Positions 1-64,000 of a DNA stretch of 64,000 nt are shown here, piece after piece. This DNA comes from Thermocoleostomius sinensis A174 (GTDB lineage: Bacteria; Cyanobacteriota; Cyanobacteriia; Elainellales; Elainellaceae). Below the pieces are notes generated by a model. It was not told where the DNA came from. It worked only from the letters and a program-made list of their open reading frames with translations, and did no database searches. The DNA lies in contig NZ_CP113797.1 of the NCBI RefSeq assembly GCF_026802175.1, forward strand, positions 2,023,026 through 2,087,025. Reading direction: 5' to 3'. How positions within the stretch are numbered: the first letter of the stretch is position 1; each line of letters starts with the position of its first letter. Both the position numbers and the translations under genes were made by a program.

Positions 1-1
1 G

Positions 2-1042
2 AATGAACCGTTGCTGTCGTACCGCATTGCCCAAATCTATGTACAGCAAAACGATTTTGCCACCGCCCGATCGGCCCTCAGCCAATATGCGGCGACGCCG
101 ATGGGACAGCGCGAATCCTATGCCAGCGAAATATTGCTAGCTGAAATCGATCGACGAGAAGGCAACTTGGAAGGGGCCGCCCAACGCTATGAACGAGTGA
201 TCGCCAGCAATCCGCCCGACAGCGGCGTGTTGAGTGGGGCGTTTCAGGGACTCGCTGGCATTCGCCAAACTCAGGGTCGCTTGCCAGAAGCGATCGCCCT
301 TTATGACCAAATTATTCAACTCAATCCTCAAGATCCAACCAAGCCACTGGGGCGCGCTAGTTTGGCGTATCAAGGCGGATTGATTTCCGAAGCCGAAGCC
401 GAAACCGTGCTGAATACGTGGCTATCGACCCAACCGCCCACCTACACGCCACCGGAACTCTATAGCTTAGTGGGGGCCCTGCCAGCTAATCCACAGCGCC
501 AACCGCTCTATGCAACGCTGCTGCAAAATGACCCCAATAACATTCCGATCCAACTACGACAGGTGGAACTGATTGCTGCCCGTGACCCTAATGCGGCCGA
601 AGCCTATGTGAATGAATTGATCGCCCGCGATCCAAATAACCTCGGCGCGTATTTTGTGCAAGGACAACTGGCTCAAAATGCGGGTAACTTGCGTCGGGCC
701 GATCGCGCCTACAGCACCATCCTCAACCAAGACCCCAATAACGTGGATGCGTTGGCGGCGTTGGGTGGGGTGCGCTTCCAACAGCGGCGTTTTACCTCAG
801 CTTCCCGGATCTACAACGAAGTGCTGGAACTGGAACCAAACAACCGCGTTGCTCAACGCGCGTTGATCGATCTCACGGCGGTGCAGGGCAATCGCCTAAC
901 AGCCTTGCGCCAACTGGAACAAATGCAGCTTCAAGCATCAGCGACGGGGGGAGTCGATGCAGAACTGTTGCAGCAGCAGCGGCGGATTGAAGAAGGATTC
1001 CTGCAACAGCGGGGATTTCAACCTCCTTGGGAGCGGTACTAA
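2..1042 (+). CDS. TPR-repeat protein of the cellulose operon (5'-truncated by window edge)
   Basis: The reading frame is open to the left edge, so only the C-terminal ~347 residues are present. It is almost entirely degenerate tetratricopeptide repeats; recurrent units carry the turn DPNN followed by a short helix (DPNNIPIQL, DPNNLGAYF, DPNNVDALA, EPNNRVAQR). It sits 16 bp upstream of the GH8 lipoprotein gene and heads the operon with bcsB and bcsA, which is the place of BcsC, the TPR scaffold and outer-membrane exporter of cellulose. The protein stops at PPWERY soon after the last repeat, so the C-terminal beta-barrel of proteobacterial BcsC is absent. A periplasmic scaffold role is inferred from repeats and context. 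Confidence 0.85.
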   Translation, partial: NEPLLSYRIAQIYVQQNDFATARSALSQYAATPMGQRESYASEILLAEIDRREGNLEGAAQRYERVIASNPPDSGVLSGAFQGLAGIRQTQGRLPEAIALYDQIIQLNPQDPTKPLGRASLAYQGGLISEAEAETVLNTWLSTQPPTYTPPELYSLVGALPANPQRQPLYATLLQNDPNNIPIQLRQVELIAARDPNAAEAYVNELIARDPNNLGAYFVQGQLAQNAGNLRRADRAYSTILNQDPNNVDALAALGGVRFQQRRFTSASRIYNEVLELEPNNRVAQRALIDLTAVQGNRLTALRQLEQMQLQASATGGVDAELLQQQRRIEEGFLQQRGFQPPWERY

Positions 1043-1058
1043 CAGTAGGTGATCAACC

Positions 1059-2342
1059 ATGAATAAAGTTCAGCGGTGCTCCACTCCTCGATCGATTCGA
1101 TCCTCTCGTAGGATCACTCATTTGGGTCGATCGGTCAGTTTCTTCAGTCTCTTGCTCTTGAGTACGATGCTGTTGGGCTGTGTGTCTTCATTTCCCTCGC
1201 TCGGCTCTGCCTCTGAAACCACTGACGCTAACGCAGCGGTTCTGTCTACCGAAGACCTGTTGCAGCAAAGCTGGCAAGCTTATCAACAGCGGTTCATTCA
1301 AGCCGACGGCCGGGTAATCGATCGCGAAAGCAACGATCGTTCTACCTCAGAAGCCCAAGCCTATGCTCTGCTGCGGGCCGTATTTATGGACGATCGCCAA
1401 ACCTTCGATCGGGTTTTGCAATGGTCAGAAAATAATCTACAACGCCGCAATGCCAATGGCAGCCGTCGCGATCAGTTATGGAGTTGGAAGTGGGGACGCA
1501 ATGATCAGGGGGAATGGACGACGATCGACGGCAATTTTGCCAGTGATGCTGATGTCGATGCTATTACTGCCCTGATTTTCGCTGCTCGTCGCTGGGGAGA
1601 CCCCGCCTATCTGGAGTTGGCGCAAACCAAACTGCCGGATTTATGGAGATTGTCTACGGTGTCCATTGAGCTAGAAACCGGGGAACCCATTCGCTATTTT
1701 CTGCCTGGACCCCTCGAAGCGTTTCAGCCGCAGCCCGATCGCCTCTACCTCAATCCGTCCTATCTGGCTCCCTATGCCTTTCGTCTGTTTGCTCAGGTTG
1801 ATCCCGATCGCGATTGGCTCAGTTTAGTAGATAGCAGCTATGACGTGTTAACTCGATCGGCGGAAGTGTCAGACATTGGCTTGCCCAGTAACTGGGTGGC
1901 ACTCAATACCGAAACTGGCGAATTTCAACCTGTGCCTCGCACTAGCCCCCTACAAAGTATCTATAGCTTTGATGCCTATCGCGTTTGGTGGCGCATTGCC
2001 CTGGATGCGACTTGGTTTGAAGAACCCCGGGCGGAGCAGTATTTGCAGCAGCATCTGCAACCGCTTAAGTCTAAATGGCGATCGACCCGCACAATTCCGG
2101 CTCAGATTAGCTTGCAGGGCAAACCGCTAGTAAATTATGAATCCACCGCCCAGTACGCCATGCTATATGCAGCATTTCGCATTGTTGATCCGGCAATTGC
2201 AGAACAAATTCGACAGCAAAAGCTTGTGTCTTCCTACGAAAACGGGTTTTGGGATAATGATTCTGCCTACTATTCGCAAAACTTGAGTTGGTTTGGGTTA
2301 TTTCCTTCAGAGTCCATTCGTTCCGAATGGTTGCTGCCATGA
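1059..2342 (+). CDS. bcsZ: Glycosyl hydrolase family 8 lipoprotein (BcsZ-like endoglucanase)
   Basis: A 427-residue GH8 endo-beta-1,4-glucanase. The N-terminus is basic, then hydrophobic, ending in the lipobox MLLGC (Cys41), so it is predicted to be a lipoprotein. SEAQAYALL (Glu98) matches the GH8 general-acid region, and ASDADVDAITALIFAARRW (residues 161-179) fits the GH8 signature with the conserved Asp pair. In cellulose operons this enzyme trims or edits glucan during export. It follows the TPR gene by 16 bp and precedes bcsB by ~100 bp. The ATG at 1059 has a weak AGGTGA upstream. Proteobacterial BcsZ is normally soluble and periplasmic; lipid anchoring here is a variation. Confidence 0.88.
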   Translation: MNKVQRCSTPRSIRSSRRITHLGRSVSFFSLLLLSTMLLGCVSSFPSLGSASETTDANAAVLSTEDLLQQSWQAYQQRFIQADGRVIDRESNDRSTSEAQAYALLRAVFMDDRQTFDRVLQWSENNLQRRNANGSRRDQLWSWKWGRNDQGEWTTIDGNFASDADVDAITALIFAARRWGDPAYLELAQTKLPDLWRLSTVSIELETGEPIRYFLPGPLEAFQPQPDRLYLNPSYLAPYAFRLFAQVDPDRDWLSLVDSSYDVLTRSAEVSDIGLPSNWVALNTETGEFQPVPRTSPLQSIYSFDAYRVWWRIALDATWFEEPRAEQYLQQHLQPLKSKWRSTRTIPAQISLQGKPLVNYESTAQYAMLYAAFRIVDPAIAEQIRQQKLVSSYENGFWDNDSAYYSQNLSWFGLFPSESIRSEWLLP

Positions 2343-2444
2343 TTCAATCTTCTGTTTAAGCCACTATTGGTATCCGATCATCTATCTATGCTTCGGCTCT
2401 CACCTTCTTAATTCTCTCAGCTTTTCACAAGGTAAACTCGCCCT

Positions 2445-4925
2445 ATGTCATCCTGGAAACGTCATATTAGATCCCGATATTCTTGGCTTTATCGCTCGTT
2501 TATTAGCTTATTGTGTCTTGGACTTATCAGTTTCGTCTTTATTCCAGTCTTCGTTCGCGCTCAAAACGTGACCCAACTGGAGCAACAGGAAAATCAGGTG
2601 ATTCGGGAATTGGTTCTACCAGAAGCCCCTCCCCCACCGGTCTATGTGCCGCAGCCAGAAGGGCCCGCTTACAGTGCGCCTGCCTTTGTGCCCGAACCTG
2701 CTCCGGATACAGCCGATCGAGCACCTGCCGACCCAGCCCAAGCAGATACTCGCCCCCAACCTGGCAATCAGTCTGGCAATCAATCTGGCAATCAGCCCCG
2801 ACAAGCCCCTACCAAAATTACCTATGCACTGACCCTAAACCGTAGCCCTGTTGTTGGCAATCGCTTGCGGCTCCAGGGTGTCTATCCCGAAACCCGCCTG
2901 GGATTTACTCGACCTCAAGGATGGACGGTGGAATCGGCCAAGGCTATCATCCGTTATCAACACTCTCCCTCGCTGCTAGCCGATCGATCGCATTTAACCG
3001 TGCGAGTCAATGACACCAGCGTTGGGAGTGTGCCGCTCGATCGACCTGATTCGCAAATTGGGCAAGCCACCTTTAATATTCCTGCCAACTTAATTCAGGA
3101 CTCTAACGAACTTTCGATGCTCGCGGAGCAGCAAACCTCAGATACTTGCTCGAATCCTACTGATCCGACATTGTGGACAGAGATTCTGCCCGATTCCAAG
3201 CTTGTCTTTGAGTTTATTCCCAAAGCCACCACACTCAACTTCAGCCAATATCCCTATCCCTTCTTGGACGAATTCGGGCTAGAACCAAACCAACTTGCCT
3301 ACTTACGACCTCAATCGCTTAGCGCTGATTGGTTGACTGCCGTTTCTCGATTCCAAGCTTCAGCCGGTCGCTTGTCCGATCGTCAAATATTGGATACACG
3401 ATTGGTTACGAATGTCGATCAAATTTCGGCAACTGAAGGATTAGTGGTGATTGGCACACCCGCTGATCAACCAATTTTGTCGCGGCTGGCGATGGGCTAT
3501 TCGGTGCAAAACGGTCAACTTCTAGACGGCAGCCGTCAACCCCTGCCCAATGATGTTGGCTTGCTAGCCGTTGCTACAACCCGCAATCAAGAAAACCGCG
3601 ATATTCCTGTGCTAGTGGCAACGGGTAACTCAGCCGAGGGGGTATTAAAAGCAGTGCAATATCTGGTGCAAGCGCCCGATCGTCAGTTGGCTACGGGGCA
3701 AGCCGTTACCGTCAGCAACGTCGCTCAAGTGCCCACTCCTGAACCTCGTTCTTGGTCTGGCTATTTGCCTACGCAAAATGAGTTTCAACTGCGGGAATTG
3801 ACTACACTCGATGGGCAACCCTACAGCGATATCACTGTGCATGGTACAAACGCTCCCATTATTGAAGTGGGCTTCCGCGCCTTACCAGACGATCGCCTGT
3901 TGCAGGGTAGCACCATGACCTTGCACTATAGCCACAGCCCACAATTGAACTCCAATAATTCGGCTGTAGAAGTAATGATTGATGGGGTGACGATCGGCTC
4001 TAAGCGCTTAACCGGTAATGGTCAAGACAATACGTTTAACGTCAACCTGCCACCTCACTTGATTCAACCCGATTCTACCTTGGGTGTGCACTTCATCCTG
4101 CAACCGGAACAACCAGGGATCTGCGGGTTAACCGCCGATCAACAACTTTGGGGAACTCTACACGCTGATACTCGGTTTAACCTCAACCGAGAGAATGTTG
4201 TGCAAGTGCCGAATTTAGAATTGCTGAAAGCCGGTTTTCCCCTCGCCTCGCCTCAAGATCTCTCAACGACCGCGATCGTATTGCCTAATAATCCCACTGA
4301 CACCGATGTCGAAACGTTGCTGTCCTTCAGCGAGCGTATGGGGCGCGTCAGCCGATCGGATTCAGTCAAACTCACAGCCTATCTAGCCAACGCCGTACCT
4401 ACCGAAGTCCGCGATCAGCAAAACTTAGTGGCGATCGGTGCTCGCGAACGCTTCCCGTATCCAGAAGTCTTCGAAGCGTCATCATCAGGGCTATCGCTGG
4501 CAACGGGCTTCTTCCGCCAGTGGGAGCAAAGCCAAGCTCAAACCTTGCCCGATCGAGAAGGCGTCATCAAAGCCATTCCTTCGCCCTGGAGTCGCGATCG
4601 GGTGTTATTGGCGCTAACTGGACAAACCGATGAAGGACTGCGGGAAGTGCAGGATTTGTTCAACCGCGATCCCTTGTTCTCGCAACTGCGCGGTGACACG
4701 GTGCTAATTAGCCGCAACCAAGCGACCCCCTCTCCCTACGATGCCAGCGGCTATAACCTGGAATTTCTCCAGCAAACCCAGCCCCGCCAGATTCGCAATA
4801 CAACCCTTTTGCGACGAATTGTGCTGTTCTTGCAAGATAACTGGTGGCTGCTGCTGCTCGGTATGGTGCTTCTAGCATTGCTGCTATACAGCTTCTCGCA
4901 GTTGTTCATGAACCGCGTTGCCTAA
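2445..4925 (+). CDS. bcsB: BcsB-like cellulose synthase accessory subunit
   Basis: 826 residues. A hydrophobic export segment lies at about residues 16-38 (SFISLLCLGLISFVF), followed by a Pro/Gln/Asn-rich low-complexity linker (~45-120) with three SGNQ-type units. Two similar carbohydrate-binding/flavodoxin-like halves follow, as in BcsB, and a single C-terminal membrane helix (NWWLLLLGMVLLALLLYSF) ends the chain. BcsB sits in the periplasm, anchored by that tail helix, and guides the nascent glucan leaving BcsA; the helix is needed for BcsA activity in characterised systems. bcsA starts only 11 bp downstream, so the two are surely co-expressed. The annotation 'cyclic di-GMP binding protein' often given to this family is historical; the c-di-GMP site is in BcsA. 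Confidence 0.88.
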   Translation: MSSWKRHIRSRYSWLYRSFISLLCLGLISFVFIPVFVRAQNVTQLEQQENQVIRELVLPEAPPPPVYVPQPEGPAYSAPAFVPEPAPDTADRAPADPAQADTRPQPGNQSGNQSGNQPRQAPTKITYALTLNRSPVVGNRLRLQGVYPETRLGFTRPQGWTVESAKAIIRYQHSPSLLADRSHLTVRVNDTSVGSVPLDRPDSQIGQATFNIPANLIQDSNELSMLAEQQTSDTCSNPTDPTLWTEILPDSKLVFEFIPKATTLNFSQYPYPFLDEFGLEPNQLAYLRPQSLSADWLTAVSRFQASAGRLSDRQILDTRLVTNVDQISATEGLVVIGTPADQPILSRLAMGYSVQNGQLLDGSRQPLPNDVGLLAVATTRNQENRDIPVLVATGNSAEGVLKAVQYLVQAPDRQLATGQAVTVSNVAQVPTPEPRSWSGYLPTQNEFQLRELTTLDGQPYSDITVHGTNAPIIEVGFRALPDDRLLQGSTMTLHYSHSPQLNSNNSAVEVMIDGVTIGSKRLTGNGQDNTFNVNLPPHLIQPDSTLGVHFILQPEQPGICGLTADQQLWGTLHADTRFNLNRENVVQVPNLELLKAGFPLASPQDLSTTAIVLPNNPTDTDVETLLSFSERMGRVSRSDSVKLTAYLANAVPTEVRDQQNLVAIGARERFPYPEVFEASSSGLSLATGFFRQWEQSQAQTLPDREGVIKAIPSPWSRDRVLLALTGQTDEGLREVQDLFNRDPLFSQLRGDTVLISRNQATPSPYDASGYNLEFLQQTQPRQIRNTTLLRRIVLFLQDNWWLLLLGMVLLALLLYSFSQLFMNRVA

Positions 4926-4936
4926 GTTAAGAAAGC

Positions 4937-7579
4937 ATGAAGTTCGCCTTTTTTCCCTCCCTTGCCATGACTCCCCAAGTTCAACCCCGACAACCCCGAC
5001 AATCCCGACTAATTACCTGGCTTCTTGGCTTACCAGACTGGTTCGAGTCGCTGATGCCCTGGGCTGGTAAATGGCACTTGTTTTGGCTAGTGATTCTGCT
5101 GCTGGTGCTGTCTGTGCCGCTAATCATCACGCCTTTAAGTCTGCCACAGCAGTTGCTCCTAGCCGGTATTTTGATTGGGCTAAGCTGGCTAATTGTTAAA
5201 TCTGAACAGCGACAGGCGCGACAACATGCCAGCCAAGGACTGCATCTGTTTTTGGCCTGGCTCAGCATTGTTGCCACCTTCCGGTACTTGTTCTACCGCT
5301 TCAGCTATACTCTCAACTTGGATGGTTGGGTCAACGGCTTTTTCAGTATTCTGTTGTTTGCTGCTGAGTTGTATGCTGTGGCTACGCTGCTGCTGTCGTA
5401 TTTTCAGACGTTGCAACTTAAGGAACGCCGTCCCATCGACCTCTCTGCCTTTCCCGTCGATCGCTGGTTTACGGTGGATGTATTCATCCCCACCTACAAC
5501 GAGGATGTGGCGATCGTGCGCAAAACAGCCCTAGCTGCGATGGCAATCGATTACCCAGCCGACAAAAAGCAGGTATATGTGCTGGATGACGGTCGCAAAT
5601 TTCCCGAACGGCGGGCCCAGTTGCAGCAGATGTGCGATGAAGTGGGGTGTATCTTGCTCACTCGCGATAACAACGATCATGCCAAAGCTGGCAATATCAA
5701 CACAGCCTTGCAGCGCACCTTCGGTGATCTAATCTTGATTTTGGACTGTGACCATATTCCCTCGCGGCAATTCTTGCAAGAAACCGTCGGGTTTTTCTTT
5801 CAGCCCAACGTTGCGCTAGTGCAAACACCCCACTGGTTTTATAATCCCGATCCGTTTGAGCGCAATCTCCTCACCCAAGGGCATGTGCCCGCCAGCAACG
5901 AACTGTTTTACAAAGTGATTCAAAAAGGCAACGATTTTTGGAACTCGGCCTTTTTCTGCGGATCGGCGGCGGTTGTGCGACGGCAACCCCTCATGGAAGT
6001 GGGCGGCATTGCGGTGGAAACCGTGACAGAAGATTGTCATACCTCGCTGCGGCTGCACTCGAACGGTTACGACTCGGTGTATTACGACAAAATTATGGTA
6101 GCCGGACTGGCTCCCGAAACCTTCTCGTCCTATGCAGGACAGCAGGCGCGCTGGGCCCGAGGCATGGCGCAAATTCTGCGGATTGAGAACCCGTTGCTGA
6201 ACCCACGCTTAAAACTGACGGTGCCACAGCGGTTGTGCTATTTCTCGGCCACAACGCACTTCTTCTTTGGCTTTCCTCGCATCATGTATGCGCTGGCTCC
6301 AGCTTTGTTTTTGCTGTTTGGCATTAACCTCGTGCGCGGATTGGGTGTTGAAACGCTAGCCTACGCCTTTCCCCATATTGTCTTGGGGTTACACGCCAAC
6401 TACATCACTAACAAAACGGCTCGGTTTTCGTTTTGGAACGAAATTTTCGAGTACTCGTTGGCTTTTCAAGAGGGAATTGTCACGCTACTGGCGGTGCTGA
6501 ACCCCAAGCTGGGAAAATTTAACGTTACAGATAAGGGATTGTCGGTGACAAAACGCCAATTTGATTGGCGATCGACTCGCATTTCCCAACTTCTGACATT
6601 GCTGCTGATTGTGGCCTTGCTGGCAGTTCCTTTCTGGTTAGTGCTGCGTCCAGAAGAAACCGAACCTGTCTTAATTAACGCCTTTTGGGCCATCTTTAAC
6701 CTAGTGTTAGTTGCTGCGGCTCTGCTGGTCGCGTTAGAGCAACCGCAACTGCGCCGGGCCCATCGGCTGTCTCGATCGTTGCCTGTATTGGTGCACAGTT
6801 CTGAACAAGCCACCCTGACTGGACAAACGATCGATATCAGTGAAACCGGAGCGCGGATTCAACTAGATCAGGCGGTGAATTTACCTGATTTGGTAGATCT
6901 AGAGATCAGAGGCGATTTTGGTCGGCAAGTACGCTTAAACGGAGTGATTACTCGCCTCAATACCAGTGGCAATCGATCGGAAATTGCCGTTATGTTTGTG
7001 GATGTTTCTGCCCGCCAATATGATGATTTGGTACTGGTGCTGTATTCGGACGTGAACCAGTGGTATCGGCAACAGCGACAGGAAATCGATCGGCCTTGGG
7101 ACTCGCTGCGGTTCATCGCCACTGGGCTGTTTCGAGCCTTCCGCGATCCTAAGCCTGCCACTCCCACCAAAGTTCGCAAACGCATTCACGCCGCGGCTCA
7201 GTTCTATTGGCAAGAACAATTCTACCCGGCCACAGCCGTTGCGCTCAGTTCTCGCACCTTGCGGTTGGAACTGAACGCTCGATCGATTCCTGGTTTAACG
7301 GCTCAAGCAGTGCATTCAGCTGTAGGATTGCTTCTCAGTCAACATGCTGATGATTCAACTCCTACCCGATTAATTGCTGAGGTGGAAGCAATCGAGACAA
7401 TTCCCACCCATGAGCCAGTCTCAGCCACCAGTTTTGATCCGGCTCGCTATCCTAGCAGCTACTCGAATGCGGTTCCGACCAGTGCCGCCCAAATGCTGGC
7501 GATCGAACTGCGCTTTCCAGAACAGTTAGACCCCCAGCAAGGCGCTAAAATTCGCCGATTGTTGCAAACATTGGAATAA
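4937..7579 (+). CDS. bcsA: Cellulose synthase catalytic subunit with PilZ domain
   Basis: 880-residue inner-membrane GT2 synthase that polymerises UDP-glucose into beta-1,4-glucan and exports it. Membrane helices flank the catalytic domain. Visible motifs in order: VFIPTYNED (~182-190), LDDG (D217, D218), DCD (270-272), TED (D366, catalytic base), QQARW (402-406), and the gating-loop motif FNVTDKG (528-534). The C-terminal PilZ domain has RRAHR (606-610, RxxxR) and DISETG (633-638, DxSxxG), both needed to bind cyclic di-GMP, so synthesis should be switched on by that messenger. All key residues are intact. A second ATG at 4967 is an alternative start. Another GT2 polymer cannot be excluded, but the GH8 and BcsB partners argue for cellulose. 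Confidence 0.93.
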   Translation: MKFAFFPSLAMTPQVQPRQPRQSRLITWLLGLPDWFESLMPWAGKWHLFWLVILLLVLSVPLIITPLSLPQQLLLAGILIGLSWLIVKSEQRQARQHASQGLHLFLAWLSIVATFRYLFYRFSYTLNLDGWVNGFFSILLFAAELYAVATLLLSYFQTLQLKERRPIDLSAFPVDRWFTVDVFIPTYNEDVAIVRKTALAAMAIDYPADKKQVYVLDDGRKFPERRAQLQQMCDEVGCILLTRDNNDHAKAGNINTALQRTFGDLILILDCDHIPSRQFLQETVGFFFQPNVALVQTPHWFYNPDPFERNLLTQGHVPASNELFYKVIQKGNDFWNSAFFCGSAAVVRRQPLMEVGGIAVETVTEDCHTSLRLHSNGYDSVYYDKIMVAGLAPETFSSYAGQQARWARGMAQILRIENPLLNPRLKLTVPQRLCYFSATTHFFFGFPRIMYALAPALFLLFGINLVRGLGVETLAYAFPHIVLGLHANYITNKTARFSFWNEIFEYSLAFQEGIVTLLAVLNPKLGKFNVTDKGLSVTKRQFDWRSTRISQLLTLLLIVALLAVPFWLVLRPEETEPVLINAFWAIFNLVLVAAALLVALEQPQLRRAHRLSRSLPVLVHSSEQATLTGQTIDISETGARIQLDQAVNLPDLVDLEIRGDFGRQVRLNGVITRLNTSGNRSEIAVMFVDVSARQYDDLVLVLYSDVNQWYRQQRQEIDRPWDSLRFIATGLFRAFRDPKPATPTKVRKRIHAAAQFYWQEQFYPATAVALSSRTLRLELNARSIPGLTAQAVHSAVGLLLSQHADDSTPTRLIAEVEAIETIPTHEPVSATSFDPARYPSSYSNAVPTSAAQMLAIELRFPEQLDPQQGAKIRRLLQTLE

Positions 7580-7652
7580 AAACCATGATCATATTATTGA
7601 ATGACCGTATATTGAATGAGTCAACCGCCGGAAGCAGTTAGGGCAATGTACT

Positions 7653-7700
7653 CCTACTTTTGTCCCTACTTTTGTCCCTATGCTTGCCCCTACTCTTGAT
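7653..7700. repeat. Four tandem 12-nt units
   Basis: Intergenic run of two identical units CCTACTTTTGTC, then two diverged ones (CCTATGCTTGCC, CCTACTCTTGAT), between bcsA and the sugar dehydrogenase gene. No function is evident. Confidence 0.8.
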
Positions 7701-7770
7701 AGATGTCATAGATTCTGCCAACCCTTGACAATAGGCATTTATGTCGTGAGTAAAGGGATTGATTCATCAC

Positions 7771-9018
7771 ATGACTATCCGATTGCAGCAGATACCAGTG
7801 TTGTCCCTTGCCTTGGTGCTGGGTGCGGCTTGGACGATGCCCGCGATCGCCAACTCAACTCACTCCAACGAGTCCTTGAGGGCACAAACAGCGGGGACAA
7901 CCTTCCGGGAAGTTGCTACGGAAGACACTCAATACGAAGAGATTCGCATTGTGGAAATTGCAAGTGGTTTAGAGCACCCGTGGGCATTAGCCTTTCTCCC
8001 GGATGGACGGCTTTTGGTGACCGAGCGCCCTGGACGACTCAATCTGATTGACAATGGCGAAGTTGTCGAAGTGTCTGGTGTGCCTGAGGTCAATGTTGAA
8101 CGACAAGGTGGACTTTTGGATCTGGCTCTGCATCCCGATTATGAAACCAATGGTTGGATTTACATGAGCTATTCCAAGCCGAATGGAAATGGCGAAACGG
8201 CAACGGCTGTAGCACGGGGCCGGCTTGAGGGGAATACATTAGTTGATGTCGAAGATGTGTTTGTTCAAAATCGCTATTCTGAACCCGGACAACACTATGG
8301 CTCACGGCTTGCCTGGACGAATGATGGCAAATTGTTGGTAACAATTGGCGATCGCTGGTTCGAGCCACTGCGGGCCCAGGATTTGAGCGATCATGCTGGC
8401 TCTGTCCTACGGTTGAATGAGGATGGTTCAGTGCCCGATGACAACCCATTTGTGGGGAATCCAGAGGTTGCAGGTGAACTTTATACCTACGGCAACCGCA
8501 ACATTCAAGCGTTAATGGTGAACTCGGCAACGGGTGAAATTTGGGCGGTTGATCACGGCCCCCGTGGCGGAGATTTAATTTACCAGCTTGAAGCAGGTAA
8601 CAACTATGGCTGGCCGCTTGTTACCCGTGGACTGGACTATGACACCGAAGGTCCCATTCCTGAATCGATCGCACGGCGCATGGAGAATGTCACCGAGCCG
8701 TTCCATGAGTTGTTGCCGACTCATGCCCCCTCTGGGGTTACGCTAGTCACTGCCAATCAATTTCCGGCTTGGCAAGGCAATCTGCTAGTGGGCGGACTTG
8801 CCAGTCAGCGCATTCGTCGGATCGTTTTTAATGACCAAGAAGTGCTTCACGAAGAAGAATTGCTGTTGCAAACGGTTGGGCGCATCCGCGATGTGCGTCA
8901 AGGACCGGATGGCTATCTGTATGTTCTCACCGACGAGTCTGATGGAGGACTCTACCGAATTGAACCGGCCAATCTCACTGAGAACGGTGACGATGAAGAG
9001 AATATTGAAAGTGTCTGA
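7771..9018 (+). CDS. Secreted PQQ-dependent aldose (glucose/sorbosone-type) dehydrogenase
   Basis: 415 residues from the ATG at 7771; an in-frame TTG at 7759 is less likely because a GGG-rich ribosome site lies too close to it. A signal peptide (IPVLSLALVLGAAWTMPAIA) directs export. The body is a six-bladed beta-propeller of the soluble aldose-sugar dehydrogenase family: EHPWALAFLPDGRLLVTERPG is the typical first blade, followed by GGLLDLALHPDYE, GDRWFEPLRAQDLSDHAGSVLRLNEDG (split here as two adjacent motifs), YTYGNRNIQ and DHGPRGGD. Family members oxidise aldoses in the periplasm with PQQ. No PQQ biosynthesis gene is in this window, so the cofactor source is open. It is a single gene convergent with nadC. 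Confidence 0.85.
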   Translation: MTIRLQQIPVLSLALVLGAAWTMPAIANSTHSNESLRAQTAGTTFREVATEDTQYEEIRIVEIASGLEHPWALAFLPDGRLLVTERPGRLNLIDNGEVVEVSGVPEVNVERQGGLLDLALHPDYETNGWIYMSYSKPNGNGETATAVARGRLEGNTLVDVEDVFVQNRYSEPGQHYGSRLAWTNDGKLLVTIGDRWFEPLRAQDLSDHAGSVLRLNEDGSVPDDNPFVGNPEVAGELYTYGNRNIQALMVNSATGEIWAVDHGPRGGDLIYQLEAGNNYGWPLVTRGLDYDTEGPIPESIARRMENVTEPFHELLPTHAPSGVTLVTANQFPAWQGNLLVGGLASQRIRRIVFNDQEVLHEEELLLQTVGRIRDVRQGPDGYLYVLTDESDGGLYRIEPANLTENGDDEENIESV

Positions 9019-9067
9019 TACTGTAAGCTAGGGAACGTTTGAAATCGATCGTTGGCAAACAATGATT

Positions 9068-9111
9068 GAGGTAGAGTTTAACCGGATTCTACCTCGCTTT
9101 CACTTTAAAGC
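9068..9111. terminator. Hairpin pair between convergent genes, possible bidirectional terminator
   Basis: GAGGTAGA (9068-9075) pairs perfectly with TCTACCTC (9088-9095) over a 12-nt loop; directly after it GCTTT (9096-9100) pairs with AAAGC (9107-9111). It lies between the ends of the sugar dehydrogenase gene and nadC. There is no long T-run, so termination is likely but not certain. Confidence 0.5.
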
Positions 9112-9166
9112 ACGGCCAACAAACGATCGAGAAACCTGAAAGCAATAAATTTGTCTGTTGTCCATC

Positions 9167-10021
9167 CTACATTTTCATACTTAAATCGAGCCAGGTTGAT
9201 CGCGTGATTGGGGCACTGCTGGAAATGTAATCTACCCCAGTTTCAGCAACGGTGCGAATGGTTGATAACGTGATATTACCAGAGGCTTCAATCTTAATAC
9301 GATCGTTAGTTTGGCGAATGAGGTTCACCGCCTGACGCATCAGGTCTGGAGCCATATTGTCCAACATGATGATGTCTGCTCTGTGCTGTAACGCTTCCTG
9401 CACCTGCGATAGAGTTTCTGTCTCCACCTCGACGGTCAGTGGATAGGGAATGCGGGTGCGAATTTGAGCAATTGCGTTGGCAATGCCACCAGCAGCGGTG
9501 ATGTGATTGTCCTTAATCATAACGCTATCGTCCAACCCCATGCGATGATTGATGGCTCCGCCGACTTGGGTTGCATATTTTTCTAATAGCCGCAAGCCTG
9601 GCGTAGTTTTGCGCGTATCGACAAGTTGCGTGGGCAAATCGGCAATTGTCTCGACAAATTTGTGGGTGAGGGTGGCAATACCGCTAAGCCGCATCACCAA
9701 ATTTAACGCGACCCGCTCACCTATCAGCAACGCATCTAGCAATCCTTCTAGTTGGGCGATCGGTTGACCTGCCTCGCACCATTGGCCTTCGCCGACCAGC
9801 GAGGTAAATTTCATTTGATGATCCAGCAGTTGAAATACCCGCGCCGCGATCGGCAACCCTGCCACGATCCCTGCTTCTTTGCATCTCCACTCCGCCTTAC
9901 CTGATTTCAGTTGATCAGCAAACAACGACTGCGTTGTGCGATCGCCACGACCAATATCTTCCAGCAACCAGTCTTGCAAAAGCCGATCGAGAATTAAGGC
10001 AGGAGGCAGAACAGCATTCAT
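9167..10021 (-). CDS. nadC: Nicotinate-nucleotide pyrophosphorylase (carboxylating)
   Basis: 284 residues, the usual length of quinolinate phosphoribosyltransferase. It makes nicotinate mononucleotide from quinolinate and PRPP in de novo NAD synthesis, in the cytoplasm. Clear signatures: EDIGRGDRTT near the N-terminus, DTRKTTPGLRLLEKYA (~135-150), INHRMGLDDSVMIKDNH (~157-173), VEVETETLSQ and the phosphate-binding C-terminal region EASGNITL...VDYISSSAPIT. The upstream gap of ~200 bp towards murE should hold both divergent promoters. No other nad gene is adjacent. Confidence 0.95.
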   Translation of the reverse strand: MNAVLPPALILDRLLQDWLLEDIGRGDRTTQSLFADQLKSGKAEWRCKEAGIVAGLPIAARVFQLLDHQMKFTSLVGEGQWCEAGQPIAQLEGLLDALLIGERVALNLVMRLSGIATLTHKFVETIADLPTQLVDTRKTTPGLRLLEKYATQVGGAINHRMGLDDSVMIKDNHITAAGGIANAIAQIRTRIPYPLTVEVETETLSQVQEALQHRADIIMLDNMAPDLMRQAVNLIRQTNDRIKIEASGNITLSTIRTVAETGVDYISSSAPITRSTWLDLSMKM

Positions 10022-10225
10022 GAGGTTGACAATCAGGATTAAGGGTTAGATTAATTTTGTTACACAGCACTCTATCTGAAATCTCAAAAAATAGTGCAGA
10101 ATAAGCCCAAACCAAACATGAAAGGCGAGGGGATAGGACTGCATATCTTTCAATCTCTCTCATCCTTCATTCCCCATCCCTCATCCTTCCATCCCCCTTC
10201 TCATTGGTGTTAGGAGTTGCGATCC

Positions 10226-11734
10226 ATGAAACTAAGAGATTTATTATCAACTTTACCCGGCTCACCCGCCTTGCCTAACCATCCAGCCTTAGAGGCAGAG
10301 GTGCGAGGACTAGCGACGAATTCTCATGCTTGCCAGCCTGGAGACTTGTTTATTGGAATGCCGGGAACACGGGTAGATGGTGGAGAATTTTGGTCGAGTG
10401 CGATCGCTGCTGGGGCCATTGCCGCCGTTGTTTCGCCGACTGCCGCCCAAAAGCCAGCCCCCTCCTCAAGTTTGCAAGACTCTTGCCTAATTCCTGTTAC
10501 CGATATGACCCAGGCTTGTGCCCAACTAGCCGCTGCGTTTTATAACTATCCTACCCAAAAGCTCAAGCTCGTTGGCGTCACGGGAACTAACGGCAAAACA
10601 ACAACAACACATTTAATTGAATTTCTGCTCAATCACGCCCAACAGCCTACTGCCCTAATGGGAACTCTCTACACTCGATGGGCAGGGTATCAGCAGACAG
10701 CATTGCACACCACCCCCTTTGCTGTAGAGTTACAAAAACAATTTGCTGAAGCAGTGGCAGCCGGCTGTCAGTATGCTGTGATGGAAGTTAGTTCCCATGC
10801 CCTAGCGCAAGGTCGGGTTATGGGCTGCCCGTTTGAAATAGCCGTATTCACCAATCTTACCCAAGATCATCTGGACTATCACAAAGACATGGAAGACTAC
10901 TTCCAGGCGAAGGCGCTATTGTTTAACCCGAATTATCTAAAGGGACGAGCCCTTGTCAACTTGGATGATCCTTACGGCCAGCGGCTCATTGCGCAACTGC
11001 CGATCGATCAAGTTTGGTCTTACAGTGTTCAAAATGAGTCCGCTGATCTGTGGACAAGCAACCTAGTTTATGAATCCGACGGGGTTCACGGTATTCTGCA
11101 CACGCCCAAGGGGGAGATTGCCTTTCAGTCACCGCTGGTCGGACAGTTCAACATTGCCAACTTGTTAGCCGCCGTTGGGGCTGTCCTAAGTTTAGGCTTA
11201 CCACTCGAGCCGATCGTTCAAGCCCTACCTGCCTTTACAGGTGTTCCTGGTCGCATGGAGCGGGTGCAAATCACTCCTAATCAAGACATCAGTGTAATTG
11301 TCGATTATGCCCATACCCCCGATAGCTTAGAAAACTCACTGCGAGCCGCCCGACCGTTCATTTCCGGTCGCCTCATCTGCGTATTTGGCTGTGGTGGCGA
11401 TCGCGATCGCACCAAGCGTCCCAAAATGGGAGCCATTGCGGCCGCCCTGTCTAATTGGGCAGTTGTCACCTCCGATAACCCCCGCACCGAAGACCCCGAA
11501 CGGATTTTGCAAGATATTCTCGCAGGCATCCCCGAAACTACCAACCCTACTGTCATTTGCGATCGGGCAGAAGCCATCCGCGTTGCCATTCTACAAGCCC
11601 AACCCGGAGACGGTGTGCTAATTGCGGGCAAAGGGCATGAAGACTACCAGATTTTGGGCACTGAAAAGGTTCACTTTGACGATCGAGAACAAGCTCGTGC
11701 CGCCCTTGAAAAGAGAATGAAGGATAAAGGATAA
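10226..11734 (+). CDS. murE: UDP-N-acetylmuramoyl-tripeptide synthetase (meso-DAP adding)
   Basis: 502 residues. The ATG at 10226 is preferred over the in-frame TTG at 10217 because TAGGAG (10211-10216) sits 9 bp before the ATG. It adds the third stem-peptide residue during peptidoglycan precursor synthesis. The three Mur-ligase domains are visible: N-terminal UDP-binding, central ATPase with GVTGTNGKTTTTH (~116-128), and the C-terminal domain with DNPR (417-420), the motif that selects meso-diaminopimelate over lysine. GKGHEDYQ closes the C-terminus. The last codons (MKDKG) coincide with an ATGAAGGATAAAGGA word that resembles the simple repeats flanking the gene. It stands alone here, away from other mur genes. 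Confidence 0.96.
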   Translation: MKLRDLLSTLPGSPALPNHPALEAEVRGLATNSHACQPGDLFIGMPGTRVDGGEFWSSAIAAGAIAAVVSPTAAQKPAPSSSLQDSCLIPVTDMTQACAQLAAAFYNYPTQKLKLVGVTGTNGKTTTTHLIEFLLNHAQQPTALMGTLYTRWAGYQQTALHTTPFAVELQKQFAEAVAAGCQYAVMEVSSHALAQGRVMGCPFEIAVFTNLTQDHLDYHKDMEDYFQAKALLFNPNYLKGRALVNLDDPYGQRLIAQLPIDQVWSYSVQNESADLWTSNLVYESDGVHGILHTPKGEIAFQSPLVGQFNIANLLAAVGAVLSLGLPLEPIVQALPAFTGVPGRMERVQITPNQDISVIVDYAHTPDSLENSLRAARPFISGRLICVFGCGGDRDRTKRPKMGAIAAALSNWAVVTSDNPRTEDPERILQDILAGIPETTNPTVICDRAEAIRVAILQAQPGDGVLIAGKGHEDYQILGTEKVHFDDREQARAALEKRMKDKG

Positions 11735-11743
11735 AAAAGGCGT

Positions 11744-11787
11744 GGGTAAGTAGATGAGAGTAGATGAGCCAACCGCTTACCCATCTA
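11744..11787. repeat. Interleaved inverted repeats after murE
   Basis: GGGTAAG (11744-11750) pairs with CTTACCC (11776-11782), and two TAGATG words (11751, 11761) face CATCTA (11782-11787). Could form alternative hairpins after murE. A related GTAGATAGGTAGATGGG string follows futB near 55519. Confidence 0.5.
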
Positions 11788-11902
11788 CCCCCAACTCCTA
11801 ATTCCCCAGGTTTGCAATAATTGAAGCAGCGAACACCTCGGTAAAACCTAACTGAGGGCATTTTCTGCCAAAATCTACCCAACTATCCCCAAAAACTTTG
11901 CT

Positions 11903-12559
11903 ATGTCAACTTCTTCTGGATCTTCGATTCGGGTCTTAATTGTTGAAGATGACCCAATGATGCAATTGGGCTTGGAGCAGTCCTTATCAACCGCTCCGGG
12001 TATTACTGTAGTAGGACAGGCGGATGATGGGTATAGGGCAGTAGAAGAGGCAAAGCGACTGAAACCGGATGTGGTAGTAATGGATATCGGACTACCGCGG
12101 TTGGATGGAATTGCTGCCACTCAGCAAATCAAAGCGGCTATTCCAGAGATTCATGTGGTGATGTTGACTTCGCACACCACCGAAAACGAGGTAATTGGGG
12201 CCTTGTCTAGCGGGGCAGACGCATACTGCGTTAAGGGCACAACAGTCGATCGCTTACTAACTGCCATTGAAGCCGCTGGCGAAGGAGCTAGCTACCTAGA
12301 TCCACTCGTAGCACGTCAGGTCATGGATCACCTGAAGCCTGCTACCACGACTGAACCCAGCATTGTAGGACAGCTATCGCAACGGGAGCTAGAAGTGCTG
12401 AAACTGATGGTAGAGGGACTCAGCAATCCCGAAATTGCGGCTGCACTTTATCTCAGTCCCAATACCGTAAAGACGCATGTTCGGGGCATTATGAATAAAC
12501 TGGCTGTGGACGATCGAGTGCAAGCAGCAGTCGTGGCTCTGCGAGCGGGACTTGTGTAG
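11903..12559 (+). CDS. NarL/FixJ-family response regulator (REC + LuxR-type HTH)
   Basis: 218 residues. The receiver domain has VLIVEDDPMM (acidic pocket D16/D17), VVVMDIGLPRLDG (phospho-acceptor D61), MLTSH and the conserved lysine in YCVKG (~110). The C-terminal LuxR-type helix-turn-helix starts at LSQRELEVLKLM and includes NPEIAAALYLSPNTVKTHV. It is therefore a phosphorylation-controlled DNA-binding activator or repressor. No kinase gene is adjacent. The sequence resembles the Rre1/Ycf29-type regulators widely kept in cyanobacteria, but that orthology is not provable here, so no symbol is given. The start at ATG 11903 gives the normal receiver N-terminus. Confidence 0.9.
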   Translation: MSTSSGSSIRVLIVEDDPMMQLGLEQSLSTAPGITVVGQADDGYRAVEEAKRLKPDVVVMDIGLPRLDGIAATQQIKAAIPEIHVVMLTSHTTENEVIGALSSGADAYCVKGTTVDRLLTAIEAAGEGASYLDPLVARQVMDHLKPATTTEPSIVGQLSQRELEVLKLMVEGLSNPEIAAALYLSPNTVKTHVRGIMNKLAVDDRVQAAVVALRAGLV

Positions 12560-13337
12560 AGCACAGCACTCGAAATTGAGAAAAATTTACCTATAAAAAG
12601 TTAATTTTTGTAAAAAATCGAGGAACTCTGTAGATAGTTGCGCTAAAAACTATTTCCTTTTTTGTGACGCTACCCGTGGCGTAAGACAAAATCAAAATAG
12701 GGGTGTTGGCGACGAGCACGACGCTTGAAAGCTGCATTTCATGGCACTTTTGGCCAGTCCAGTTTGAATTAGGAACAGACAAACTGCCCCGGTCATGACT
12801 ACAATGTGATTATTATCTGGCAGCAAGCAATCAAAATCTGAGTCACCGATCGGCTGTTTGCATTTGCAAAATAGTCGTCCTTTTGCTCATACCTCCACGT
12901 TATTCCTCTCTAAATCTCACGTTCTCTTGTGGTGGGTATGAGTCGAGAAGGTTGGTTGAGTCAGTTGATTTATCCATGATTGAAGCAGCATAGATTCGGC
13001 CGTTAATCAATCGATCGGTTAATGGCACAAACGACAACCCTTGACCCGGGAGAGTCAGGTTAATCGTTACGGCTAAAAAAGCTAGCCCAAACGCAGCACG
13101 CAGTGTCAATAAACAGGTGCATCTCAACGTACCTAAGTCACTGATAAGCACTGGTTGATAGTAAGGGTGTGAGTGAGGATGTTGTTAGAAACAACCCGTT
13201 GGAGACGACAAGTTGACGGCAACAAGTCGAAAGCAACAAAGTAGAGGCAACAGATAATTCAACCGGTTTTTTGATAACTGATTGAGCAATTGCCAGAGGA
13301 ACTGCTGCATCAATTTATCCATTGATCAATCACCGGG
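12560..13337. other. 778-bp region without a convincing gene
   Basis: Between the response regulator and the PadR-type gene. Two short leftward frames (12591-12782, 12900-13151) lack any recognisable domain, ribosome site or coding-like composition; the second has one hydrophobic stretch and cannot be fully excluded. Near the right end (about 13198-13256) there is a degenerate purine-rich repeat built on GGCAACAAG / AGCAACAAAG / GGCAACAG. Probably the long upstream region of the PadR-type regulator. Confidence 0.5.
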
Positions 13338-13721
13338 ATGATGAATGATATGACTACTTTTGAGGACATTTATCAGTTTTTTCGTAATCCTCCTCCGTTC
13401 TATCTTAATAAGGAATTAGCCGTTTGCTACGTGCTGGCGGTCCTGTTACACCGAGATTCCTACGGAACGGAACTGATTAATTTGTTAGAGCACGAATACC
13501 CAAACTATCGGCTCTCGGATACGGTGCTCTATAGTGCTCTGAAGTTTCTAGAGGATGCTAATGCCATTACAGGCTATTGGAAGAAAGTTGAGGGCCGAGG
13601 ACGCCCGCGTCGCATGTATCAAATTTGTCCAGATTGGTATCAACAAGCGCAGGAATTGGCTCGGCTTTGGTATGGCTATGTGGGGCGCTCGGAACCTATT
13701 CAAGTATCTTCTCATCGCTAA
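13338..13721 (+). CDS. PadR-family winged-helix regulator
   Basis: 127 residues from the first of three in-frame ATGs (13338, 13341, 13350); the third may be the true start. The PadR fold is clear: LAVCYVLAVLLHRDSYGTELINLL for the first helices, YRLSDTVLYSALKFLEDANAI for the recognition helix, then the wing GYWKKVEGRGRPRRMYQI. PadR proteins repress genes and usually answer to small molecules. This subtype is common in cyanobacteria and is related to Pex, a PadR-like repressor of kaiA in Synechococcus; whether this is Pex cannot be decided. It is a single gene with a long upstream region, which fits regulated expression. Confidence 0.85.
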   Translation: MMNDMTTFEDIYQFFRNPPPFYLNKELAVCYVLAVLLHRDSYGTELINLLEHEYPNYRLSDTVLYSALKFLEDANAITGYWKKVEGRGRPRRMYQICPDWYQQAQELARLWYGYVGRSEPIQVSSHR

Positions 13722-13935
13722 GGCAATATGTTTAGGCTCACTGTCTACCTCGATGATAGCGATTGAGTAGACCTCCTTGTTGGATGCTGGCTAAAGCTAC
13801 CCTGACAAGAGCGCTACGTTTTTAACAAAAATCGCCGAAGTCTCAATATCAGGTATAACAAACAACGTTCGATCGCGGTCTCTGGGTTGCCGTATACTCA
13901 ATTTTGTTGCCCAGTTTGCGCCGTGCCTTTTTGTG

Positions 13936-14484
13936 ATGCAAAACTCAGTTCTTTTATCTACTGCCCTACTGACATTACTATTGTCAATCGGGCTGTTTTT
14001 CTTTATTCGTGCCTCCACCAAAGATCGGACTCAAATAAGCAGGTTCGTGACTGAACAACGGGCAGAACCCCTGTTTGAGCAGCTTCAACAGTACTTTACG
14101 AGACGCGCTTACCGACTCACAGATGTTGATGCGGCTCGAAATCAAATTACATTTGAGGGATTGGTTCGACCTAGCGCTTTTTTGGCAGTTTTTCTGACCC
14201 TTCTAGCGGCGATCGGGATTTTTTGCCTATCGCTAGTATTGTCGCTGTTGTTTCCTAAAGCGGCCTCGTTGTTTCCGCTGCTTGTGTTGTTTGCACCGAT
14301 TGCTGGTATTTTCTACTGGCAAAAGGCTGGACGATCAGAACAAGTACTGCTGCGCGTAGAAACCTTAGAAACCACTGAAACTAATCCACAAAGTCTTCTC
14401 ACCGTGACTGCCCACCGGGATGAACTGGCAGAAATGCGACGACTATTGGGGTTTAAGGAACTGGAAGAAGATGCGATCGGGTAA
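13936..14484 (+). CDS. CCB1-like cofactor assembly protein (DUF3529-type)
   Basis: 182 residues from ATG 13936; a GTG at 13933 directly precedes it. One N-terminal membrane helix (LLSTALLTLLLSIGLFFFIRAS) is followed by a soluble stretch and then a hairpin of two helices (FLAVFLTLLAAIGIFCLSLV and LFPLLVLFAPIAGIFYW). The layout and the N-terminal words ASTKDRTQ resemble the cyanobacterial/plastid CCB1 family, which helps attach haem ci to cytochrome b6 of the b6f complex. Assignment rests on memory of the family pattern. It converges on the thiolase gene with a 13-bp gap. Confidence 0.65.
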   Translation: MQNSVLLSTALLTLLLSIGLFFFIRASTKDRTQISRFVTEQRAEPLFEQLQQYFTRRAYRLTDVDAARNQITFEGLVRPSAFLAVFLTLLAAIGIFCLSLVLSLLFPKAASLFPLLVLFAPIAGIFYWQKAGRSEQVLLRVETLETTETNPQSLLTVTAHRDELAEMRRLLGFKELEEDAIG

Positions 14485-14497
14485 TTGGCGATGGGAG

Positions 14498-15712
14498 TTA
14501 TGACGCTTGATAGCGCTCGACCAGCGTGGCAATGCCCAACCCGCCAGCAATCCCCAATGTGGCTAAACCCAAACGAGGCGCTCTGGGCAGGATTGGCAGG
14601 ATTGGCAGGGCAGAAAAGTGCACGATTTCGGTGAACAATCGCGTCATCAAAATTGCACCCGATGCGCCATAGGGATGCCCCAAGGCAATGGCCCCACCGC
14701 CCACATTCACTTTGTCTTCAGGAATTTCTAACGCATCTAAACTAGCTAACACCTGGGCGGCGAAGGCTTCATTAAACTCTACACGATCGATTTGCTCGAG
14801 TGTGATCTGGTGGGACTGACGCTTTAGTAGAGCTTGAATGGCTGCAACCGGAGCAATACCCAATACCGTTGGATCGACGCCCACCGCGGCCGCATCGACC
14901 ACTCGTAACCCTTGAGTTAACTCCAGTTTTTCAAACATTGACTGAGACACCATCAATACTGCCGCTGCTCCATCGTTAATTGGACAGGTGTTTCCTACAG
15001 TAACCGTACCTTGTTCTACAAACGCCGATCGCAGTTTTGCTAGCCGTTCTAGGGTCAAGTTCGCACGGGGACATTCATCGCGGTCTACGACCGTGGTACT
15101 GGAAATGGCAACAGGCACAATCTCTAATTGAAAGCGTCCAGACTGGATTGAAGCAATGGCCTTGAGGTGGCTATTCAAGGCAAATTGATCCTGGCGATCG
15201 CGGCTAATACCAAATTTCTGGGCTACGGTCTCGGCGGACACTCCCATCTCTGGATCGCCCAATCCATCCGGTGCAAATCGGGCCCGATGCGCAAAACGCG
15301 GCAGTTCATACAGCGATTGAGGTTTTTCAATACGCCAAGGGGCTGTACTGACGCTTTCCATCCCGCCCGCAATGATCACGTCTGCGGCTCCAGCTTGAAT
15401 CAACCGTGCTGCTAGATTAATGGCTTCTAGCCCAGAACCACACTGGCGATCGATTGTGACTCCGGGAATTTGCACCGGAAACCCAGCAGTCAGGAGAGCC
15501 AAGCGAGCGGGGTTTCCCCCTGGGCCAATGGCATTGCCCAAAATCACTTCATCTACTTGATCGGGAATTAGCCCCACATCTGCTAACACTGCCTGCAAAA
15601 CAGGAGCCATCAAAGCGTCTACGGGCAAAGTACGCAGCGATCGCCCCACCCGCCCGATCGGAGTACGACGAGCCGCTACAATCAATGCTTCTTGTCTCTG
15701 CTGATGTATCAC
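14498..15712 (-). CDS. Thiolase-family protein lacking the second catalytic cysteine
   Basis: 404 residues, thiolase fold. The nucleophile loop TIDRQCGSGLEAI (Cys91), NEAFAAQV and GGGAIALGHPYGASGA with its catalytic histidine are intact. The C-terminal motif, normally TLCIGGG or similar with the proton-transferring cysteine, reads TLGIAGG here, so that cysteine is glycine. It is the last gene of a leftward set bioY, acyl-CoA ligase, thiolase, the same trio as Bacillus yhfU-yhfT-yhfS, which is placed in the biotin regulon by comparative genomics. A role in making or degrading an acyl-CoA linked to biotin precursor supply is therefore more likely than polyhydroxybutyrate synthesis; no phaB or phaC is near. 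Confidence 0.85.
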   Translation of the reverse strand: MIHQQRQEALIVAARRTPIGRVGRSLRTLPVDALMAPVLQAVLADVGLIPDQVDEVILGNAIGPGGNPARLALLTAGFPVQIPGVTIDRQCGSGLEAINLAARLIQAGAADVIIAGGMESVSTAPWRIEKPQSLYELPRFAHRARFAPDGLGDPEMGVSAETVAQKFGISRDRQDQFALNSHLKAIASIQSGRFQLEIVPVAISSTTVVDRDECPRANLTLERLAKLRSAFVEQGTVTVGNTCPINDGAAAVLMVSQSMFEKLELTQGLRVVDAAAVGVDPTVLGIAPVAAIQALLKRQSHQITLEQIDRVEFNEAFAAQVLASLDALEIPEDKVNVGGGAIALGHPYGASGAILMTRLFTEIVHFSALPILPILPRAPRLGLATLGIAGGLGIATLVERYQAS

Positions 15713-15764
15713 TGCTCTCTAGCTTTTAAAGCCTGTAGATTTAAAGCCGATGCTGTCCTGCCCC

Positions 15765-17348
15765 CTAATCTTGCACCTCAAGCGAGCCTGTTATACGAGC
15801 CAGAGTTTCTTTTAGGGCAACTCGGTTGATTTTGCCACTTGTAGTTAGTGGAAATTGATCGACGGTGATCACGTGGCGTGGGAATTTGCTTGCTGGTAGT
15901 TGAGGCTGAAGCCGCTGTTGTAACTGTAATCGTGTCAAGGGACGATCGCTCCAATCAGGGGCCCAGCGAATGGCGGCGCAAAGCACTTGTCCTCGATCGG
16001 CATCGGCTAGCCCCCAGACCACGGCTTCCTCGACTTCGGGTAAACCTTGCAGCGCTTTCTCAACTTCCAAAGGATAAACATTCAGTCCACTTGTGATCAC
16101 CATATCTTGTTCTCGTCCCACCAGATACAGATAGCCGTCAGCATCACGCCAACCCCAATCCCCAACCGTTGCCCAGCCGTTGACAATGCGAAACCCGCTG
16201 CTTGTTTCAGCCTGCCAATATCCAGAACAGAGCATAGCGCTTTTGACACTAATCCATCCCATTTCTCCGATCGCCGCTTCTCCAGAGCCATCTGTGCGCT
16301 GAATTGACAATGCCACACCATGGAATGGTCGTCCTACAGACTGGGGTGGAACCGGGTTATGGGAAGACGCCACCGTAATAAAGCTAAGTTCGCTCGCACC
16401 TAAGTATTCCAGAATTTCAGCCTTGGGAAAGACGATCGGTAGCTCGCTGCGTAGGGTCGTGTCTAGTTTGGAGCCACCGGCAATTACTCGCTGAAGTGAT
16501 GGATAGATTTTGGTTTGAGTCTGGGCTGCTTTGGTGATCGTCTTCAACAGCGTTGGCACTGCCACTAACGTTGTGATGGCATCAGTATGCAAACCATCCA
16601 ATACCGTTTTAGCGCTGAATTTAGGCAACACCGTCACCGTTGCCCCTGCATTTAGCCCTTCAAGCACCGCATACAGAGACAAGCTATGTATCAGCGAGCC
16701 AGGTATCAGCAGGCGATCGTTCTTTGTGATTCCAAATTCAACTCGGCTAGCAGCAAAACTCTGCACCCACGATCGGTGACTGCGCACGACGCCTTTAGGT
16801 GTGCCAGTTGTACCAGAGGTAAAGCCAATGTAAAAAGGGTCTGTATCTGAACAAACCGATGAGATTGGGGAGGCGGTAAAAAGCTCTTGCCTCCATGAAT
16901 GTCGCCAATCCACATAGTTGCCCCGCTGGACTGCGCCTTGCCCAGCGGGAACCATGATTGTTTCAGCACAAGGCAGGGAATCAATGGCAGTTGCTAGCTT
17001 TGCTTCTAGGGTTGCATCCACAAATAGCCAATCGAGCGACTCTTGGCATACCTGCTGTAGGATGTCAATTGACCATTGCGGATCAAACACCAACGCGACC
17101 CCACCCGCCAAGGCCACGCCCAAAAAAATTTCTAGAAACTCTAAGCGGTTCGTCAACCATAGACCAACCAGCGGCGAGGGATGGCAACAATGATGTCTGA
17201 TAGCACCAGCGACCTGCTGAGCGGCTGTCAGCAATGCTCCATAACTGCATGTTTGCGTCGATCGGGATGATCGAATACAAATAGCGGCATGATGTGGGCG
17301 CTGTTGTGCTTGTTGAATAAATTCATCTGCAATCAACGTCATTCGCAT
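15765..17348 (-). CDS. AMP-forming acyl-CoA synthetase (YhfT-like)
   Basis: 527 residues of the ANL superfamily. The phosphate-binding loop FTSGTTGTPKG lies at ~176-186, EYLGASE is the A4/A5 region, WATVGDWGWRDADGYLYLVGREQDM holds the conserved Asp and hinge (read in two adjacent pieces), and SGKINR near the C-terminus carries the adenylation lysine. It should activate a carboxylic acid as acyl-AMP and load it onto CoA. It lies 12 bp after bioY and 52 bp before the thiolase gene, so one transcript is likely. Context suggests a medium-chain or dicarboxylic substrate tied to biotin metabolism; the sequence alone does not reveal the substrate. The start may be ATG 17348 or 17342. Confidence 0.87.
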   Translation of the reverse strand: MRMTLIADEFIQQAQQRPHHAAICIRSSRSTQTCSYGALLTAAQQVAGAIRHHCCHPSPLVGLWLTNRLEFLEIFLGVALAGGVALVFDPQWSIDILQQVCQESLDWLFVDATLEAKLATAIDSLPCAETIMVPAGQGAVQRGNYVDWRHSWRQELFTASPISSVCSDTDPFYIGFTSGTTGTPKGVVRSHRSWVQSFAASRVEFGITKNDRLLIPGSLIHSLSLYAVLEGLNAGATVTVLPKFSAKTVLDGLHTDAITTLVAVPTLLKTITKAAQTQTKIYPSLQRVIAGGSKLDTTLRSELPIVFPKAEILEYLGASELSFITVASSHNPVPPQSVGRPFHGVALSIQRTDGSGEAAIGEMGWISVKSAMLCSGYWQAETSSGFRIVNGWATVGDWGWRDADGYLYLVGREQDMVITSGLNVYPLEVEKALQGLPEVEEAVVWGLADADRGQVLCAAIRWAPDWSDRPLTRLQLQQRLQPQLPASKFPRHVITVDQFPLTTSGKINRVALKETLARITGSLEVQD

Positions 17349-17360
17349 GTACGTGACAGC

Positions 17361-17894
17361 CTAGCGCGCTGAAATTAGAGGATACGATCGCTTTACTATC
17401 ACCGCCACTAGGGACGCAATCCCAACTTTGATCAAGTCACCTGGCAAAAACGCTACGGCAGACAGGGCGGTTTCACGACCTGCTAATACAGCTAACCACG
17501 GTAATCCGATCGCATACACCACGGCAATGCCGCCAATGGCATTTGCCAACATGGCATTACTCAGGCTCAACTGCCGCCAGAACCGCTCTGTGAGCCAGCC
17601 GATTGTAAAAGCTCCCAAGGGAAATCCAAGCAAAAACCCGCCTCTGGGGCCCAAAAACACCGCCAAGCCACTGCCTCCGGAAGCTTGGGGAATGCCAATG
17701 GCAATTAACAGCAAAAACAGCATCATGGCCAACCCACCTCGTTTGGCTCCCAATAGCGACCCGGACAGCATGACACCCAGCGATCGGGCTGTAATCGGAA
17801 CTGGAATGAATGATAGGGGAATTGCTGGAATTAACCCGAAAACAATGGTCAGAGCCGCAAAAAGAGCAATATAAACTAGATCACGGTTGTTCAT
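17361..17894 (-). CDS. bioY: BioY-type biotin transporter S component
   Basis: 177 residues, six hydrophobic segments. Typical BioY features: LYIALFAALTIVFGLIPAIP at the N-terminus, the loop VPITARSLGVMLSGSLLGAKRGGLAM, and GGSGLAVFLGPRGGFLLGFP. BioY captures biotin at the membrane, either alone or with the shared ECF module (EcfT, EcfA), none of which is nearby. It is first in the operon with the acyl-CoA ligase and thiolase. An imperfect palindrome TTAACGCTAA lies just before the start (17901-17910); no convincing BirA operator was recognised upstream. Confidence 0.92.
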   Translation of the reverse strand: MNNRDLVYIALFAALTIVFGLIPAIPLSFIPVPITARSLGVMLSGSLLGAKRGGLAMMLFLLLIAIGIPQASGGSGLAVFLGPRGGFLLGFPLGAFTIGWLTERFWRQLSLSNAMLANAIGGIAVVYAIGLPWLAVLAGRETALSAVAFLPGDLIKVGIASLVAVIVKRSYPLISAR

Positions 17895-18254
17895 CGTCAG
17901 TTAACGCTAATCGTGCCAAAGAACATTAAAGAATTGTGATAACAGAGGACAAAAACTGCTGAAATTCAACCTCTGCAATCTCAGAGCATACCGCAGGAGA
18001 TGAAGGTTGAGAATGACGATTCTAGAAAAACGAGGGGCGATCGATTGTTCGATCTAGAACGGGCTTGGGAAAACTGTAGATAATCTGGTTTCAGCCATCT
18101 TGCGGATTACAAATTCTACGTGAGTCCAAAAAACCACTTGTATAACGGTGCACAACGTAATTATCGATGATTCAGTTGCTCGCGATTAGACTGGCTCATT
18201 TCAATTGACAGTTGCTCTCAAGCCCGTGAATTGCCAAATTCTCCAAGACGCTCA
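17895..18254. other. Divergent intergenic region bioY / binding-protein gene
   Basis: 360 bp that must hold the leftward bioY promoter and a rightward promoter for the binding-protein/kinase pair. No riboswitch-like fold, tRNA or clear operator was recognised. Confidence 0.5.
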
Positions 18255-19325
18255 ATGTCACACACGAAGCTAAACAATTCTCCTGTCCTAATCTGTTTCC
18301 TATTGCTTGGATGTCAGTTTTTCAAATATTGGTGGCAAAGATTTCATCGAAGTATTCATCAATATAGAGCTTTTGTGGTCATCGCCTTTATTGCGAATTC
18401 GCTCGTACTAATCAGTTGTGTTCCGCAGATCAATGCACCGCTGCTGCGCGTAGGCATTCCGAAGTGGATTGGATTTACGCCGTTTCAGCTAGCTGAAGAA
18501 CTACAGTACTATCAAGACACCTCAATTCGTTTATTGGAATATCCATCTGGACCAGACCTCATTCAAGCATTTCGCAATGGTGAAGTGGAAGTAATGGGTA
18601 CCACAATGGGGACATCCATGTTGCTGTCCGAGGCCGATCCAACATTGAAGGTGATTTTAGTAACCGACAGTTCACATGGAGCTGATGTCATCCTCTCTAA
18701 ACCGTCGATCGCCTCACTCAAAGATTTAGCCGGACAACGGATTGGGCTAGAAGCCTCAGAAGTAGCCGCCTTTATGTTGAACCGTGCTCTAGAACGAGTG
18801 GGGCTTTCTGTCAATGATGTGCAGCTTGTGCTGCTTTCGCTATCAGAACAAGAAACTGCTTTTGAGCAAGGCAAGGTAGATGCTCTTGTTACATACGATC
18901 CAACTCGATCGCATCTACTGGCGCTCGGAGCTAAGCAATTATTTGACAGTAGCCAAATTCCAGGAGAGATTGTGGATGTAATCATTGCGCGTGACACAGT
19001 ATTATCTCGCCAGCAGCGTTCGGTTCAATCGCTGGTGAATGGCTGGTTCAAAGCCCATCGCTATTTTCAACAGCGGCCCAAAGCAGCCGCCAGTCGAATT
19101 GCTCCATTGCAAAATCTCTCCTCTGAAGAGTACCTAAATTCGCTAAAAGGGCTTCAATTCCCAAATCTTGCTAAAAATCAGCAACTATTGGGCAACCCTA
19201 ACTCCACGCTGATTAAAGGCGCTAAACAACTGAGCGAAATTATGCAGCGTCAGAATCTATTGAAGACTTCCGTTGACCCAGCCAGCCTGATTGACGATCG
19301 GTTTGTTAAAAATCTGAAGCTGTAG
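18255..19325 (+). CDS. Orphan ABC-type substrate-binding lipoprotein (NMT1/SsuA-like)
   Basis: 356 residues from ATG 18255 (an in-frame TTG at 18231 adds eight). The mature part is a periplasmic binding protein of the NMT1/THI5/SsuA class: LRVGIPKWIGFTPFQLAEEL, an ELLEYPSG-like strand, FRNGEVEVMGTTMGTSMLL, SLKDLAGQRIGLE, and the hinge segment KVDALVTYDPTRSHLLALGAKQLF (two adjacent parts). Two hydrophobic stretches precede it, each ending in a lipobox-like word, LLLGC (18 residues in) and VLISC (~55 in). No permease or ATPase gene is near; a histidine kinase follows after 44 bp. It probably presents a ligand to that kinase. The ligand is unknown. Confidence 0.82.
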   Translation: MSHTKLNNSPVLICFLLLGCQFFKYWWQRFHRSIHQYRAFVVIAFIANSLVLISCVPQINAPLLRVGIPKWIGFTPFQLAEELQYYQDTSIRLLEYPSGPDLIQAFRNGEVEVMGTTMGTSMLLSEADPTLKVILVTDSSHGADVILSKPSIASLKDLAGQRIGLEASEVAAFMLNRALERVGLSVNDVQLVLLSLSEQETAFEQGKVDALVTYDPTRSHLLALGAKQLFDSSQIPGEIVDVIIARDTVLSRQQRSVQSLVNGWFKAHRYFQQRPKAAASRIAPLQNLSSEEYLNSLKGLQFPNLAKNQQLLGNPNSTLIKGAKQLSEIMQRQNLLKTSVDPASLIDDRFVKNLKL

Positions 19326-19369
19326 GGCCACCACACTAGTAGCTTGGTTTGATTTGACCCCTGAACCGC

Positions 19370-21181
19370 ATGGTTCTCACCTATGCACCTGATTCATGTA
19401 TGCTTGTATTTCCGATCAAACGCGCGTGGAAGATTTCATCGATTGCGAAGCGGTTCCCGCCCCCCCTGCGCTATTCCATTCCCACAACGTTGTTGATATT
19501 AGGAAGTTTGTTAGGTATTTACTCGTTTCAACGAGAAATCGCTTTAGCAAACTTGCGCAACGAAGAAAAAGCAATTGATTATGTTCGCTTCATTGGCGAT
19601 CGCACCTCTGGAATTTTGGCTTATCTCTATCGTCAATCTGGTGGTACTGGCACGGATTTGGTGATTAGTCAACTACAAGACGAAACGTTTCTCAACGTGG
19701 CAGTTGTGTTGGATGAAACTGACCAGGTTATTATTTCAACGCAACGAAAATTCTACAAGTTGTTCCTGTCTGAAACCACGATTGAAATTGATCCAGGTGT
19801 GGTGCAGTCGGTACGGCAAACCCTGATTGGACAAGTCAACCTATCTCGCGATCGAAAATCAGTTCAAGCTCTCTACCCTGTGGTGTTTCCTCCTGCCCCC
19901 GGAGAAATTCTATCGTCGCGTGTTGGGGTTTTATTTTTAGAATACAATCAACTATCTGCGTTACAGTATCAAGCGTGGAAAGATGCCTTACAGCGATCGA
20001 TTGAGTTCATTTTGTTTTTAGGACTGTGCTGTATCGGCATTTGGTATTTCTTTGACAAGGTGCTGACCCTAAGGGCGAGACGTTTGGTGGAAGCCAGTAA
20101 TCGCTTTTCTGAGGGAGATTTGAGCGTTCGTGCTAGATTGTCGGGGTCAGATGAACTCGCTAAAATTTCGGCAGCGTTCGATCGAATGGCAGGTCTGATT
20201 CAACGCAATACAGAAGCGCTGCAAAGCAGCCAAATTAGCTTAGGAGAGGCCCATGCAGCATCCCTGCGCCAAGCTGAGCAACTGAGCCAAACGCTGAAAG
20301 AATTGCAAACTACCCAAACTCAACTCATCCAGACTGAGAAAATGTCAAGCTTAGGACAGCTTGTGGCAGGTATCGCCCATGAAATTAATAATCCGGTTAA
20401 CTTTATTCATGGCAATCTGTTTCCCATATCGGAGTATATTCAGAATCTGTTGGCACTTGTGTCCTTGTATCAACAAGAATTCACTCAATCTAGCCCAGCT
20501 ATTGACCAATTCATCGAGACAATCGATCTAGATTTTATTGCTGAAGACTTGCCAAAAACTTTGATATCGATGCGATCGGGAACTGAAAGAATTCGCCAGA
20601 TTGTTCTGACTCTACGAAATTTTTCTCGATTAGATGAATCTGATATTAAAGCTGTAGATATTCACGAAGGAATCGATAGCACTTTGGTGATTCTGCAACA
20701 TCGATTCAAGCCAAGACACGATAAAGCAGAAATTGAGGTCATTAAACACTATGGAAAGTTACCCAAGGTTGAATGCTTTGTGGGTCAAATCAATCAAGTA
20801 TTTATGAATATTCTGAACAATTCGATCGATGCATTGGAAGAGCACGAGTGGACGAAGGATGAAGCCCCGAAAATTCAGATTTGTACTCGATTGAAAGACT
20901 CGAATTGGATAGCAATTCATATTTCAGATAATGGGCCTGGCATTCCAGAAGAAATACAACAACGATTGTTCGATCCGTTTTTTACAACGAAACCCATTGG
21001 CAAAGGAACCGGGCTAGGGATGTCAATCAGCTACCAAATTGTAGTCGATAAACATCACGGCTCGTTGCAATGCTTCTCGACTCCAAACCAAGGAGCCGAA
21101 TTCGTGATTGAAATTCCTGTGTGTTACTCACGGTTGCAATCCCCTGATTCAACCATTGCTTCATCAGTTGTCCTAACGTAA
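19370..21181 (+). CDS. Membrane sensor histidine kinase (HAMP-HisKA-HATPase)
   Basis: 603 residues. Membrane helix 1 spans ~36-53 and helix 2 ~211-231, enclosing a ~155-residue extracytoplasmic sensor region. Then come HAMP (~232-285), a Gln-rich coiled coil (~285-325), the H-box GQLVAGIAHEINNP (His337), and the ATPase boxes NILNNSIDALE (N), DNGPGIP (G1), FDPFFTTKPIGKGTGLGMS (F/G2). All catalytic residues are present. There is no receiver domain and no response regulator gene adjacent. It follows the orphan binding protein, which suggests sensing through that lipoprotein. ATG 19400 is an alternative start; neither has a clear ribosome site. Confidence 0.88.
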   Translation: MVLTYAPDSCMLVFPIKRAWKISSIAKRFPPPLRYSIPTTLLILGSLLGIYSFQREIALANLRNEEKAIDYVRFIGDRTSGILAYLYRQSGGTGTDLVISQLQDETFLNVAVVLDETDQVIISTQRKFYKLFLSETTIEIDPGVVQSVRQTLIGQVNLSRDRKSVQALYPVVFPPAPGEILSSRVGVLFLEYNQLSALQYQAWKDALQRSIEFILFLGLCCIGIWYFFDKVLTLRARRLVEASNRFSEGDLSVRARLSGSDELAKISAAFDRMAGLIQRNTEALQSSQISLGEAHAASLRQAEQLSQTLKELQTTQTQLIQTEKMSSLGQLVAGIAHEINNPVNFIHGNLFPISEYIQNLLALVSLYQQEFTQSSPAIDQFIETIDLDFIAEDLPKTLISMRSGTERIRQIVLTLRNFSRLDESDIKAVDIHEGIDSTLVILQHRFKPRHDKAEIEVIKHYGKLPKVECFVGQINQVFMNILNNSIDALEEHEWTKDEAPKIQICTRLKDSNWIAIHISDNGPGIPEEIQQRLFDPFFTTKPIGKGTGLGMSISYQIVVDKHHGSLQCFSTPNQGAEFVIEIPVCYSRLQSPDSTIASSVVLT

Positions 21182-21291
21182 GTTCGGGATTGACCAGTGA
21201 ACTGCTACGACTGATAGATTGTAGTGAACAAGATGAGTGGAAAGGTATAGCCCTGCCCCTGCCCTTGTTCGCAACATATCATCTGGCTGCA

Positions 21292-22248
21292 ATGTCTCTA
21301 TTCGATAAACTTCAGCCCTTTTTTGTTCTACTGTCTGTTCTAGTAGGGTTAATTCTGGCTCAAATTGCAGAGTTGGCACCAATGGCTAGCGCTCTCATTG
21401 TGCCGCTGCTAGCAATTATGCTCTATGCAACTTTTCTGCCCATGCCTCTGCAACAGGTTGGACACGCAATCCGTAATCTTAATGTCACCACTGCCAGCTT
21501 GGGTATGAATTTCCTGTGGACACCCGTTCTAGCTTGGGGCCTAGGGGCGGTATTCTTGCGAGATGCGCCTGATCTATGGGTGGGCTTAATCATGCTGATG
21601 GTTACACCCTGTACCGATTGGTATCTCGTTTTTACCAGTGTAGCGGGAGGAGATGTCTCGTTGGCAACCGCACTCCTACCGTTTAATCTGATTCTGCAAA
21701 TCATTCTGCTACCACTCTACTTGCTGGTGTTTACAAGAACCCTAGTCGAGTTGAACCCGGAGGCTCTTTTCGGAAGTATCCTTTGGATACTCATGCTGCC
21801 GTTACTGATGGCAGTTGTGTCACGGCGGTGGGCAAGCCATTGGTGGGGAAAAACGTGGCTCCATCAACAGGTTCCCAAGATTACAGCCCTGCAAGTCATA
21901 TGTCTTAATGTTGCCATCATTGCGATTTTTACCGCTGAAAGTGGAGCCTTGTTTGAGCGTCCTGTGTTGCTGTTACAATTACTACCACCTGTAGTCCTAT
22001 TCTTCTGGATTAATTTTTGGATTGCTCAGGCGCTAGGACGGCGGTTGCAGTTATCCTATGCCACAAGGGTTTGTTTAATTTACACGACCTTAGCACGCAA
22101 TTCACCTCTGTCTCTAGCGATCGCGGCTTCTACATTTCCCGATCGCCCCTTAATCAGCCTCACCCTCGTCATTGGTCCCTTGATTGAGCTACCCATTTTA
22201 ATGGTGATCTTACAGCGATTACGGGTTCTCAGAAACGTTCAGGAATGA
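21292..22248 (+). CDS. BASS/ACR3-type transporter (arsenic-resistance or bile-acid:sodium symporter family)
   Basis: 318 residues from ATG 21292; the frame extends upstream to a TTG at 21190, but that segment (34 residues) is polar, unlike the family. About ten hydrophobic helices fill the protein. MVTPCTDWYLVFTSVAGGDVSLA and LPFNLILQIILLPLYLLVF resemble the ACR3/BASS core repeats. Family members export arsenite or import organic anions with sodium. The substrate is undetermined; no arsenate reductase or ArsR is here. Its stop overlaps the start of the next gene by four bases (ATGA), so it is translationally coupled to an XRE-PBP regulator. Confidence 0.8.
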   Translation: MSLFDKLQPFFVLLSVLVGLILAQIAELAPMASALIVPLLAIMLYATFLPMPLQQVGHAIRNLNVTTASLGMNFLWTPVLAWGLGAVFLRDAPDLWVGLIMLMVTPCTDWYLVFTSVAGGDVSLATALLPFNLILQIILLPLYLLVFTRTLVELNPEALFGSILWILMLPLLMAVVSRRWASHWWGKTWLHQQVPKITALQVICLNVAIIAIFTAESGALFERPVLLLQLLPPVVLFFWINFWIAQALGRRLQLSYATRVCLIYTTLARNSPLSLAIAASTFPDRPLISLTLVIGPLIELPILMVILQRLRVLRNVQE

Positions 22249-23444
22249 CCCAAATGAAGCAAGACCACGACCTCCGCAATAACCTGAAGCAAATTCGGCT
22301 GCGGTTGGGCATGAGCCAGCAGGATTTAGCCGTGATCGCCGGAGTCTCTCGCCAAACGATCGGTGGTGTAGAGTCGGGTCAGTATGCTCCATCAACCACC
22401 GTAGCGCTACGGTTGGCCAAAGCCTTGGGGTGTCAGGTTGAAGATTTATTTTGGCTGGAACCAGACAGCGCAACGATCGAGGCCGTGCCAACCGAGGATA
22501 CCCCAGTGGGACACCCCCTGCGCCTGAGTTTAGCCCGCGTGGGTGGGCGGTGGATCGCTCATCCCTTGATTGGTGCTCAAGCTTTTCGGCTAGAGATGGT
22601 TCCGGCAGATGGGGAGGCAACTTACGAAGCCAATACCCCTAACCTACACGTAGCATTACTGGACGATTTAGAAAAGTTGCAACAGACCGTTGTTCTGGCG
22701 GGCTGTACTCCAGCGTTGTCGCTATGGGCCCGGGCTGCTGAACGGTGGCATCCAAATCTACGGGTGCATTGGACATTCGATAACAGCATCAGTGCTTTGG
22801 AACGGCTCTGTCGGGGGGAAGTGCATCTGGCTGGAATGCATTTATATGATCCTGTGACGCAAGACCACAATGTTCCGTTTGTGCAAGCGGCATTACGCGA
22901 TATTCCAGCCGTATTAATTAATCTAGGTAGTTGGCAAGAGGGGCTATTGGTTCAGTCGGGAAATCCCTTAAATCTTCAAACTATCGCTGATTTGACTCGC
23001 TCTGATGTAACAATTGTTAACCGCGAAGTGGGAGCGGGCAGTCGGCAGGTGTTGGAGCAATCGCTTCAGCAACAGGGAATTGATTGGCAAGCGGTTACAG
23101 GATTCGATCGCATTGTTTATGGACATCTAGACGTGGCGCAAGCAGTCCGCACTGGCAAGGCCACGACTGGGGTGAGTACGGCCTCAGTAGCGGCAGCCTT
23201 TGGGCTGGAGTTTATTCCTCTGCGGTGTTCTCGTTATGACCTAGTTGTGTTAAGGCCATATCTAGACGAAGCGCCTGTCCAGCAACTCCTCGGTACGTTG
23301 GGGCATCGGCGAGTTCTATCCCAGCTGACAGCGTTGGGTGGTTATGACACCAGTCAAACGGGTGAGGTCATGGCTACGGTCAATCCGCCCCTGCTTAAAA
23401 AACGCCGCAACCCTTCTAGAGCAAGCATAGGCTCAAACTCATGA
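22245..23444 (+). CDS. XRE-family one-component regulator with PBP-like ligand domain
   Basis: 399 residues. An N-terminal XRE helix-turn-helix (LKQIRLRLGMSQQDLAVIAG, then VSRQTIGGVESGQYAPS, ~15-60) is followed by a linker and a periplasmic-binding-protein-like domain of the PF12727 type (~120-370), including VLAGCTPALSLWARAAE, RCRGEVHLAGMHLYDP-like and REVGAGSRQVLEQ motifs. This architecture is found in molybdate-type and similar cytoplasmic ligand sensors that control transporters. The ATGA overlap with the upstream transporter suggests it senses that transporter's substrate. Its last six bases overlap the end of cruG on the other strand. Confidence 0.87.
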   Translation: MTQMKQDHDLRNNLKQIRLRLGMSQQDLAVIAGVSRQTIGGVESGQYAPSTTVALRLAKALGCQVEDLFWLEPDSATIEAVPTEDTPVGHPLRLSLARVGGRWIAHPLIGAQAFRLEMVPADGEATYEANTPNLHVALLDDLEKLQQTVVLAGCTPALSLWARAAERWHPNLRVHWTFDNSISALERLCRGEVHLAGMHLYDPVTQDHNVPFVQAALRDIPAVLINLGSWQEGLLVQSGNPLNLQTIADLTRSDVTIVNREVGAGSRQVLEQSLQQQGIDWQAVTGFDRIVYGHLDVAQAVRTGKATTGVSTASVAAAFGLEFIPLRCSRYDLVVLRPYLDEAPVQQLLGTLGHRRVLSQLTALGGYDTSQTGEVMATVNPPLLKKRRNPSRASIGSNS

Positions 23445-24638
23445 ATAGCTTCTACCGCGCCATTGGGTGGGTGTCCGAATTGAAGATAGGTAAATGCGAT
23501 ACACCGCCAGCGGATCAGCGAGGGGAGAGAGCCAAAAACTCCAGCTAGCCTTCGCTTGAGTGAAATCGTAGGACGGTGCGATCGCCCACAGCAGGGCAAC
23601 GCGCATCAGAAGCAACAGACTGTTGAGAACCAAGACCGCCATCACAGGAAGAGATGTGTATCCCAAGCGAAGGCAGATGGCAAATCCCAGCACAGACAGC
23701 AAGGGTAACCCTTGAACCGCTACCAGGAAGCCCAAATCCCCCCATTTTTGACCGATGGACGATGCATCTTTGAGATCAAGCGATCGCCCCCATTCACGCC
23801 AGGTTTCGACTGCCCCTTCATACATCCGCACCTTCAGAAGTTGGGAGCCATCTAAGAAGCCGACGGTTGCTCCATGACGCGCCGCATGACGTGCCAGAGT
23901 GACATCATCACAAAACGACGATCGTGCCGATGTATATCCGTCTAGTTCCACCAACAGCGATCGTTTACACAGAAAGCATTGCCCATTGGCCATGACTCGA
24001 TCGGCTCCAGCCAAGGTTCCACCCGCTGGGCCAAAGCGATACACCAATGTCATCAGCAAAGCTGGCTGTAGCCAAAACTCACCTAGCTCTTTCAAAATAA
24101 ACTGAGGAGCCAGCGACACAAGATCATAGCCTTGCCGTCGTGCAGTTTGAATCAGACTGCTGACTAATCCTGGTTGCGGGCGCGTATCGGCATCGATGCC
24201 CAAAACCCACTGACTGTCTGCGGAACTGTGCAGAAACCCGGTGTGCAGGGCCCAAGGCCGCCCCACCCATCCTGGCGGTAAGGGATCATCGGTGATTAAA
24301 CGAATACGCGGATCTTGCTCTCCTACGGCTTTAACCAGTTCTGGCGTACCGTCTTGCGATCGGCTATCGACCACAATGATTTCCCGTACCTCATAGCTTT
24401 GACGACTCAACCCATCCAAACACGGGCCAATTCGAGCCGCTTCGTTCAAGGTGGGAACAACGATGCTAACGGTTCCCAGGAGGTCAGAAAGAGGAGGTTG
24501 GGGCTGTAGGGGGGAGTGGCGGCGCGGCCCTTGCAATAAGCGAGAGAGCAATACGGCCAACGCCGGAACCTGAATCACGAGCAGAAGCAAGGCAATCGCA
24601 GCGATTGCTCCATTCAACTCAACCGATAAACTTTGCAC
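23439..24638 (-). CDS. cruG: Glycosyltransferase family 2, carotenoid 2'-O-glycosyltransferase (CruG)
   Basis: 399 residues. An N-terminal hydrophobic anchor precedes a GT-A fold domain: VSIVVPTLNEAARI, IIVVDSRSQDGT, WVLGIDADTRPQ (DxD), NGQCFLCKRSLL, FCDDVTLARHA. Membrane segments close the C-terminus. In Synechococcus PCC 7002, CruG adds the sugar at the 2' hydroxyl of myxol-type carotenoids after CruF hydrates the 1' position. It starts 8 bp after cruF on the same strand, the diagnostic pairing, and the assignment rests largely on that. The product would be a myxoxanthophyll-like carotenoid glycoside. Confidence 0.88.
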   Translation of the reverse strand: MQSLSVELNGAIAAIALLLLVIQVPALAVLLSRLLQGPRRHSPLQPQPPLSDLLGTVSIVVPTLNEAARIGPCLDGLSRQSYEVREIIVVDSRSQDGTPELVKAVGEQDPRIRLITDDPLPPGWVGRPWALHTGFLHSSADSQWVLGIDADTRPQPGLVSSLIQTARRQGYDLVSLAPQFILKELGEFWLQPALLMTLVYRFGPAGGTLAGADRVMANGQCFLCKRSLLVELDGYTSARSSFCDDVTLARHAARHGATVGFLDGSQLLKVRMYEGAVETWREWGRSLDLKDASSIGQKWGDLGFLVAVQGLPLLSVLGFAICLRLGYTSLPVMAVLVLNSLLLLMRVALLWAIAPSYDFTQAKASWSFWLSPLADPLAVYRIYLSSIRTPTQWRGRSYS

Positions 24639-24646
24639 GATCGCGG

Positions 24647-25588
24647 CTACTTAGTGCTAACAACAACAGGTGTGTGAGTAGTCGGTTTATCCAGTGAGGA
24701 CGCCTGACTAGATGAAAGCATTACATCTGCTGCATCAATTCCCGTCAGCGATCGAACCTGGGCTAGCTTCCAGCAGACCACCGCCGGAACGACTCCTACT
24801 AATAAACCCAACCCAATGGGAATCCAGAACCCTGCCGCCATACTCATAATCATGGCGAAAGCAAAGTTGCCTAAGTAAACTACCAGGGGAAAGTCTAGTT
24901 GAGACGCTGGAAGCACGATCGACCGCTTACGCCAGAATAGCGCTGCCACCGTCATGAATATGATGCCTGTGCCCAACCAGCCCGCGAAATTTTGATAAGG
25001 CATGCCAAAAAACGCACCGGGTTGATGCCAGTACCAGAAGGGCATGGCCGTTTGGCTCATGGCTGGATCGAGGACAAAATCCCAAGAGGTAAGCAACAAC
25101 GCGCCCAATGCGATCGCGCTAACTTGCCATAACCATGGGCGATTGGCAAACAGCCGACCCAAACCAGCCCGCGCTAATACATAGGACGAAAATCCTAAGT
25201 AGAACCAAGAGAGAGGAATCGTGAACGGAACCAGTCCGGCAATTTTGTAACCCAAGCCACTCAAATAGCTGTAGTCACCAAATGGAAAGCCCGTGCTTGT
25301 CCCCAATAATTCGCTGCTAAGAGAAATCAGAACGGCTGGTAGCATGAAGGTCAACCAATTGCGCCAGCCTAGCATGCGGTAAGCATAAATGGCTACCGCG
25401 ATCGTACCTAGCAAAATATAGGTAACTCCCCCTCCAGCCATACTCCAGCGAAAGAGCGTTTGTCCGGCTGGCACAAAAGATAGAAACTCTGGATGCGGCA
25501 TCACCAGCAATAGCCCCGCCAACCCAAATCCCATCGAAATTAAGTGTCCAACCAAGCAAAATCGCTCAATGTCAGCCAACCGCTTCAT
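24647..25588 (-). CDS. cruF: Carotenoid 1',2'-hydratase (CruF)
   Basis: 313 residues from the ATG at 25588, which has GGGGAA seven bases upstream; the longer frame to 25645 has no ribosome site. Seven to eight membrane helices, with the family-typical stretches SSELLGTSTGFPFGDYSYL, PFTIPLSWFYLGFSSYVLAR and TSWDFVLDPAMS. CruF adds water across the 1',2' double bond of psi-end carotenoids in the membrane, the step before CruG glycosylation. The two genes form a short leftward operon. The C-terminus carries a polar Ser/Thr-rich tail of ~30 residues beyond the last helix. Confidence 0.9.
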   Translation of the reverse strand: MKRLADIERFCLVGHLISMGFGLAGLLLVMPHPEFLSFVPAGQTLFRWSMAGGGVTYILLGTIAVAIYAYRMLGWRNWLTFMLPAVLISLSSELLGTSTGFPFGDYSYLSGLGYKIAGLVPFTIPLSWFYLGFSSYVLARAGLGRLFANRPWLWQVSAIALGALLLTSWDFVLDPAMSQTAMPFWYWHQPGAFFGMPYQNFAGWLGTGIIFMTVAALFWRKRSIVLPASQLDFPLVVYLGNFAFAMIMSMAAGFWIPIGLGLLVGVVPAVVCWKLAQVRSLTGIDAADVMLSSSQASSLDKPTTHTPVVVSTK

Positions 25589-25837
25589 GACAGATTCCCC
25601 AGCATCTACAGTGTCTACGGAGCAGACACATCGGCGTAAACCCATAATGTCTACTCAGCTTCGGACAATTTAATCTGACTACAAGGTTACTGCAAAATTA
25701 TAAGATTTGTAAATGAACCTTAATCCCTGGCGATCGAAGTGAGCCACTTCCTAAAAATCCGCTAAAGTTTGTGGCATTATCCGTCCACTTTGAACCCACT
25801 CCTTAAAAATTGGCTGGCAACTGTGACGATCGCAACT

Positions 25838-27004
25838 ATGATTGGTATCATTTTCAGCATTTTTGTCCTGCTCATTCTTCTGGCTCTACTGGTTGTTGAG
25901 GTGCAGTTTCGTCGTCGCCCTGGAAACAAGCTAGAGCTAACCGCCGGAGACTGGGACATTACTACCTACGATCCCGATCGCTACTTCATTGAAGGCGAAT
26001 TAGAGTTAATCAATTACACCAAACGCTTTGAGATCATGGTGCCAGAGCTATGGGCAGATGTAAAACTGCTCTCTAAAGAGAGCTTGGAGGATATTACAGC
26101 TAAGGTTTGGGTGACGCCGCAACATGCTGACGCGGATGCCCGCGCCGATGGCTACTGGTTTGCCTACATTGTCAAACGAAAGCCGACTCGGTTACGGGTT
26201 TCGGTCGATATTCGCGGCAAGGATTTGTCGTCGCTGCAATCTGCTTGGATTCGCGTTCATTACGTCACCTATGGGCCACAAGGACGAATTCCCAAGCTGC
26301 GGCATGTGATTGTGCCCTTGAAGTTTCCGACAGTTGAAGATTCTCACCGCTGGCGACCGGCTACCAATGCTGACGTTTTGCCGATTCGCACGCACTTGTT
26401 GACACACTTAGATGATCCAGTGGAGATTGTAAAGCGCTATGTGTTACCCCACGCCCAAGCCGGAGATGTAATTACGATCGGCGAAACTCCGGTAGCGCTT
26501 ATGCAAGGACGATTTCGACATCCCACCGATGTACGTCCGGGCTGGTTAGCTAGGCGGCTGTGCTACTACTTTATGCCTACGTCTAGCTTAGCAACTGCTT
26601 GTGGAATGCAAACCCTCATCGATATAGTTGGGCCTTGGCGAGTTTTATCTGCCTTTCTGCTGGGAGCGTTGGCCAAAAAGTTTCTAGGCAAGCCAGGGCT
26701 ATTTTACGTACTAGCTGGGGAACAGGCCCGCCTGATTGATGATGTCACAGGCACTCTGCCTCCCTATGATCAATTTATTGTTTTGGGCCCGGAAAACCCC
26801 CAACAAGTCGTGAATCAGATTTATCAAGCGACTGGTTTAGGAGCCGCGATCGTTGATGTGAATGATCTGAAAGCGGTTAAGATATTGGCAGCAACGCCGG
26901 AAATTTCTTTAAAATCGTTAGAGCAGGCTCTTGTAACCAATCCGGCTGGCAATGCCGATGAGCAAACTCCGTTGGTGCTAATTCGCCCGACTTCAACTGC
27001 GTAG
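25838..27004 (+). CDS. CofE-like (F420-0:gamma-glutamyl ligase family) membrane-anchored protein
   Basis: 388 residues from ATG 25838; TTG 25769 or GTG 25823 would lengthen it slightly. A membrane helix at the very N-terminus (IGIIFSIFVLLILLALLVVEVQF) leads into a beta-rich domain (KLELTAGDWDITTYDPDRYFI) and a CofE-like domain with VLPIRTHLLT, EIVKRYVLPHAQAGDVITIGE and ARLIDDVTGTLPPYDQFIVLG. It is commonly annotated in cyanobacteria as F420-0:gamma-glutamyl ligase. Real CofE is soluble and shorter; F420 synthesis genes are not seen here, so the substrate is doubtful. A GNAT gene follows after 19 bp. Confidence 0.75.
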   Translation: MIGIIFSIFVLLILLALLVVEVQFRRRPGNKLELTAGDWDITTYDPDRYFIEGELELINYTKRFEIMVPELWADVKLLSKESLEDITAKVWVTPQHADADARADGYWFAYIVKRKPTRLRVSVDIRGKDLSSLQSAWIRVHYVTYGPQGRIPKLRHVIVPLKFPTVEDSHRWRPATNADVLPIRTHLLTHLDDPVEIVKRYVLPHAQAGDVITIGETPVALMQGRFRHPTDVRPGWLARRLCYYFMPTSSLATACGMQTLIDIVGPWRVLSAFLLGALAKKFLGKPGLFYVLAGEQARLIDDVTGTLPPYDQFIVLGPENPQQVVNQIYQATGLGAAIVDVNDLKAVKILAATPEISLKSLEQALVTNPAGNADEQTPLVLIRPTSTA

Positions 27005-27023
27005 TTCATTCCCGGTAAGGCTT

Positions 27024-28223
27024 ATGACCTCAGTGTCTCCCCAACATGCAACCGTGTCCGTTCGCCCATTTCAGTATCGTGATTTGGACGAAGTCTCTCG
27101 CTTGACGGCATCTGAGGCAGATGTGGAAGAAAGCGGCAACTTGGTCGACCTAGGGCGACAAATTCAACAAATTCGACGGTGGTATGGCCCGCTGAGGTTC
27201 CTAAGCTTGTTTCCCAATCCACTCCAGCATTTTTTCTGCACCTATGTAGCTGAACAGTCTGGGCGGCTTTGTGGACTAATTCAAGTGTCGCCCTTTAACC
27301 GCACTCGCAGCACTTGGCGGGTCGATCGAGTCATTGTGGGGTCGGTTCTACCCGCATCCGGCGATCAACCCCTGTCGATGGATGTAGGCTCACAACTATT
27401 GCGGCATTGTTTTCAGGCGATCTGGGAAGCCCGCACGTGGTTGATCGAGGTGGATGTGAACGACACAGCCACCCTCGCGCTCTATCGCCACAATGGGTTT
27501 CAAACGCTAGCAAAAATGACCTATTGGGAAATTAACTCCGAACAACTGTCGGTGTTGGCAGAGCGAGAACCTGACCTACCCAACTTCTTGCCGGTTGGCA
27601 ACGCTGATGCCAGTTTGCTGCATCAACTGGATACGGTTTCAATGCCGCCCTTGGTACGACAAGTGTTCGATCGCCATGTGATTGACTTTAAAACGAGTTT
27701 ATTTAAATCGGTCTTAAGTACTCTCAAGCATTGGGTAAGCCATACAGACGTTGTGAGTGGGTATGTGTTTGAACCTCAACGCAAAGCGGCGATCGGCTAT
27801 TTTCGATTGCGTCTCTGTCGCAATGGTAAGCATCCTCATGCAGCTCAACTAACCGTTCATCCAGCCTACACTTGGCTGTATCCGGAATTACTAGCCCAGA
27901 TGGCTCGCGTTACCAAAGATGTACCCTCTCAATCGCTGTGTGTAGCCTCTGCGGATTATCAACCGGAACGAGAAGAATATCTAGAGCAACTCGGAGCTGC
28001 TCAAATTGGGCATACGCTAATGATGTCGCGATCGGTATGGCATAAACTGCGGGAATCAAAATTTAGCGCGCTAGAGGGGTTGCAACTGTCGGATGTTTTG
28101 CAAAGCCTTCAGCCGTCTCGTAAGCCTGTGCCTGGTCGCTTTTCATTACAATCCAACCTAGAAAACCACAACAGTGCTAATAAAATCACACCGCCTGATC
28201 GGGCGGAAGAGGGAAAAAACTGA
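27024..28223 (+). CDS. GNAT-family N-acetyltransferase
   Basis: 399 residues, about twice a single GNAT domain. The N-terminal ~170 residues show the fold: VSVRPFQYRDLDEVSRL, then CGLIQVSPFNRTRSTWRVDRVIVG, and WLIEVDVNDTATLALYRHNGFQTLAKM, the acetyl-CoA-binding and C-terminal strand region. The second half (KAAIGYFRLRL, QLTVHPAYTWLYPELLAQM) looks like a degenerate second acetyltransferase-like domain. The acceptor is unknown. It lies between the CofE-like gene and ruvX with gaps of 19 and 11 bp, so it is probably in one transcript with them. GGTAAGG precedes ATG 27024. Confidence 0.82.
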   Translation: MTSVSPQHATVSVRPFQYRDLDEVSRLTASEADVEESGNLVDLGRQIQQIRRWYGPLRFLSLFPNPLQHFFCTYVAEQSGRLCGLIQVSPFNRTRSTWRVDRVIVGSVLPASGDQPLSMDVGSQLLRHCFQAIWEARTWLIEVDVNDTATLALYRHNGFQTLAKMTYWEINSEQLSVLAEREPDLPNFLPVGNADASLLHQLDTVSMPPLVRQVFDRHVIDFKTSLFKSVLSTLKHWVSHTDVVSGYVFEPQRKAAIGYFRLRLCRNGKHPHAAQLTVHPAYTWLYPELLAQMARVTKDVPSQSLCVASADYQPEREEYLEQLGAAQIGHTLMMSRSVWHKLRESKFSALEGLQLSDVLQSLQPSRKPVPGRFSLQSNLENHNSANKITPPDRAEEGKN

Positions 28224-28234
28224 GCACCCAAATT

Positions 28235-28771
28235 ATGACCTTCACAGCCTCCGATCGAATCTCTGCCCTGGGTCTTGACATTGGCAAGAAGCGGATTGGT
28301 GTGGCAGGGTGTGATGGTACAGGATTAATTGCAACGGGGCTGACTACCATCGAGCGGCGATCGGTGCAGCAAGATATTGAGCAACTGCGGCAGCTTGTGC
28401 AAGAACGGCAGGTACAAGTGCTTGTGGTGGGCTTGCCCTATACGCTGGACGGTAACTTGGGGTTTCAAGCTAGACAGGTACAAAAATATGCTAAGCGCCT
28501 CAGCAAGGCATTGCAGCTTCCGGTAGACTATGTCGATGAGCGGCTGACCTCCGTGCAAGCTGAGCAGTTGCTTCAGGCTGAGCATCGCGCTCCTTCGCGC
28601 CACAAGGACTTGATCGATCGCAAAGCGGCAGCCATCATTTTGCAACAGTGGTTAGACGATCGCCGCCATCGGCGAACTCAATCGGTTGAAACCGTAACCC
28701 TTGAGCCAGCGACTGTGGCAACGTTGCAAACCCAAAAAACGACGCAAAATCAAAGAGCGACCGATCCATAG
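28235..28771 (+). CDS. ruvX: YqgF/RuvX RNase H-like putative Holliday junction resolvase
   Basis: 178 residues. The RNase H fold is visible: ALGLDIGKKRIGVAGCD at the N-terminus, VQVLVVGLPYTLDGN, VDYVDERLTSVQAEQLL and KDLIDRKAAAIILQQWLD. The acidic active-site residues are Asp in LDIG, Glu in DERLTS and Asp in KDLID. Family members act in 16S rRNA 5' end maturation or junction cleavage. The C-terminal ~30 residues are a polar Thr/Gln-rich tail outside the family core. It precedes a DUF3727 gene and mltG, a grouping recalled as typical in cyanobacteria. Confidence 0.92.
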   Translation: MTFTASDRISALGLDIGKKRIGVAGCDGTGLIATGLTTIERRSVQQDIEQLRQLVQERQVQVLVVGLPYTLDGNLGFQARQVQKYAKRLSKALQLPVDYVDERLTSVQAEQLLQAEHRAPSRHKDLIDRKAAAIILQQWLDDRRHRRTQSVETVTLEPATVATLQTQKTTQNQRATDP

Positions 28772-28919
28772 AATTAGCACTAAAGCAAAGAATCAGGAGA
28801 GAACTTCATTATTCTCTGGAAGCAAAATACTGGGTAAAGTATGATTGGCAGTGGTGTATCGTGTCGTATCGCTAATAATCGCGAATAATGTCGCGTTTTG
28901 GCAAAACAGGATTGAATGA

Positions 28920-29531
28920 ATGGATAGAAAAGATTTGGGAATGGACGAAACCGAGATGGAAGACAATGCTCAAACGGTAAGTTTGACAGACGAAGAAGGA
29001 CGATCGCTGCTGTGTTATGTTGAGCGATCTTTAAATGTGCAAAACCAAGAATATGCACTGCTGCTGCCTGTTGATGCACCGATCGAAATCTTCGCTTGGG
29101 CGGTGGATGAAGAAGAAGAAGAAGAAATGTTGATGGATATTGACGAAGAGGAACTAGAAGATATCTTTACCACAGCCAGAGCCGTGCTGGCAGAACAAGA
29201 TTTGATTTTGCATCGAACTGCCCTCACCCTAACGGCTAGCGGCGACCTACCCGAAGTTGAAGAAGATGACATCATTTCCCTCGACATTGAGCAAGAAAAC
29301 GGGCAGCCGAATCTAGAGCAGTTTCAACAGCTTGCTTCTTTCTTCTTTGAGGAACAGGAGTATGTGGTGTGTACACCGCTTGATCCGCTGTTGTTCTTTG
29401 CTCGTCTCGATGAAGGACGACCGGAACTGCTCTCTCCAGAGGAGTTTCAAAATTTGTTAGACCTAGAAGAATTTCAAGAGATTCGAGCACAATTGGAACA
29501 ACAAAACGAGTTGGATGACGACATTGAGTAG
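28920..29531 (+). CDS. DUF3727 (DUF1292-like) acidic protein
   Basis: 203 residues, strongly acidic, with Glu/Asp-rich runs at about residues 60-85 and 110-125. The first half, SLTDEEGRSLLCYVERSLNV followed by YALLLPVDAPIEIFAW, has the DUF1292-like beta-strand pattern; the second half (FFFEEQEYVVCTPLDPLLFFARLD) is the DUF3727 extension. The function is unknown. In-frame ATGs at 28920, 28941 and 28956 leave the start open. Placed between ruvX and mltG, it may be tied to RNA processing or cell-wall assembly, but that is guesswork. Confidence 0.8.
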   Translation: MDRKDLGMDETEMEDNAQTVSLTDEEGRSLLCYVERSLNVQNQEYALLLPVDAPIEIFAWAVDEEEEEEMLMDIDEEELEDIFTTARAVLAEQDLILHRTALTLTASGDLPEVEEDDIISLDIEQENGQPNLEQFQQLASFFFEEQEYVVCTPLDPLLFFARLDEGRPELLSPEEFQNLLDLEEFQEIRAQLEQQNELDDDIE

Positions 29532-29582
29532 GCAGGAGGTTGAGCCTGCCTTGCTCTCTAGCCCTTTAGCCCTCTAAGTGTA

Positions 29583-30689
29583 ATGACAGTAGCTTCACGC
29601 CTCTCCAAATGGTTTTTCTATCTGCTGCTTCTGCCAGCTACGATTGCCCTCTGCGGATGGCAAGGTTGGTCTTGGTGGAGTTGGGCCAGTGCCCCTGTGG
29701 CAGCCTCTAATCCGTCGGGAGCTAGCACGAGAGACAATGATGCAGTGCAGATCCGAATTCCACCGGGCAGCACAGCCGAAGAGATTGGCGAAACCCTGAA
29801 AGACCTTGGATTAATTCGATCGCTGACCGCCTGGAACCTATGGACACGCTGGCAAACCCTCCAAGACGGTAACGGCAGCTATCAAGCCGGCACCTATGCG
29901 CTTTCTCCCTCCGACTCGTTGCAGGAGATCGCGGGTACGATTTGGGGAGGACAAGTGGTTGAACGCAGCTTTACCATCCCAGAAGGCTGGTCAATTCGCG
30001 AAATGGCAGCCTATTTCGAGGAGCAGGGCTACTTTAGTAGCGATGAGTTCATGGCGGCAACTCAGCAAATTCCCCGCGAGCAATACCCTTGGCTGCCGGA
30101 CGGACTCCCGCATCTAGAAGGATTTTTATATCCTGATACTTATATTGTGGCAGGAGAGGTGACGCCTCAGTCTGTGATTGATCAAATGCTCGATCGCTTT
30201 GCTCAGGTGGCATTGCCAATCTACGAGCAAGGTCAAGCAACTACGCCCTATAGCTTCTTAGAATGGGTAACGCTGTCTAGCATTGTGGAACGCGAAGCCG
30301 TCGTGGCTGAAGAACGTCCTCTAATTGCAAGTGTGTTTGCCCGACGCTTAGAGGAGGGCATTACCTTGGGAGCCGATCCCACGGTGGAATATGCCCTCGG
30401 CATTCGGCAGACAGAAGATCAACCCCTGACCTTAAACCAAGTAAATACACCATCGCCATACAATACCTACATCAATCCAGGGCTACCTCCAACCCCGATC
30501 GCCAGTCCTGGTCGCTCTAGTTTGGAAGTCTCCCTTAATCCAGCCGATACCGAGTATCTTTATTTTGTAGCCCGCTATGATGGCACTCATGTTTTTAGTC
30601 GTACTCTGGCTGAGCATGAAGCTGCCCAAGCAGCTATTCATGATGGTCGTGCGGCGCAAAGTGAATCAACCTCGGAAACCACAAACTAA
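29583..30689 (+). CDS. mltG: Endolytic murein transglycosylase MltG
   Basis: 368 residues. One N-terminal membrane helix (WFFYLLLLPATIALCGWQGW) anchors a periplasmic YceG domain. A LysM-like segment (IRIPPGSTAEEIGETLKDLGLI) precedes the catalytic part with LSSIVEREAVVAEE (catalytic Glu), ITLGADPTVEYALG, SPYNTYINPGLPPTPI and EYLYFVARYDGTHVFS. MltG cuts nascent glycan strands and is thought to set their length. It follows the DUF3727 gene by 51 bp. Everything expected is present, and the C-terminus has a short Ser/Thr-rich tail. Confidence 0.94.
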   Translation: MTVASRLSKWFFYLLLLPATIALCGWQGWSWWSWASAPVAASNPSGASTRDNDAVQIRIPPGSTAEEIGETLKDLGLIRSLTAWNLWTRWQTLQDGNGSYQAGTYALSPSDSLQEIAGTIWGGQVVERSFTIPEGWSIREMAAYFEEQGYFSSDEFMAATQQIPREQYPWLPDGLPHLEGFLYPDTYIVAGEVTPQSVIDQMLDRFAQVALPIYEQGQATTPYSFLEWVTLSSIVEREAVVAEERPLIASVFARRLEEGITLGADPTVEYALGIRQTEDQPLTLNQVNTPSPYNTYINPGLPPTPIASPGRSSLEVSLNPADTEYLYFVARYDGTHVFSRTLAEHEAAQAAIHDGRAAQSESTSETTN

Positions 30690-30936
30690 GTTCACTGATT
30701 AGTCCATTTGCGTCTACTCACTCACAGGGGTTGGCTCACGGGTGTTTGCAACTTGGATGGCAACCCAACCGACAGACGACATCAGCGAAGGCAGCTAAAC
30801 GACTACGGTTGCTAAGATTCATTCTCTGCTTTGTGCGTTTAATGCGTTGATGTCCCTATACAATTTGTTTAACTTATCCCACCGTTCCTCGCTCGTTGCT
30901 TACCCCGTTCCCTTTGAATGCCTACCCATTCCTACT

Positions 30937-31500
30937 ATGCCTTGGTCTCCTCTATCCTGGTCAACCCTGCTGCAACCAGATCTGATTCTAGGGACTTCAG
31001 TTCTTGGACTGACGCCTGAACTCCTAGAGCATTATGGGCTAAAGGGTTTAGTGTTGGATGTGGATGAAACGCTCGTACCCGTCACCATGGCCGAGGCTTC
31101 GATCGAGTTGCAAGAATGGGTAGCGTCTGTGAAGCAAACCACCGATTTATGGCTAGTGAGCAATAACATCAGTCAAAATCGCATTCGTCGTATTGCTGAG
31201 TCGTTGTCATTGCCCTACATTTTAGGGGCCGGTAAACCCTCGCGTCGCAAGTTGAGACAAGCGGTTCAAGCGATGAACTTGCCCTCTGACCAAATCGCGA
31301 TGGTGGGCGATCGGTTATTCACTGATGTGATTGCAGGCAACCGCTTGGGCATGTTCACCATTTTGGTAGAACCGATGATTAACCCAGCTAAAGAAGGACA
31401 ACGGTATCTATTGCGCGATATTGAGGTTTGGTTGTCACAAATTCTGGGGGCAACCTTACCCCTGGAGAAACAAAACGCAACAAATTTAGACAAATCTTGA
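30937..31500 (+). CDS. YqeG-type HAD IIIA phosphatase
   Basis: 188 residues from ATG 30937; an upstream in-frame ATG at 30850 would add 29 residues without family resemblance. HAD motifs: LVLDVDETLVP (nucleophile and acid Asp, DxDxT), LWLVSNNIS (motif II), GKPSRRKL (motif III Lys) and MVGDRLFTDVIAGNRLGM (motif IV). YqeG proteins are small cytoplasmic phosphatases; homologues include a mitochondrial phosphatidylglycerophosphatase, so phosphatidylglycerol synthesis is a possible role and is an inference. It follows mltG at a distance of ~250 bp. Confidence 0.87.
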   Translation: MPWSPLSWSTLLQPDLILGTSVLGLTPELLEHYGLKGLVLDVDETLVPVTMAEASIELQEWVASVKQTTDLWLVSNNISQNRIRRIAESLSLPYILGAGKPSRRKLRQAVQAMNLPSDQIAMVGDRLFTDVIAGNRLGMFTILVEPMINPAKEGQRYLLRDIEVWLSQILGATLPLEKQNATNLDKS

Positions 31501-31817
31501 GGTAGCACAACAAATATAAAAAAACTTAAGGTTTTTTAGCCTTCCAATTTTTCCTGTTAGCTTTAAAAAGAGTTGAATGGGGTCAGCCAATATAAAGACC
31601 CTAGTCGATAAATCCTGTGAATACTTACTGAAGCGCTGATCTTCGTTAATAGAAGGTCGGCGCTTCAGCATATTCGCTTCAGTCTTGTGCTTAAACAAAT
31701 CAAACAAGAGAAAATAAAAACTGCCTCTTCATTCCCCCGTTCGACAAAACGGACAACGAAGTTGATCTACTAATTCACCCTCTACTTCTCTTTTAGTCTT
31801 TAGCTCTTTCTCCCTCC
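31501..31817. other. Intergenic region upstream of proB
   Basis: 317 bp. Starts with a weak A/T hairpin (AAAAAAC at 31519-31525 facing GTTTTTT at 31531-31537) that may end the YqeG transcript in either direction, and contains the strong hairpin listed separately. A pyrimidine-rich stretch leads into the proB start. No gene seen. Confidence 0.55.
31628..31668 (+). ncRNA. Strong 16-bp RNA-type hairpin (unidentified element)
   Basis: CTGAAGCGCTGATCTT (31628-31643) pairs along all 16 positions with AAGGTCGGCGCTTCAG (31653-31668) around a 9-nt loop. Two of the pairs are G-U only if the + strand is transcribed; on the other strand they would be A-C mismatches, which favours a + strand RNA. No T-run follows, so it is not a standard terminator. 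Could be a leader structure of proB, part of a small RNA, or a dispersed repeat. Confidence 0.45.
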
Positions 31818-32927
31818 ATGCCTCAAACTCTCGTGATTAAAATCGGCACCTCCAGCTTGACCCATTCGGAAACGGGCTTCTTGGCACTAGCCACGATCGC
31901 CCAGCTAGTGGAAACCTTGAGCCAACTACGGCGGCAAGGGCACCAGGTGATCTTGGTATCCTCTGGGGCAGTTGGTGTGGGCTGTGCTCGCTTAGGACTG
32001 ACCGAACGTCCGCGTACTATTTCTATGAAACAGGCCGTGGCAGCCGTCGGGCAGGGGCGATTGATGCGAGTGTACGATGATCTGTTCAGTTCCCTGCAAC
32101 AACCGATCGCCCAAGTGTTGCTAACACGTAGTGACTTGGTACAGCGCAGTCGTTATGTCAATGCCTATCGCACGTTTCGGCAATTGCTTAAGCTGGGGGT
32201 AATTCCCATCGTCAACGAAAATGATACGCTGGCGGTGGATGAACTGAAGTTTGGGGACAACGATACACTGTCGGCAATGGTAGCTAGCTTGGTCGAAGCG
32301 GATTGGTTGTTTTTGCTCACCGATGTTGATCGACTCTATTCCGCTGATCCACGCTATTATCCGAATGCTGAACCGATTGTGCATGTTGATCGCATCGACT
32401 CTTTAAATGCGCTGAATGTGGAAGTGGGCGATCGAGGTACTACCTGGGGAACCGGGGGCATGATGACCAAAATTGCCGCTGCCCGCATTGCCACCACTGC
32501 CGGAATTCGGACTGTGATTACGGAAGGCCGATCGCCTCAAAATATCTTCAAAGTTTTGAAAGGAGAACAGGTAGGAACTCAATTTGCGCCCCAGCCCCAG
32601 CCTGTCAACGCCCGCAAACGCTGGATTGCGCATGGACTCGTTCCTGCCGGAAAGCTATACCTGGATCATGGAGCCGTGAATGCGATTCGCCAAGCAGGAA
32701 AATCGCTGCTGGCGGCTGGAATTACCGAAGTTGAAGGTGAGTTTCAAAGTCAGGATGCCGTACAACTCTGTGATCCGGTTGGGCAAGAAATTGCTAGAGG
32801 ACTGGTCAACTACAACAGTACAGAATTGCAGAAAATTCTCGGTTGCCATTCAGACGAGATTCCTCACATTTTGGGCTATGCTGGGGCCGAAACCGTAGTC
32901 CATCGAGATAATTTAGTACTGAGCTAG
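31818..32927 (+). CDS. proB: Glutamate 5-kinase with PUA domain
   Basis: 369 residues. The amino-acid kinase domain shows [22 protein letters not shown]-type [30 protein letters not shown] and [28 protein letters not shown] follows. The C-terminal PUA domain runs from about residue 275 ([19 protein letters not shown]). It phosphorylates glutamate as the first step of proline synthesis; the enzyme is normally feedback-inhibited by proline. proA is not adjacent. The ATG at 31818 gives the standard N-terminus. Confidence 0.96.
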
Positions 32928-32932
32928 TTTGG

Positions 32933-33718
32933 CTAACTCGATCGCTGTTGTAGGAAGGCTTGAATGCTAAAAATGGCTTTCCGAACTGGCTGTTCTTGGG
33001 CGAAGTCTTGCATGAGAGGAATGCGCTCAGCCGCCAATACCAACACTGGGCGGTAGCGCTTGCCGTATTTGCTCCGTCTTTCTTCAATATCAACCACCAG
33101 AATTCGGTTCAGTGGACGTTCGATCGTTTGTGTCCTGCCCTGCCAACGACTATGTCGGACAACAACTTTATTCAGGCGCTTGTAAAACGTGCAGGTGGTC
33201 GCCGGAGCCAAGGTCATTGATGTTCCAAACCCTACCCCTACTAGCCCAAAAATTCCAGAGAGAAGGGCATTGGTTCGTCCACTTTGGTAAAGCTGCAAGA
33301 TGGACTGAGCAACCCCTCCAGCCTGAATAAACTGATTGATGCGATCGGCTATGGCGTAGTGCTCCGCAGAATTTTGATCAGCATCCTTCAGCAGAGGAAT
33401 CTGCTCGATGCCATTAAATAGCTCAATGTAATAGTACTGTCTGCCCTTATGCCCCGATCGCTGAATGACTGTTGCAGATTGTAGATCGTAAATTTTGCGA
33501 ATATACATGCTGCCAATTAAGGTATGCTGCCGCAATTCGCAGCTTGTCTGCGATGGTAGGTTATGTTGGCAACGCAAACTGACTGATATCGGCTTGAGAC
33601 TCACTAAATAGAGTAAACTGCTCAGGCAAAAGCAGATTAACATTCCGCCACTCAGCCAGTGCATAAACGGAACATGTCGAAGTTTGAGACGATGCGGGGT
33701 TTGTTCTGAGACTTTCAT
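32933..33718 (-). CDS. Conserved membrane protein of unknown function
   Basis: 261 residues from ATG 33718; the frame extends to 33760. There is a helix near the N-terminus (WLSGGMLICFCLSSLLYLV), then a ~100-residue polar domain (SCELRQHTLIGSMYIRKIYD... YYYIELFNGIEQIPLL), a second hydrophobic segment (LLSGIFGLVGVGFGTSMTLA), and a C-terminal beta-rich part (CTFYKRLNKVVVRHSRW, RPLNRILVVDIEERRSKYGK, YRPVLVLAAERIPL) reminiscent of PH-like or bPH domains. The layout suggests a two-helix protein with soluble domains on both ends. Not recognised. It lies 51 bp downstream of the GIY-YIG gene on the same strand. Confidence 0.7.
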   Translation of the reverse strand: MKVSEQTPHRLKLRHVPFMHWLSGGMLICFCLSSLLYLVSLKPISVSLRCQHNLPSQTSCELRQHTLIGSMYIRKIYDLQSATVIQRSGHKGRQYYYIELFNGIEQIPLLKDADQNSAEHYAIADRINQFIQAGGVAQSILQLYQSGRTNALLSGIFGLVGVGFGTSMTLAPATTCTFYKRLNKVVVRHSRWQGRTQTIERPLNRILVVDIEERRSKYGKRYRPVLVLAAERIPLMQDFAQEQPVRKAIFSIQAFLQQRSS

Positions 33719-33769
33719 GAACGCCTTTAATACCCTCAGTACTAGTCTCAGCCTTCCCAAACCTTGATT

Positions 33770-34297
33770 TTATTTCAACAGCAGTAACCCTTCTTCTTTT
33801 GCTTTAGGGTCAAACCGAAGCGGCATTTTGACACCCCGTGCCTCTAATTGCGCCAAGACATCCTCTTCGACACGGCGAGCAATTTTTTTCAGCACCTTCA
33901 CTTTATCTAGACCATCACTGGCTTCGTATACTGCTTGTTCGGCGGCGGTCATTTGTGCTTTTACATCGATCGCCTGACTCCAGGCAGCTGCTTCCTCGGC
34001 ATTACCAGGAGGAATAGCACCATTTTCACTAATCCAACTGGCACGAATTTCTTCTAGTGCCGTGCGGTTAGGACGATCGATTGTTTGCACCTTAAACCAA
34101 TAGCAGTGATGGGGCTGGCGAATAAGATGCTGTTTGAGACTAAACGATACATCGCGGGAATAACTAATATACTGAAGTGTTTGCGCGTGATCAAAAATGG
34201 CATATACTCCAACCTTGCCACTGAATGCATCAGTGACCTGTCCGGCGTCGTCCAAATAGGGGTAATAGGTTAAATCCGCTAGCAAAATTGATGTCAT
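33770..34297 (-). CDS. GIY-YIG nuclease-family protein
   Basis: 175 residues. GKVGVYAIFDHAQTLQYISYSRDV matches the GIY...YIG pair with the following catalytic arginine, although YIG reads YIS. The remainder has a helical region (TAAEQAVYEASDGLDKVKVLKKIARRVEEDVL) and ends in a Lys/Glu-rich tail. This form is common in cyanobacteria and plants; no activity is known to me. With the second motif degenerate and the catalytic Glu not obvious, it may be a non-nuclease relative. It precedes the membrane protein gene on the same strand. Confidence 0.75.
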   Translation of the reverse strand: MTSILLADLTYYPYLDDAGQVTDAFSGKVGVYAIFDHAQTLQYISYSRDVSFSLKQHLIRQPHHCYWFKVQTIDRPNRTALEEIRASWISENGAIPPGNAEEAAAWSQAIDVKAQMTAAEQAVYEASDGLDKVKVLKKIARRVEEDVLAQLEARGVKMPLRFDPKAKEEGLLLLK

Positions 34298-34635
34298 AAC
34301 CCATGTCAGTCCTTCAATGTCCTACCAATTCTCTTATTAGGTTGCACAGTACGCCCACCCCTTCCAACCTTCCCTTAACGGTGGGGTAAATTCTATACCC
34401 ATTTTGGTAGAGAAAACGATCGTGACAATAGAGTTTAAGTCGCAATTTTAGCGTTCTATCTCTCTCGCAGAAAAGGGGGTAGGATAGGCGTAGTTCTCCT
34501 AGCATAAAAGTTGTTTGCGCTAATACATCAATTCACCTGAAACTAGACTCAACTTTTTTATTAAAAAATTTCAAAATTATTCAGGCAGAACACCCCATCA
34601 ATCGAAGCATTTATTTTTTTAAGGATGACTGGCTC
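34298..34635. other. Divergent AT-rich intergenic region
   Basis: 338 bp between the GIY-YIG gene and the DUF1517 gene, AT-rich at the right (an AACTTTTTTATTAAAAAATT-like dyad near 34550-34570). AAGGA at 34621-34625 is the ribosome site for the next start. A short leftward frame here (34314-34505) shows no coding character. Confidence 0.5.
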
Positions 34636-35721
34636 ATGCGAGGTTTTTCTAAGATTCAACTGCTAACGGCAACCGCGTTTTCTTTTGTTCTCCTGAATGC
34701 GTTGGGAGTGAATTTTCACCAAGGTGCATTATCTGAGCAAAGCATCTTACAAGGCGATCGGGTTGAAGCAAGAAGTTCGGGTGGCTCGGGTCGAGGCGGT
34801 TCCTTTAGTCGTCCATCAGGAGGAGGCTCAGGGGGTGGTTCCGGGTCTTCTGGAGGAGGCTTCAGCGGTGGCTCGGGCGGCTCAGGTGGCTATCGTGATC
34901 CTTACTATCGTGACTATCCTAGCGATCCTTACTACCGCGAGCGTCCATATTCTAATCCTGGTCCAGTGATTGTACCGGTTCCCGGTGGGTATGGTGGCGG
35001 ATATGTCGCAACAGGTGGGGATGCCTTTTTGCCGTTGCTGGTGTTTTTAGTGCTGTTCATGATATTTCCGATCGCTGCCATGTATATGGCGCGGAACAGT
35101 CGCAGTCGCAACCACTATGGGGGCTATCCAGTCGCAGGAGGCAATCGAGAGCTAGCTAATGATATTGTCACCGTTACAATGTTGCAAGTGGCATTATTGG
35201 CTCAAGCTCGTTACATTCAGGAGCGACTGACAGAATTGACCTTAAGCGCAGACATGGAGACGCCGGAAGGGTTGGCGGATATGCTGAAGGAAACGGTTTT
35301 AGCTCTGCTGCGATCGCCCGAAAACTGGTCTCATGTTCGTGCTATGTCTCAAACGGTGAAGAGCCGAGAAGAAGCCGCACAGTTGTTTGAAAAACTTTCG
35401 GTAGTTGAACGCAGCAAATTTAGTAGTGAAACCTTGGCTAGGGTTGGTGGACGCATTCGTCGGCAGGAATTGCGCCCTGGTGACGATGGCCCCGCAGCGT
35501 TTATCGTGGTGACGCTGTTAATTGGCACTGAAGACGATCGTCCCATCATCGATCAGACTATCCACTCAGCCCAAGAGCTACAAGCGGCTTTACAGCGAAT
35601 TGGAGCCATTACGCCAGAGTATCTGCTAATTTATGAATTGCTGTGGAGTCCTCAAGATGCTAGTGATAGTCTGACCTATGATGAATTGCTGGCAGAGTAT
35701 CCTGATCTGGTTCAAATTTAG
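34636..35721 (+). CDS. DUF1517 protein with Gly/Ser-rich linker
   Basis: 361 residues. An N-terminal signal/anchor (LLTATAFSFVLLNALGVNF) is followed by a Gly/Ser-rich stretch (~50-85), a Tyr/Pro/Arg-rich part (~85-115: YRDPYYRDYPS), one membrane helix (FLPLLVLFVLFMIFPIAAMYM), and the DUF1517 domain (NDIVTVTMLQVALLAQARYIQERL, LLRSPENWSHVRAMS, AAFIVVTLLIGTEDDRP). The family is shared by cyanobacteria and chloroplasts and has no settled role. The low-complexity region is likely flexible and extracytoplasmic. It converges on rppB with a 27-bp gap. Confidence 0.85.
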   Translation: MRGFSKIQLLTATAFSFVLLNALGVNFHQGALSEQSILQGDRVEARSSGGSGRGGSFSRPSGGGSGGGSGSSGGGFSGGSGGSGGYRDPYYRDYPSDPYYRERPYSNPGPVIVPVPGGYGGGYVATGGDAFLPLLVFLVLFMIFPIAAMYMARNSRSRNHYGGYPVAGGNRELANDIVTVTMLQVALLAQARYIQERLTELTLSADMETPEGLADMLKETVLALLRSPENWSHVRAMSQTVKSREEAAQLFEKLSVVERSKFSSETLARVGGRIRRQELRPGDDGPAAFIVVTLLIGTEDDRPIIDQTIHSAQELQAALQRIGAITPEYLLIYELLWSPQDASDSLTYDELLAEYPDLVQI

Positions 35722-35748
35722 GACTCTTTTCAACTTAGGCAGATAGGT

Positions 35749-37086
35749 CTAGTTGCAATTATTGCTTGCTTGCTTTTCATCCTTGATTCTTTTTATTGGT
35801 AGCTCAATCTGAAAGCACGATCCTTGCCCTTCTTGACTGGTGACGCTAATGTGCCCCCCATGCGCTTGCACAATCTGTTGCACAATCGCCAACCCTAATC
35901 CAAAGCTACCTGGTTGGCTCGATCGCCGGTCGGGAGTGCGGGCCTGATCAACTCGGTAAAAGCGATCGAAGATATGTGGTAAATCTGCTGCCGGAATACC
36001 GATGCCACTGTCCTCTACACGGATCACAGCTTGGCGTGATTGTAGCGTCAGGAATAACTGTACCTTGCCACCGGCTGGCGTGTATTTGATGGCATTGCTG
36101 AGCAAATTGATCACAGCTTGCCGCAATAGTTCTGCATCCGCTTGCAGATTGATCGATCGCTCTGGTAAGTGGCTAAAAAATATTAAACCATGAGTGGTTG
36201 CTTCGGCAGCATAGATCATCGCTACGTCCTGTAGCAAGGCAACCAAATCGATCGGTTGCAAAGAAGCTGGCGATAGTGCACCCTCGTGTCGAGCTAAAAA
36301 CAATAGATTGTTGACCAACGCATTCATTGATTTGGTAATGTTTGCCAATTTGTTCAGGCGCTGCTCTTGCTGTTGGCGATCGGTGGCGGGCTTCAGCAAG
36401 CCCAGTTGAATAGTGCTGAGCATGGCAGCCAGAGGAACGCGCAGTTCGTGGGAGGCGTCAGCGGTGAAGCGCTGTAGTTGTTCGTAGGAGCGACGAATGG
36501 GTTGCATGGCATAGCCTCCTAGAACCCAACCTGTCAGCCCAATGGCACCCAGTGAGAGCGGTACTCCGATCGCCAAAAATAGACGTAATTGCTGTAGGCT
36601 TGTCAGCACTGGCGTTAAGGGAACTGCTACTTGTAGATATCCAAGCAGCACATCATCCCGATAGACTGGTAACGTTGCTTGACGTACCAGTTGTGGCTGA
36701 AGCGTGTCAGATTCATCAGATGTAGAAAGACGCAATGTCACAAAATTTGCAGAGGTTGCTAACTGCTCAGGCGGCACTATACCCGTGAAATGGGTCAACT
36801 GTCCTGCCTCGTTGTACCAGCGCACATAAACCACCTCATGATCAAACGGCATGGTTTTCCGTCCCAAAATTGGAATTTCGTTGAGGTTTACCTGCCACTG
36901 TCCGCGACGTAGCTCATATTTCACCGACGATGCCATTGTTTGCACTTTGTTGTACAGCACTTGATCAAACGATCGCATTTGATCTTGAGTTTCAAGCCAG
37001 AACAAAGCAGCCGCAAACAGAACCAGAATACTACCCATCGATCCAGTAAACCAGCGAGCGAGCATTCGGCGACTGTGACGAAACAT
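35749..37086 (-). CDS. rppB: Sensor histidine kinase RppB
   Basis: 445 residues, EnvZ-like architecture: helix 1 (~15-31), periplasmic sensor (~32-165), helix 2 (~168-192), then H-box FTADASHELRVPLAAML (His213), N-box LLSNAIKYTPAGG, G1 VEDSGIGIPA, F-box IFDRFYRVDQ and G2 SFGLGLAIVQQIV. It starts 8 bp after rppA. In Synechocystis the RppA/RppB pair (also called NrsR/NrsS) responds to redox or nickel; the matching length and pairing support the name, but the signal here is not proven. Confidence 0.86.
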   Translation of the reverse strand: MFRHSRRMLARWFTGSMGSILVLFAAALFWLETQDQMRSFDQVLYNKVQTMASSVKYELRRGQWQVNLNEIPILGRKTMPFDHEVVYVRWYNEAGQLTHFTGIVPPEQLATSANFVTLRLSTSDESDTLQPQLVRQATLPVYRDDVLLGYLQVAVPLTPVLTSLQQLRLFLAIGVPLSLGAIGLTGWVLGGYAMQPIRRSYEQLQRFTADASHELRVPLAAMLSTIQLGLLKPATDRQQQEQRLNKLANITKSMNALVNNLLFLARHEGALSPASLQPIDLVALLQDVAMIYAAEATTHGLIFFSHLPERSINLQADAELLRQAVINLLSNAIKYTPAGGKVQLFLTLQSRQAVIRVEDSGIGIPAADLPHIFDRFYRVDQARTPDRRSSQPGSFGLGLAIVQQIVQAHGGHISVTSQEGQGSCFQIELPIKRIKDEKQASNNCN

Positions 37087-37094
37087 AGCAATCC

Positions 37095-37799
37095 CTATTG
37101 ATCAGGTTGTTGATCAGGTTGATCAGGGCTAGGTGGGTTGAGCCGATATCCCAACCCATAGACCGTTTCGATCCAATGGTCGGCATGAAGCAATCGAAGC
37201 CGTTGACGCAGACGACGAATCAGGGTGGAAATGGCGTTGCTCTCCGGTTCTTCTCCCCAGGGCCAAATGGCTTGTTCAATTTGCTGACGTGACAAGACTT
37301 GATTGGGGTGACGCATGAGGTACTCAATTAGCTGAAATTCGCGGTTCGACAACTCTATCTTTTGATCATTTCGTTCCAAGGTGAGAGAGTTCACCTGCAA
37401 TTGCAGGTCTGCCACCGTTAGGACATCTCCTCGCCAAAGGGGCGATCGTCTGCCCAACGCCCGCACTCGCGCCAAAAATTCCATTAAATCTACAGGTTTG
37501 ACTAAGTAATCATCGGCTCCAGCATCTAGCCCTGCTACTTTGTCAAAGGTGGTATCTTTGGCAGTCAACATCAATATAGGAGCCGCTTTACCCAAGTGCC
37601 GATAGTGCTGACACAGTTGCAATCCAGACACTCCAGGGAGCATCCAATCCAACACTAGCAAATCATAGTCTTTCTCGGACATCAGCCATTGCGCCACATC
37701 TCCCGTGTCAATCGCATCCACCACATGCCCAAACTCATTGAGTGCTTCTTGAAGTGGCTCTAGCAGATCCCGATCGTCTTCAACTAATAAAATTCGCAT
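37095..37799 (-). CDS. rppA: OmpR-family response regulator RppA
   Basis: 234 residues. Receiver domain: RILLVEDDRDLLEPL, LLVLDWMLPGVSG (phospho-acceptor D51), ILMLTAKDT and YLVKPVDLMEFLARV. The C-terminal winged helix covers ~130-225 with ELSNREFQLIEYLMRHPNQVL and YGLGYRLNPP at the end. The C-terminal tail PDQPDQQPDQ is a short Pro-Asp-Gln repeat outside the domain. It is first in a two-gene operon with rppB. Its start is only 48 bp from a divergent small membrane-protein gene, so promoters of both overlap. Confidence 0.88.
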   Translation of the reverse strand: MRILLVEDDRDLLEPLQEALNEFGHVVDAIDTGDVAQWLMSEKDYDLLVLDWMLPGVSGLQLCQHYRHLGKAAPILMLTAKDTTFDKVAGLDAGADDYLVKPVDLMEFLARVRALGRRSPLWRGDVLTVADLQLQVNSLTLERNDQKIELSNREFQLIEYLMRHPNQVLSRQQIEQAIWPWGEEPESNAISTLIRRLRQRLRLLHADHWIETVYGLGYRLNPPSPDQPDQQPDQ

Positions 37800-37847
37800 G
37801 GTGGCGTCCTAAACCCTCATTTTCCTGTCACGATAGTACCGAGTACA

Positions 37848-38264
37848 GTGAAGAAGAAGAATCAGATCAGAATCATGCGATCGTCTGAATGGTGGAAAGC
37901 GTTAGCCGCCTTAGGTTTAGAGTTTTGGTTGCCGTTACCACTTCTGGGGGTGCTGTTTTGGCTTGGCGGTGGAACGGTGATCAACTATGCTATTGAACAG
38001 CCCCAAGAAACCGTTGCGCAACTGCAAGCAAACAGCCAACTAGAGACCAAGATTCCCATTGCAATTGTGTCAATTGAAGCAGAGATTCATCGCAATCAGG
38101 GCTTTTCAAAGGTAGAAGTACAGACTATTAATCCGAATCTCAAGAAGCTTGAGTATGAATTCCGCACCTTGGAATTTAGCCAAGTAGAAGCTGCAATTGC
38201 TCAGGAACTGGGGTTGACTCCCGATCAAGTCCGTCCCTTGATTCGCTATGAGATCAAGCGCTGA
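37848..38264 (+). CDS. Small membrane protein divergent from rppA
   Basis: 138 residues from GTG 37848, or 129 from ATG 37875. One membrane helix (LALGLEFWLPLPLLGVLFWLGG region) is followed by a soluble domain with the strands IPIAIVSIEAEIHRNQGFSKVEVQT, LKKLEYEFRTLEFSQVEAAIAQELG and LTPDQVRPLIRYEIK. I do not recognise the family, though similar proteins beside rppAB are plausible. The 48-bp gap to rppA suggests co-regulation, perhaps as an accessory to the kinase. It converges on the reductase gene with a 3-bp gap. Confidence 0.65.
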   Translation: MKKKNQIRIMRSSEWWKALAALGLEFWLPLPLLGVLFWLGGGTVINYAIEQPQETVAQLQANSQLETKIPIAIVSIEAEIHRNQGFSKVEVQTINPNLKKLEYEFRTLEFSQVEAAIAQELGLTPDQVRPLIRYEIKR

Positions 38265-38267
38265 TTT

Positions 38268-39140
38268 TTACAATCGATCGACAATGGACTCTAATTCATC
38301 CTTCACCAGCCCAGGAGCATAACCCAAACTAAAAGCCAGCGAGCTATCCATGGAAACGTCGGGTGCTCTGGGGGCTGCCATCGGCACATCGGATTGGTAG
38401 CAAGGATTCAGTTTCACATCTTGCAGTTGCAACACCTCAATCAGAATCAAGGCAAACTCGTAGCGAGACAGTCGTTCTCGTCCCCCCAAATGCAGTAGTC
38501 CTTTTGCAGTTTGTAGGGCTAACAGCAATCCTTGGGCCGCTGATGTGCCGCTGACGGGTGTTCGGACTTCGTCTACAAACAAATTCAGCACTTGTCCAGT
38601 GCGGATGCGTTCAATAAATGGTTGAATAAAGCTCGGAGCCGTGGGGGCTGCCCCAAACATGAGCGGCATTCGGCAAATTGTGGCATCTGGATAACGCTGC
38701 CTCATGCCTGCTTCGGCGGCAACTTTCTGTTCTCCATATAGATTAATCGGGCAGACTGGATCGTGTTCTCGGTAGGGAGGATTGCATCCATCAAATACGA
38801 GTTCTGAAGACGTGAATACGCAGGGAATATTGGCGTCAGCGCACAAGCCTGCAATATCACAAGCGGCTACTACGTTGATGCGATGGGAACTATCTGGATT
38901 AGCTTGGCAAAGATTTGGCTGTGATAGAGCGGCGGTGTGAATGACTGCATCCGGTTGCAGGGTTTGAAACAAATCACTCAACGCTGAAAAATCAGTTAGA
39001 TCGATTGCAAATAAAGTGGTTCCAGGCATTTCGATCGGGTGAGCATGATAGGTGCCATAGACTTGCCAGGTTTGTTGCGCAAGCTGGCAAAGGTGCCATC
39101 CCAAAAAACCACTTGCACCTGTAATCAAGAGTTTCTTCAT
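38268..39140 (-). CDS. RmlD-like NAD(P)-dependent sugar-nucleotide reductase/epimerase
   Basis: 290 residues from ATG 39140. Extended SDR: LLITGASGFLGWHL is the dinucleotide-binding Gly motif, DAVIHTAALSQPNLCQ follows, and YGEQK is the YxxxK catalytic pair. The closest pattern is dTDP-4-dehydrorhamnose reductase (RmlD); no other rml gene is near, so the exact substrate is open. Possible use is in deoxysugars for polysaccharide or carotenoid glycosides. It is a single gene on the minus strand, 95 bp after minE. Confidence 0.82.
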   Translation of the reverse strand: MKKLLITGASGFLGWHLCQLAQQTWQVYGTYHAHPIEMPGTTLFAIDLTDFSALSDLFQTLQPDAVIHTAALSQPNLCQANPDSSHRINVVAACDIAGLCADANIPCVFTSSELVFDGCNPPYREHDPVCPINLYGEQKVAAEAGMRQRYPDATICRMPLMFGAAPTAPSFIQPFIERIRTGQVLNLFVDEVRTPVSGTSAAQGLLLALQTAKGLLHLGGRERLSRYEFALILIEVLQLQDVKLNPCYQSDVPMAAPRAPDVSMDSSLAFSLGYAPGLVKDELESIVDRL

Positions 39141-39235
39141 AACCATTAAACTTTGCCCATCCCCATTGCTGTAATGACGGTTATGCCTCCTACTTCAGAG
39201 GTGCACCGCTGCGCTCATCCTGTCATCGGTTTGCG

Positions 39236-39715
39236 TCATGGGTTTGCGTCGCGATCGTTGCCTGTGTTGGTTGCATCCGATTCAGTGAAGGCGGTAATCG
39301 ACGGATTTGATTCGTTGACCCTAGAAGGATTTGGGGCTGATTCGGCTTTAGGTTCAACTTTTGTCGTCTCATTGCTCGATTTTTCAGTACTCAATTTCTC
39401 AGCAGTAGAAGAGGAATGAGGCGCAGGTTCGGCGGTAATATAAGCTTCGGGCTTGATCGCCCGAATTGGTAAGTTAGCAATTAAGGCCGTTGTTCGTTTA
39501 TCACTTTCAAGAAAGAACTCGGCTTCTTGTGGATCAATTTCGACATAGCGAGAAACCACCTCTAGAATCTCCTGACGCATTTTATCGACGGTGGCAGGGG
39601 TGAGGTCAGCCCGATCGTGCGCTAAGACAATTTGTAGTCGTCGTCTAGCTGCTTCCCGGCTGCTCTTAGGAGATGCACCGCGAGAGAAGATTCGTTCAAG
39701 GAGGTCAGTGATCAT
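39236..39715 (-). CDS. minE: Cell division topological specificity factor MinE with long C-terminal extension
   Basis: 159 residues from ATG 39715. The first ~95 residues are Min[13 protein letters not shown] (membrane and MinD-binding helix), [36 protein letters not shown]. The last ~60 residues are low-complexity, rich in Ser, Glu, Asn, Thr and Pro, and typical MinE proteins lack them. MinE drives MinD off the membrane and so sets the mid-cell division site. It is the last gene of minC-minD-minE, 137 bp after minD. Confidence 0.93.
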
Positions 39716-39852
39716 GGAACATCGGAAGAAATGGGCAAAGATAGTCAAGGCTCAGAATGCTAATGAAGAAGGTGAATGGTTTAGGGTTAGGTAGTTTTAG
39801 ACAGAGAGGCTGGTTTGATAATCTCAAGTTGAATGATGGAGTTTGGATGATT

Positions 39853-40656
39853 CTAGTTACGCGATCGAAACAAGCGAAGCAACCGAGAGAGCAAATCATC
39901 ATGAGAGGCCGTCAGGTCTAAGAAGGGTACTTTCTCTCCTTCTAAGCGCCGCACAATATTCTGAAAGGCAACTCCTGCCAATGATATGCCTTGAGATAGC
40001 ACCAAGGGTTCCCCTTTGTTGGTGGAAACAATGACTCGTTCATCGTCTGGAATAACGCCAATTAACGGAATTGCTAGAATTTCCTGAACATCTTCGACTG
40101 ACATCATCTTATCTTGCTGAACCATCGCTGGTTTAATGCGGTTAATAATCAGATGTAAGTCTTTAATGTCATTGGCTTCCAGCAATCCCACGACTCGATC
40201 GGCATCTCGAACCGCGGCAATTTCTGGAGTTGTCACCACAAGCGCTTCCTTAGCGGGGGCAATCGCATTCAAAAAGCCGTTCTCAATCCCTGCCGGGCTG
40301 TCAATCAAGACGTAGTTGAAGACTTTTGTGAGCGCATTCACCAGTTTCCGCATTTGTTCAGGCGTTACCGCTTCTTTAGTGCGGTTTTGAGCGGCTGGCA
40401 ACAGCACCAAGTTGGGCTGTCGTTTGTCTTTGACCAGCGCTTGCTCTAGGCGACACTCGCCTGCCAACACCTCAACCGCCGTGTAGACAATGCGGTTCTC
40501 CAGTCCTAGTAAAAGATCTAAATTGCGTAAGCCAAAGTCTGCATCAACAACAGCGACCTTGTGCCCGCGTTGCGCCAACGCCATACTTAAATTAGCGCTA
40601 CAGGTCGTCTTCCCGACCCCTCCTTTACCCGACGTGATAACAATAATGCGACTCAT
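39853..40656 (-). CDS. minD: Septum site-determining ATPase MinD
   Basis: 267 residues. Deviant Walker A ITSGKGGVGKTT (~7-18, Lys11 and Lys16), VAVVDADFGLRNLDLLLGLE, YVLIDSPAGIENGF, and a C-terminal amphipathic region (LLSRLLRLFRSRN) that works as the membrane-targeting helix. MinD-ATP recruits MinC to the membrane and oscillates with MinE. Between minC and minE in a leftward operon. Nothing unusual. Confidence 0.97.
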   Translation of the reverse strand: MSRIIVITSGKGGVGKTTCSANLSMALAQRGHKVAVVDADFGLRNLDLLLGLENRIVYTAVEVLAGECRLEQALVKDKRQPNLVLLPAAQNRTKEAVTPEQMRKLVNALTKVFNYVLIDSPAGIENGFLNAIAPAKEALVVTTPEIAAVRDADRVVGLLEANDIKDLHLIINRIKPAMVQQDKMMSVEDVQEILAIPLIGVIPDDERVIVSTNKGEPLVLSQGISLAGVAFQNIVRRLEGEKVPFLDLTASHDDLLSRLLRLFRSRN

Positions 40657-40751
40657 GTGTTGCTGTCAGTGGTGTGAGATAGTGATGTTAGGTTAAATGA
40701 TGTTGGATACCGTTAAAAAACGTTGATGAACCCCGATCGATGGGCCATTGG

Positions 40752-41543
40752 TTAGGGCACAATTCGATCTCTAGAGAAATCCGAGGCTTTGGCAATGCGA
40801 ATTCCATCGGATGCTACATAGGCCACCTCAGGGTAGTACTGGGATGGAGGTGTTTCAGGCGCACGAGCTACAAAGTCCGCAATACGAATTTGAGTTGGGT
40901 CGAGCCGCAACGCCATAATCATACAGCGGCTATTTCCAGTCGCACCTGCTTGAGCCACACCCCGCAAAGCCCCCCAAACTAGCACATCTCCATCGGCAAT
41001 GATGCTGCTACCGGGATTGACATCTCCTAAGACAATCACGGTTCCCGGATGGCGAACTTCCATGCCCGATCGCAGTGTCGATTGGATGTACAATGGCTCA
41101 GCCAAAGCCTGACCGGCTGGGTCTGATGACTGAAGCGTGAGTTGCCCCACGGGTGCTTGTTGTTCTACCGACAGCCCGGCGGTCGCAGCGGCTACAGCCG
41201 TTTGACGACGGCTAGTATAGACCCGTTTCAGTTGCAGTTGCACCTCTGCCAAAGCATTCACAATATCCTGTAACTGTCTGCCGTCCAACAAGCGATCGCG
41301 AGCCATCAGATGAACAGGAGTATTGGGTTGCCAAAAGCGCTCCCCTGCTCCCAGTCGATTTTTGAATTGAAACCAAAGATCAGCCCAGGTCAGAGCCGAC
41401 GGTGTATCGACCTCTGGTGGCAACAACAGCAACAGCCGCCCATCTTCGCCTTTAAAGCGAACTTGTGGAACGGCAGCCCCTCCTTCGTCTGGAGATGACG
41501 ACATGGGGGGTATTGAAGCAGATACGGGAAGTTCAGAGTTCAT
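40752..41543 (-). CDS. minC: Septum site-determining protein MinC
   Basis: 263 residues from ATG 41543; an in-frame ATG at 41552 is possible. An N-terminal FtsZ-inhibiting domain (~25-110, QVRFKGEDGRLLLLLPPEVD) precedes the beta-helical C-terminal domain (LRSGMEVRHPGTVIVLGDVN, SIIADGDVLVWGALRGVAQAG) that binds MinD. A Gln/Ala-rich linker lies between them. MinC blocks FtsZ ring formation away from mid-cell. First gene of the operon, with a 95-bp gap to minD. Confidence 0.95.
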   Translation of the reverse strand: MNSELPVSASIPPMSSSPDEGGAAVPQVRFKGEDGRLLLLLPPEVDTPSALTWADLWFQFKNRLGAGERFWQPNTPVHLMARDRLLDGRQLQDIVNALAEVQLQLKRVYTSRRQTAVAAATAGLSVEQQAPVGQLTLQSSDPAGQALAEPLYIQSTLRSGMEVRHPGTVIVLGDVNPGSSIIADGDVLVWGALRGVAQAGATGNSRCMIMALRLDPTQIRIADFVARAPETPPSQYYPEVAYVASDGIRIAKASDFSRDRIVP

Positions 41544-42141
41544 GCAAGACAAGCTTTAAAGTCGTTTTGAGACAGTACAAAGACTAGCAAGAACCAAATT
41601 AACTTTCCATGGTAGTCGCCTAGTTACAATCAAACACAGGTTCATCGTAAAACTTTAGCCATACTCTGTGGCAACCAATGCCATCGAGCCTCGATCGCCA
41701 ACATTTCCAGCCATGTAAGGTCAGCCAGATTTGCTGAACCCTTTGCCCCGCTGTCAATTTTAGTCCTCACCCTCAATCCCTTTCCCACGTTGAGAGCGGA
41801 ACTTCAATCTGGCTCCCCGTTGCCCAAAAAGGGATAGGGATGAGGGTGGTTCAGGATATGAGTGTTCGGGCTATTGCATTAAATAAAGTTGCCATCAAAA
41901 GTAAAGAGCTAAATTCCCCCCTCAACTAGATGAAGATGGCAAAATAGGGGTATTACAACAATCCAAATCCTGGATATCAGCGAGGCAACTAACTCTTCTC
42001 TTGAAAGCTCGTTACATCGGAATCTGCGCCAACTGGGGCGACAAGCGCATCTGCATCCGTGTATGATGAGTTACATTAATAAATATTAAGAAGTTAAGAA
42101 TTTGCCCCTGAGATTGGAAACGTTTAGGAGGAACAACCTCG
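41544..42141. other. Intergenic region minC / ftsH
   Basis: 598 bp between divergent minC and ftsH. It holds a palindromic repeat element (41764-41849) and the ftsH ribosome site AGGAGG (42126-42131), 10 bp before the GTG start. Nothing else was recognised; no tRNA or small gene. Confidence 0.6.
41764..41849. repeat. Dispersed palindromic intergenic repeat, copy 1
   Basis: Left arm CCTCACCCTCAATCCC (41765-41780) and right arm GGGATAGGGATGAGGGTGG (41831-41849) form an imperfect inverted repeat with GAGAGCGGAACTTC and CTGGCTCCCC in the centre. This matches a family of short palindromic repeats common in cyanobacterial genomes. A second copy is at 51665-51752. Confidence 0.7.
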
Positions 42142-43983
42142 GTGAATAACAAGCGGTGGAGAAACGCGGGACTGTATGCCCTCTTGGTAGTGGTTGTCAT
42201 CTTTTTGGCAACTGCTTTGCTGGATAAGCCATCTCAAAATGCAACGTTATGGCGTTACAGCGAGTTCATTGACCGAGTGGAGACAAACCAAGTTGCGAAG
42301 GTCATTGTGAGTGCCGATCGGACGCGGGCGCAGGTTACAACTAACGATGGGCAACGGGCACTTGTCAATCTACCCAATGATCCAGAACTGCTGAACATTT
42401 TGCAGGAGAATGAGGTCGATATCTCAGTTTCTCCCCAAGCGGACGATAACGTTTGGGCCAGAGTATTAAGTACGCTCCTCATTCCTTTCTTGCTATTAGT
42501 AGTGCTATTTTTCGTGCTACGCCGCGCTCAGAATGGCCCGGGTAGCCAAGCCATGAACTTTGGTAAGTCAAGAGCCAGAGTTCAGATGGAGCCACAGACC
42601 CAGGTGACGTTTAATGACGTAGCGGGAATTGATCAGGCTAAGCTGGAACTGGCCGAAGTGGTCGATTTCTTGAAGAATGCCGATCGCTTTACCGCTGTGG
42701 GAGCCAAAATTCCTAAAGGGGTTCTCCTCGTTGGGCCACCGGGAACGGGTAAAACGCTGCTGGCTAAGGCTGTTGCAGGCGAAGCGGGGGTGCCCTTCTT
42801 CAGTATTTCTGGCTCTGAATTTGTGGAAATGTTTGTGGGTGTTGGTGCGTCTCGCGTCCGTGATTTGTTTGAGCAGGCGAAAGCCAATGCCCCCTGCATT
42901 GTGTTTATCGATGAAATTGATGCAGTCGGTCGGCAACGCGGGGCGGGGCTTGGCGGCGGCAACGACGAGCGCGAACAAACCCTAAACCAGTTACTCACTG
43001 AGATGGATGGGTTTGAGGGTAATACGGGTATCATCATCATTGCGGCTACGAACCGTCCCGATGTACTAGATGCTGCACTGCTACGTCCGGGTCGCTTCGA
43101 TCGCCAAGTGGTGGTCGATCGCCCTGACTATGCCGGTCGCTTGGAGATTCTTAACGTCCATGCACGCGGCAAAACGCTGTCGAAAGATGTGGATCTCGAG
43201 AAAATTGCCCGTCGTACCCCTGGTTTTACAGGCGCTGACTTGTCTAATTTGCTCAACGAAGCGGCGATTTTGGCGGCCCGTCGTAATCTGACTGAAATTT
43301 CGATGGATGAAGTCAACGATGCCATCGATCGGGTATTGGCAGGGCCAGAGAAGAAAGATCGCGTAATGAGCGAAAAGCGCAAACAGTTGGTAGCGTTCCA
43401 CGAGGCCGGTCACGCACTAGTTGGTGCTCTCATGCCAGACTATGACCCAGTGCAAAAGATTAGCATTATTCCGCGTGGTCGGGCAGGGGGGTTAACTTGG
43501 TTTACTCCCAGCGAAGACCGGATGGATTCTGGGCTTTACTCCCGCTCCTACTTACAAAACCAGATGGCTGTAGCCTTGGGTGGCCGCCTAGCTGAAGAAA
43601 TTGTCTTTGGTGAAGAAGAAGTGACAACGGGTGCATCCAATGATCTTCAACAAGTGGCGCGGGTGGCCCGTCAGATGGTGACACGCTTTGGCATGAGCGA
43701 TCGCCTTGGTCCGGTGGCACTGGGTCGTTCGCAAGGTGGAATGTTCTTGGGCCGCGATATCATGGCAGAACGTGACTTCTCGGAAGAAACTGCGGCAGCG
43801 ATCGATGACGAGGTTCGCAATTTAGTGGATCAAGCCTATCGTCGGGCGAAGATGGTGCTCATGGAGAATCGCGAAATTCTTGATAAACTTGCAGAAATGT
43901 TGATCGAACGCGAAACGGTAGATGCTGAGGAACTGCAAGAACTGTTAGCCAACAGTAACGTCAAGATTGCTTCGATTGCTTAA
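42142..43983 (+). CDS. ftsH: ATP-dependent zinc metalloprotease FtsH
   Basis: 613 residues from GTG 42142, chosen because AGGAGG lies 10 bp upstream. Two N-terminal membrane helices (~11-27 and ~109-127) enclose a small lumenal domain. Then the AAA module: GPPGTGKT (198-205), [13 protein letters not shown] (Walker B), [18 protein letters not shown] (second region of homology), and the zinc site HEAGH (420-424) with a later Asp ligand. It degrades membrane proteins, including damaged photosystem II D1 in some paralogues. The N-terminus [15 protein letters not shown] resembles the FtsH1/FtsH3 class more than the FtsH2 class; the paralogue cannot be fixed. It is followed by a clean terminator. 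Confidence 0.95.
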
Positions 43984-44014
43984 AGTCCCTCGAATTGTCC
44001 CGTAATTTAGATGC

Positions 44015-44040
44015 AAGGGCGGCTTGTGACCGCCCTTTTT
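44015..44040 (+). terminator. Rho-independent terminator of ftsH
   Basis: GGGCGG (44017-44022) pairs with CCGCCC (44030-44035) over a 7-nt loop, flanked by A-T pairs, followed directly by TTTTT. Confidence 0.9.
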
Positions 44041-44237
44041 ATGTATGAGCCTTAGTTGGCCCTAGGGAGGGAATCCACACCTGAAGTTTAAGGGTTTCTT
44101 CTAACCGGAACGCCGATCGCCGCCGCTACAATGTGAATAAAAATTAAATTATTTTGAGGCTGAGGTGTCAGCAAAGCGACTGGCAGTTTTTGGTTCATCA
44201 TTCACCTAAAGTCGCCTATACTAAGGAACTATTGACT

Positions 44238-45116
44238 ATGAATCAAGCTAAAACACTGGCCCTACTGGCATTATTGAGTGGGATATTAGTTGCCATTGGC
44301 TATGCAATTGGAGGCTCAACTGGGGCACTGATTGGATTAATCATTGCAGCCGTAACCAATTTCTTCTCCTGGTATTCGTCTGACAAAATTGCGCTCGCTG
44401 CCTATCGTGCCCAGCCGCTGAGTCGGCAACAAGCTCCAGGACTGTATCAAATGGTTGAGCGCTTGTGCCAACGGGCAGATCTACCGATGCCAAGGCTATT
44501 CGTGATTCCTAGTCAAGGGGCGAATGCATTTGCCACAGGGCGCGATCCTAAGCACGCAGCGGTTGCCGTCACGCAAGGGATTGTTAACCTACTGTCAGAT
44601 GAAGAGTTGGAAGGGGTTATTGCCCATGAATTAACTCATATTCGCAATCGAGATACCTTAACGCAGGCAGTGGCCGCAACGATCGCAGGAGCGATCTCTT
44701 ACATGGCTCAAATGTTGCAATATAGCCTTTGGTTCGGTGGTGCTCGCAACCGGGAGGGTGGCAATCCGATTGGTATGCTTGTTGCCATTTTTCTGGCCCC
44801 CTTGGCTGCCACCGTTGTCCAGATGGCTATTTCGAGAACTCGCGAATTTGAAGCAGATGCCGGAGCGGCCCGCATTACTGGCAACCCACGAGCGCTGGCC
44901 AGTGCGTTACAAAAACTGGACGCTACAGCTCGCCGCCTGCCTTTGCAAGCGAATCCTTCGTTTGAACCGCTGCTAATTATCAATTCCATTTCAGGTCAGT
45001 TTCTGGGCAGCTTGTTCTCAACCCATCCTCCTACTCAAGCTCGTATTCAAAATCTTTTGCAAGTTGAGCAAGAATTAGCAGGGCGATCAGGTGTGCGTCG
45101 CAAGATTGGATTCTAG
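44238..45116 (+). CDS. htpX: M48-family membrane metalloprotease HtpX
   Basis: 292 residues from ATG 44238 with AAGGA 10 bp upstream; an in-frame start at 44154 adds polar residues without family likeness. Two N-terminal helices, then FVIPSQGANAFATGRDPKHAAVAVTQG, the zinc site HELTH (130-134), two more hydrophobic segments, and SRTREFEADAGAA with the third zinc ligand. HtpX takes part in inner-membrane protein quality control, often with FtsH, its upstream neighbour here. It is separated from ftsH by a terminator, so it has its own promoter. Confidence 0.94.
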   Translation: MNQAKTLALLALLSGILVAIGYAIGGSTGALIGLIIAAVTNFFSWYSSDKIALAAYRAQPLSRQQAPGLYQMVERLCQRADLPMPRLFVIPSQGANAFATGRDPKHAAVAVTQGIVNLLSDEELEGVIAHELTHIRNRDTLTQAVAATIAGAISYMAQMLQYSLWFGGARNREGGNPIGMLVAIFLAPLAATVVQMAISRTREFEADAGAARITGNPRALASALQKLDATARRLPLQANPSFEPLLIINSISGQFLGSLFSTHPPTQARIQNLLQVEQELAGRSGVRRKIGF

Positions 45117-45174
45117 GTTGGGTTGAGTATGCAAACGGATTTCTAGTGTCGTCAAACATGATGGAGGCATTTGC

Positions 45175-45582
45175 ATGAGTTCTGAGTTTAATACTTCCGA
45201 AAATTCCCCGTCTGATACCTCTGCAATCGTGGAAGTTAACCAAACCGATGCCTTGATTGAATCGGAACTAGCAGGGGAGTCAGATGAAATTAAGCGCGAG
45301 ACAAAAGCGTTGATTGATGCCATCCGGCAACGGGCCCAAACTGAAGCGCAAACCGCAGGTGAATTTACTCGCGAGACGTATCTGAGGCTAATTCGTCAAG
45401 CGCGAGAATCGATCGAACACAATAAGCTGTTTGATCCAGATCAAATTGAACGATCGGCTGAAACACTGAAATTAGAAGCAGAGAAAAACTGGAATGCGCT
45501 GGTACAAGAAGTCACCGAGATCAGCGATCGATTATCAGAAGCTGCCAAAGCGGCTTGGGAGAAGCTAACGGCTCCCAAATAA
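45175..45582 (+). CDS. Small acidic helical protein, unknown function
   Basis: 135 residues, mostly predicted alpha-helical and acidic, no membrane segment. The start ATG 45175 has GGAGG seven bases upstream. The N-terminal ~35 residues are Ser/Asp/Glu-rich; the remainder (DEIKRETKALIDAIRQRAQT, FTRETYLRLIRQARESIEHN, LKLEAEKNWNALVQEVTEI, SEAAKAAWEKL) gives coiled-coil-like heptads. It follows htpX by 58 bp and could share its transcript. A terminator ends it. Not recognised. Confidence 0.75.
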   Translation: MSSEFNTSENSPSDTSAIVEVNQTDALIESELAGESDEIKRETKALIDAIRQRAQTEAQTAGEFTRETYLRLIRQARESIEHNKLFDPDQIERSAETLKLEAEKNWNALVQEVTEISDRLSEAAKAAWEKLTAPK

Positions 45583-45622
45583 CACTCCCAAATAACAATT
45601 CATTCCTTGTTATCAATGGATT

Positions 45623-45664
45623 GAAGCTGAGGCATAATGGTCAAACTGAGCCTTCAGCTTTTTT
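45623..45664 (+). terminator. Terminator-like hairpin abutting the next start codon
   Basis: AAGCTGA-GGC (45624-45633) pairs with GCC-T-TCAGCTT (45650-45660), one bulged T, then a T-run to 45664. The GTG start of the glycosyltransferase gene begins four bases later. Confidence 0.75.
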
Positions 45665-45667
45665 ATT

Positions 45668-47332
45668 GTGAACACCTGCGATCGGCAGTATCGCGCAACT
45701 GCTCCGTTCTGGTTACGGCAACTGACCATTGGATTCCTGGTTTTAGGAATCTTTTTTCGCACATACAATCTCGGCGATCGTCCCTACTGGGTGGATGAAG
45801 TTACCACATCCATTCGGGTAGCAGGCTACACCAAGCAACAGGTGATCGCGCAACTGGCAGACGGACACGTGCGCACTGTGGCCGATCTCCAACGCTATCA
45901 ACGGCTTGATCCAAATAAAGATTGGTCTGATACCTGGGCGGCTTTGATTCGCAGTCCTGAACATGCTCCTCTTTACTTCCTGTTGGCTCGGCTTTGGTCT
46001 CAAATCTTTGGCTTGTCGGTTGTGGCGATGCGATCGCTTTCAGTGCTGTTGAGTGGAATATCCCTATGGTTGATGGGGAGATTCGGACAGGCATTGTTTA
46101 CATCAGCTAGCACGACCCAACTGGTTGTGTGTTTGTTTTCAGTGTCCCCTTTTTTTATAGCCTATGCGCAAGAAGCCCGTCCCTACAGTTTGTGGGTGTT
46201 GGTATTACTGAGTCAATGCATTCTGCTGCTGCGGGCTGTGCGCTTTTCCGATCGGTTGAGTTGGCTAAGCTATGGTCTCAGTGCAGTGGTGGGGCTTTAT
46301 ACTTCACTGCTGACTGGGCTGGTGCTGGTAGGACATGGCGTGTATGTGGCGTGGTTGGCAGGCTGGCAATTGACCCGAACTCTGCGCTGGTTTCTGTTGA
46401 TATTGACCGCAACGATGCTGTTATTTTTGCCGTGGTTGTGGGTGATTGTCCAACACTGGCGATCGCTGCAAGCAAACACTACTTGGATGCGAGAACCAAT
46501 CAATCCCTTAGTACGGGTAGCAGTTTGGTTATACAGTCTCGCTCTTGTGGTATTAGATGTTCCGCTTTCTACCTCATTTGGTGTTGATACAATTGTTCAG
46601 ACTTTGGCTGCCATTTTGATTCTTGGATTAATCAGCTTTGGCATCTATCATCTTTATGCCCATGGTTCCAAGCAAGTGAGCTTATTTGTGCTAACGACGT
46701 TCACATCGGTTCCATTGGCATTAATTGCAATTGATAGCTTAGTGAATGGACAAGCAGCAGCTACTCCACGGTATTTAATTCCTTCCCAATTAGCAGGATT
46801 ATGGGCAATGGCCGCTTGGTTGGAAAACGATCGCCATCCAGAAGCGGCCCGATCGGCGAAGGAGGCTAGTCTTCGACAAAGAATTATCAGACGATTTCTT
46901 ATCGCCTTAATGTTTACTATTAGTATCTATTCCTGTATCAACAACTTAGACCGCTCGCCGGACTACCTGAAAGGACAGAATTGGAATAATGCAGCCATCG
47001 CAGCCATTATCCACCAAGCGCAACCTGTGCAACTTTTAGCAGAAGCAGAAACCACGATCGATCTAGTATCGTTGAGTCATAATTTGGTTCCATCGATCGA
47101 CATCCAAATCTTGCCTTCAGTAGAATGGCTATTCACCCATTCGATTCAACCAGAAACCTGCCGAAGCTTACTTCTGATCAACCCTTCAGACCCACTGAAG
47201 CAAACGCTACAACACCAAGATTGGAGCTTAGATAAGCAGTATCAATCGCCTGCAAAGCTGTTCCATCCAACTGAGTTTACCTTGTGGCGACTTAGCTATC
47301 CTCAGACAGATTGTCGAACCGGTTCTCAGTGA
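45668..47332 (+). CDS. GT39/PMT-like membrane glycosyltransferase
   Basis: 554 residues with ten or more hydrophobic helices. The N-terminal loop FFRTYNLGDRPYWVDEVTTS carries the conserved DE pair typical of dolichyl/polyprenyl-phosphate sugar transferases (ArnT/PMT class), and RSPEHAPLYFLLARLWSQIFG, ARPYSLWVLVLLSQ and TPRYLIPSQLAGLWAM are family-like. Such enzymes move a sugar from a lipid carrier to an acceptor on the outer face of the membrane. The acceptor is unknown. The GTG start sits right after a terminator hairpin and has no clear ribosome site. It converges on coaT. Confidence 0.8.
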   Translation: MNTCDRQYRATAPFWLRQLTIGFLVLGIFFRTYNLGDRPYWVDEVTTSIRVAGYTKQQVIAQLADGHVRTVADLQRYQRLDPNKDWSDTWAALIRSPEHAPLYFLLARLWSQIFGLSVVAMRSLSVLLSGISLWLMGRFGQALFTSASTTQLVVCLFSVSPFFIAYAQEARPYSLWVLVLLSQCILLLRAVRFSDRLSWLSYGLSAVVGLYTSLLTGLVLVGHGVYVAWLAGWQLTRTLRWFLLILTATMLLFLPWLWVIVQHWRSLQANTTWMREPINPLVRVAVWLYSLALVVLDVPLSTSFGVDTIVQTLAAILILGLISFGIYHLYAHGSKQVSLFVLTTFTSVPLALIAIDSLVNGQAAATPRYLIPSQLAGLWAMAAWLENDRHPEAARSAKEASLRQRIIRRFLIALMFTISIYSCINNLDRSPDYLKGQNWNNAAIAAIIHQAQPVQLLAEAETTIDLVSLSHNLVPSIDIQILPSVEWLFTHSIQPETCRSLLLINPSDPLKQTLQHQDWSLDKQYQSPAKLFHPTEFTLWRLSYPQTDCRTGSQ

Positions 47333-47360
47333 TCTTCTATCGCAGTAATCTTCTATCGCA
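47332..47360. repeat. 13-bp direct repeat between convergent genes
   Basis: ATCTTCTATCGCA occurs at 47332-47344 and 47348-47360. The second copy contains the coaT stop codon. Confidence 0.7.
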
Positions 47361-49296
47361 ACAGTCGCAGGCCGCTAAGCGTCACCAAGACGGTTGAGCC
47401 TTCGTGCCCAATCACGCCCAATGGTAAATTGATGCCACCGACAAAATTGGCGACGATCAGCACGGCAATGAAGCTGAGGGCAAAGACAATGTTTTGTTTC
47501 ACAATGCGTTGCGATCGCTTACCTAGTTGCACCGCCGCCGCAATTCGTTCGAGGCGATCGGACATCAGCACAATATCAGCCGTTTCTAGGGCCACATCAC
47601 TGCCCGCTACGCCCATGGCAATCCCCACCGAGGCTTGGGCCAACGCAGGTGCATCGTTGATGCCATCCCCCACCATCGCCACCGCGCCATATTGTTGCTG
47701 AAGTTGGCGGATTAGAGACAGTTTGTCTTCCGGCAACAGATTGGCATACACGCGATCGATCCCTACGGTTGCTGCCACGCTATCTGCCGTTGCCTGATTA
47801 TCTCCAGTCAGCATGATTGGCACAAGCCCAAGCGTTTTTAAGTGCGTAATGGTTCCGGTGGCTTCCGGTCGCACCCGATCGGCAATGGCAATTAGCCCCA
47901 ATATCTGATCTGCTTGCGCCACCCACACGACGGTTTTTCCTGCCTGCTGCAATTGCTCGCTTCGAGCTTGCAACGTTGGGGGACAGGCTGAATTGTATGC
48001 CTGCACAAATTGCCACTGCCCTACCGCTGTCGGTTGGCGATCGAGCCATCCCAAAATCCCCTGACCGGGAAAAGCCTGAATAGTGGTTGGGGTATCGAGC
48101 TTGGTTAACACGGTGTCTGGAGACGAGAGTTGTTCCTCAAGCTGGGTTTGAGCCGCCGTCACGATCGCCTGCCCGATCGGGTGTTCTGAATAGGCTTCCA
48201 GCTTGGCTGCGACTTGCAACACTTGACATTCCGAGTAGCCAGGGGCAGGAATCACCTGATCCACATCCGGTTGTCCGGTGGTCAGGGTTCCAGTTTTATC
48301 GAAGGCGATCGCCTTGATTCGGCCAATTTGCTCTAATTGCGCTCCGTTTTTAAACAAAATGCCTTGTTTGGCTCCATTGGCTATTCCTGAAAGCAGCGTG
48401 GGCATAATGGCTGCCATCAAGGCACAGGGCGAGGCCACTACCAAAAAAATCAGGGCGCGATAGATCGTTGTTTCCCAATTCCAGTTCCCCAGCAGCGGCG
48501 GCAATACGGCCAATAGGATGCCTACGATAACAACGACGCGAGCATAGCCGCGTTCAAATCGCTCGATGAATTGCTGTGAGGGGGGCGTTTCGGTTTTAGC
48601 TTGCTCTACTAAGCGAATCACTCGTTGAATCAGGCTACTTTCTGGCGGCTGATGCAGCGTTAGTTTGAGGGCACCGTTGCCGTTCAATGTGCCGGCAAAG
48701 ACTTCATCGCCGATCGTCTTTTCGACAGGAATAGATTCCCCGGTAATGGCGGCTTGGTTGAGAGTGCTATAGCCTTCGCTGATGTGGGCATCGGTTGGAA
48801 TCAATTCGCCTGGTCGTACCAAAATGGTGTCACCTACTTGCAATTGGGCAATCGGTACCTCTTGCGTTTGTCCATTCGGTTGGAGTAACCGCGCCGTATC
48901 AGGTGTTAAACTCATCAACCCGCGGATACTACGATCGGTCCGCTGCATGGCATAGCCTTCTAAGGCTCCGCTGATGGCAAAAATTAAAATCAGCACTGCT
49001 CCGTCAATGATCAAAAAATACTCCTGCCGCCACACCCCCAGTCCAGCGGCTCCCAAAGCAGCTACAATCATCAACAAATCTACATCCAGTTCTTGTTCCT
49101 GAACTAGCGTTGTTACTCCTGCTCGCGCACTGTCATAGCCTCCAATCACATATGCTGCCGCCAGAATGAGCAACGCTAGCCCGATCCAGTTGGCATATAG
49201 CGCCAGCCACCCGAAAGCCACCAAGACAGCACACAAGATGGCTGCCAGCGCATCGGTATGATTCGTTGCAAATACTCTGAAGCGAGAGAGAGTCAT
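47353..49296 (-). CDS. coaT: Cobalt-exporting P1B-type ATPase CoaT
   Basis: 647 residues from ATG 49296; the frame extends to 49356 but that would cross the operator. Motifs: TGES (185-188), SPC in the metal-site helix (289-291), DKTGTLT (333-339), SEHPIGQAIV, TGDN, and GDGINDAPALAQASVGIAMG. There is no N-terminal metal-binding domain and the helix near the C-terminus has HEGST. SPC plus HEG(S/G)T and no N-terminal domain mark the P1B-4 group, which exports cobalt (and in some species iron or zinc). The divergent MerR/precorrin-isomerase regulator gene is CoaR's partner arrangement in Synechocystis, which supports cobalt. Confidence 0.92.
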   Translation of the reverse strand: MTLSRFRVFATNHTDALAAILCAVLVAFGWLALYANWIGLALLILAAAYVIGGYDSARAGVTTLVQEQELDVDLLMIVAALGAAGLGVWRQEYFLIIDGAVLILIFAISGALEGYAMQRTDRSIRGLMSLTPDTARLLQPNGQTQEVPIAQLQVGDTILVRPGELIPTDAHISEGYSTLNQAAITGESIPVEKTIGDEVFAGTLNGNGALKLTLHQPPESSLIQRVIRLVEQAKTETPPSQQFIERFERGYARVVVIVGILLAVLPPLLGNWNWETTIYRALIFLVVASPCALMAAIMPTLLSGIANGAKQGILFKNGAQLEQIGRIKAIAFDKTGTLTTGQPDVDQVIPAPGYSECQVLQVAAKLEAYSEHPIGQAIVTAAQTQLEEQLSSPDTVLTKLDTPTTIQAFPGQGILGWLDRQPTAVGQWQFVQAYNSACPPTLQARSEQLQQAGKTVVWVAQADQILGLIAIADRVRPEATGTITHLKTLGLVPIMLTGDNQATADSVAATVGIDRVYANLLPEDKLSLIRQLQQQYGAVAMVGDGINDAPALAQASVGIAMGVAGSDVALETADIVLMSDRLERIAAAVQLGKRSQRIVKQNIVFALSFIAVLIVANFVGGINLPLGVIGHEGSTVLVTLSGLRLLR

Positions 49297-49324
49297 GAGC
49301 CATATAAATGCAATCAACTCTCTT

Positions 49325-49356
49325 ACGCTAAACCTTGACATTAATGTTAAGGTCAA
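49325..49356 (-). promoter_or_regulatory. CoaR operator and coaT promoter
   Basis: A near-perfect dyad, half-sites ACCTTGACAT and ATGTTAAGGT around TA, covers 49332-49353. Read leftward, TTGACC (49356-49351) and TAGCGT (49330-49325) are spaced by 20 bp, the elongated spacing typical of MerR-type promoters, with the dyad in the spacer. This fits CoaR-activated coaT transcription. Confidence 0.85.
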
Positions 49357-49376
49357 GCAATCAGGACAGGAGAATC

Positions 49377-50468
49377 ATGAACGGATTAACCATTACGCAA
49401 CTGACACAAGCAGTGGGTAACGTCACGCCTCGAATGGTGCGGCACTATCACCAGTTGGGGTTGATGCCCCAACCTAATCGATCGGACAGTAACTACCGTT
49501 TATATTCCCAGCAAGATGTGCAACGGCTGAAGCGAATTGTGGCCTTGAAACAGCAAGGGTTTCAACTATCGCACATTCGCAAATTGTTAGAGGCGGATGC
49601 CGAAATTGAACCGACTCAACAGTTAATGGATCAGTTACAGCAACAATATCGCACGGTGATTCAACAGATGACTCATCTACGCCAAACGGCAGCCGCCTTG
49701 GAAGGACTGTTGGGGCGCGATCGATCGTGTCAAACCGTACAAGCAGAAGCCATTGCTCAGCTAAAACAATTGGAAGTGGAAACGCAAGCAGGTCTAGAGG
49801 AACTATGGAATGGCTTGGATGCGCAGGTGCATCAGCATCCTGAACAATTTCAGGAGTCATTGCAGCGGCTCTTGCCTCTGAGTCGATCGGACATTGAAAC
49901 CGATTTGTTGGCAAACTTGGTGCTGGCCTGTGGTGATGTTAGTTTGGTGTCGTTTGTGCGGCTGAGTCGCGAACCAGAACGCCATGCCATTGCGGCTGCC
50001 CGATCGGCGCTCAAAGCAGGCTGTTCAATCATTGTAGACAGCGCGATAGTAGCCAGTGCCCTCGATCAAACTCGTCTAGCCCATCTAGGCTGCACCGTCA
50101 CAGCGCTGATCAATAATCCTCACATCCACAGCGCAGACGAGGCAGAACAGGCGTTTTGGCACGATGTCACGCTGAAACAACAGCTTCGGCAGCTTGCCAA
50201 TGGAGCAATCGTGATCATTGGTTATGCTCCTTCGGTTCTTTTAGCGACCTGTGAAGCTATTACTCACCAAATTCAGCCTGCTTTAGTTATTGGCATGCCG
50301 ATCGGCTTTAGTCATGCTCCTGCGGCAAAGCGTCAACTAATGCGACTGCCAGTTCCTTACATCACGATCGAAGGGACGATGGGCGGTGGGCTATTGGCGG
50401 CTGTGGCCTTGAATGCACTAGTACAGTCCTTGATGGAGAAACCTGATTGTCATTGTTATTTAAGCTGA
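49377..50468 (+). CDS. coaR: Cobalt-responsive MerR-type regulator CoaR with precorrin isomerase-like domain
   Basis: 363 residues from ATG 49377, with GGAGA a few bases upstream. N-terminal MerR helix-turn-helix: TITQLTQAVGNVTPRMVRHYHQLGLMP and QDVQRLKRIVALKQQGFQLSHIRKLL (~1-70). After a coiled linker, the C-terminal ~200 residues resemble precorrin-8X methylmutase (CbiC/CobH): IVDSAIVASALDQTRL, VIIGYAPSVLLATCEAI, VIGMPIGFSHAPAAKR. The protein ends in CHCYLS, the Cys-His-Cys motif needed for cobalt sensing in Synechocystis CoaR. It should activate coaT when cobalt is high. All expected parts are present. Confidence 0.93.
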   Translation: MNGLTITQLTQAVGNVTPRMVRHYHQLGLMPQPNRSDSNYRLYSQQDVQRLKRIVALKQQGFQLSHIRKLLEADAEIEPTQQLMDQLQQQYRTVIQQMTHLRQTAAALEGLLGRDRSCQTVQAEAIAQLKQLEVETQAGLEELWNGLDAQVHQHPEQFQESLQRLLPLSRSDIETDLLANLVLACGDVSLVSFVRLSREPERHAIAAARSALKAGCSIIVDSAIVASALDQTRLAHLGCTVTALINNPHIHSADEAEQAFWHDVTLKQQLRQLANGAIVIIGYAPSVLLATCEAITHQIQPALVIGMPIGFSHAPAAKRQLMRLPVPYITIEGTMGGGLLAAVALNALVQSLMEKPDCHCYLS

Positions 50469-50489
50469 TTGCCCTCAATTAGTTTCTCT

Positions 50490-50678
50490 CTAGTCTGCAT
50501 CCGAGGCAGGTCGATCGCGTTCTTCTCCGGTGGCTAAAATCTGAAAAACTGTCCAACCAATGCGAGCAATTAAAAAGACAGCGGCAATCAGAATCAGAGG
50601 AGCAAGAGCAGAAAAAGGCGCAACCAGCAGCAGGAGCAATAATCCCAGCAGGGCGATCGTTGTAATGGAGTTTCGCAT
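50490..50678 (-). CDS. Small hydrophobic membrane protein
   Basis: 62 residues from ATG 50678 (67 from 50693). Almost all hydrophobic over residues 4-45 (LLGLLLLLLVAPFSALAPLILIAAVFLIARIG), then a polar acidic/basic tail ATGEERDRPASDAD. Two membrane helices are likely. It has no recognised family. It converges with coaR with a 21-bp gap. Hydrophobic small frames occur by chance, so confidence is moderate. Confidence 0.5.
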   Translation of the reverse strand: MRNSITTIALLGLLLLLLVAPFSALAPLILIAAVFLIARIGWTVFQILATGEERDRPASDAD

Positions 50679-50968
50679 GACCAGATTTTCCAACGCTTTT
50701 TTCAGCCTAAACAGTGGAAATTACACTGACCTCCTACTTAGGGACTGTTTTAAGTGGCTATTTGGGTAACGACTGGCTTGATCACTTGAACGGTTTTATC
50801 AAGATGATAGATTGAAGACAACATGAATTTGATGAATTTGTCTACATCACAAACTGTAACGGCTTCCGAATAGAAGCTTAAACTTGGCGGTGGTCTTGAA
50901 AGGGCATGGTAACGTGAAAATGACAATAGGATTCTGCTGTTGATTGAAGCTTGCAGGAGGCTTTACTT

Positions 50969-51448
50969 ATGGTTCAAACTCCACCCCCTCCCTCGATAAC
51001 ACCGCGTCAGATGAACTTGTTGCGCATTGTGACGGCTATGGCGTGGTCGGACGGAGAATTGGCGCAGGAAGAAGTAGATGTGATGCTCGATCGCTTCAGT
51101 GGATTGTTTGCAACCGAAGCCACCCAGCAACAACAGTTACGCCAAGAACTGCGCGATTATATGATGCAGAACATCCCGCTAGAGGAATTAACCGCTAAGC
51201 TGCAAACTCAAGAAGAGCGAGAACTAGTGCTGCGTTTAGGCTATGAGGTGATTTGCTCGAGCGCTCGCACTCCTGACGAAGACAATATTAATGATGAAGA
51301 AGCGGCTGCCTATCAAAAACTGGTAGATTTGCTAGGGCTATCTCCTGAAACCGCCCAGCGAGTGATTGCTGAAGCAGAAGAAATCCTCAACACGGATGAG
51401 AACCTCATCGATAGCCTAACTCGGCAGTTACAGCAGTTCATGCAATAG
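50969..51448 (+). CDS. TerB-family (tellurite-resistance-like) protein
   Basis: 159 residues from ATG 50969, chosen because CAGGAGG (50954-50960) ends 8 bp upstream. The all-helical TerB fold is visible in MNLLRIVTAMAWSDGELAQEEVDVMLDRF, RELVLRLGYEVICSSARTPDEDNINDEEAAAYQKLVDLLG (read in parts) and PETAQRVIAEAEEIL. The conserved acidic residues after AWSDGELAQEE are the likely metal site. In other bacteria such proteins attach to stress or metal-response complexes. No other ter gene is here. Confidence 0.85.
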   Translation: MVQTPPPPSITPRQMNLLRIVTAMAWSDGELAQEEVDVMLDRFSGLFATEATQQQQLRQELRDYMMQNIPLEELTAKLQTQEERELVLRLGYEVICSSARTPDEDNINDEEAAAYQKLVDLLGLSPETAQRVIAEAEEILNTDENLIDSLTRQLQQFMQ

Positions 51449-51454
51449 CAAAAT

Positions 51455-51476
51455 CAGCGCCACTACAGCGCCACTA
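51455..51476. repeat. Tandem 11-bp duplication
   Basis: CAGCGCCACTA repeated twice without spacer. Confidence 0.75.
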
Positions 51477-51550
51477 AATGACAGATTAGTCAGAAGTGTT
51501 GAGGAAAAGGTGAGAGTCTATGCTGCTGGTTCATAATTGGATTGGCAGCC

Positions 51551-51572
51551 CTCGATTAACTCTCGATTAACT
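51551..51572. repeat. Tandem 11-bp duplication
   Basis: CTCGATTAACT repeated twice without spacer. Confidence 0.75.
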
Positions 51573-51664
51573 ATTGAGTTAAATCGGCAAATATTGCGAC
51601 TCTGTGCTCGCTACGTTGGTTAATGATTTGTCTTGGCATAGCTGAATTGCGATACGAATCTGAC

Positions 51665-51752
51665 TTGCCCTTCACTCTAACCCTCTCTCAATAAGGCGAG
51701 GCAGCGATCCGGTTCTCTTCTGCCGGAGGAGAAGGGTTGGGGATGAGGGCAA
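51665..51752. repeat. Dispersed palindromic intergenic repeat, copy 2
   Basis: TGCCCTTCACTCTAACCCT (left) and GAAGGGTTGGGGATGAGGGC (right) form an imperfect inverted repeat around GAGGCAGCGATCCGG. The right arm shares GGGATGAGGG with copy 1 at 41764-41849. Confidence 0.65.
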
Positions 51753-51885
51753 CTCCAACGTGAATTCGGCCACGCCTCTGTTTGAAATTGACCTCTTTAG
51801 TTGACCTCTGTCTCACTTAGATGATGTTTGTTAGACGCGAGTTAAATATTTGCCAGAATTTAAGCGATCGGGTTTAACCGTTTAA

Positions 51886-51909
51886 CTTAACAATAACCTT
51901 AACAATAGT
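51886..51909. repeat. Tandem 12-bp near-duplication
   Basis: CTTAACAATAAC followed by CTTAACAATAGT, differing in the last two bases. Confidence 0.6.
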
Positions 51910-52007
51910 CCATACAAATGAAGACCATCAAGAACATTTATGTTAATCTATATCACACTTCACCAAGGTTAAAAAACGTCGTTAATAAGTTTGAGTAATG
52001 TCAAGTG

Positions 52008-52418
52008 ATGGACTTTCTCATTCCCATTTTCAACACCATCGTCATTGCCGTGGCTGTCATTTTGCTGATGGTGGGATTGATGTCGGCTCCGTGGCCAGTG
52101 CTGCTATCCATTCTGGCGATCGGAATTTGGCTGAGTAAATGGCTAATTCGGCAGAGTCAACTGCAAGACACGCTGGATGATTTGGAAGGATTCGATCCAG
52201 CCCCATTCAACCCATCTCAGCCGTTAGCAGATGCAGATGTAGAAGTGTCATTGCCTTCTAGTGCAGAGTCGATTGACACCACGACTCTATCCTATCGAGG
52301 TGCAAGCTACAGCCCATCTCAGAATCGATCGGCAACGACGGCTCAAGACGGCGAGAATAAAGATGCGCCTGAGACAGTGCGTTCTGGCAAGTATCGCGGT
52401 GGGGTTTGGACAGCCTGA
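52008..52418 (+). CDS. Small membrane protein, unknown function
   Basis: 136 residues from ATG 52008; a GTG at 52005 precedes it. Two hydrophobic segments at the N-terminus (IFNTIVIAVAVILLMVGL and WPVLLSILAIGIWLSKWL) are followed by a ~95-residue Ser/Asp/Gln-rich tail ending in SGKYRGGVW. It may anchor something to the membrane. The tail lacks a recognised domain. It converges on futC. Confidence 0.6.
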   Translation: MDFLIPIFNTIVIAVAVILLMVGLMSAPWPVLLSILAIGIWLSKWLIRQSQLQDTLDDLEGFDPAPFNPSQPLADADVEVSLPSSAESIDTTTLSYRGASYSPSQNRSATTAQDGENKDAPETVRSGKYRGGVWTA

Positions 52419-52459
52419 GACAAGCTGTAGGGCTTATGAGGCTGATGTGTTGCTGTCAC

Positions 52460-53623
52460 CTACCTCACGGGTATATTCGTCTGTTTTGCCATTGTTCGAT
52501 CGGGTTCAGTTTCTCTAGCGGACAACGGCACAAATACTTGCAGCCGTTGGGTGTTGATGGTGACTTGTACCCGAGTGTGAATGGGTAACCTCAAACTCGC
52601 AGCGGTTCTTGCTACTAGTTCCTGTCCAGCCGAGGTTTGTAACCAGTAGCGATATTCGCGGCCCAAAAACTGCCGATCGCGGACAATAATGTCGCTAGTT
52701 TCGTCCGCCTCCAGGCTCAAATCTTCTTGTCTCACCATGAGTTCAACCTGCTCAAGCTGATCTTTCGAGCGATTACTCTGCGCTTCGATGGCATCGACGG
52801 CCGTCAGAGTCACTGGAATTTTACCAAGTACCGTTTGCCAGACCTGGTCTTGACGACAGGCTGACAAGAAATTGGCTTGCGTTACAAACTCTGCCACGAA
52901 TCGCGAGGCAGGCTGTCGATAAATCGCTTCGGGAGTGTCCAGTTGCTCTAGTTGACCGTGCCGCATCACCGCGACTCGATCGGCGATTGACAATGCCTCT
53001 TCTTGGTCATGGGTGACAAAAATAGCAGAGGTTCCTGCCGCTTTCAAAATCTCTCGCAGTTCTTGCCGCAGCCGTAGCCGCACCTGCACATCAAGGTTGC
53101 TTAGCGGTTCATCGAGCAACACCAAAAATGGATAGGGAGCCAAAGCCCGTGCTAGGGCCACCCGCTGTTGCTGTCCTCCTGACAGTTGATGAGGATATCG
53201 CTGTTCCATGCCTTGTAGACCGACGAGGGCGATCGCCTCTTGCACTCGTTGGCTGACAGTTGACCCAGGTTTTTGACGCAACCCAAACGCGATGTTTTGC
53301 TGAACGGTTAGGTGTGGAAACAAGGCATAATCTTGAAACACCATCCCCACGCCACGTTTTTCGGGAGCGACCCAAGTCCCATTTCCAGCTACAATTTGTT
53401 CGGCAATAGTGATTGAGCCGCTTTGAGGTTGCTCAAATCCAGCAATTAAGCGCAGCAGGGTCGTTTTGCCACAGCCTGATGGCCCTAGTAGTGCCAGCAA
53501 ATCTCCCTGTTGCAGGGTAAAGCTTACCGATGAGACTGCCGGACTTGCCGCAGAGGAAAATTGCTTGGTAATAGCATCTAAGCACAGAACGGCGGCTGAT
53601 TCTTGAGAACTTGGATCTGTCAT
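52460..53623 (-). CDS. futC: Ferric iron ABC transporter ATP-binding protein FutC
   Basis: 387 residues. Walker A LLGPSGCGKTTLLRL, Q-loop MVFQDYALFPHLT, signature HQLSGGQQQRVALARALA, Walker B PFLVLLDEPLSNLD, switch His in FVTHDQEEA. A C-terminal TOBE-like region (~250-370) is typical of iron/polyamine importers. FutC hydrolyses ATP to power FutB. It is read leftward, divergent from futB, and the shared 174-bp gap carries a putative Fur site. The identity as iron rather than another anion depends on the futB/futA neighbours. Confidence 0.9.
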   Translation of the reverse strand: MTDPSSQESAAVLCLDAITKQFSSAASPAVSSVSFTLQQGDLLALLGPSGCGKTTLLRLIAGFEQPQSGSITIAEQIVAGNGTWVAPEKRGVGMVFQDYALFPHLTVQQNIAFGLRQKPGSTVSQRVQEAIALVGLQGMEQRYPHQLSGGQQQRVALARALAPYPFLVLLDEPLSNLDVQVRLRLRQELREILKAAGTSAIFVTHDQEEALSIADRVAVMRHGQLEQLDTPEAIYRQPASRFVAEFVTQANFLSACRQDQVWQTVLGKIPVTLTAVDAIEAQSNRSKDQLEQVELMVRQEDLSLEADETSDIIVRDRQFLGREYRYWLQTSAGQELVARTAASLRLPIHTRVQVTINTQRLQVFVPLSARETEPDRTMAKQTNIPVR

Positions 53624-53737
53624 TGATTGAATGAAATGAGTGGGTTGAAGTAGAGGGTGGATTGGAATAGATCAATGTCAAAATAAATATCGCTAAGCGG
53701 GCGATGTTCACCATCTCGTTTTATAGTTTAAAGGCAT

Positions 53738-53754
53738 TTGCAACTCATTCTCAT
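53738..53754. promoter_or_regulatory. Putative iron-regulatory (Fur-like) site, futB/futC control region
   Basis: TTGCAACTCATTCTCAT, 43 bp upstream of futB and 115 bp upstream of futC. It differs at only two positions from the word upstream of futA (58845-58861). Fur identity is inferred. Confidence 0.55.
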
Positions 53755-53797
53755 TAAGCAACTTGATGCAGTTTATTTAGTTTAGAAGTGATTTCGC

Positions 53798-55501
53798 GTG
53801 TCAAAAGTATTGTCCCCTTCTCCTCAAGCGATCGGTTCGCGATCTGCGTTGCAATCAGTCTTGTCCAACCTTGGGCTGAATGGTTGGAGCCTACTGGTGA
53901 TGGTGATTGCGGGGTTAATTACCATCCCTATTCTGGTGATTCTTAGCAGTGTGTTTTTGGGCCCTAGCGATGCTTGGAGTCATTTGGCTTCTACAGTTTT
54001 GCCTCGTTACATTACTAGCTCTCTTTGGTTAATGCTAGGGGTAGGAGTGGGTGCGCTATTGATTGGCGTCAGCACGGCCTGGCTAGTAACAATGTGCCGG
54101 TTTCCGGGGGTTCGATGCTTTGAGTGGTCGTTGCTATTGCCATTAGCAGTTCCCGCTTATTTATTGGGCTATGTTTATACTGAACTGCTGGAATTTTATG
54201 GCCCAGTGCAAACCAGCCTACGATCGATTTTTGGCTGGACACAGGTGAGCGATTACTGGTTTCCCCCAATCCGCTCAATTGGGGGTGCCATTGCCATGCT
54301 CAGCTTGGTGCTCTATCCCTACGTGTATTTGCTGGTGCGGGTAGGGTTTCTGGAGCAATCCGTTTGCATGTCCGAGGCTAGTCGATCGCTGGGCTGTGGG
54401 CCATGGCGTAGTTTTTTTAAGGTGGCATTGCCTTTGGCTCGACCTGCAATTGCAACGGGGGTAGCGCTGGCTTTAATGGAAACGCTGAACGATTTCGGCA
54501 CGGTGCAATATTTTGCGGTGGATACGTTTACAGTCGGCATTTACCGCACATGGTTTGGCATGGGCGATCGAACGGCGGCGTCCCAACTGTCGGCGTTGCT
54601 ATTGGGGTTTGTGTTGCTGTTGCTGTTGCTAGAACGTTGGTCGCGATGGCAAGCCCAATACTATCAAGCCACAAGTCGCTATCAGCAAGCATCTCCCTAT
54701 TGCTTGACGGGTTGGCGAGCCGGGTTGGCCGGGTTGGTCTGTTTTTTGCCAATCGGGTTGGGGTTTCTAGTTCCAGCTGGAGTACTGCTACGGATGGCTT
54801 TCTCGAATGTCACCCGCAATTTCAGTCAGCAGTTTTGGCAACTGGCAAGTCACAGTTTTATTTTGTCGAGTGTAACGGCGATCGTGGGTGTGGTGCTGGC
54901 TCTAATCATGGCTTATGGTCTGCGGTTGCGCCCTAGCCCCATAATGTCTTTAGCGACTCGTGTGGCGTCAATGGGCTATGCGATTCCAGGTACTGTAATT
55001 GCTGTGGGGGTGCTGGTTCCGGCGGGTCGGTTTGATAATGCTGTTGACGCTTGGATGCGATCGACGGTTGGTATTTCTACCGGATTGTTACTCAGTGGTT
55101 CGATTGCAATTTTGGTTTTTGCTTACTTGGTGCGGTTTTTGGCAGTTTCGTTGGGAACGGTTGAATCCAGCTTGGGACGAATTAAACCTAGCTTGGACGA
55201 TGCTGCCCGATCGTTGGGGCACAATTCCACCAGTACCCTGCTGCGAATTCACGCACCATTGATTGGTGGGGGGTTGCTGACGGCGGCAATCTTGTTGTTT
55301 GTGGATGTGATGAAAGAACTGCCCGCTACTTTAATTGTGCGCCCCTTTAACTTTGATACGCTGGCGGTGGAAGTGTACCGTCTGGCTTCAGATGAACGTT
55401 TGGCCGAAGCAGCCGCCCCAGCATTGGCGATCGTAGCGGTAGGAATTTTGCCAGTAATGGTCTTGAGTTGGCAAATTACCCGGTTTCGGCAAAGTCAATA
55501 G
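53798..55501 (+). CDS. futB: Ferric iron ABC transporter permease FutB (fused two-domain)
   Basis: 567 residues, roughly 12 membrane helices in two homologous halves. Each half has an EAA loop: EASRSLGCGPWRSFFKVALP (first) and DAARSLGHNSTSTLLRIHAP (second). The fused arrangement is typical of FbpB/FutB permeases that import Fe(III) across the inner membrane. The start is GTG 53798. Iron is delivered by the FutA protein encoded ~2.2 kb downstream on the other strand. The three Fut genes are split by three non-transport genes, unlike most operons. Confidence 0.92.
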   Translation: MSKVLSPSPQAIGSRSALQSVLSNLGLNGWSLLVMVIAGLITIPILVILSSVFLGPSDAWSHLASTVLPRYITSSLWLMLGVGVGALLIGVSTAWLVTMCRFPGVRCFEWSLLLPLAVPAYLLGYVYTELLEFYGPVQTSLRSIFGWTQVSDYWFPPIRSIGGAIAMLSLVLYPYVYLLVRVGFLEQSVCMSEASRSLGCGPWRSFFKVALPLARPAIATGVALALMETLNDFGTVQYFAVDTFTVGIYRTWFGMGDRTAASQLSALLLGFVLLLLLLERWSRWQAQYYQATSRYQQASPYCLTGWRAGLAGLVCFLPIGLGFLVPAGVLLRMAFSNVTRNFSQQFWQLASHSFILSSVTAIVGVVLALIMAYGLRLRPSPIMSLATRVASMGYAIPGTVIAVGVLVPAGRFDNAVDAWMRSTVGISTGLLLSGSIAILVFAYLVRFLAVSLGTVESSLGRIKPSLDDAARSLGHNSTSTLLRIHAPLIGGGLLTAAILLFVDVMKELPATLIVRPFNFDTLAVEVYRLASDERLAEAAAPALAIVAVGILPVMVLSWQITRFRQSQ

Positions 55502-55575
55502 CGGTTGGAGTGAGCCGGGTAGATAGGTAGATGGGTGCTTGGTTATCCGTTGTGTTGATTTTTTGAAACCGAGTT

Positions 55576-56076
55576 ATGAAACAATACGCATGTGTCATGA
55601 GTCTTGTAGCGGGGGTTGTTTGCGTTAGTGCAATTGGTTGCACCCCCCAAACAATCGATCCTCAGCAACAGGTTTTACAAGAAAAAGACTGTGCCAATTG
55701 TGTGCTGCAAGGGGCTGAACTTAGCCAAAAAGACTTGAAATCGGCCCAATTGAACGGGGCCGATTTAAGCCAAGCTAATTTGGAACAAACAGATTTAAGC
55801 GGGGCATTTTTAGATAGTGCCAATCTCAGCGAGTCCAACCTGAGTCAAGCAAACTTAACTGGCGCTGGGCTGTCGTCTGCGAACCTCAGTAATGCAAATT
55901 TACAAGCGGCCAACCTCCAAGGAGCCTACCTCAGAAATGCCGATTTGAGTGGAGCAGATTTAACCAACGCCAACTTGGAAAATGCTGATCTCAGCGGCAC
56001 GAATCTCGATCAAGCAACGCTAGACGGAGCTAATTTACAGGGAGCTATCTTACCGGATGGCAGCGTGCAAAATTAA
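55576..56076 (+). CDS. Pentapeptide-repeat lipoprotein
   Basis: 166 residues. The N-terminus MKQYACVMSLVAGVVCVSAIGC ends in a lipobox AIGC, so a lipid anchor is predicted. The rest is a right-handed beta-helix of pentapeptide repeats with A(D/N)LxX units (ANLEQTDLSG, ANLSESNLSQ, ANLTGAGLSS, ADLTNANLEN and so on) over ~110 residues. A CANC pair near residue 43 precedes the repeats. The function of most such proteins is unknown. It lies between futB and the Gly-Gly-Glu protein gene and converges on the latter. Confidence 0.88.
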   Translation: MKQYACVMSLVAGVVCVSAIGCTPQTIDPQQQVLQEKDCANCVLQGAELSQKDLKSAQLNGADLSQANLEQTDLSGAFLDSANLSESNLSQANLTGAGLSSANLSNANLQAANLQGAYLRNADLSGADLTNANLENADLSGTNLDQATLDGANLQGAILPDGSVQN

Positions 56077-56096
56077 CCCGACTGCGATCGCGCTAA

Positions 56097-56534
56097 TTAC
56101 ACACCTTCACCGCCTTCACCGCCTTCACCGCCTTCGCCCCCTTCGCCCCCTTCACCGCCCATTGGTTCAGTCAAGACAGGTTCGGTTACTGGCTCATAAA
56201 TGGTATAGCTTTCAATGTCTCCGGTGGGAGAGGTTGGAGGAATGACTTCACTGCCTCTGGGCACAAAGATCAGGATGTCGCTCTCGTCAGAAGCGTCGCT
56301 TGGTGGCGGCGTCACGGGGGCTGTTTCTGTTCTCCCTTGCCCTCCAGAAGCGGGGGTCACAGGGGTTGTCCCTTCGCCGCCTTCGCCACCTTCACTTCCC
56401 TCCCCGCCTGGTTGTTGGGTATACAGTTGAGGGGTGGAAGCAGGGGAGACGAACTCAGGGGATGCAATCGCCCCACCTACGCCTGTTAGCACAAATGTCC
56501 CCACGCCAAACCAAAGTTTGATGGTTTTGTCCAT
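56097..56534 (-). CDS. Secreted Gly-Gly-Glu repeat protein, unknown function
   Basis: 145 residues. A signal peptide (LWFGVGTFVLTGVGGAIA) is followed by a Pro/Thr/Ser-rich central part, an internal GGEGSEGGEGGEG block (~42-55), a short hydrophobic strand (DILIFVPRGSEVIPP), and a C-terminal block of about five GGE units. The DNA of that block repeats the 9-mer TTCACCGCC. The protein is strongly acidic and glycine-rich and has no aromatic residues in the repeats. It sits between futB and a dioxygenase gene in the iron region, so metal or polysaccharide binding at the cell surface is a guess. I recognise no family. Its reading frame is long and consistent with a gene. Confidence 0.72.
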   Translation of the reverse strand: MDKTIKLWFGVGTFVLTGVGGAIASPEFVSPASTPQLYTQQPGGEGSEGGEGGEGTTPVTPASGGQGRTETAPVTPPPSDASDESDILIFVPRGSEVIPPTSPTGDIESYTIYEPVTEPVLTEPMGGEGGEGGEGGEGGEGGEGV

Positions 56535-56840
56535 GTTGCAAGTTCCTCAAGTTTCTAAGGTAAACATTCACAATCAACTCACGTTGCCGGTCTTGGTAGT
56601 ATTCCTATTGATGTAGGAATCCTTGCTAAACATCGATCTGCTCTTCGTGCTGCAAGTTTAACCGTTCATACTAGTTGTTGCTGTCTGGATGATGCTATTT
56701 CATACGATTTTCTGCCATCAATTCATACGATCGATTGACAGTAGCTATTTACTTTACCACATCCTTGATTCTTTCAAACTCAGTTTCATTTGCATTCTGG
56801 TTTACAGTTTTTATTTAATCCCTATGCACGGAAATAAAGG
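56535..56840. other. Intergenic region upstream of the dioxygenase gene
   Basis: 306 bp, AT-rich, with promoters of the Gly-Gly-Glu gene (left) and the dioxygenase gene (right) expected. No copy of the putative iron box was found. Confidence 0.5.
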
Positions 56841-57521
56841 TTGCCGTTTATGATTCTTTGTATTGGTAACGTTTTAACGCCTGACGAGTTGAAAACAATC
56901 GGTTCTGCTTTAAACGCAACCGAGTTTGTGGATGGTCAAGCCACTGCGGGATGGCACGCCAAGCTAGTTAAGCAAAACCTGCAAGCCAAAGCCGATGCTC
57001 TCCCGCTTCAGGAAGCCCAATCGATTGTCCAAACAGCACTTCATCGGAATGCACTATTTCAGATGGCGGTACGACCCAAGGCGATGCGACCGCTTCTATT
57101 TAATCGCTATGACACTGGCATGTTCTATGGTTCTCATATTGATAATGCCATCATGGGCGATCGAAATCAGGTACGATCGGATGTTTCAATGACCCTATTT
57201 CTCAGTTCCCCGAGCACCTATGCAGGTGGAGAGTTAGTCATTGAAGATACTCAAGGCAGCCATGCTTTCAAACTTGATGCAGGTTCAATGATTGTGTATC
57301 CGTCGTCTACTCTACATCGAGTTGAACCTGTGACTCAAGGTATTCGCTTAGCTGTTGTCACCTGGATTCAAAGCTTCATTCGCGATGCCAGCGATCGGGA
57401 ACTCTTATTTGATTTAGATACGGCTCGCCAAGCTATTTTTCAACAGCAGGGCAAAACCCAAACCTTTGACCTCCTGACCAAAGTTCACGCCAATCTCATA
57501 CGCAAATGGGCAGAGCTATGA
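56841..57521 (+). CDS. Fe(II)/2-oxoglutarate-dependent dioxygenase (PKHD/PiuC type)
   Basis: 226 residues. The double-stranded beta-helix shows the iron triad: HID in FYGSHIDNAIMG, the distal His in STLHRVEPV, and the 2-oxoglutarate Arg in QGIRLAVVTW. ELVIEDTQGSHAFKLDAGS lies between. PiuC-type enzymes are often found near siderophore or iron-uptake genes. ATG 56851 is in another frame; 56841 starts the only open frame with the family N-terminus. The iron cofactor and the Fut surroundings fit an iron-linked role; the substrate is unknown. Confidence 0.9.
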   Translation: MPFMILCIGNVLTPDELKTIGSALNATEFVDGQATAGWHAKLVKQNLQAKADALPLQEAQSIVQTALHRNALFQMAVRPKAMRPLLFNRYDTGMFYGSHIDNAIMGDRNQVRSDVSMTLFLSSPSTYAGGELVIEDTQGSHAFKLDAGSMIVYPSSTLHRVEPVTQGIRLAVVTWIQSFIRDASDRELLFDLDTARQAIFQQQGKTQTFDLLTKVHANLIRKWAEL

Positions 57522-57693
57522 CAAGGCAAACGAATCTAGGGATAAAGGTAAAACATAGGGTAGCAGCGTGTAAGACTTCAGAAAATGGCAATTGCTAATG
57601 AGTCACTGAGTTATCACCAAATCCCAATTACCCATCAGCAATTACCATCATTCTTGAGTCACTACAACTGCTAGCTTCAGCCTTTGTCCATCC

Positions 57694-58770
57694 TTACGGC
57701 CAACCAACTCGATCCATAATTCGTAATGCTTCTTCGTTGTTACGCCCAAAGACCGACGCATTCAAGCTGTCTTCTTTAAATTCACCGAAGCTAGCCAGGA
57801 TCGGATCAAGTTCTACGCCTCGCACAACTGGATATTCGTTATTGCCTTGGGCAAAAATTTCTTGCGATTCGGTGCTAACCAAGTGCTCCAGGAAGCGAAC
57901 GGCTGCTTCTTTGTTGGGGGCGGTTCTGAGAACGCCAGCACCGCTGATGTTAACATGGGTGCCTCGATCGCGCTGGTTTGGGAAGAAAACCCCAATTCGT
58001 TCGGCGGCTTCGCGTTCGGTTGGGTCTTCGGACTTTAACATCCGGACTAGATAGTAGGTATTGGAAATCGCCAACGATCCTACGCCAGCCGCACAGGCTT
58101 GAATTTGGCTTGTGTCCCCTCCCTCGGGCGGACGAGCAAAGTTAGCCACTATACCACGTGCCCACTCTTCGGTTGCTTCAGGGCCATTAGCTTCCAATAT
58201 CGAGCCTACTAACGACTGGTTATAGACATGGGTAGACGATCGCACTAGAAGTTGTCCTCGCCATTTGGGATCAGCAAGGGCTTCATAGGTAGATAGCTCG
58301 GCTGGATTGACCTTGGTGCGGTCATACATAATCACTCGCGCCCGCTTAGAAAGCCCATACCAAAGCCCTTGCGGATGGCGAAGATTTTCGGGAACGGCTT
58401 CTTGCAGAGTGGCAGAAGTGACTGGTTCGAATAAACCATCCTGCTCAGCGCGCCATAAGCGACCTGCATCTACCGTAATCAATACATCAGCAGGACTGTT
58501 GCTGCCTTCGCTTTTGATTCGTTCGATTAACGGATCAGCTTCCGCTTCAATCAAGTTGATTTGAGTTCCGGTTGCATCTGTAAAGCTTTGGTAGAGTTCA
58601 TTGTCGGTGTCATAATGGCGGGCTGAATAAAGGTTTAAAGTGCCGCCTGCTTGCGCTAGTTGTGTCGGGGGCTGTTGGGCCCGAGTCGATCGGGTTGTCG
58701 ATGGCCCAATGATGACAGCGGTGATAGCCGCACCAGCAAACAAAAAGGTGCGTCGAGTCATCGTTCTCAT
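57694..58770 (-). CDS. futA: Ferric iron substrate-binding protein FutA (Tat signal)
   Basis: 358 residues from ATG 58770, chosen because TAGGAGAGG (58779-58787 on the complement) ends 8 bases before; GTG 58776 is possible. A twin-arginine signal [10 protein letters not shown] suggests Tat export with folded cargo. The body is a Fe(III)-binding protein: [19 protein letters not shown] at the start, [13 protein letters not shown], and SNTYYLVR with the iron-binding tyrosines. It delivers iron to FutB/FutC. It reads leftward and ends ~170 bp from the dioxygenase gene. A near-copy of the futB iron box lies upstream (58845-58861). Confidence 0.93.
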
Positions 58771-58844
58771 AGTCACATCCTCTCCTAAGAGCTTAAAATT
58801 CAGCGGTTCATTAACACGACTGCTGAAACCTTATTTTAAGCTTA

Positions 58845-58861
58845 TTGCAAGTCATTCTTAT
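58845..58861. promoter_or_regulatory. Putative iron-regulatory (Fur-like) site upstream of futA
   Basis: TTGCAAGTCATTCTTAT, 75 bp upstream of futA. It is 15/17 identical to the futB/futC site and in the same + strand orientation, although futA is on the other strand. Confidence 0.55.
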
Positions 58862-59008
58862 ATGGAAGTTTATTTTTTTAGATTTCTAAGCCTGTTTCTT
58901 GTGAAGCTCACTTCTAACAGCCAGCGATATTGCGGACTCTACAGGTTGATTTAGCTCGTTTCAACCTTGATCAGGTCAAGGCTTATTGAAAAAAATTGAC
59001 ACTCGTGC

Positions 59009-59203
59009 TTAACCAGATTCAAAGCTAGCGACGATCGCTTCATGACTAGTCATGACCAACAGTTGTTCAAATGGTTGTTGAGCATTTATACTTAATACAA
59101 AACAACGTGATAGGGTAATCATCGATTTTGATTGAATGGCTTCACCCAAGCTCACAACCTGAGCTAGTTCGGACACTGCTAATGGGGCTAGCAGTTGTAC
59201 CAA
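59009..59203 (-). CDS. Possible small protein of unknown function
   Basis: 64 residues from a TTG start. The composition is protein-like (MVQLLAPLAVSELAQVVSL, then CFVLSINAQQPFEQLL) and there is no competing gene on either strand, but no ribosome site or family was recognised. It contains the 16-bp palindrome. Divergent from fbaA. Could be a chance frame. Confidence 0.35.
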   Translation of the reverse strand: MVQLLAPLAVSELAQVVSLGEAIQSKSMITLSRCFVLSINAQQPFEQLLVMTSHEAIVASFESG

Positions 59204-59356
59204 TCTGCTTTAGAACAAGTAGACAGGTTCAGCGGTGGAATTGTAAATCAATTGATACAGTTCGCCGCAGAGGGCAAAATATCTTAAGATTATCCTAAGC
59301 ATTTCTGTTGTCCCAACGCTGAAGTTAGCTGATCACACCAATTAGGAGGAATCCCT

Positions 59357-60436
59357 ATGGCACTTGTGCCAATGCGACTGCTGCTAGACCATGCAGCCGA
59401 GAACGGTTACGGCATCCCTGCTTTCAACGTCAACAACATGGAGCAGATTCAGGCAATTATGCAGGCTGCTCATGAAACAGACAGTCCTGTGATTCTGCAA
59501 GCCTCTCGTGGTGCTCGTAAGTATGCTGGCGAAAATTTCCTCCGCCACCTGATTCTGGCTGCGGTTGAAACCTATCCTCACATTCCCATCGTGATGCACC
59601 AGGATCACGGCAACGAGCCTGCTACTTGCTATTCTGCCATCAAGAACGGATTCACCAGTGTGATGATGGATGGTTCGCTTGAGGCAGATGCCAAGACTCC
59701 AGCTAGCTATGAATACAATGTTGCTGTCACCAGCGAAGTCGTGAAGGTAGCTCATGCGATCGGCGCAAGTGTTGAGGGCGAACTCGGTTGCTTGGGTTCT
59801 TTGGAAACGGGTAAGGGTGAAGCGGAAGATGGCCACGGTTTTGAAGGCGCATTAGATCACTCCATGCTGCTCACCGATCCTGATGAAGCCGTTGACTTTG
59901 TAGAACGGACTCAGGTTGATGCGTTGGCTGTGGCGATCGGTACTAGCCACGGGGCTTACAAGTTTACCCGCAAGCCAACGGGTGAAATTCTAGCCATCAG
60001 CCGCATTGAAGAAATTCACCGCCGTCTGCCCAACACTCACTTGGTGATGCACGGCTCGTCTTCGGTTCCAGAAGATTTAATCGCGCTGATTAACCAATAT
60101 GGTGGTGCGATTCCTGAGACCTACGGCGTTCCCGTTGAGGAAATTCAAAAGGGTATTAAGAGCGGCGTCCGTAAGGTCAATATCGATACCGATAATCGCT
60201 TGGCAATCACGGCGGCGGTTCGGGAAGCGTTGGCTGCTAATCCGAAGGAATTTGATCCGCGCCACTTCCTTAAGCCATCTATCAAGTACATGCAGAAAGT
60301 GTGTGCCGATCGTTATCAGCAATTTGGTACGGCGGGCAATGCTAGCAAGATCAAGCAATTGTCTCTGGAAGAGTATGCCGCTAAATATGCAAAGGGCGAA
60401 TTGAATGCTGTCACCAAAAAGACGGTGGTTGTCTAA
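59357..60436 (+). CDS. fbaA: Class II fructose-bisphosphate aldolase
   Basis: 359 residues from ATG 59357, with AGGAGG seven bases upstream. Zinc and substrate motifs: [15 protein letters not shown] (His ligands), [34 protein letters not shown], and [14 protein letters not shown]. It makes or splits fructose-1,6-bisphosphate (and sedoheptulose-1,7-bisphosphate in the Calvin cycle). This is the usual cyanobacterial enzyme (also called cbbA/fda). A single gene with a terminator. Nothing odd. Confidence 0.97.
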
Positions 60437-60467
60437 GTCAATAGCCTTCATCTAGTTTGATCAATGG

Positions 60468-60500
60468 AGCCGGAGGGTCGTAAACCTATCCGGCTTTTCC
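60468..60500 (+). terminator. Terminator of fbaA
   Basis: AGCCGGA (60468-60474) pairs with TCCGGCT (60489-60495) over a 14-nt loop, followed by TTT and a C-rich end. Confidence 0.7.
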
Positions 60501-60555
60501 CTATGTCTTTCTTTTAATTGACATTCTTCATATCATTCTTTAAGCAAACAACAGT

Positions 60556-60753
60556 GTGCACAACTCTAATCAAATTCGAGCGGGAAATCGCGTTGAAATT
60601 CTGCAACCTCTGTATGTGTCTGGACGGATTGGCATTATTCTAGCACCAGAGGAATTGGTGGGTCGGCAACCTACCGATCGCTGGATTATTCAAGTTGAAT
60701 CGGATGATGTGCTGCTGTCGCTAAACCCAACGGAATTTCGGCTGTTGTCTTGA
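60556..60753 (+). CDS. Small conserved protein, unknown function
   Basis: 65 residues from GTG 60556. It looks like a single SH3-like barrel: RAGNRVEILQPLYVSGRIGIILAPEEL and RWIIQVESDDVLLSLNPTEFRLL. The pattern (basic start, Gly-Arg-Ile-Gly turn, closing strand) resembles small cyanobacterial KOW/SH3-like proteins. No close relative can be named. It stands alone between fbaA and the TauE-type gene. Confidence 0.65.
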   Translation: MHNSNQIRAGNRVEILQPLYVSGRIGIILAPEELVGRQPTDRWIIQVESDDVLLSLNPTEFRLLS

Positions 60754-60884
60754 GATAGTTGATTCGCTAGCGCGATGCACAACGCTGGAGGCAGTTCTTA
60801 ATCGAGCCAACACAACGCTGATCAACTTGTCTTGACATGGTGGGCTGATACAGTGACATAGTTGGGTTTGGAGTAAATCAATCG

Positions 60885-61718
60885 ATGCTAGAAACTCCCC
60901 TAGGTTGGGCAATTTTATTGATATTGGGTATGTTTACAGGGGTTTTGTCAGGGTTATTGGGGATTGGAGGGGGGTTGCTCATGGTTCCTGCCCTAACCGT
61001 ATTTGGTGTGCCGCTGGTGCAGGCAACGGCGACAAGTCTGGTGGGAGTATTCCTCAGTTCTGTATCAGGTAGTTTGCGTAACTTCAAGGCAGGTGAACTG
61101 AATTGGCGCGTGTCGCTGCTACTGGCCGCCTTTGGCATCGTGACGGCTCAGGTGGGGGCTTGGTTGGGCGATCGGCTTCCGGATGGGGTACTGTCGCTAG
61201 CGTTTGCGGGGTTGCTGCTAATTACCATCTATTTGATGCGTCTGCGGCAACGGTTGAAACAAGCTCAACGTGAATTTATAGAGACAGACAGGGAACTACC
61301 ACAAACTACTGATTTATCTGTACTATCAGGGCTATCCATGCCACTACAACTTGGACCGATCGCTGGAATTGGATCGCTGGCGGGTTTGCTATCGGGCCTA
61401 TTTGGTGTGGGCGGGGGGGTTGTAATGGTGCCGCTGCAAATGTTGTTTTTAGGCGAAACCATTAAGACCGCTGTGCGCACTAGCCTAGGTGCGATTGTAG
61501 CCATTGCCATTTCTGGACTGGCCCAACACACATGGAACGGTAATGTACTATGGATTCCGGGGCTGTGCCTGGGGCTGGGTGGCATGCTAGGCGCACAGGC
61601 GGGAACACGCTTATTGCCGCGCCTCTCCGATCGCACCGTAAATGTGCTATTCCGCCTGTTTTTAATTGGACTCGCGGTTTATATGGCTATTCGAGCCATT
61701 AGATACTGGGAAGGGTGA
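60885..61718 (+). CDS. TauE/SafE-family membrane exporter
   Basis: 277 residues in two homologous halves of four helices each: GVLSGLLGIGGGLLMVPALTVFGV and GLLSGLFGVGGGVVMVPLQMLFLG carry the family's GxxxGxGGG motif at each repeat. Such proteins move organosulfur anions, sulfite or related solutes. The substrate is not given by neighbours. Its 3' end overlaps the end of def on the other strand by 57 bp, so the C-terminal coding region is antisense to the def tail. Confidence 0.88.
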   Translation: MLETPLGWAILLILGMFTGVLSGLLGIGGGLLMVPALTVFGVPLVQATATSLVGVFLSSVSGSLRNFKAGELNWRVSLLLAAFGIVTAQVGAWLGDRLPDGVLSLAFAGLLLITIYLMRLRQRLKQAQREFIETDRELPQTTDLSVLSGLSMPLQLGPIAGIGSLAGLLSGLFGVGGGVVMVPLQMLFLGETIKTAVRTSLGAIVAIAISGLAQHTWNGNVLWIPGLCLGLGGMLGAQAGTRLLPRLSDRTVNVLFRLFLIGLAVYMAIRAIRYWEG

Positions 61719-62243
61719 GGCTACAACCCGCATCAGATACTCTTGATCAGTGATAATGTCTTGTACACTTTCCAGCCGATCGAGAAATACTAAGCCATTC
61801 AAGTGATCAAACTCGTGCTGAAAAATGCGAGCAACAAAGCCTGTCAGTCGCTGCTGCTGCAAGGTACCATCTTGAGCCAAGTACTCAACGTCAATGGTCG
61901 TATATCGGGGAACTAGACCACGAATGCCCGGAATACTAAGGCAACCCTCCCAATCGCGCGCGACTTCGCCTGAGTGGGCCACCAAGCGGGGATTGATCAT
62001 GGCGGTTGGTTCCATCTCTGGTGCATGGGGATACCGAGAATTAGGGCGCGAGGCTACAATCAGCAGTTGCAGCGATTGTCCTACTTGAGGAGCCGCCAGC
62101 CCGACCCCATTTGATTCAACCAAGGTAGTCATCATGTCTGTAACCAACGTCTGTACGTGCGCATCGTGAACGCAGTCGATCGGCTGAGCCAGTTGTCGTA
62201 GAACAGGATCTCCCAATTGTGAGATGGTCAGTCGTTTTGTCAT
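61662..62243 (-). CDS. def: Peptide deformylase
   Basis: 193 residues. All three deformylase motifs are present: GVGLAAPQVG, EGCLSIPG (metal Cys), and HEFDHLNG (metal His pair and catalytic Glu). It removes the formyl group from nascent proteins. The C-terminal ~25 residues extend past the core and are encoded in the segment that overlaps the TauE-type gene. fmt is not adjacent. Confidence 0.96.
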   Translation of the reverse strand: MTKRLTISQLGDPVLRQLAQPIDCVHDAHVQTLVTDMMTTLVESNGVGLAAPQVGQSLQLLIVASRPNSRYPHAPEMEPTAMINPRLVAHSGEVARDWEGCLSIPGIRGLVPRYTTIDVEYLAQDGTLQQQRLTGFVARIFQHEFDHLNGLVFLDRLESVQDIITDQEYLMRVVASPFPVSNGSNSHINRESN

Positions 62244-62362
62244 GGTTGATTCTAGTAAGTAAATTGATTTAAGAAAATTGATTGAATTCGATAGGAATCG
62301 TTTAAGGGTGTTTCACCCAGAATTTAAAACCTGAAGCTCAAAATTTAACACGTAACCATTTT

Positions 62363-63025
62363 ATGCAGTCAAAAAGTAATGCAAATTTAAGTGCCATTGT
62401 ATTGGCAGGTGGACAAAGCTCTCGCATGGGGCAGGATAAAGCACTCATCGCTATTGGTCAGCGCACGTTACTGCAACAGGTTTGTGAGGTGGCTCAGCAC
62501 TGTGCTGATGTAGTTTATGTGGTAACACCGTGGATCGATCGGTATCAACCTTTGCTAGGCGAGAGTTGGGAATCAGCCAGTAGCCATAGGTCGGAAAATA
62601 GCACTAAGATTCGGTTCATTCAGGAACACCCCTTGTCTCAAGATGACATCATGCACGGACCGTTGGTGGGCTTTGCGCAAGGACTAGTGCATGTTGAGAC
62701 AGAGTGGACTCTGCTATTGGCGTGCGATTTGCCCAATTTGCGAGTTGAGGTGCTGCAATCATGGTTAATGATGCTACCTAATGTGGATGCACAGACGATC
62801 GCACTGCTGTGTAAAAATTCCAATGGCTGGTGGGAAGCGCTTTGTGGGTTTTATCGCCGTCGCAGCCTTGAGAAACTGAAGCCGTTTATTGAGCAGGGTG
62901 GACGATCGTTTCAGCGCTGGCTTGATCAAGAACTTGTGCAAGAACTGCCGATTTCTCAGCCAGATATATTATTTAACTGCAACACTCCGGCCGATGTGGA
63001 GCAGGCCAGAAAATTAGCGCGCTAG
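62363..63025 (+). CDS. mobA: Molybdenum cofactor guanylyltransferase
   Basis: 220 residues. Nucleotidyltransferase signature AIVLAGGQSSRMGQDKALI (G-loop and Lys), then LLACDLPNL (metal-binding Asp), and PVEQ-like C-terminal FNCNTPADVEQARK, which closes MobA family members. It attaches GMP to molybdopterin for certain enzymes. No other moa/moe genes in the window. The MobA fold is shared with other nucleotidyltransferases, but the combination of motifs supports the name. Confidence 0.9.
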   Translation: MQSKSNANLSAIVLAGGQSSRMGQDKALIAIGQRTLLQQVCEVAQHCADVVYVVTPWIDRYQPLLGESWESASSHRSENSTKIRFIQEHPLSQDDIMHGPLVGFAQGLVHVETEWTLLLACDLPNLRVEVLQSWLMMLPNVDAQTIALLCKNSNGWWEALCGFYRRRSLEKLKPFIEQGGRSFQRWLDQELVQELPISQPDILFNCNTPADVEQARKLAR

Positions 63026-63053
63026 TTCGATCGCGAGTCTTCGATCGCGAGTC
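63026..63053. repeat. Tandem 14-bp duplication
   Basis: TTCGATCGCGAGTC occurs twice, back to back, right after the mobA stop codon. Confidence 0.85.
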
Positions 63054-63090
63054 TTTGTCACTGTGTGCGAAAGCAGTGGGCTTGAAATTG

Positions 63091-63118
63091 TTGTAGATGC
63101 CCCATTGTAAATGCCCCA
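63091..63118. repeat. Tandem 14-bp near-duplication
   Basis: TTGTAGATGCCCCA followed by TTGTAAATGCCCCA, one mismatch, in the same gap as the previous duplication. Confidence 0.75.
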
Positions 63119-63146
63119 CTCTGAGGCACCCAGTTCAAGATTAGGA

Positions 63147-63605
63147 TTAAGCCGTCGTTTCACGCTTAGGAGTTGTAGGAGTTGATTGAGAGGTAGACTT
63201 TTTCTCTTGTACAACTAAAACTGCACAGGGAGCATGATGCAGCACATAGTTACTGACGCTACCATGAAGCAATTCTCCTAACCTGGATAAGCCACGCCGC
63301 CCCAGCACAATTAAGTCTGCATCCCATCGCTGAGCAATGGCACAGATATCGGCAGCCGGATCACCTAAATGCTCGGTAAAGTCTGCTTTTACACCTGCAT
63401 TGTTCGCTTGCTCAACTAACGATCGAAGCCGATGGGGGTTGGGTTGGTTAAAGGTGTATGGCTGAGCATAGCCTACATCACAAGCAGGTACTACGTATAG
63501 TAACCGCAGATGAGCGCCGGTCGCCTTGGCCAGAGCCAGGGCTTCATCAAAGACATGCGTATCCATTTTGGCGTTATCTAGCGCCACTAGAATTTTTTGA
63601 AACAT
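63147..63605 (-). CDS. Universal stress protein (UspA family)
   Basis: 152 residues. FQKILVALDNAKMD at the N-terminus and the ATP-binding motif GRRGLSRLGELLHGSVSNYVL (G-x2-G-x9-GS) near the C-terminus are diagnostic; the nucleotide-binding subfamily is therefore likely. The last ~15 residues are a Ser/Thr/Lys-rich tail (EKKSTSQSTPTTPKRE). It acts in the cytoplasm in stress survival by unknown means. Convergent with mobA. Confidence 0.9.
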   Translation of the reverse strand: MFQKILVALDNAKMDTHVFDEALALAKATGAHLRLLYVVPACDVGYAQPYTFNQPNPHRLRSLVEQANNAGVKADFTEHLGDPAADICAIAQRWDADLIVLGRRGLSRLGELLHGSVSNYVLHHAPCAVLVVQEKKSTSQSTPTTPKRETTA

Positions 63606-63875
63606 GATATTTTCTCGAGGTGACGATTAAGGAACATTGAAACCAATAGCTATTCAACCAACAGCCACTGTTCGATAGTTGATAATTAATTCAGCTAACG
63701 TGAATTAACCCGATATAAGCAACATACGGTATCTTTACGGTCTAATTTTAGACTAAGCAAGAAAGCTGAGGAATTGGTGAAGGATTGTACGTTGTGCAAT
63801 GCAATCGCCATTTTTACGGTAATGCACCTGTAGAGCAAGTAGATGCGATCGCTGACTTTGGTTGTTTCAATCCTC

Positions 63876-64000
63876 TCAGTTTTCGATCGAATTTTCAACA
63901 GATGTATCTAAAAAGACAATCTCTCCCTCGACGGCTGTGCCGGGTGCAATTGTCCAGTCGGGGTCATTAATGCCAAGATGGATGACAATACTGGAGGCTG
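63876..64000 (-). CDS. C-terminal end of an unidentified protein (cut by window edge)
   Basis: On the complement, 40 residues in frame end at a TGA (63878-63876): ASSIVIHLGINDPDWTIAPG, then TAVEGEIVFLDTSVENSIEN. The regular beta-strand pattern and Asp/Glu/Gly use look like real coding sequence. A rightward short frame on the other strand (63785-63970) competes and looks less real. Family not recognised. Confidence 0.55.
   Translation of the reverse strand, partial: ASSIVIHLGINDPDWTIAPGTAVEGEIVFLDTSVENSIEN

Follow-up and report, generated by a model that had tools for sequence, protein, structure and literature searches.

The YhfS-like proteins, judged from their sequences, are an old and widespread branch of the thiolase family without the residue that usually abstracts the proton, and these biotin-regulated, Cys-less thiolase genes probably catalyse a reaction other than the annotated one. 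The member described here is encoded in the window, a stretch of 64,000 nucleotides from Thermocoleostomius sinensis A174, whose genome is 5.81 Mb in one contig. It is established that yhfT and yhfS belong to the BirA (biotin) regulon. No literature on the function of YhfS was found. With the base lost throughout the family, the gene restricted to bioB-less genomes among cyanobacteria, and a reductase and a thioesterase linked to it in some species, what is named a “putative acetyl-CoA acetyltransferase” becomes a testable question of biotin supply. It can be said that the present annotation of the Cys-less thiolase is misleading in many genomes.

The thiolase is the last gene of a minus-strand series, as the initial annotation had claimed. 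The series begins with bioY (17361..17894), encoding the substrate-binding component of a biotin transporter of 177 aa (PF02632, E-value 3.3e-34), which is followed after a gap of 12 bp by an AMP-forming, YhfT-like acyl-CoA ligase of 527 aa (15765..17348) and, after a further 52 bp, by the YhfS-like protein of 404 aa with a GTG start (14498..15712), recognised from the list of open reading frames, the Pfam and NCBIfam matches and the alignment. The Pfam E-values are 3e-34 (BioY, rounded), 1e-55 (AMP-binding), 9e-74 (Thiolase_N, PF00108) and 2e-30 (Thiolase_C, PF02803). Of the specific NCBIfam models, PRK06690 fits the thiolase best and PRK07638, at a score below its cut-off, the ligase, which bears out the proposal that this trio corresponds to yhfUTS of Bacillus. 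The closest relatives in which the gene occurs belong to filamentous cyanobacteria of the Leptolyngbya/Oculatellaceae type. The neighbouring PadR and CCB1 genes have the opposite orientation and were rejected as parts of the system, no evidence for such a role having been found. A second thiolase of the genome is an ordinary one with a CVGGG motif, located elsewhere next to fatty-acid oxidation genes. The genome also has a second BioY, directly by lspA (L156:4228-4824); most cyanobacteria have one.

By fold and homology the protein is a thiolase, with the Pfam match, a predicted model of pLDDT 92.5 and a Z of about 59 to solved thiolases. The motifs of canonical thiolases are all present (CxSG around the nucleophile, NEAF and GHP), and only the second catalytic cysteine, that of the CxG motif, is absent. 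Codon check and alignment agree that the nucleophile Cys91 (TGT, minus strand, 15440..15442; invariant in 78/78 family members), Asn314 of NEAFA (AAT, 14771..14773) and His346 of GHP (CAT, 14675..14677) are intact, as had been noted. The place of the second cysteine is taken by Gly387 (GGG, 14552..14554), the Gly of TLGIAGG aligning with the Cys of TL-C-IGGG in solved thiolases (the chains 4n44 and 4wyr read “tlcigggqg” here). The initial annotation had described this loss for the single gene, and the trait turned out to be wider, namely that of a whole family. Another cysteine, Cys243 (14984..14986), lies in a GN-x-C-P-x-ND loop where most thiolases have serine. In thiolases Cys378 is the base that deprotonates the second substrate (PMC3406046), and it is a natural inference from this role that ordinary Claisen chemistry is impaired in the Gly387 enzyme. 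Sequencing error is excluded since GGG is two base changes away from TGT or TGC and Gly is common to all close orthologues; a pseudogene was likewise rejected, the frame being intact and the Gly shared by all orthologues. The variable loop before the CxG strand (14573..14617, minus strand) contains the repeat stretch ALPILPILPRAP, in which a short DNA repeat of ggcaggatt units encodes ALPILPILP; among aligned relatives the repeat occurs in this genome only, and the loop differs in length and sequence between orthologues.

The absence of the CxG cysteine is a property of the family. In an alignment of 78 members, spanning cyanobacteria, alpha- and gamma-proteobacteria, actinobacteria and Bacillus YhfS, position 387 is Gly in 68, Ala in nine and Ser in one; none has Cys, against 44/44 of the ordinary thiolases aligned. 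The cysteine being missing from 78/78 and from 0/44 respectively, its loss is not a matter of chance. Four orthologues from related genomes also have Gly, and a check of every bioY-linked thiolase found showed the cysteine replaced by Gly or Ala. A pattern scan of the genomes of 84,980 species revealed relatives in Rhodospirillaceae, Azospirillum, Rhizobium, Bartonella, Serratia, Erwinia, Pantoea and many actinobacteria, although loci were counted with patterns and profiles derived from the Cys-less family, so that distant members with the cysteine could exist. All relatives with the signature GHP-[YFW]-GASG are without the cysteine; a ligase precedes almost all of them, and BioY lies a short way upstream in about two fifths. 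The ordinary thiolases which the scan also caught carry CIGGG or CMAGG and are not accompanied by BioY. The search with NF005212 (YhfS) in 299 genomes of the order gave best 30 loci with ends of the AAIGSGGG type, without the cysteine wherever the end was read and with a ligase or BioY adjoining. Members scoring above the PRK06690 cut-off lack it as well. In a tree built with the trait columns excluded, one branch (SH-aLRT 100) separates all the Cys-less proteins from the others and one change is sufficient; this, together with the family-wide loss, rules out both error and decay. The Cys-less branch has two halves, YhfS and the window group. Cys91, Asn314 and His346 do not vary within the family, which also has invariant or nearly invariant residues of its own that differ in ordinary thiolases (78 vs 44 aligned): Asn60, Gly66, Asp88, Gln90, Arg143-Ala144-x-Phe146-x-Pro148, Pro154, Cys243, an aromatic residue at 348 and Arg358. 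The Arg143 stretch probably lies in the covering loop, which in thiolases shapes the substrate pocket (PMC7337054, PMC3406046). The window protein has the clade position, the family residues and the linkage with ligase and BioY, and belongs to the broad YhfS-like family.

With respect to known systems, the closest is Bacillus YhfS (PRK06690, NF005212) with YhfT and YhfU/BioY, sharing the trio, the loss of the CxG cysteine and most family-specific residues. YhfS is nevertheless the sister of the window group, across the deepest split of the family, and the window protein, longer than YhfS (404 vs about 363 aa), scores 354.5 bits against the PRK06690 cut-off of 498 and stays outside the narrow equivalog. 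The thiolases of C. acetobutylicum (ThlA), Z. ramigera and E. coli share the fold (Z about 59), 40-44% identity, the Cys nucleophile, NEAFA and GHP, but the window family lacks their CxG cysteine and has its own Cys243, Asp88-Gln90, Arg143 and Arg358. Mycobacterium smegmatis TLP1 also combines a thiolase fold with an altered CxG motif (NGG); however, in TLP1 the nucleophile and every other catalytic residue are gone and a further domain is present (PMC3406046), whereas the window protein has lost the second Cys only. The Cys-less family would be a natural counterpart of the C378G thiolase, and useful for the study of thiolase and ketosynthase divergence.

The initial annotation had suggested a role in the handling of a biotin precursor, and the biotin genes of the window host and of many others do not agree with this. 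Among 390 genomes of the cyanobacterial class bioB is found in 357 and missing in 33, and the Cys-less thiolase occurs in 7/33 of the bioB-less and 0/357 of the bioB-bearing genomes (Fisher p = 1.7e-8, uncorrected for phylogeny and overstating independence, since the seven represent six genera in three families). All seven, the window genome included, are also without canonical bioF, for which bioB-bearing relatives score 410-476 bits. The window host is therefore predicted, from its missing genes, to be an auxotroph unable to synthesise biotin through the known pathway. The remaining 26/33 bioB-less genomes do not have the thiolase either, so auxotrophy does not depend on the gene. Genomes of Rhizobium, Bartonella, Azospirillum and Rhodospirillaceae that bear the trio have neither bioB nor bioD; bioB is present in trio-bearing enterics, actinobacteria and some Bacillus. 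As a pimeloyl precursor would be of no use in the bioB-less hosts, import or salvage fits better there. The bioD gene is kept in 7/7 of the gene-bearing cyanobacteria despite the missing bioB and canonical bioF (G000:C1:2721738-2722253; L155:3568-4380), a point which counts against the salvage explanation given below.

The explanation which we tentatively prefer, while holding it at less than even confidence, is that the thiolase has turned into a decarboxylating enzyme resembling KAS III which extends the acyl-CoA made by the ligase, probably in the salvage of biotin vitamers whose side chain has been shortened. KAS III enzymes need no proton-abstracting base, because the loss of CO2 itself yields the carbanion. 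The catalytic set of KAS III is Cys-His-Asn, and BioZ, a KAS III which joins glutaryl-CoA and malonyl-ACP, is a precedent in biotin metabolism (PMC7645780). When the family was aligned with a FabH profile, Cys91 was matched with the Cys of FabH and Asn314 with its His, while the residue opposite Gly387 was Ala in E. coli FabH and Gly in cyanobacterial FabH. This alignment is a weak one, with a probability of 36-52% and an E of 1e-4, and it needed the profile, E. coli FabH alone giving no usable alignment with the family profile. No FabH model is among the best 25 of the 47 NCBIfam matches of the window protein. The likeness to KAS III and BioZ lies in the Cys and Asn/His set and in Gly/Ala at the place of the CxG cysteine, while the window protein differs from them in having the thiolase loop domain, a swapped order of Asn and His and very weak sequence similarity, and despite the FabH-like proposal its overall fold is closest to ordinary thiolases.

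Around the observed loss, conservation, gene linkage and distribution of bioB, we infer the direction of the reaction, the malonyl donor and the substrate. The ligase would convert an acid to its acyl-CoA and the acyl group would move onto Cys91, where a decarboxylative condensation with a malonyl thioester would lengthen it, in the manner of KAS III (FabH) and with no base. Ketoreduction, dehydration and enoyl reduction would be left to enzymes of fatty acid synthesis or, in some species, to the linked enoyl-thioester-reductase-like protein, and the product, longer by two carbons, would be freed from its thioester by the linked hotdog thioesterase. The least certain step is the identity of the substrate: linkage with BioY and occurrence in biotin auxotrophs make a shortened biotin vitamer the likeliest one, perhaps imported bisnor- or tetranorbiotin, rebuilt to biotin. 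That BioY-YhfT-YhfS carries out the whole of such side-chain regrowth, with shortened biotin products imported, activated, lengthened by two carbons and returned as biotin to auxotrophs, is rather doubtful, and no literature on bisnorbiotin as a bacterial source of biotin or on its salvage was found. Biotin, acting through BirA, represses the homologous operon of S. aureus (PMC6391492, PMC7235819), which fits salvage and argues against breakdown.

The ligase precedes the thiolase in nearly all members and BioY is linked in many, across several phyla. In 24 of 49 loci (alpha-proteobacteria, gamma-proteobacteria and actinobacteria; 17 of the 24 are Rhizobium) an enoyl-thioester-reductase-like protein (MDR) and a hotdog thioesterase of the YbgC/FadM type are linked as well; they accompany ligase and thiolase in Rhizobium, Serratia, Erwinia, Pantoea, two Streptomyces and Dactylosporangium, whereas those cyanobacterial and Bacillus loci that were read have neither. 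The top solved relative of the reductase is 3gms, a putative quinone reductase, and its best functionally named ones are mitochondrial 2-enoyl thioester reductases (1zsy, human, 3e-30). Such linkage suggests chain building and release rather than beta-oxidation. Genes for an ATPase and a permease of the BioM/BioN type are located upstream of the trio in several loci.

It is possible, though on balance unlikely, that the second cysteine was relocated, with Cys243 serving as the acid/base in an ordinary thiolase, condensing or thiolytic, acting on a biotin-related acyl chain. Relocation has a precedent in the SCP2-type thiolases, where the second Cys is supplied by another loop. Cys243 is the sole family-wide cysteine apart from the nucleophile, kept in 77/78 members against Ser in 39/44 ordinary thiolases; however, one YhfS has Ser243 (L131) and five ordinary Bacillales thiolases, with a separate origin on the tree, have Cys243 together with the CxG cysteine. 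Cys243 is therefore not specific to the loss, and a relocation strictly tied to it is not supported. Comparably unlikely is a pure transfer or capture of acyl groups, in which the ligase would trap imported biotin or another acid as a CoA thioester and the thiolase-like protein would shift the acyl from one thiol to another, or onto a different acceptor, with no C-C chemistry. It agrees with the nucleophile and oxyanion residues being retained and the base missing, with the linkage to BioY, with the thioesterase of some clusters and with acylation of the nucleophilic Cys being the shared first step (PMC3406046), but it leaves the linked enoyl-thioester-reductase-like protein unexplained and is unnecessary where energising subunits of the BioM/BioN type stand beside the trio. 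Synthesis of a precursor by a BioZ-like condensation towards a pimeloyl thioester, for instance from glutaryl-CoA and two carbons, is improbable, though it may apply in prototrophs: the module adjoins extra bioD, bioB and bioF in Streptomyces albireticuli and bioB in Dactylosporangium, yet bioB and canonical bioF are missing from seven cyanobacteria, bioB and bioD from Rhizobium, Bartonella and further trio-bearing genomes, and in the auxotrophs, including the window organism, this role is untenable. A beta-oxidative breakdown of the biotin side chain, in which the enzyme would be the thiolase, is very improbable, for although a CoA ligase and a thiolase are a beta-oxidation pair and the database annotation agrees, the S. 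aureus operon is repressed by biotin, the gene occurs in organisms unable to make biotin, the acid/base residue is gone and a reductase is linked.

A few loci deserve separate mention. In S. albireticuli (L176, 2-16 kb) BioMNY, ligase, Cys-less thiolase, reductase and thioesterase stand beside the extra bio genes and also adjoin a ketosynthase-like gene; this is possibly a cluster for a biotin-like natural product. On the large plasmid p42f of R. etli CFN42 the annotated reductase, thioesterase, ligase and thiolase (L154, 10694-14829) lie <15 kb from panCB, and relatives of the thiolase are found in 123 plasmid records, mostly of Rhizobium. In Aneurinibacillus and Brevibacillus two ordinary thiolase genes adjoin in tandem (G394:C69:34480-36895, i.e. 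L114, as well as L115 and L116), one of them with CIGVGQG.
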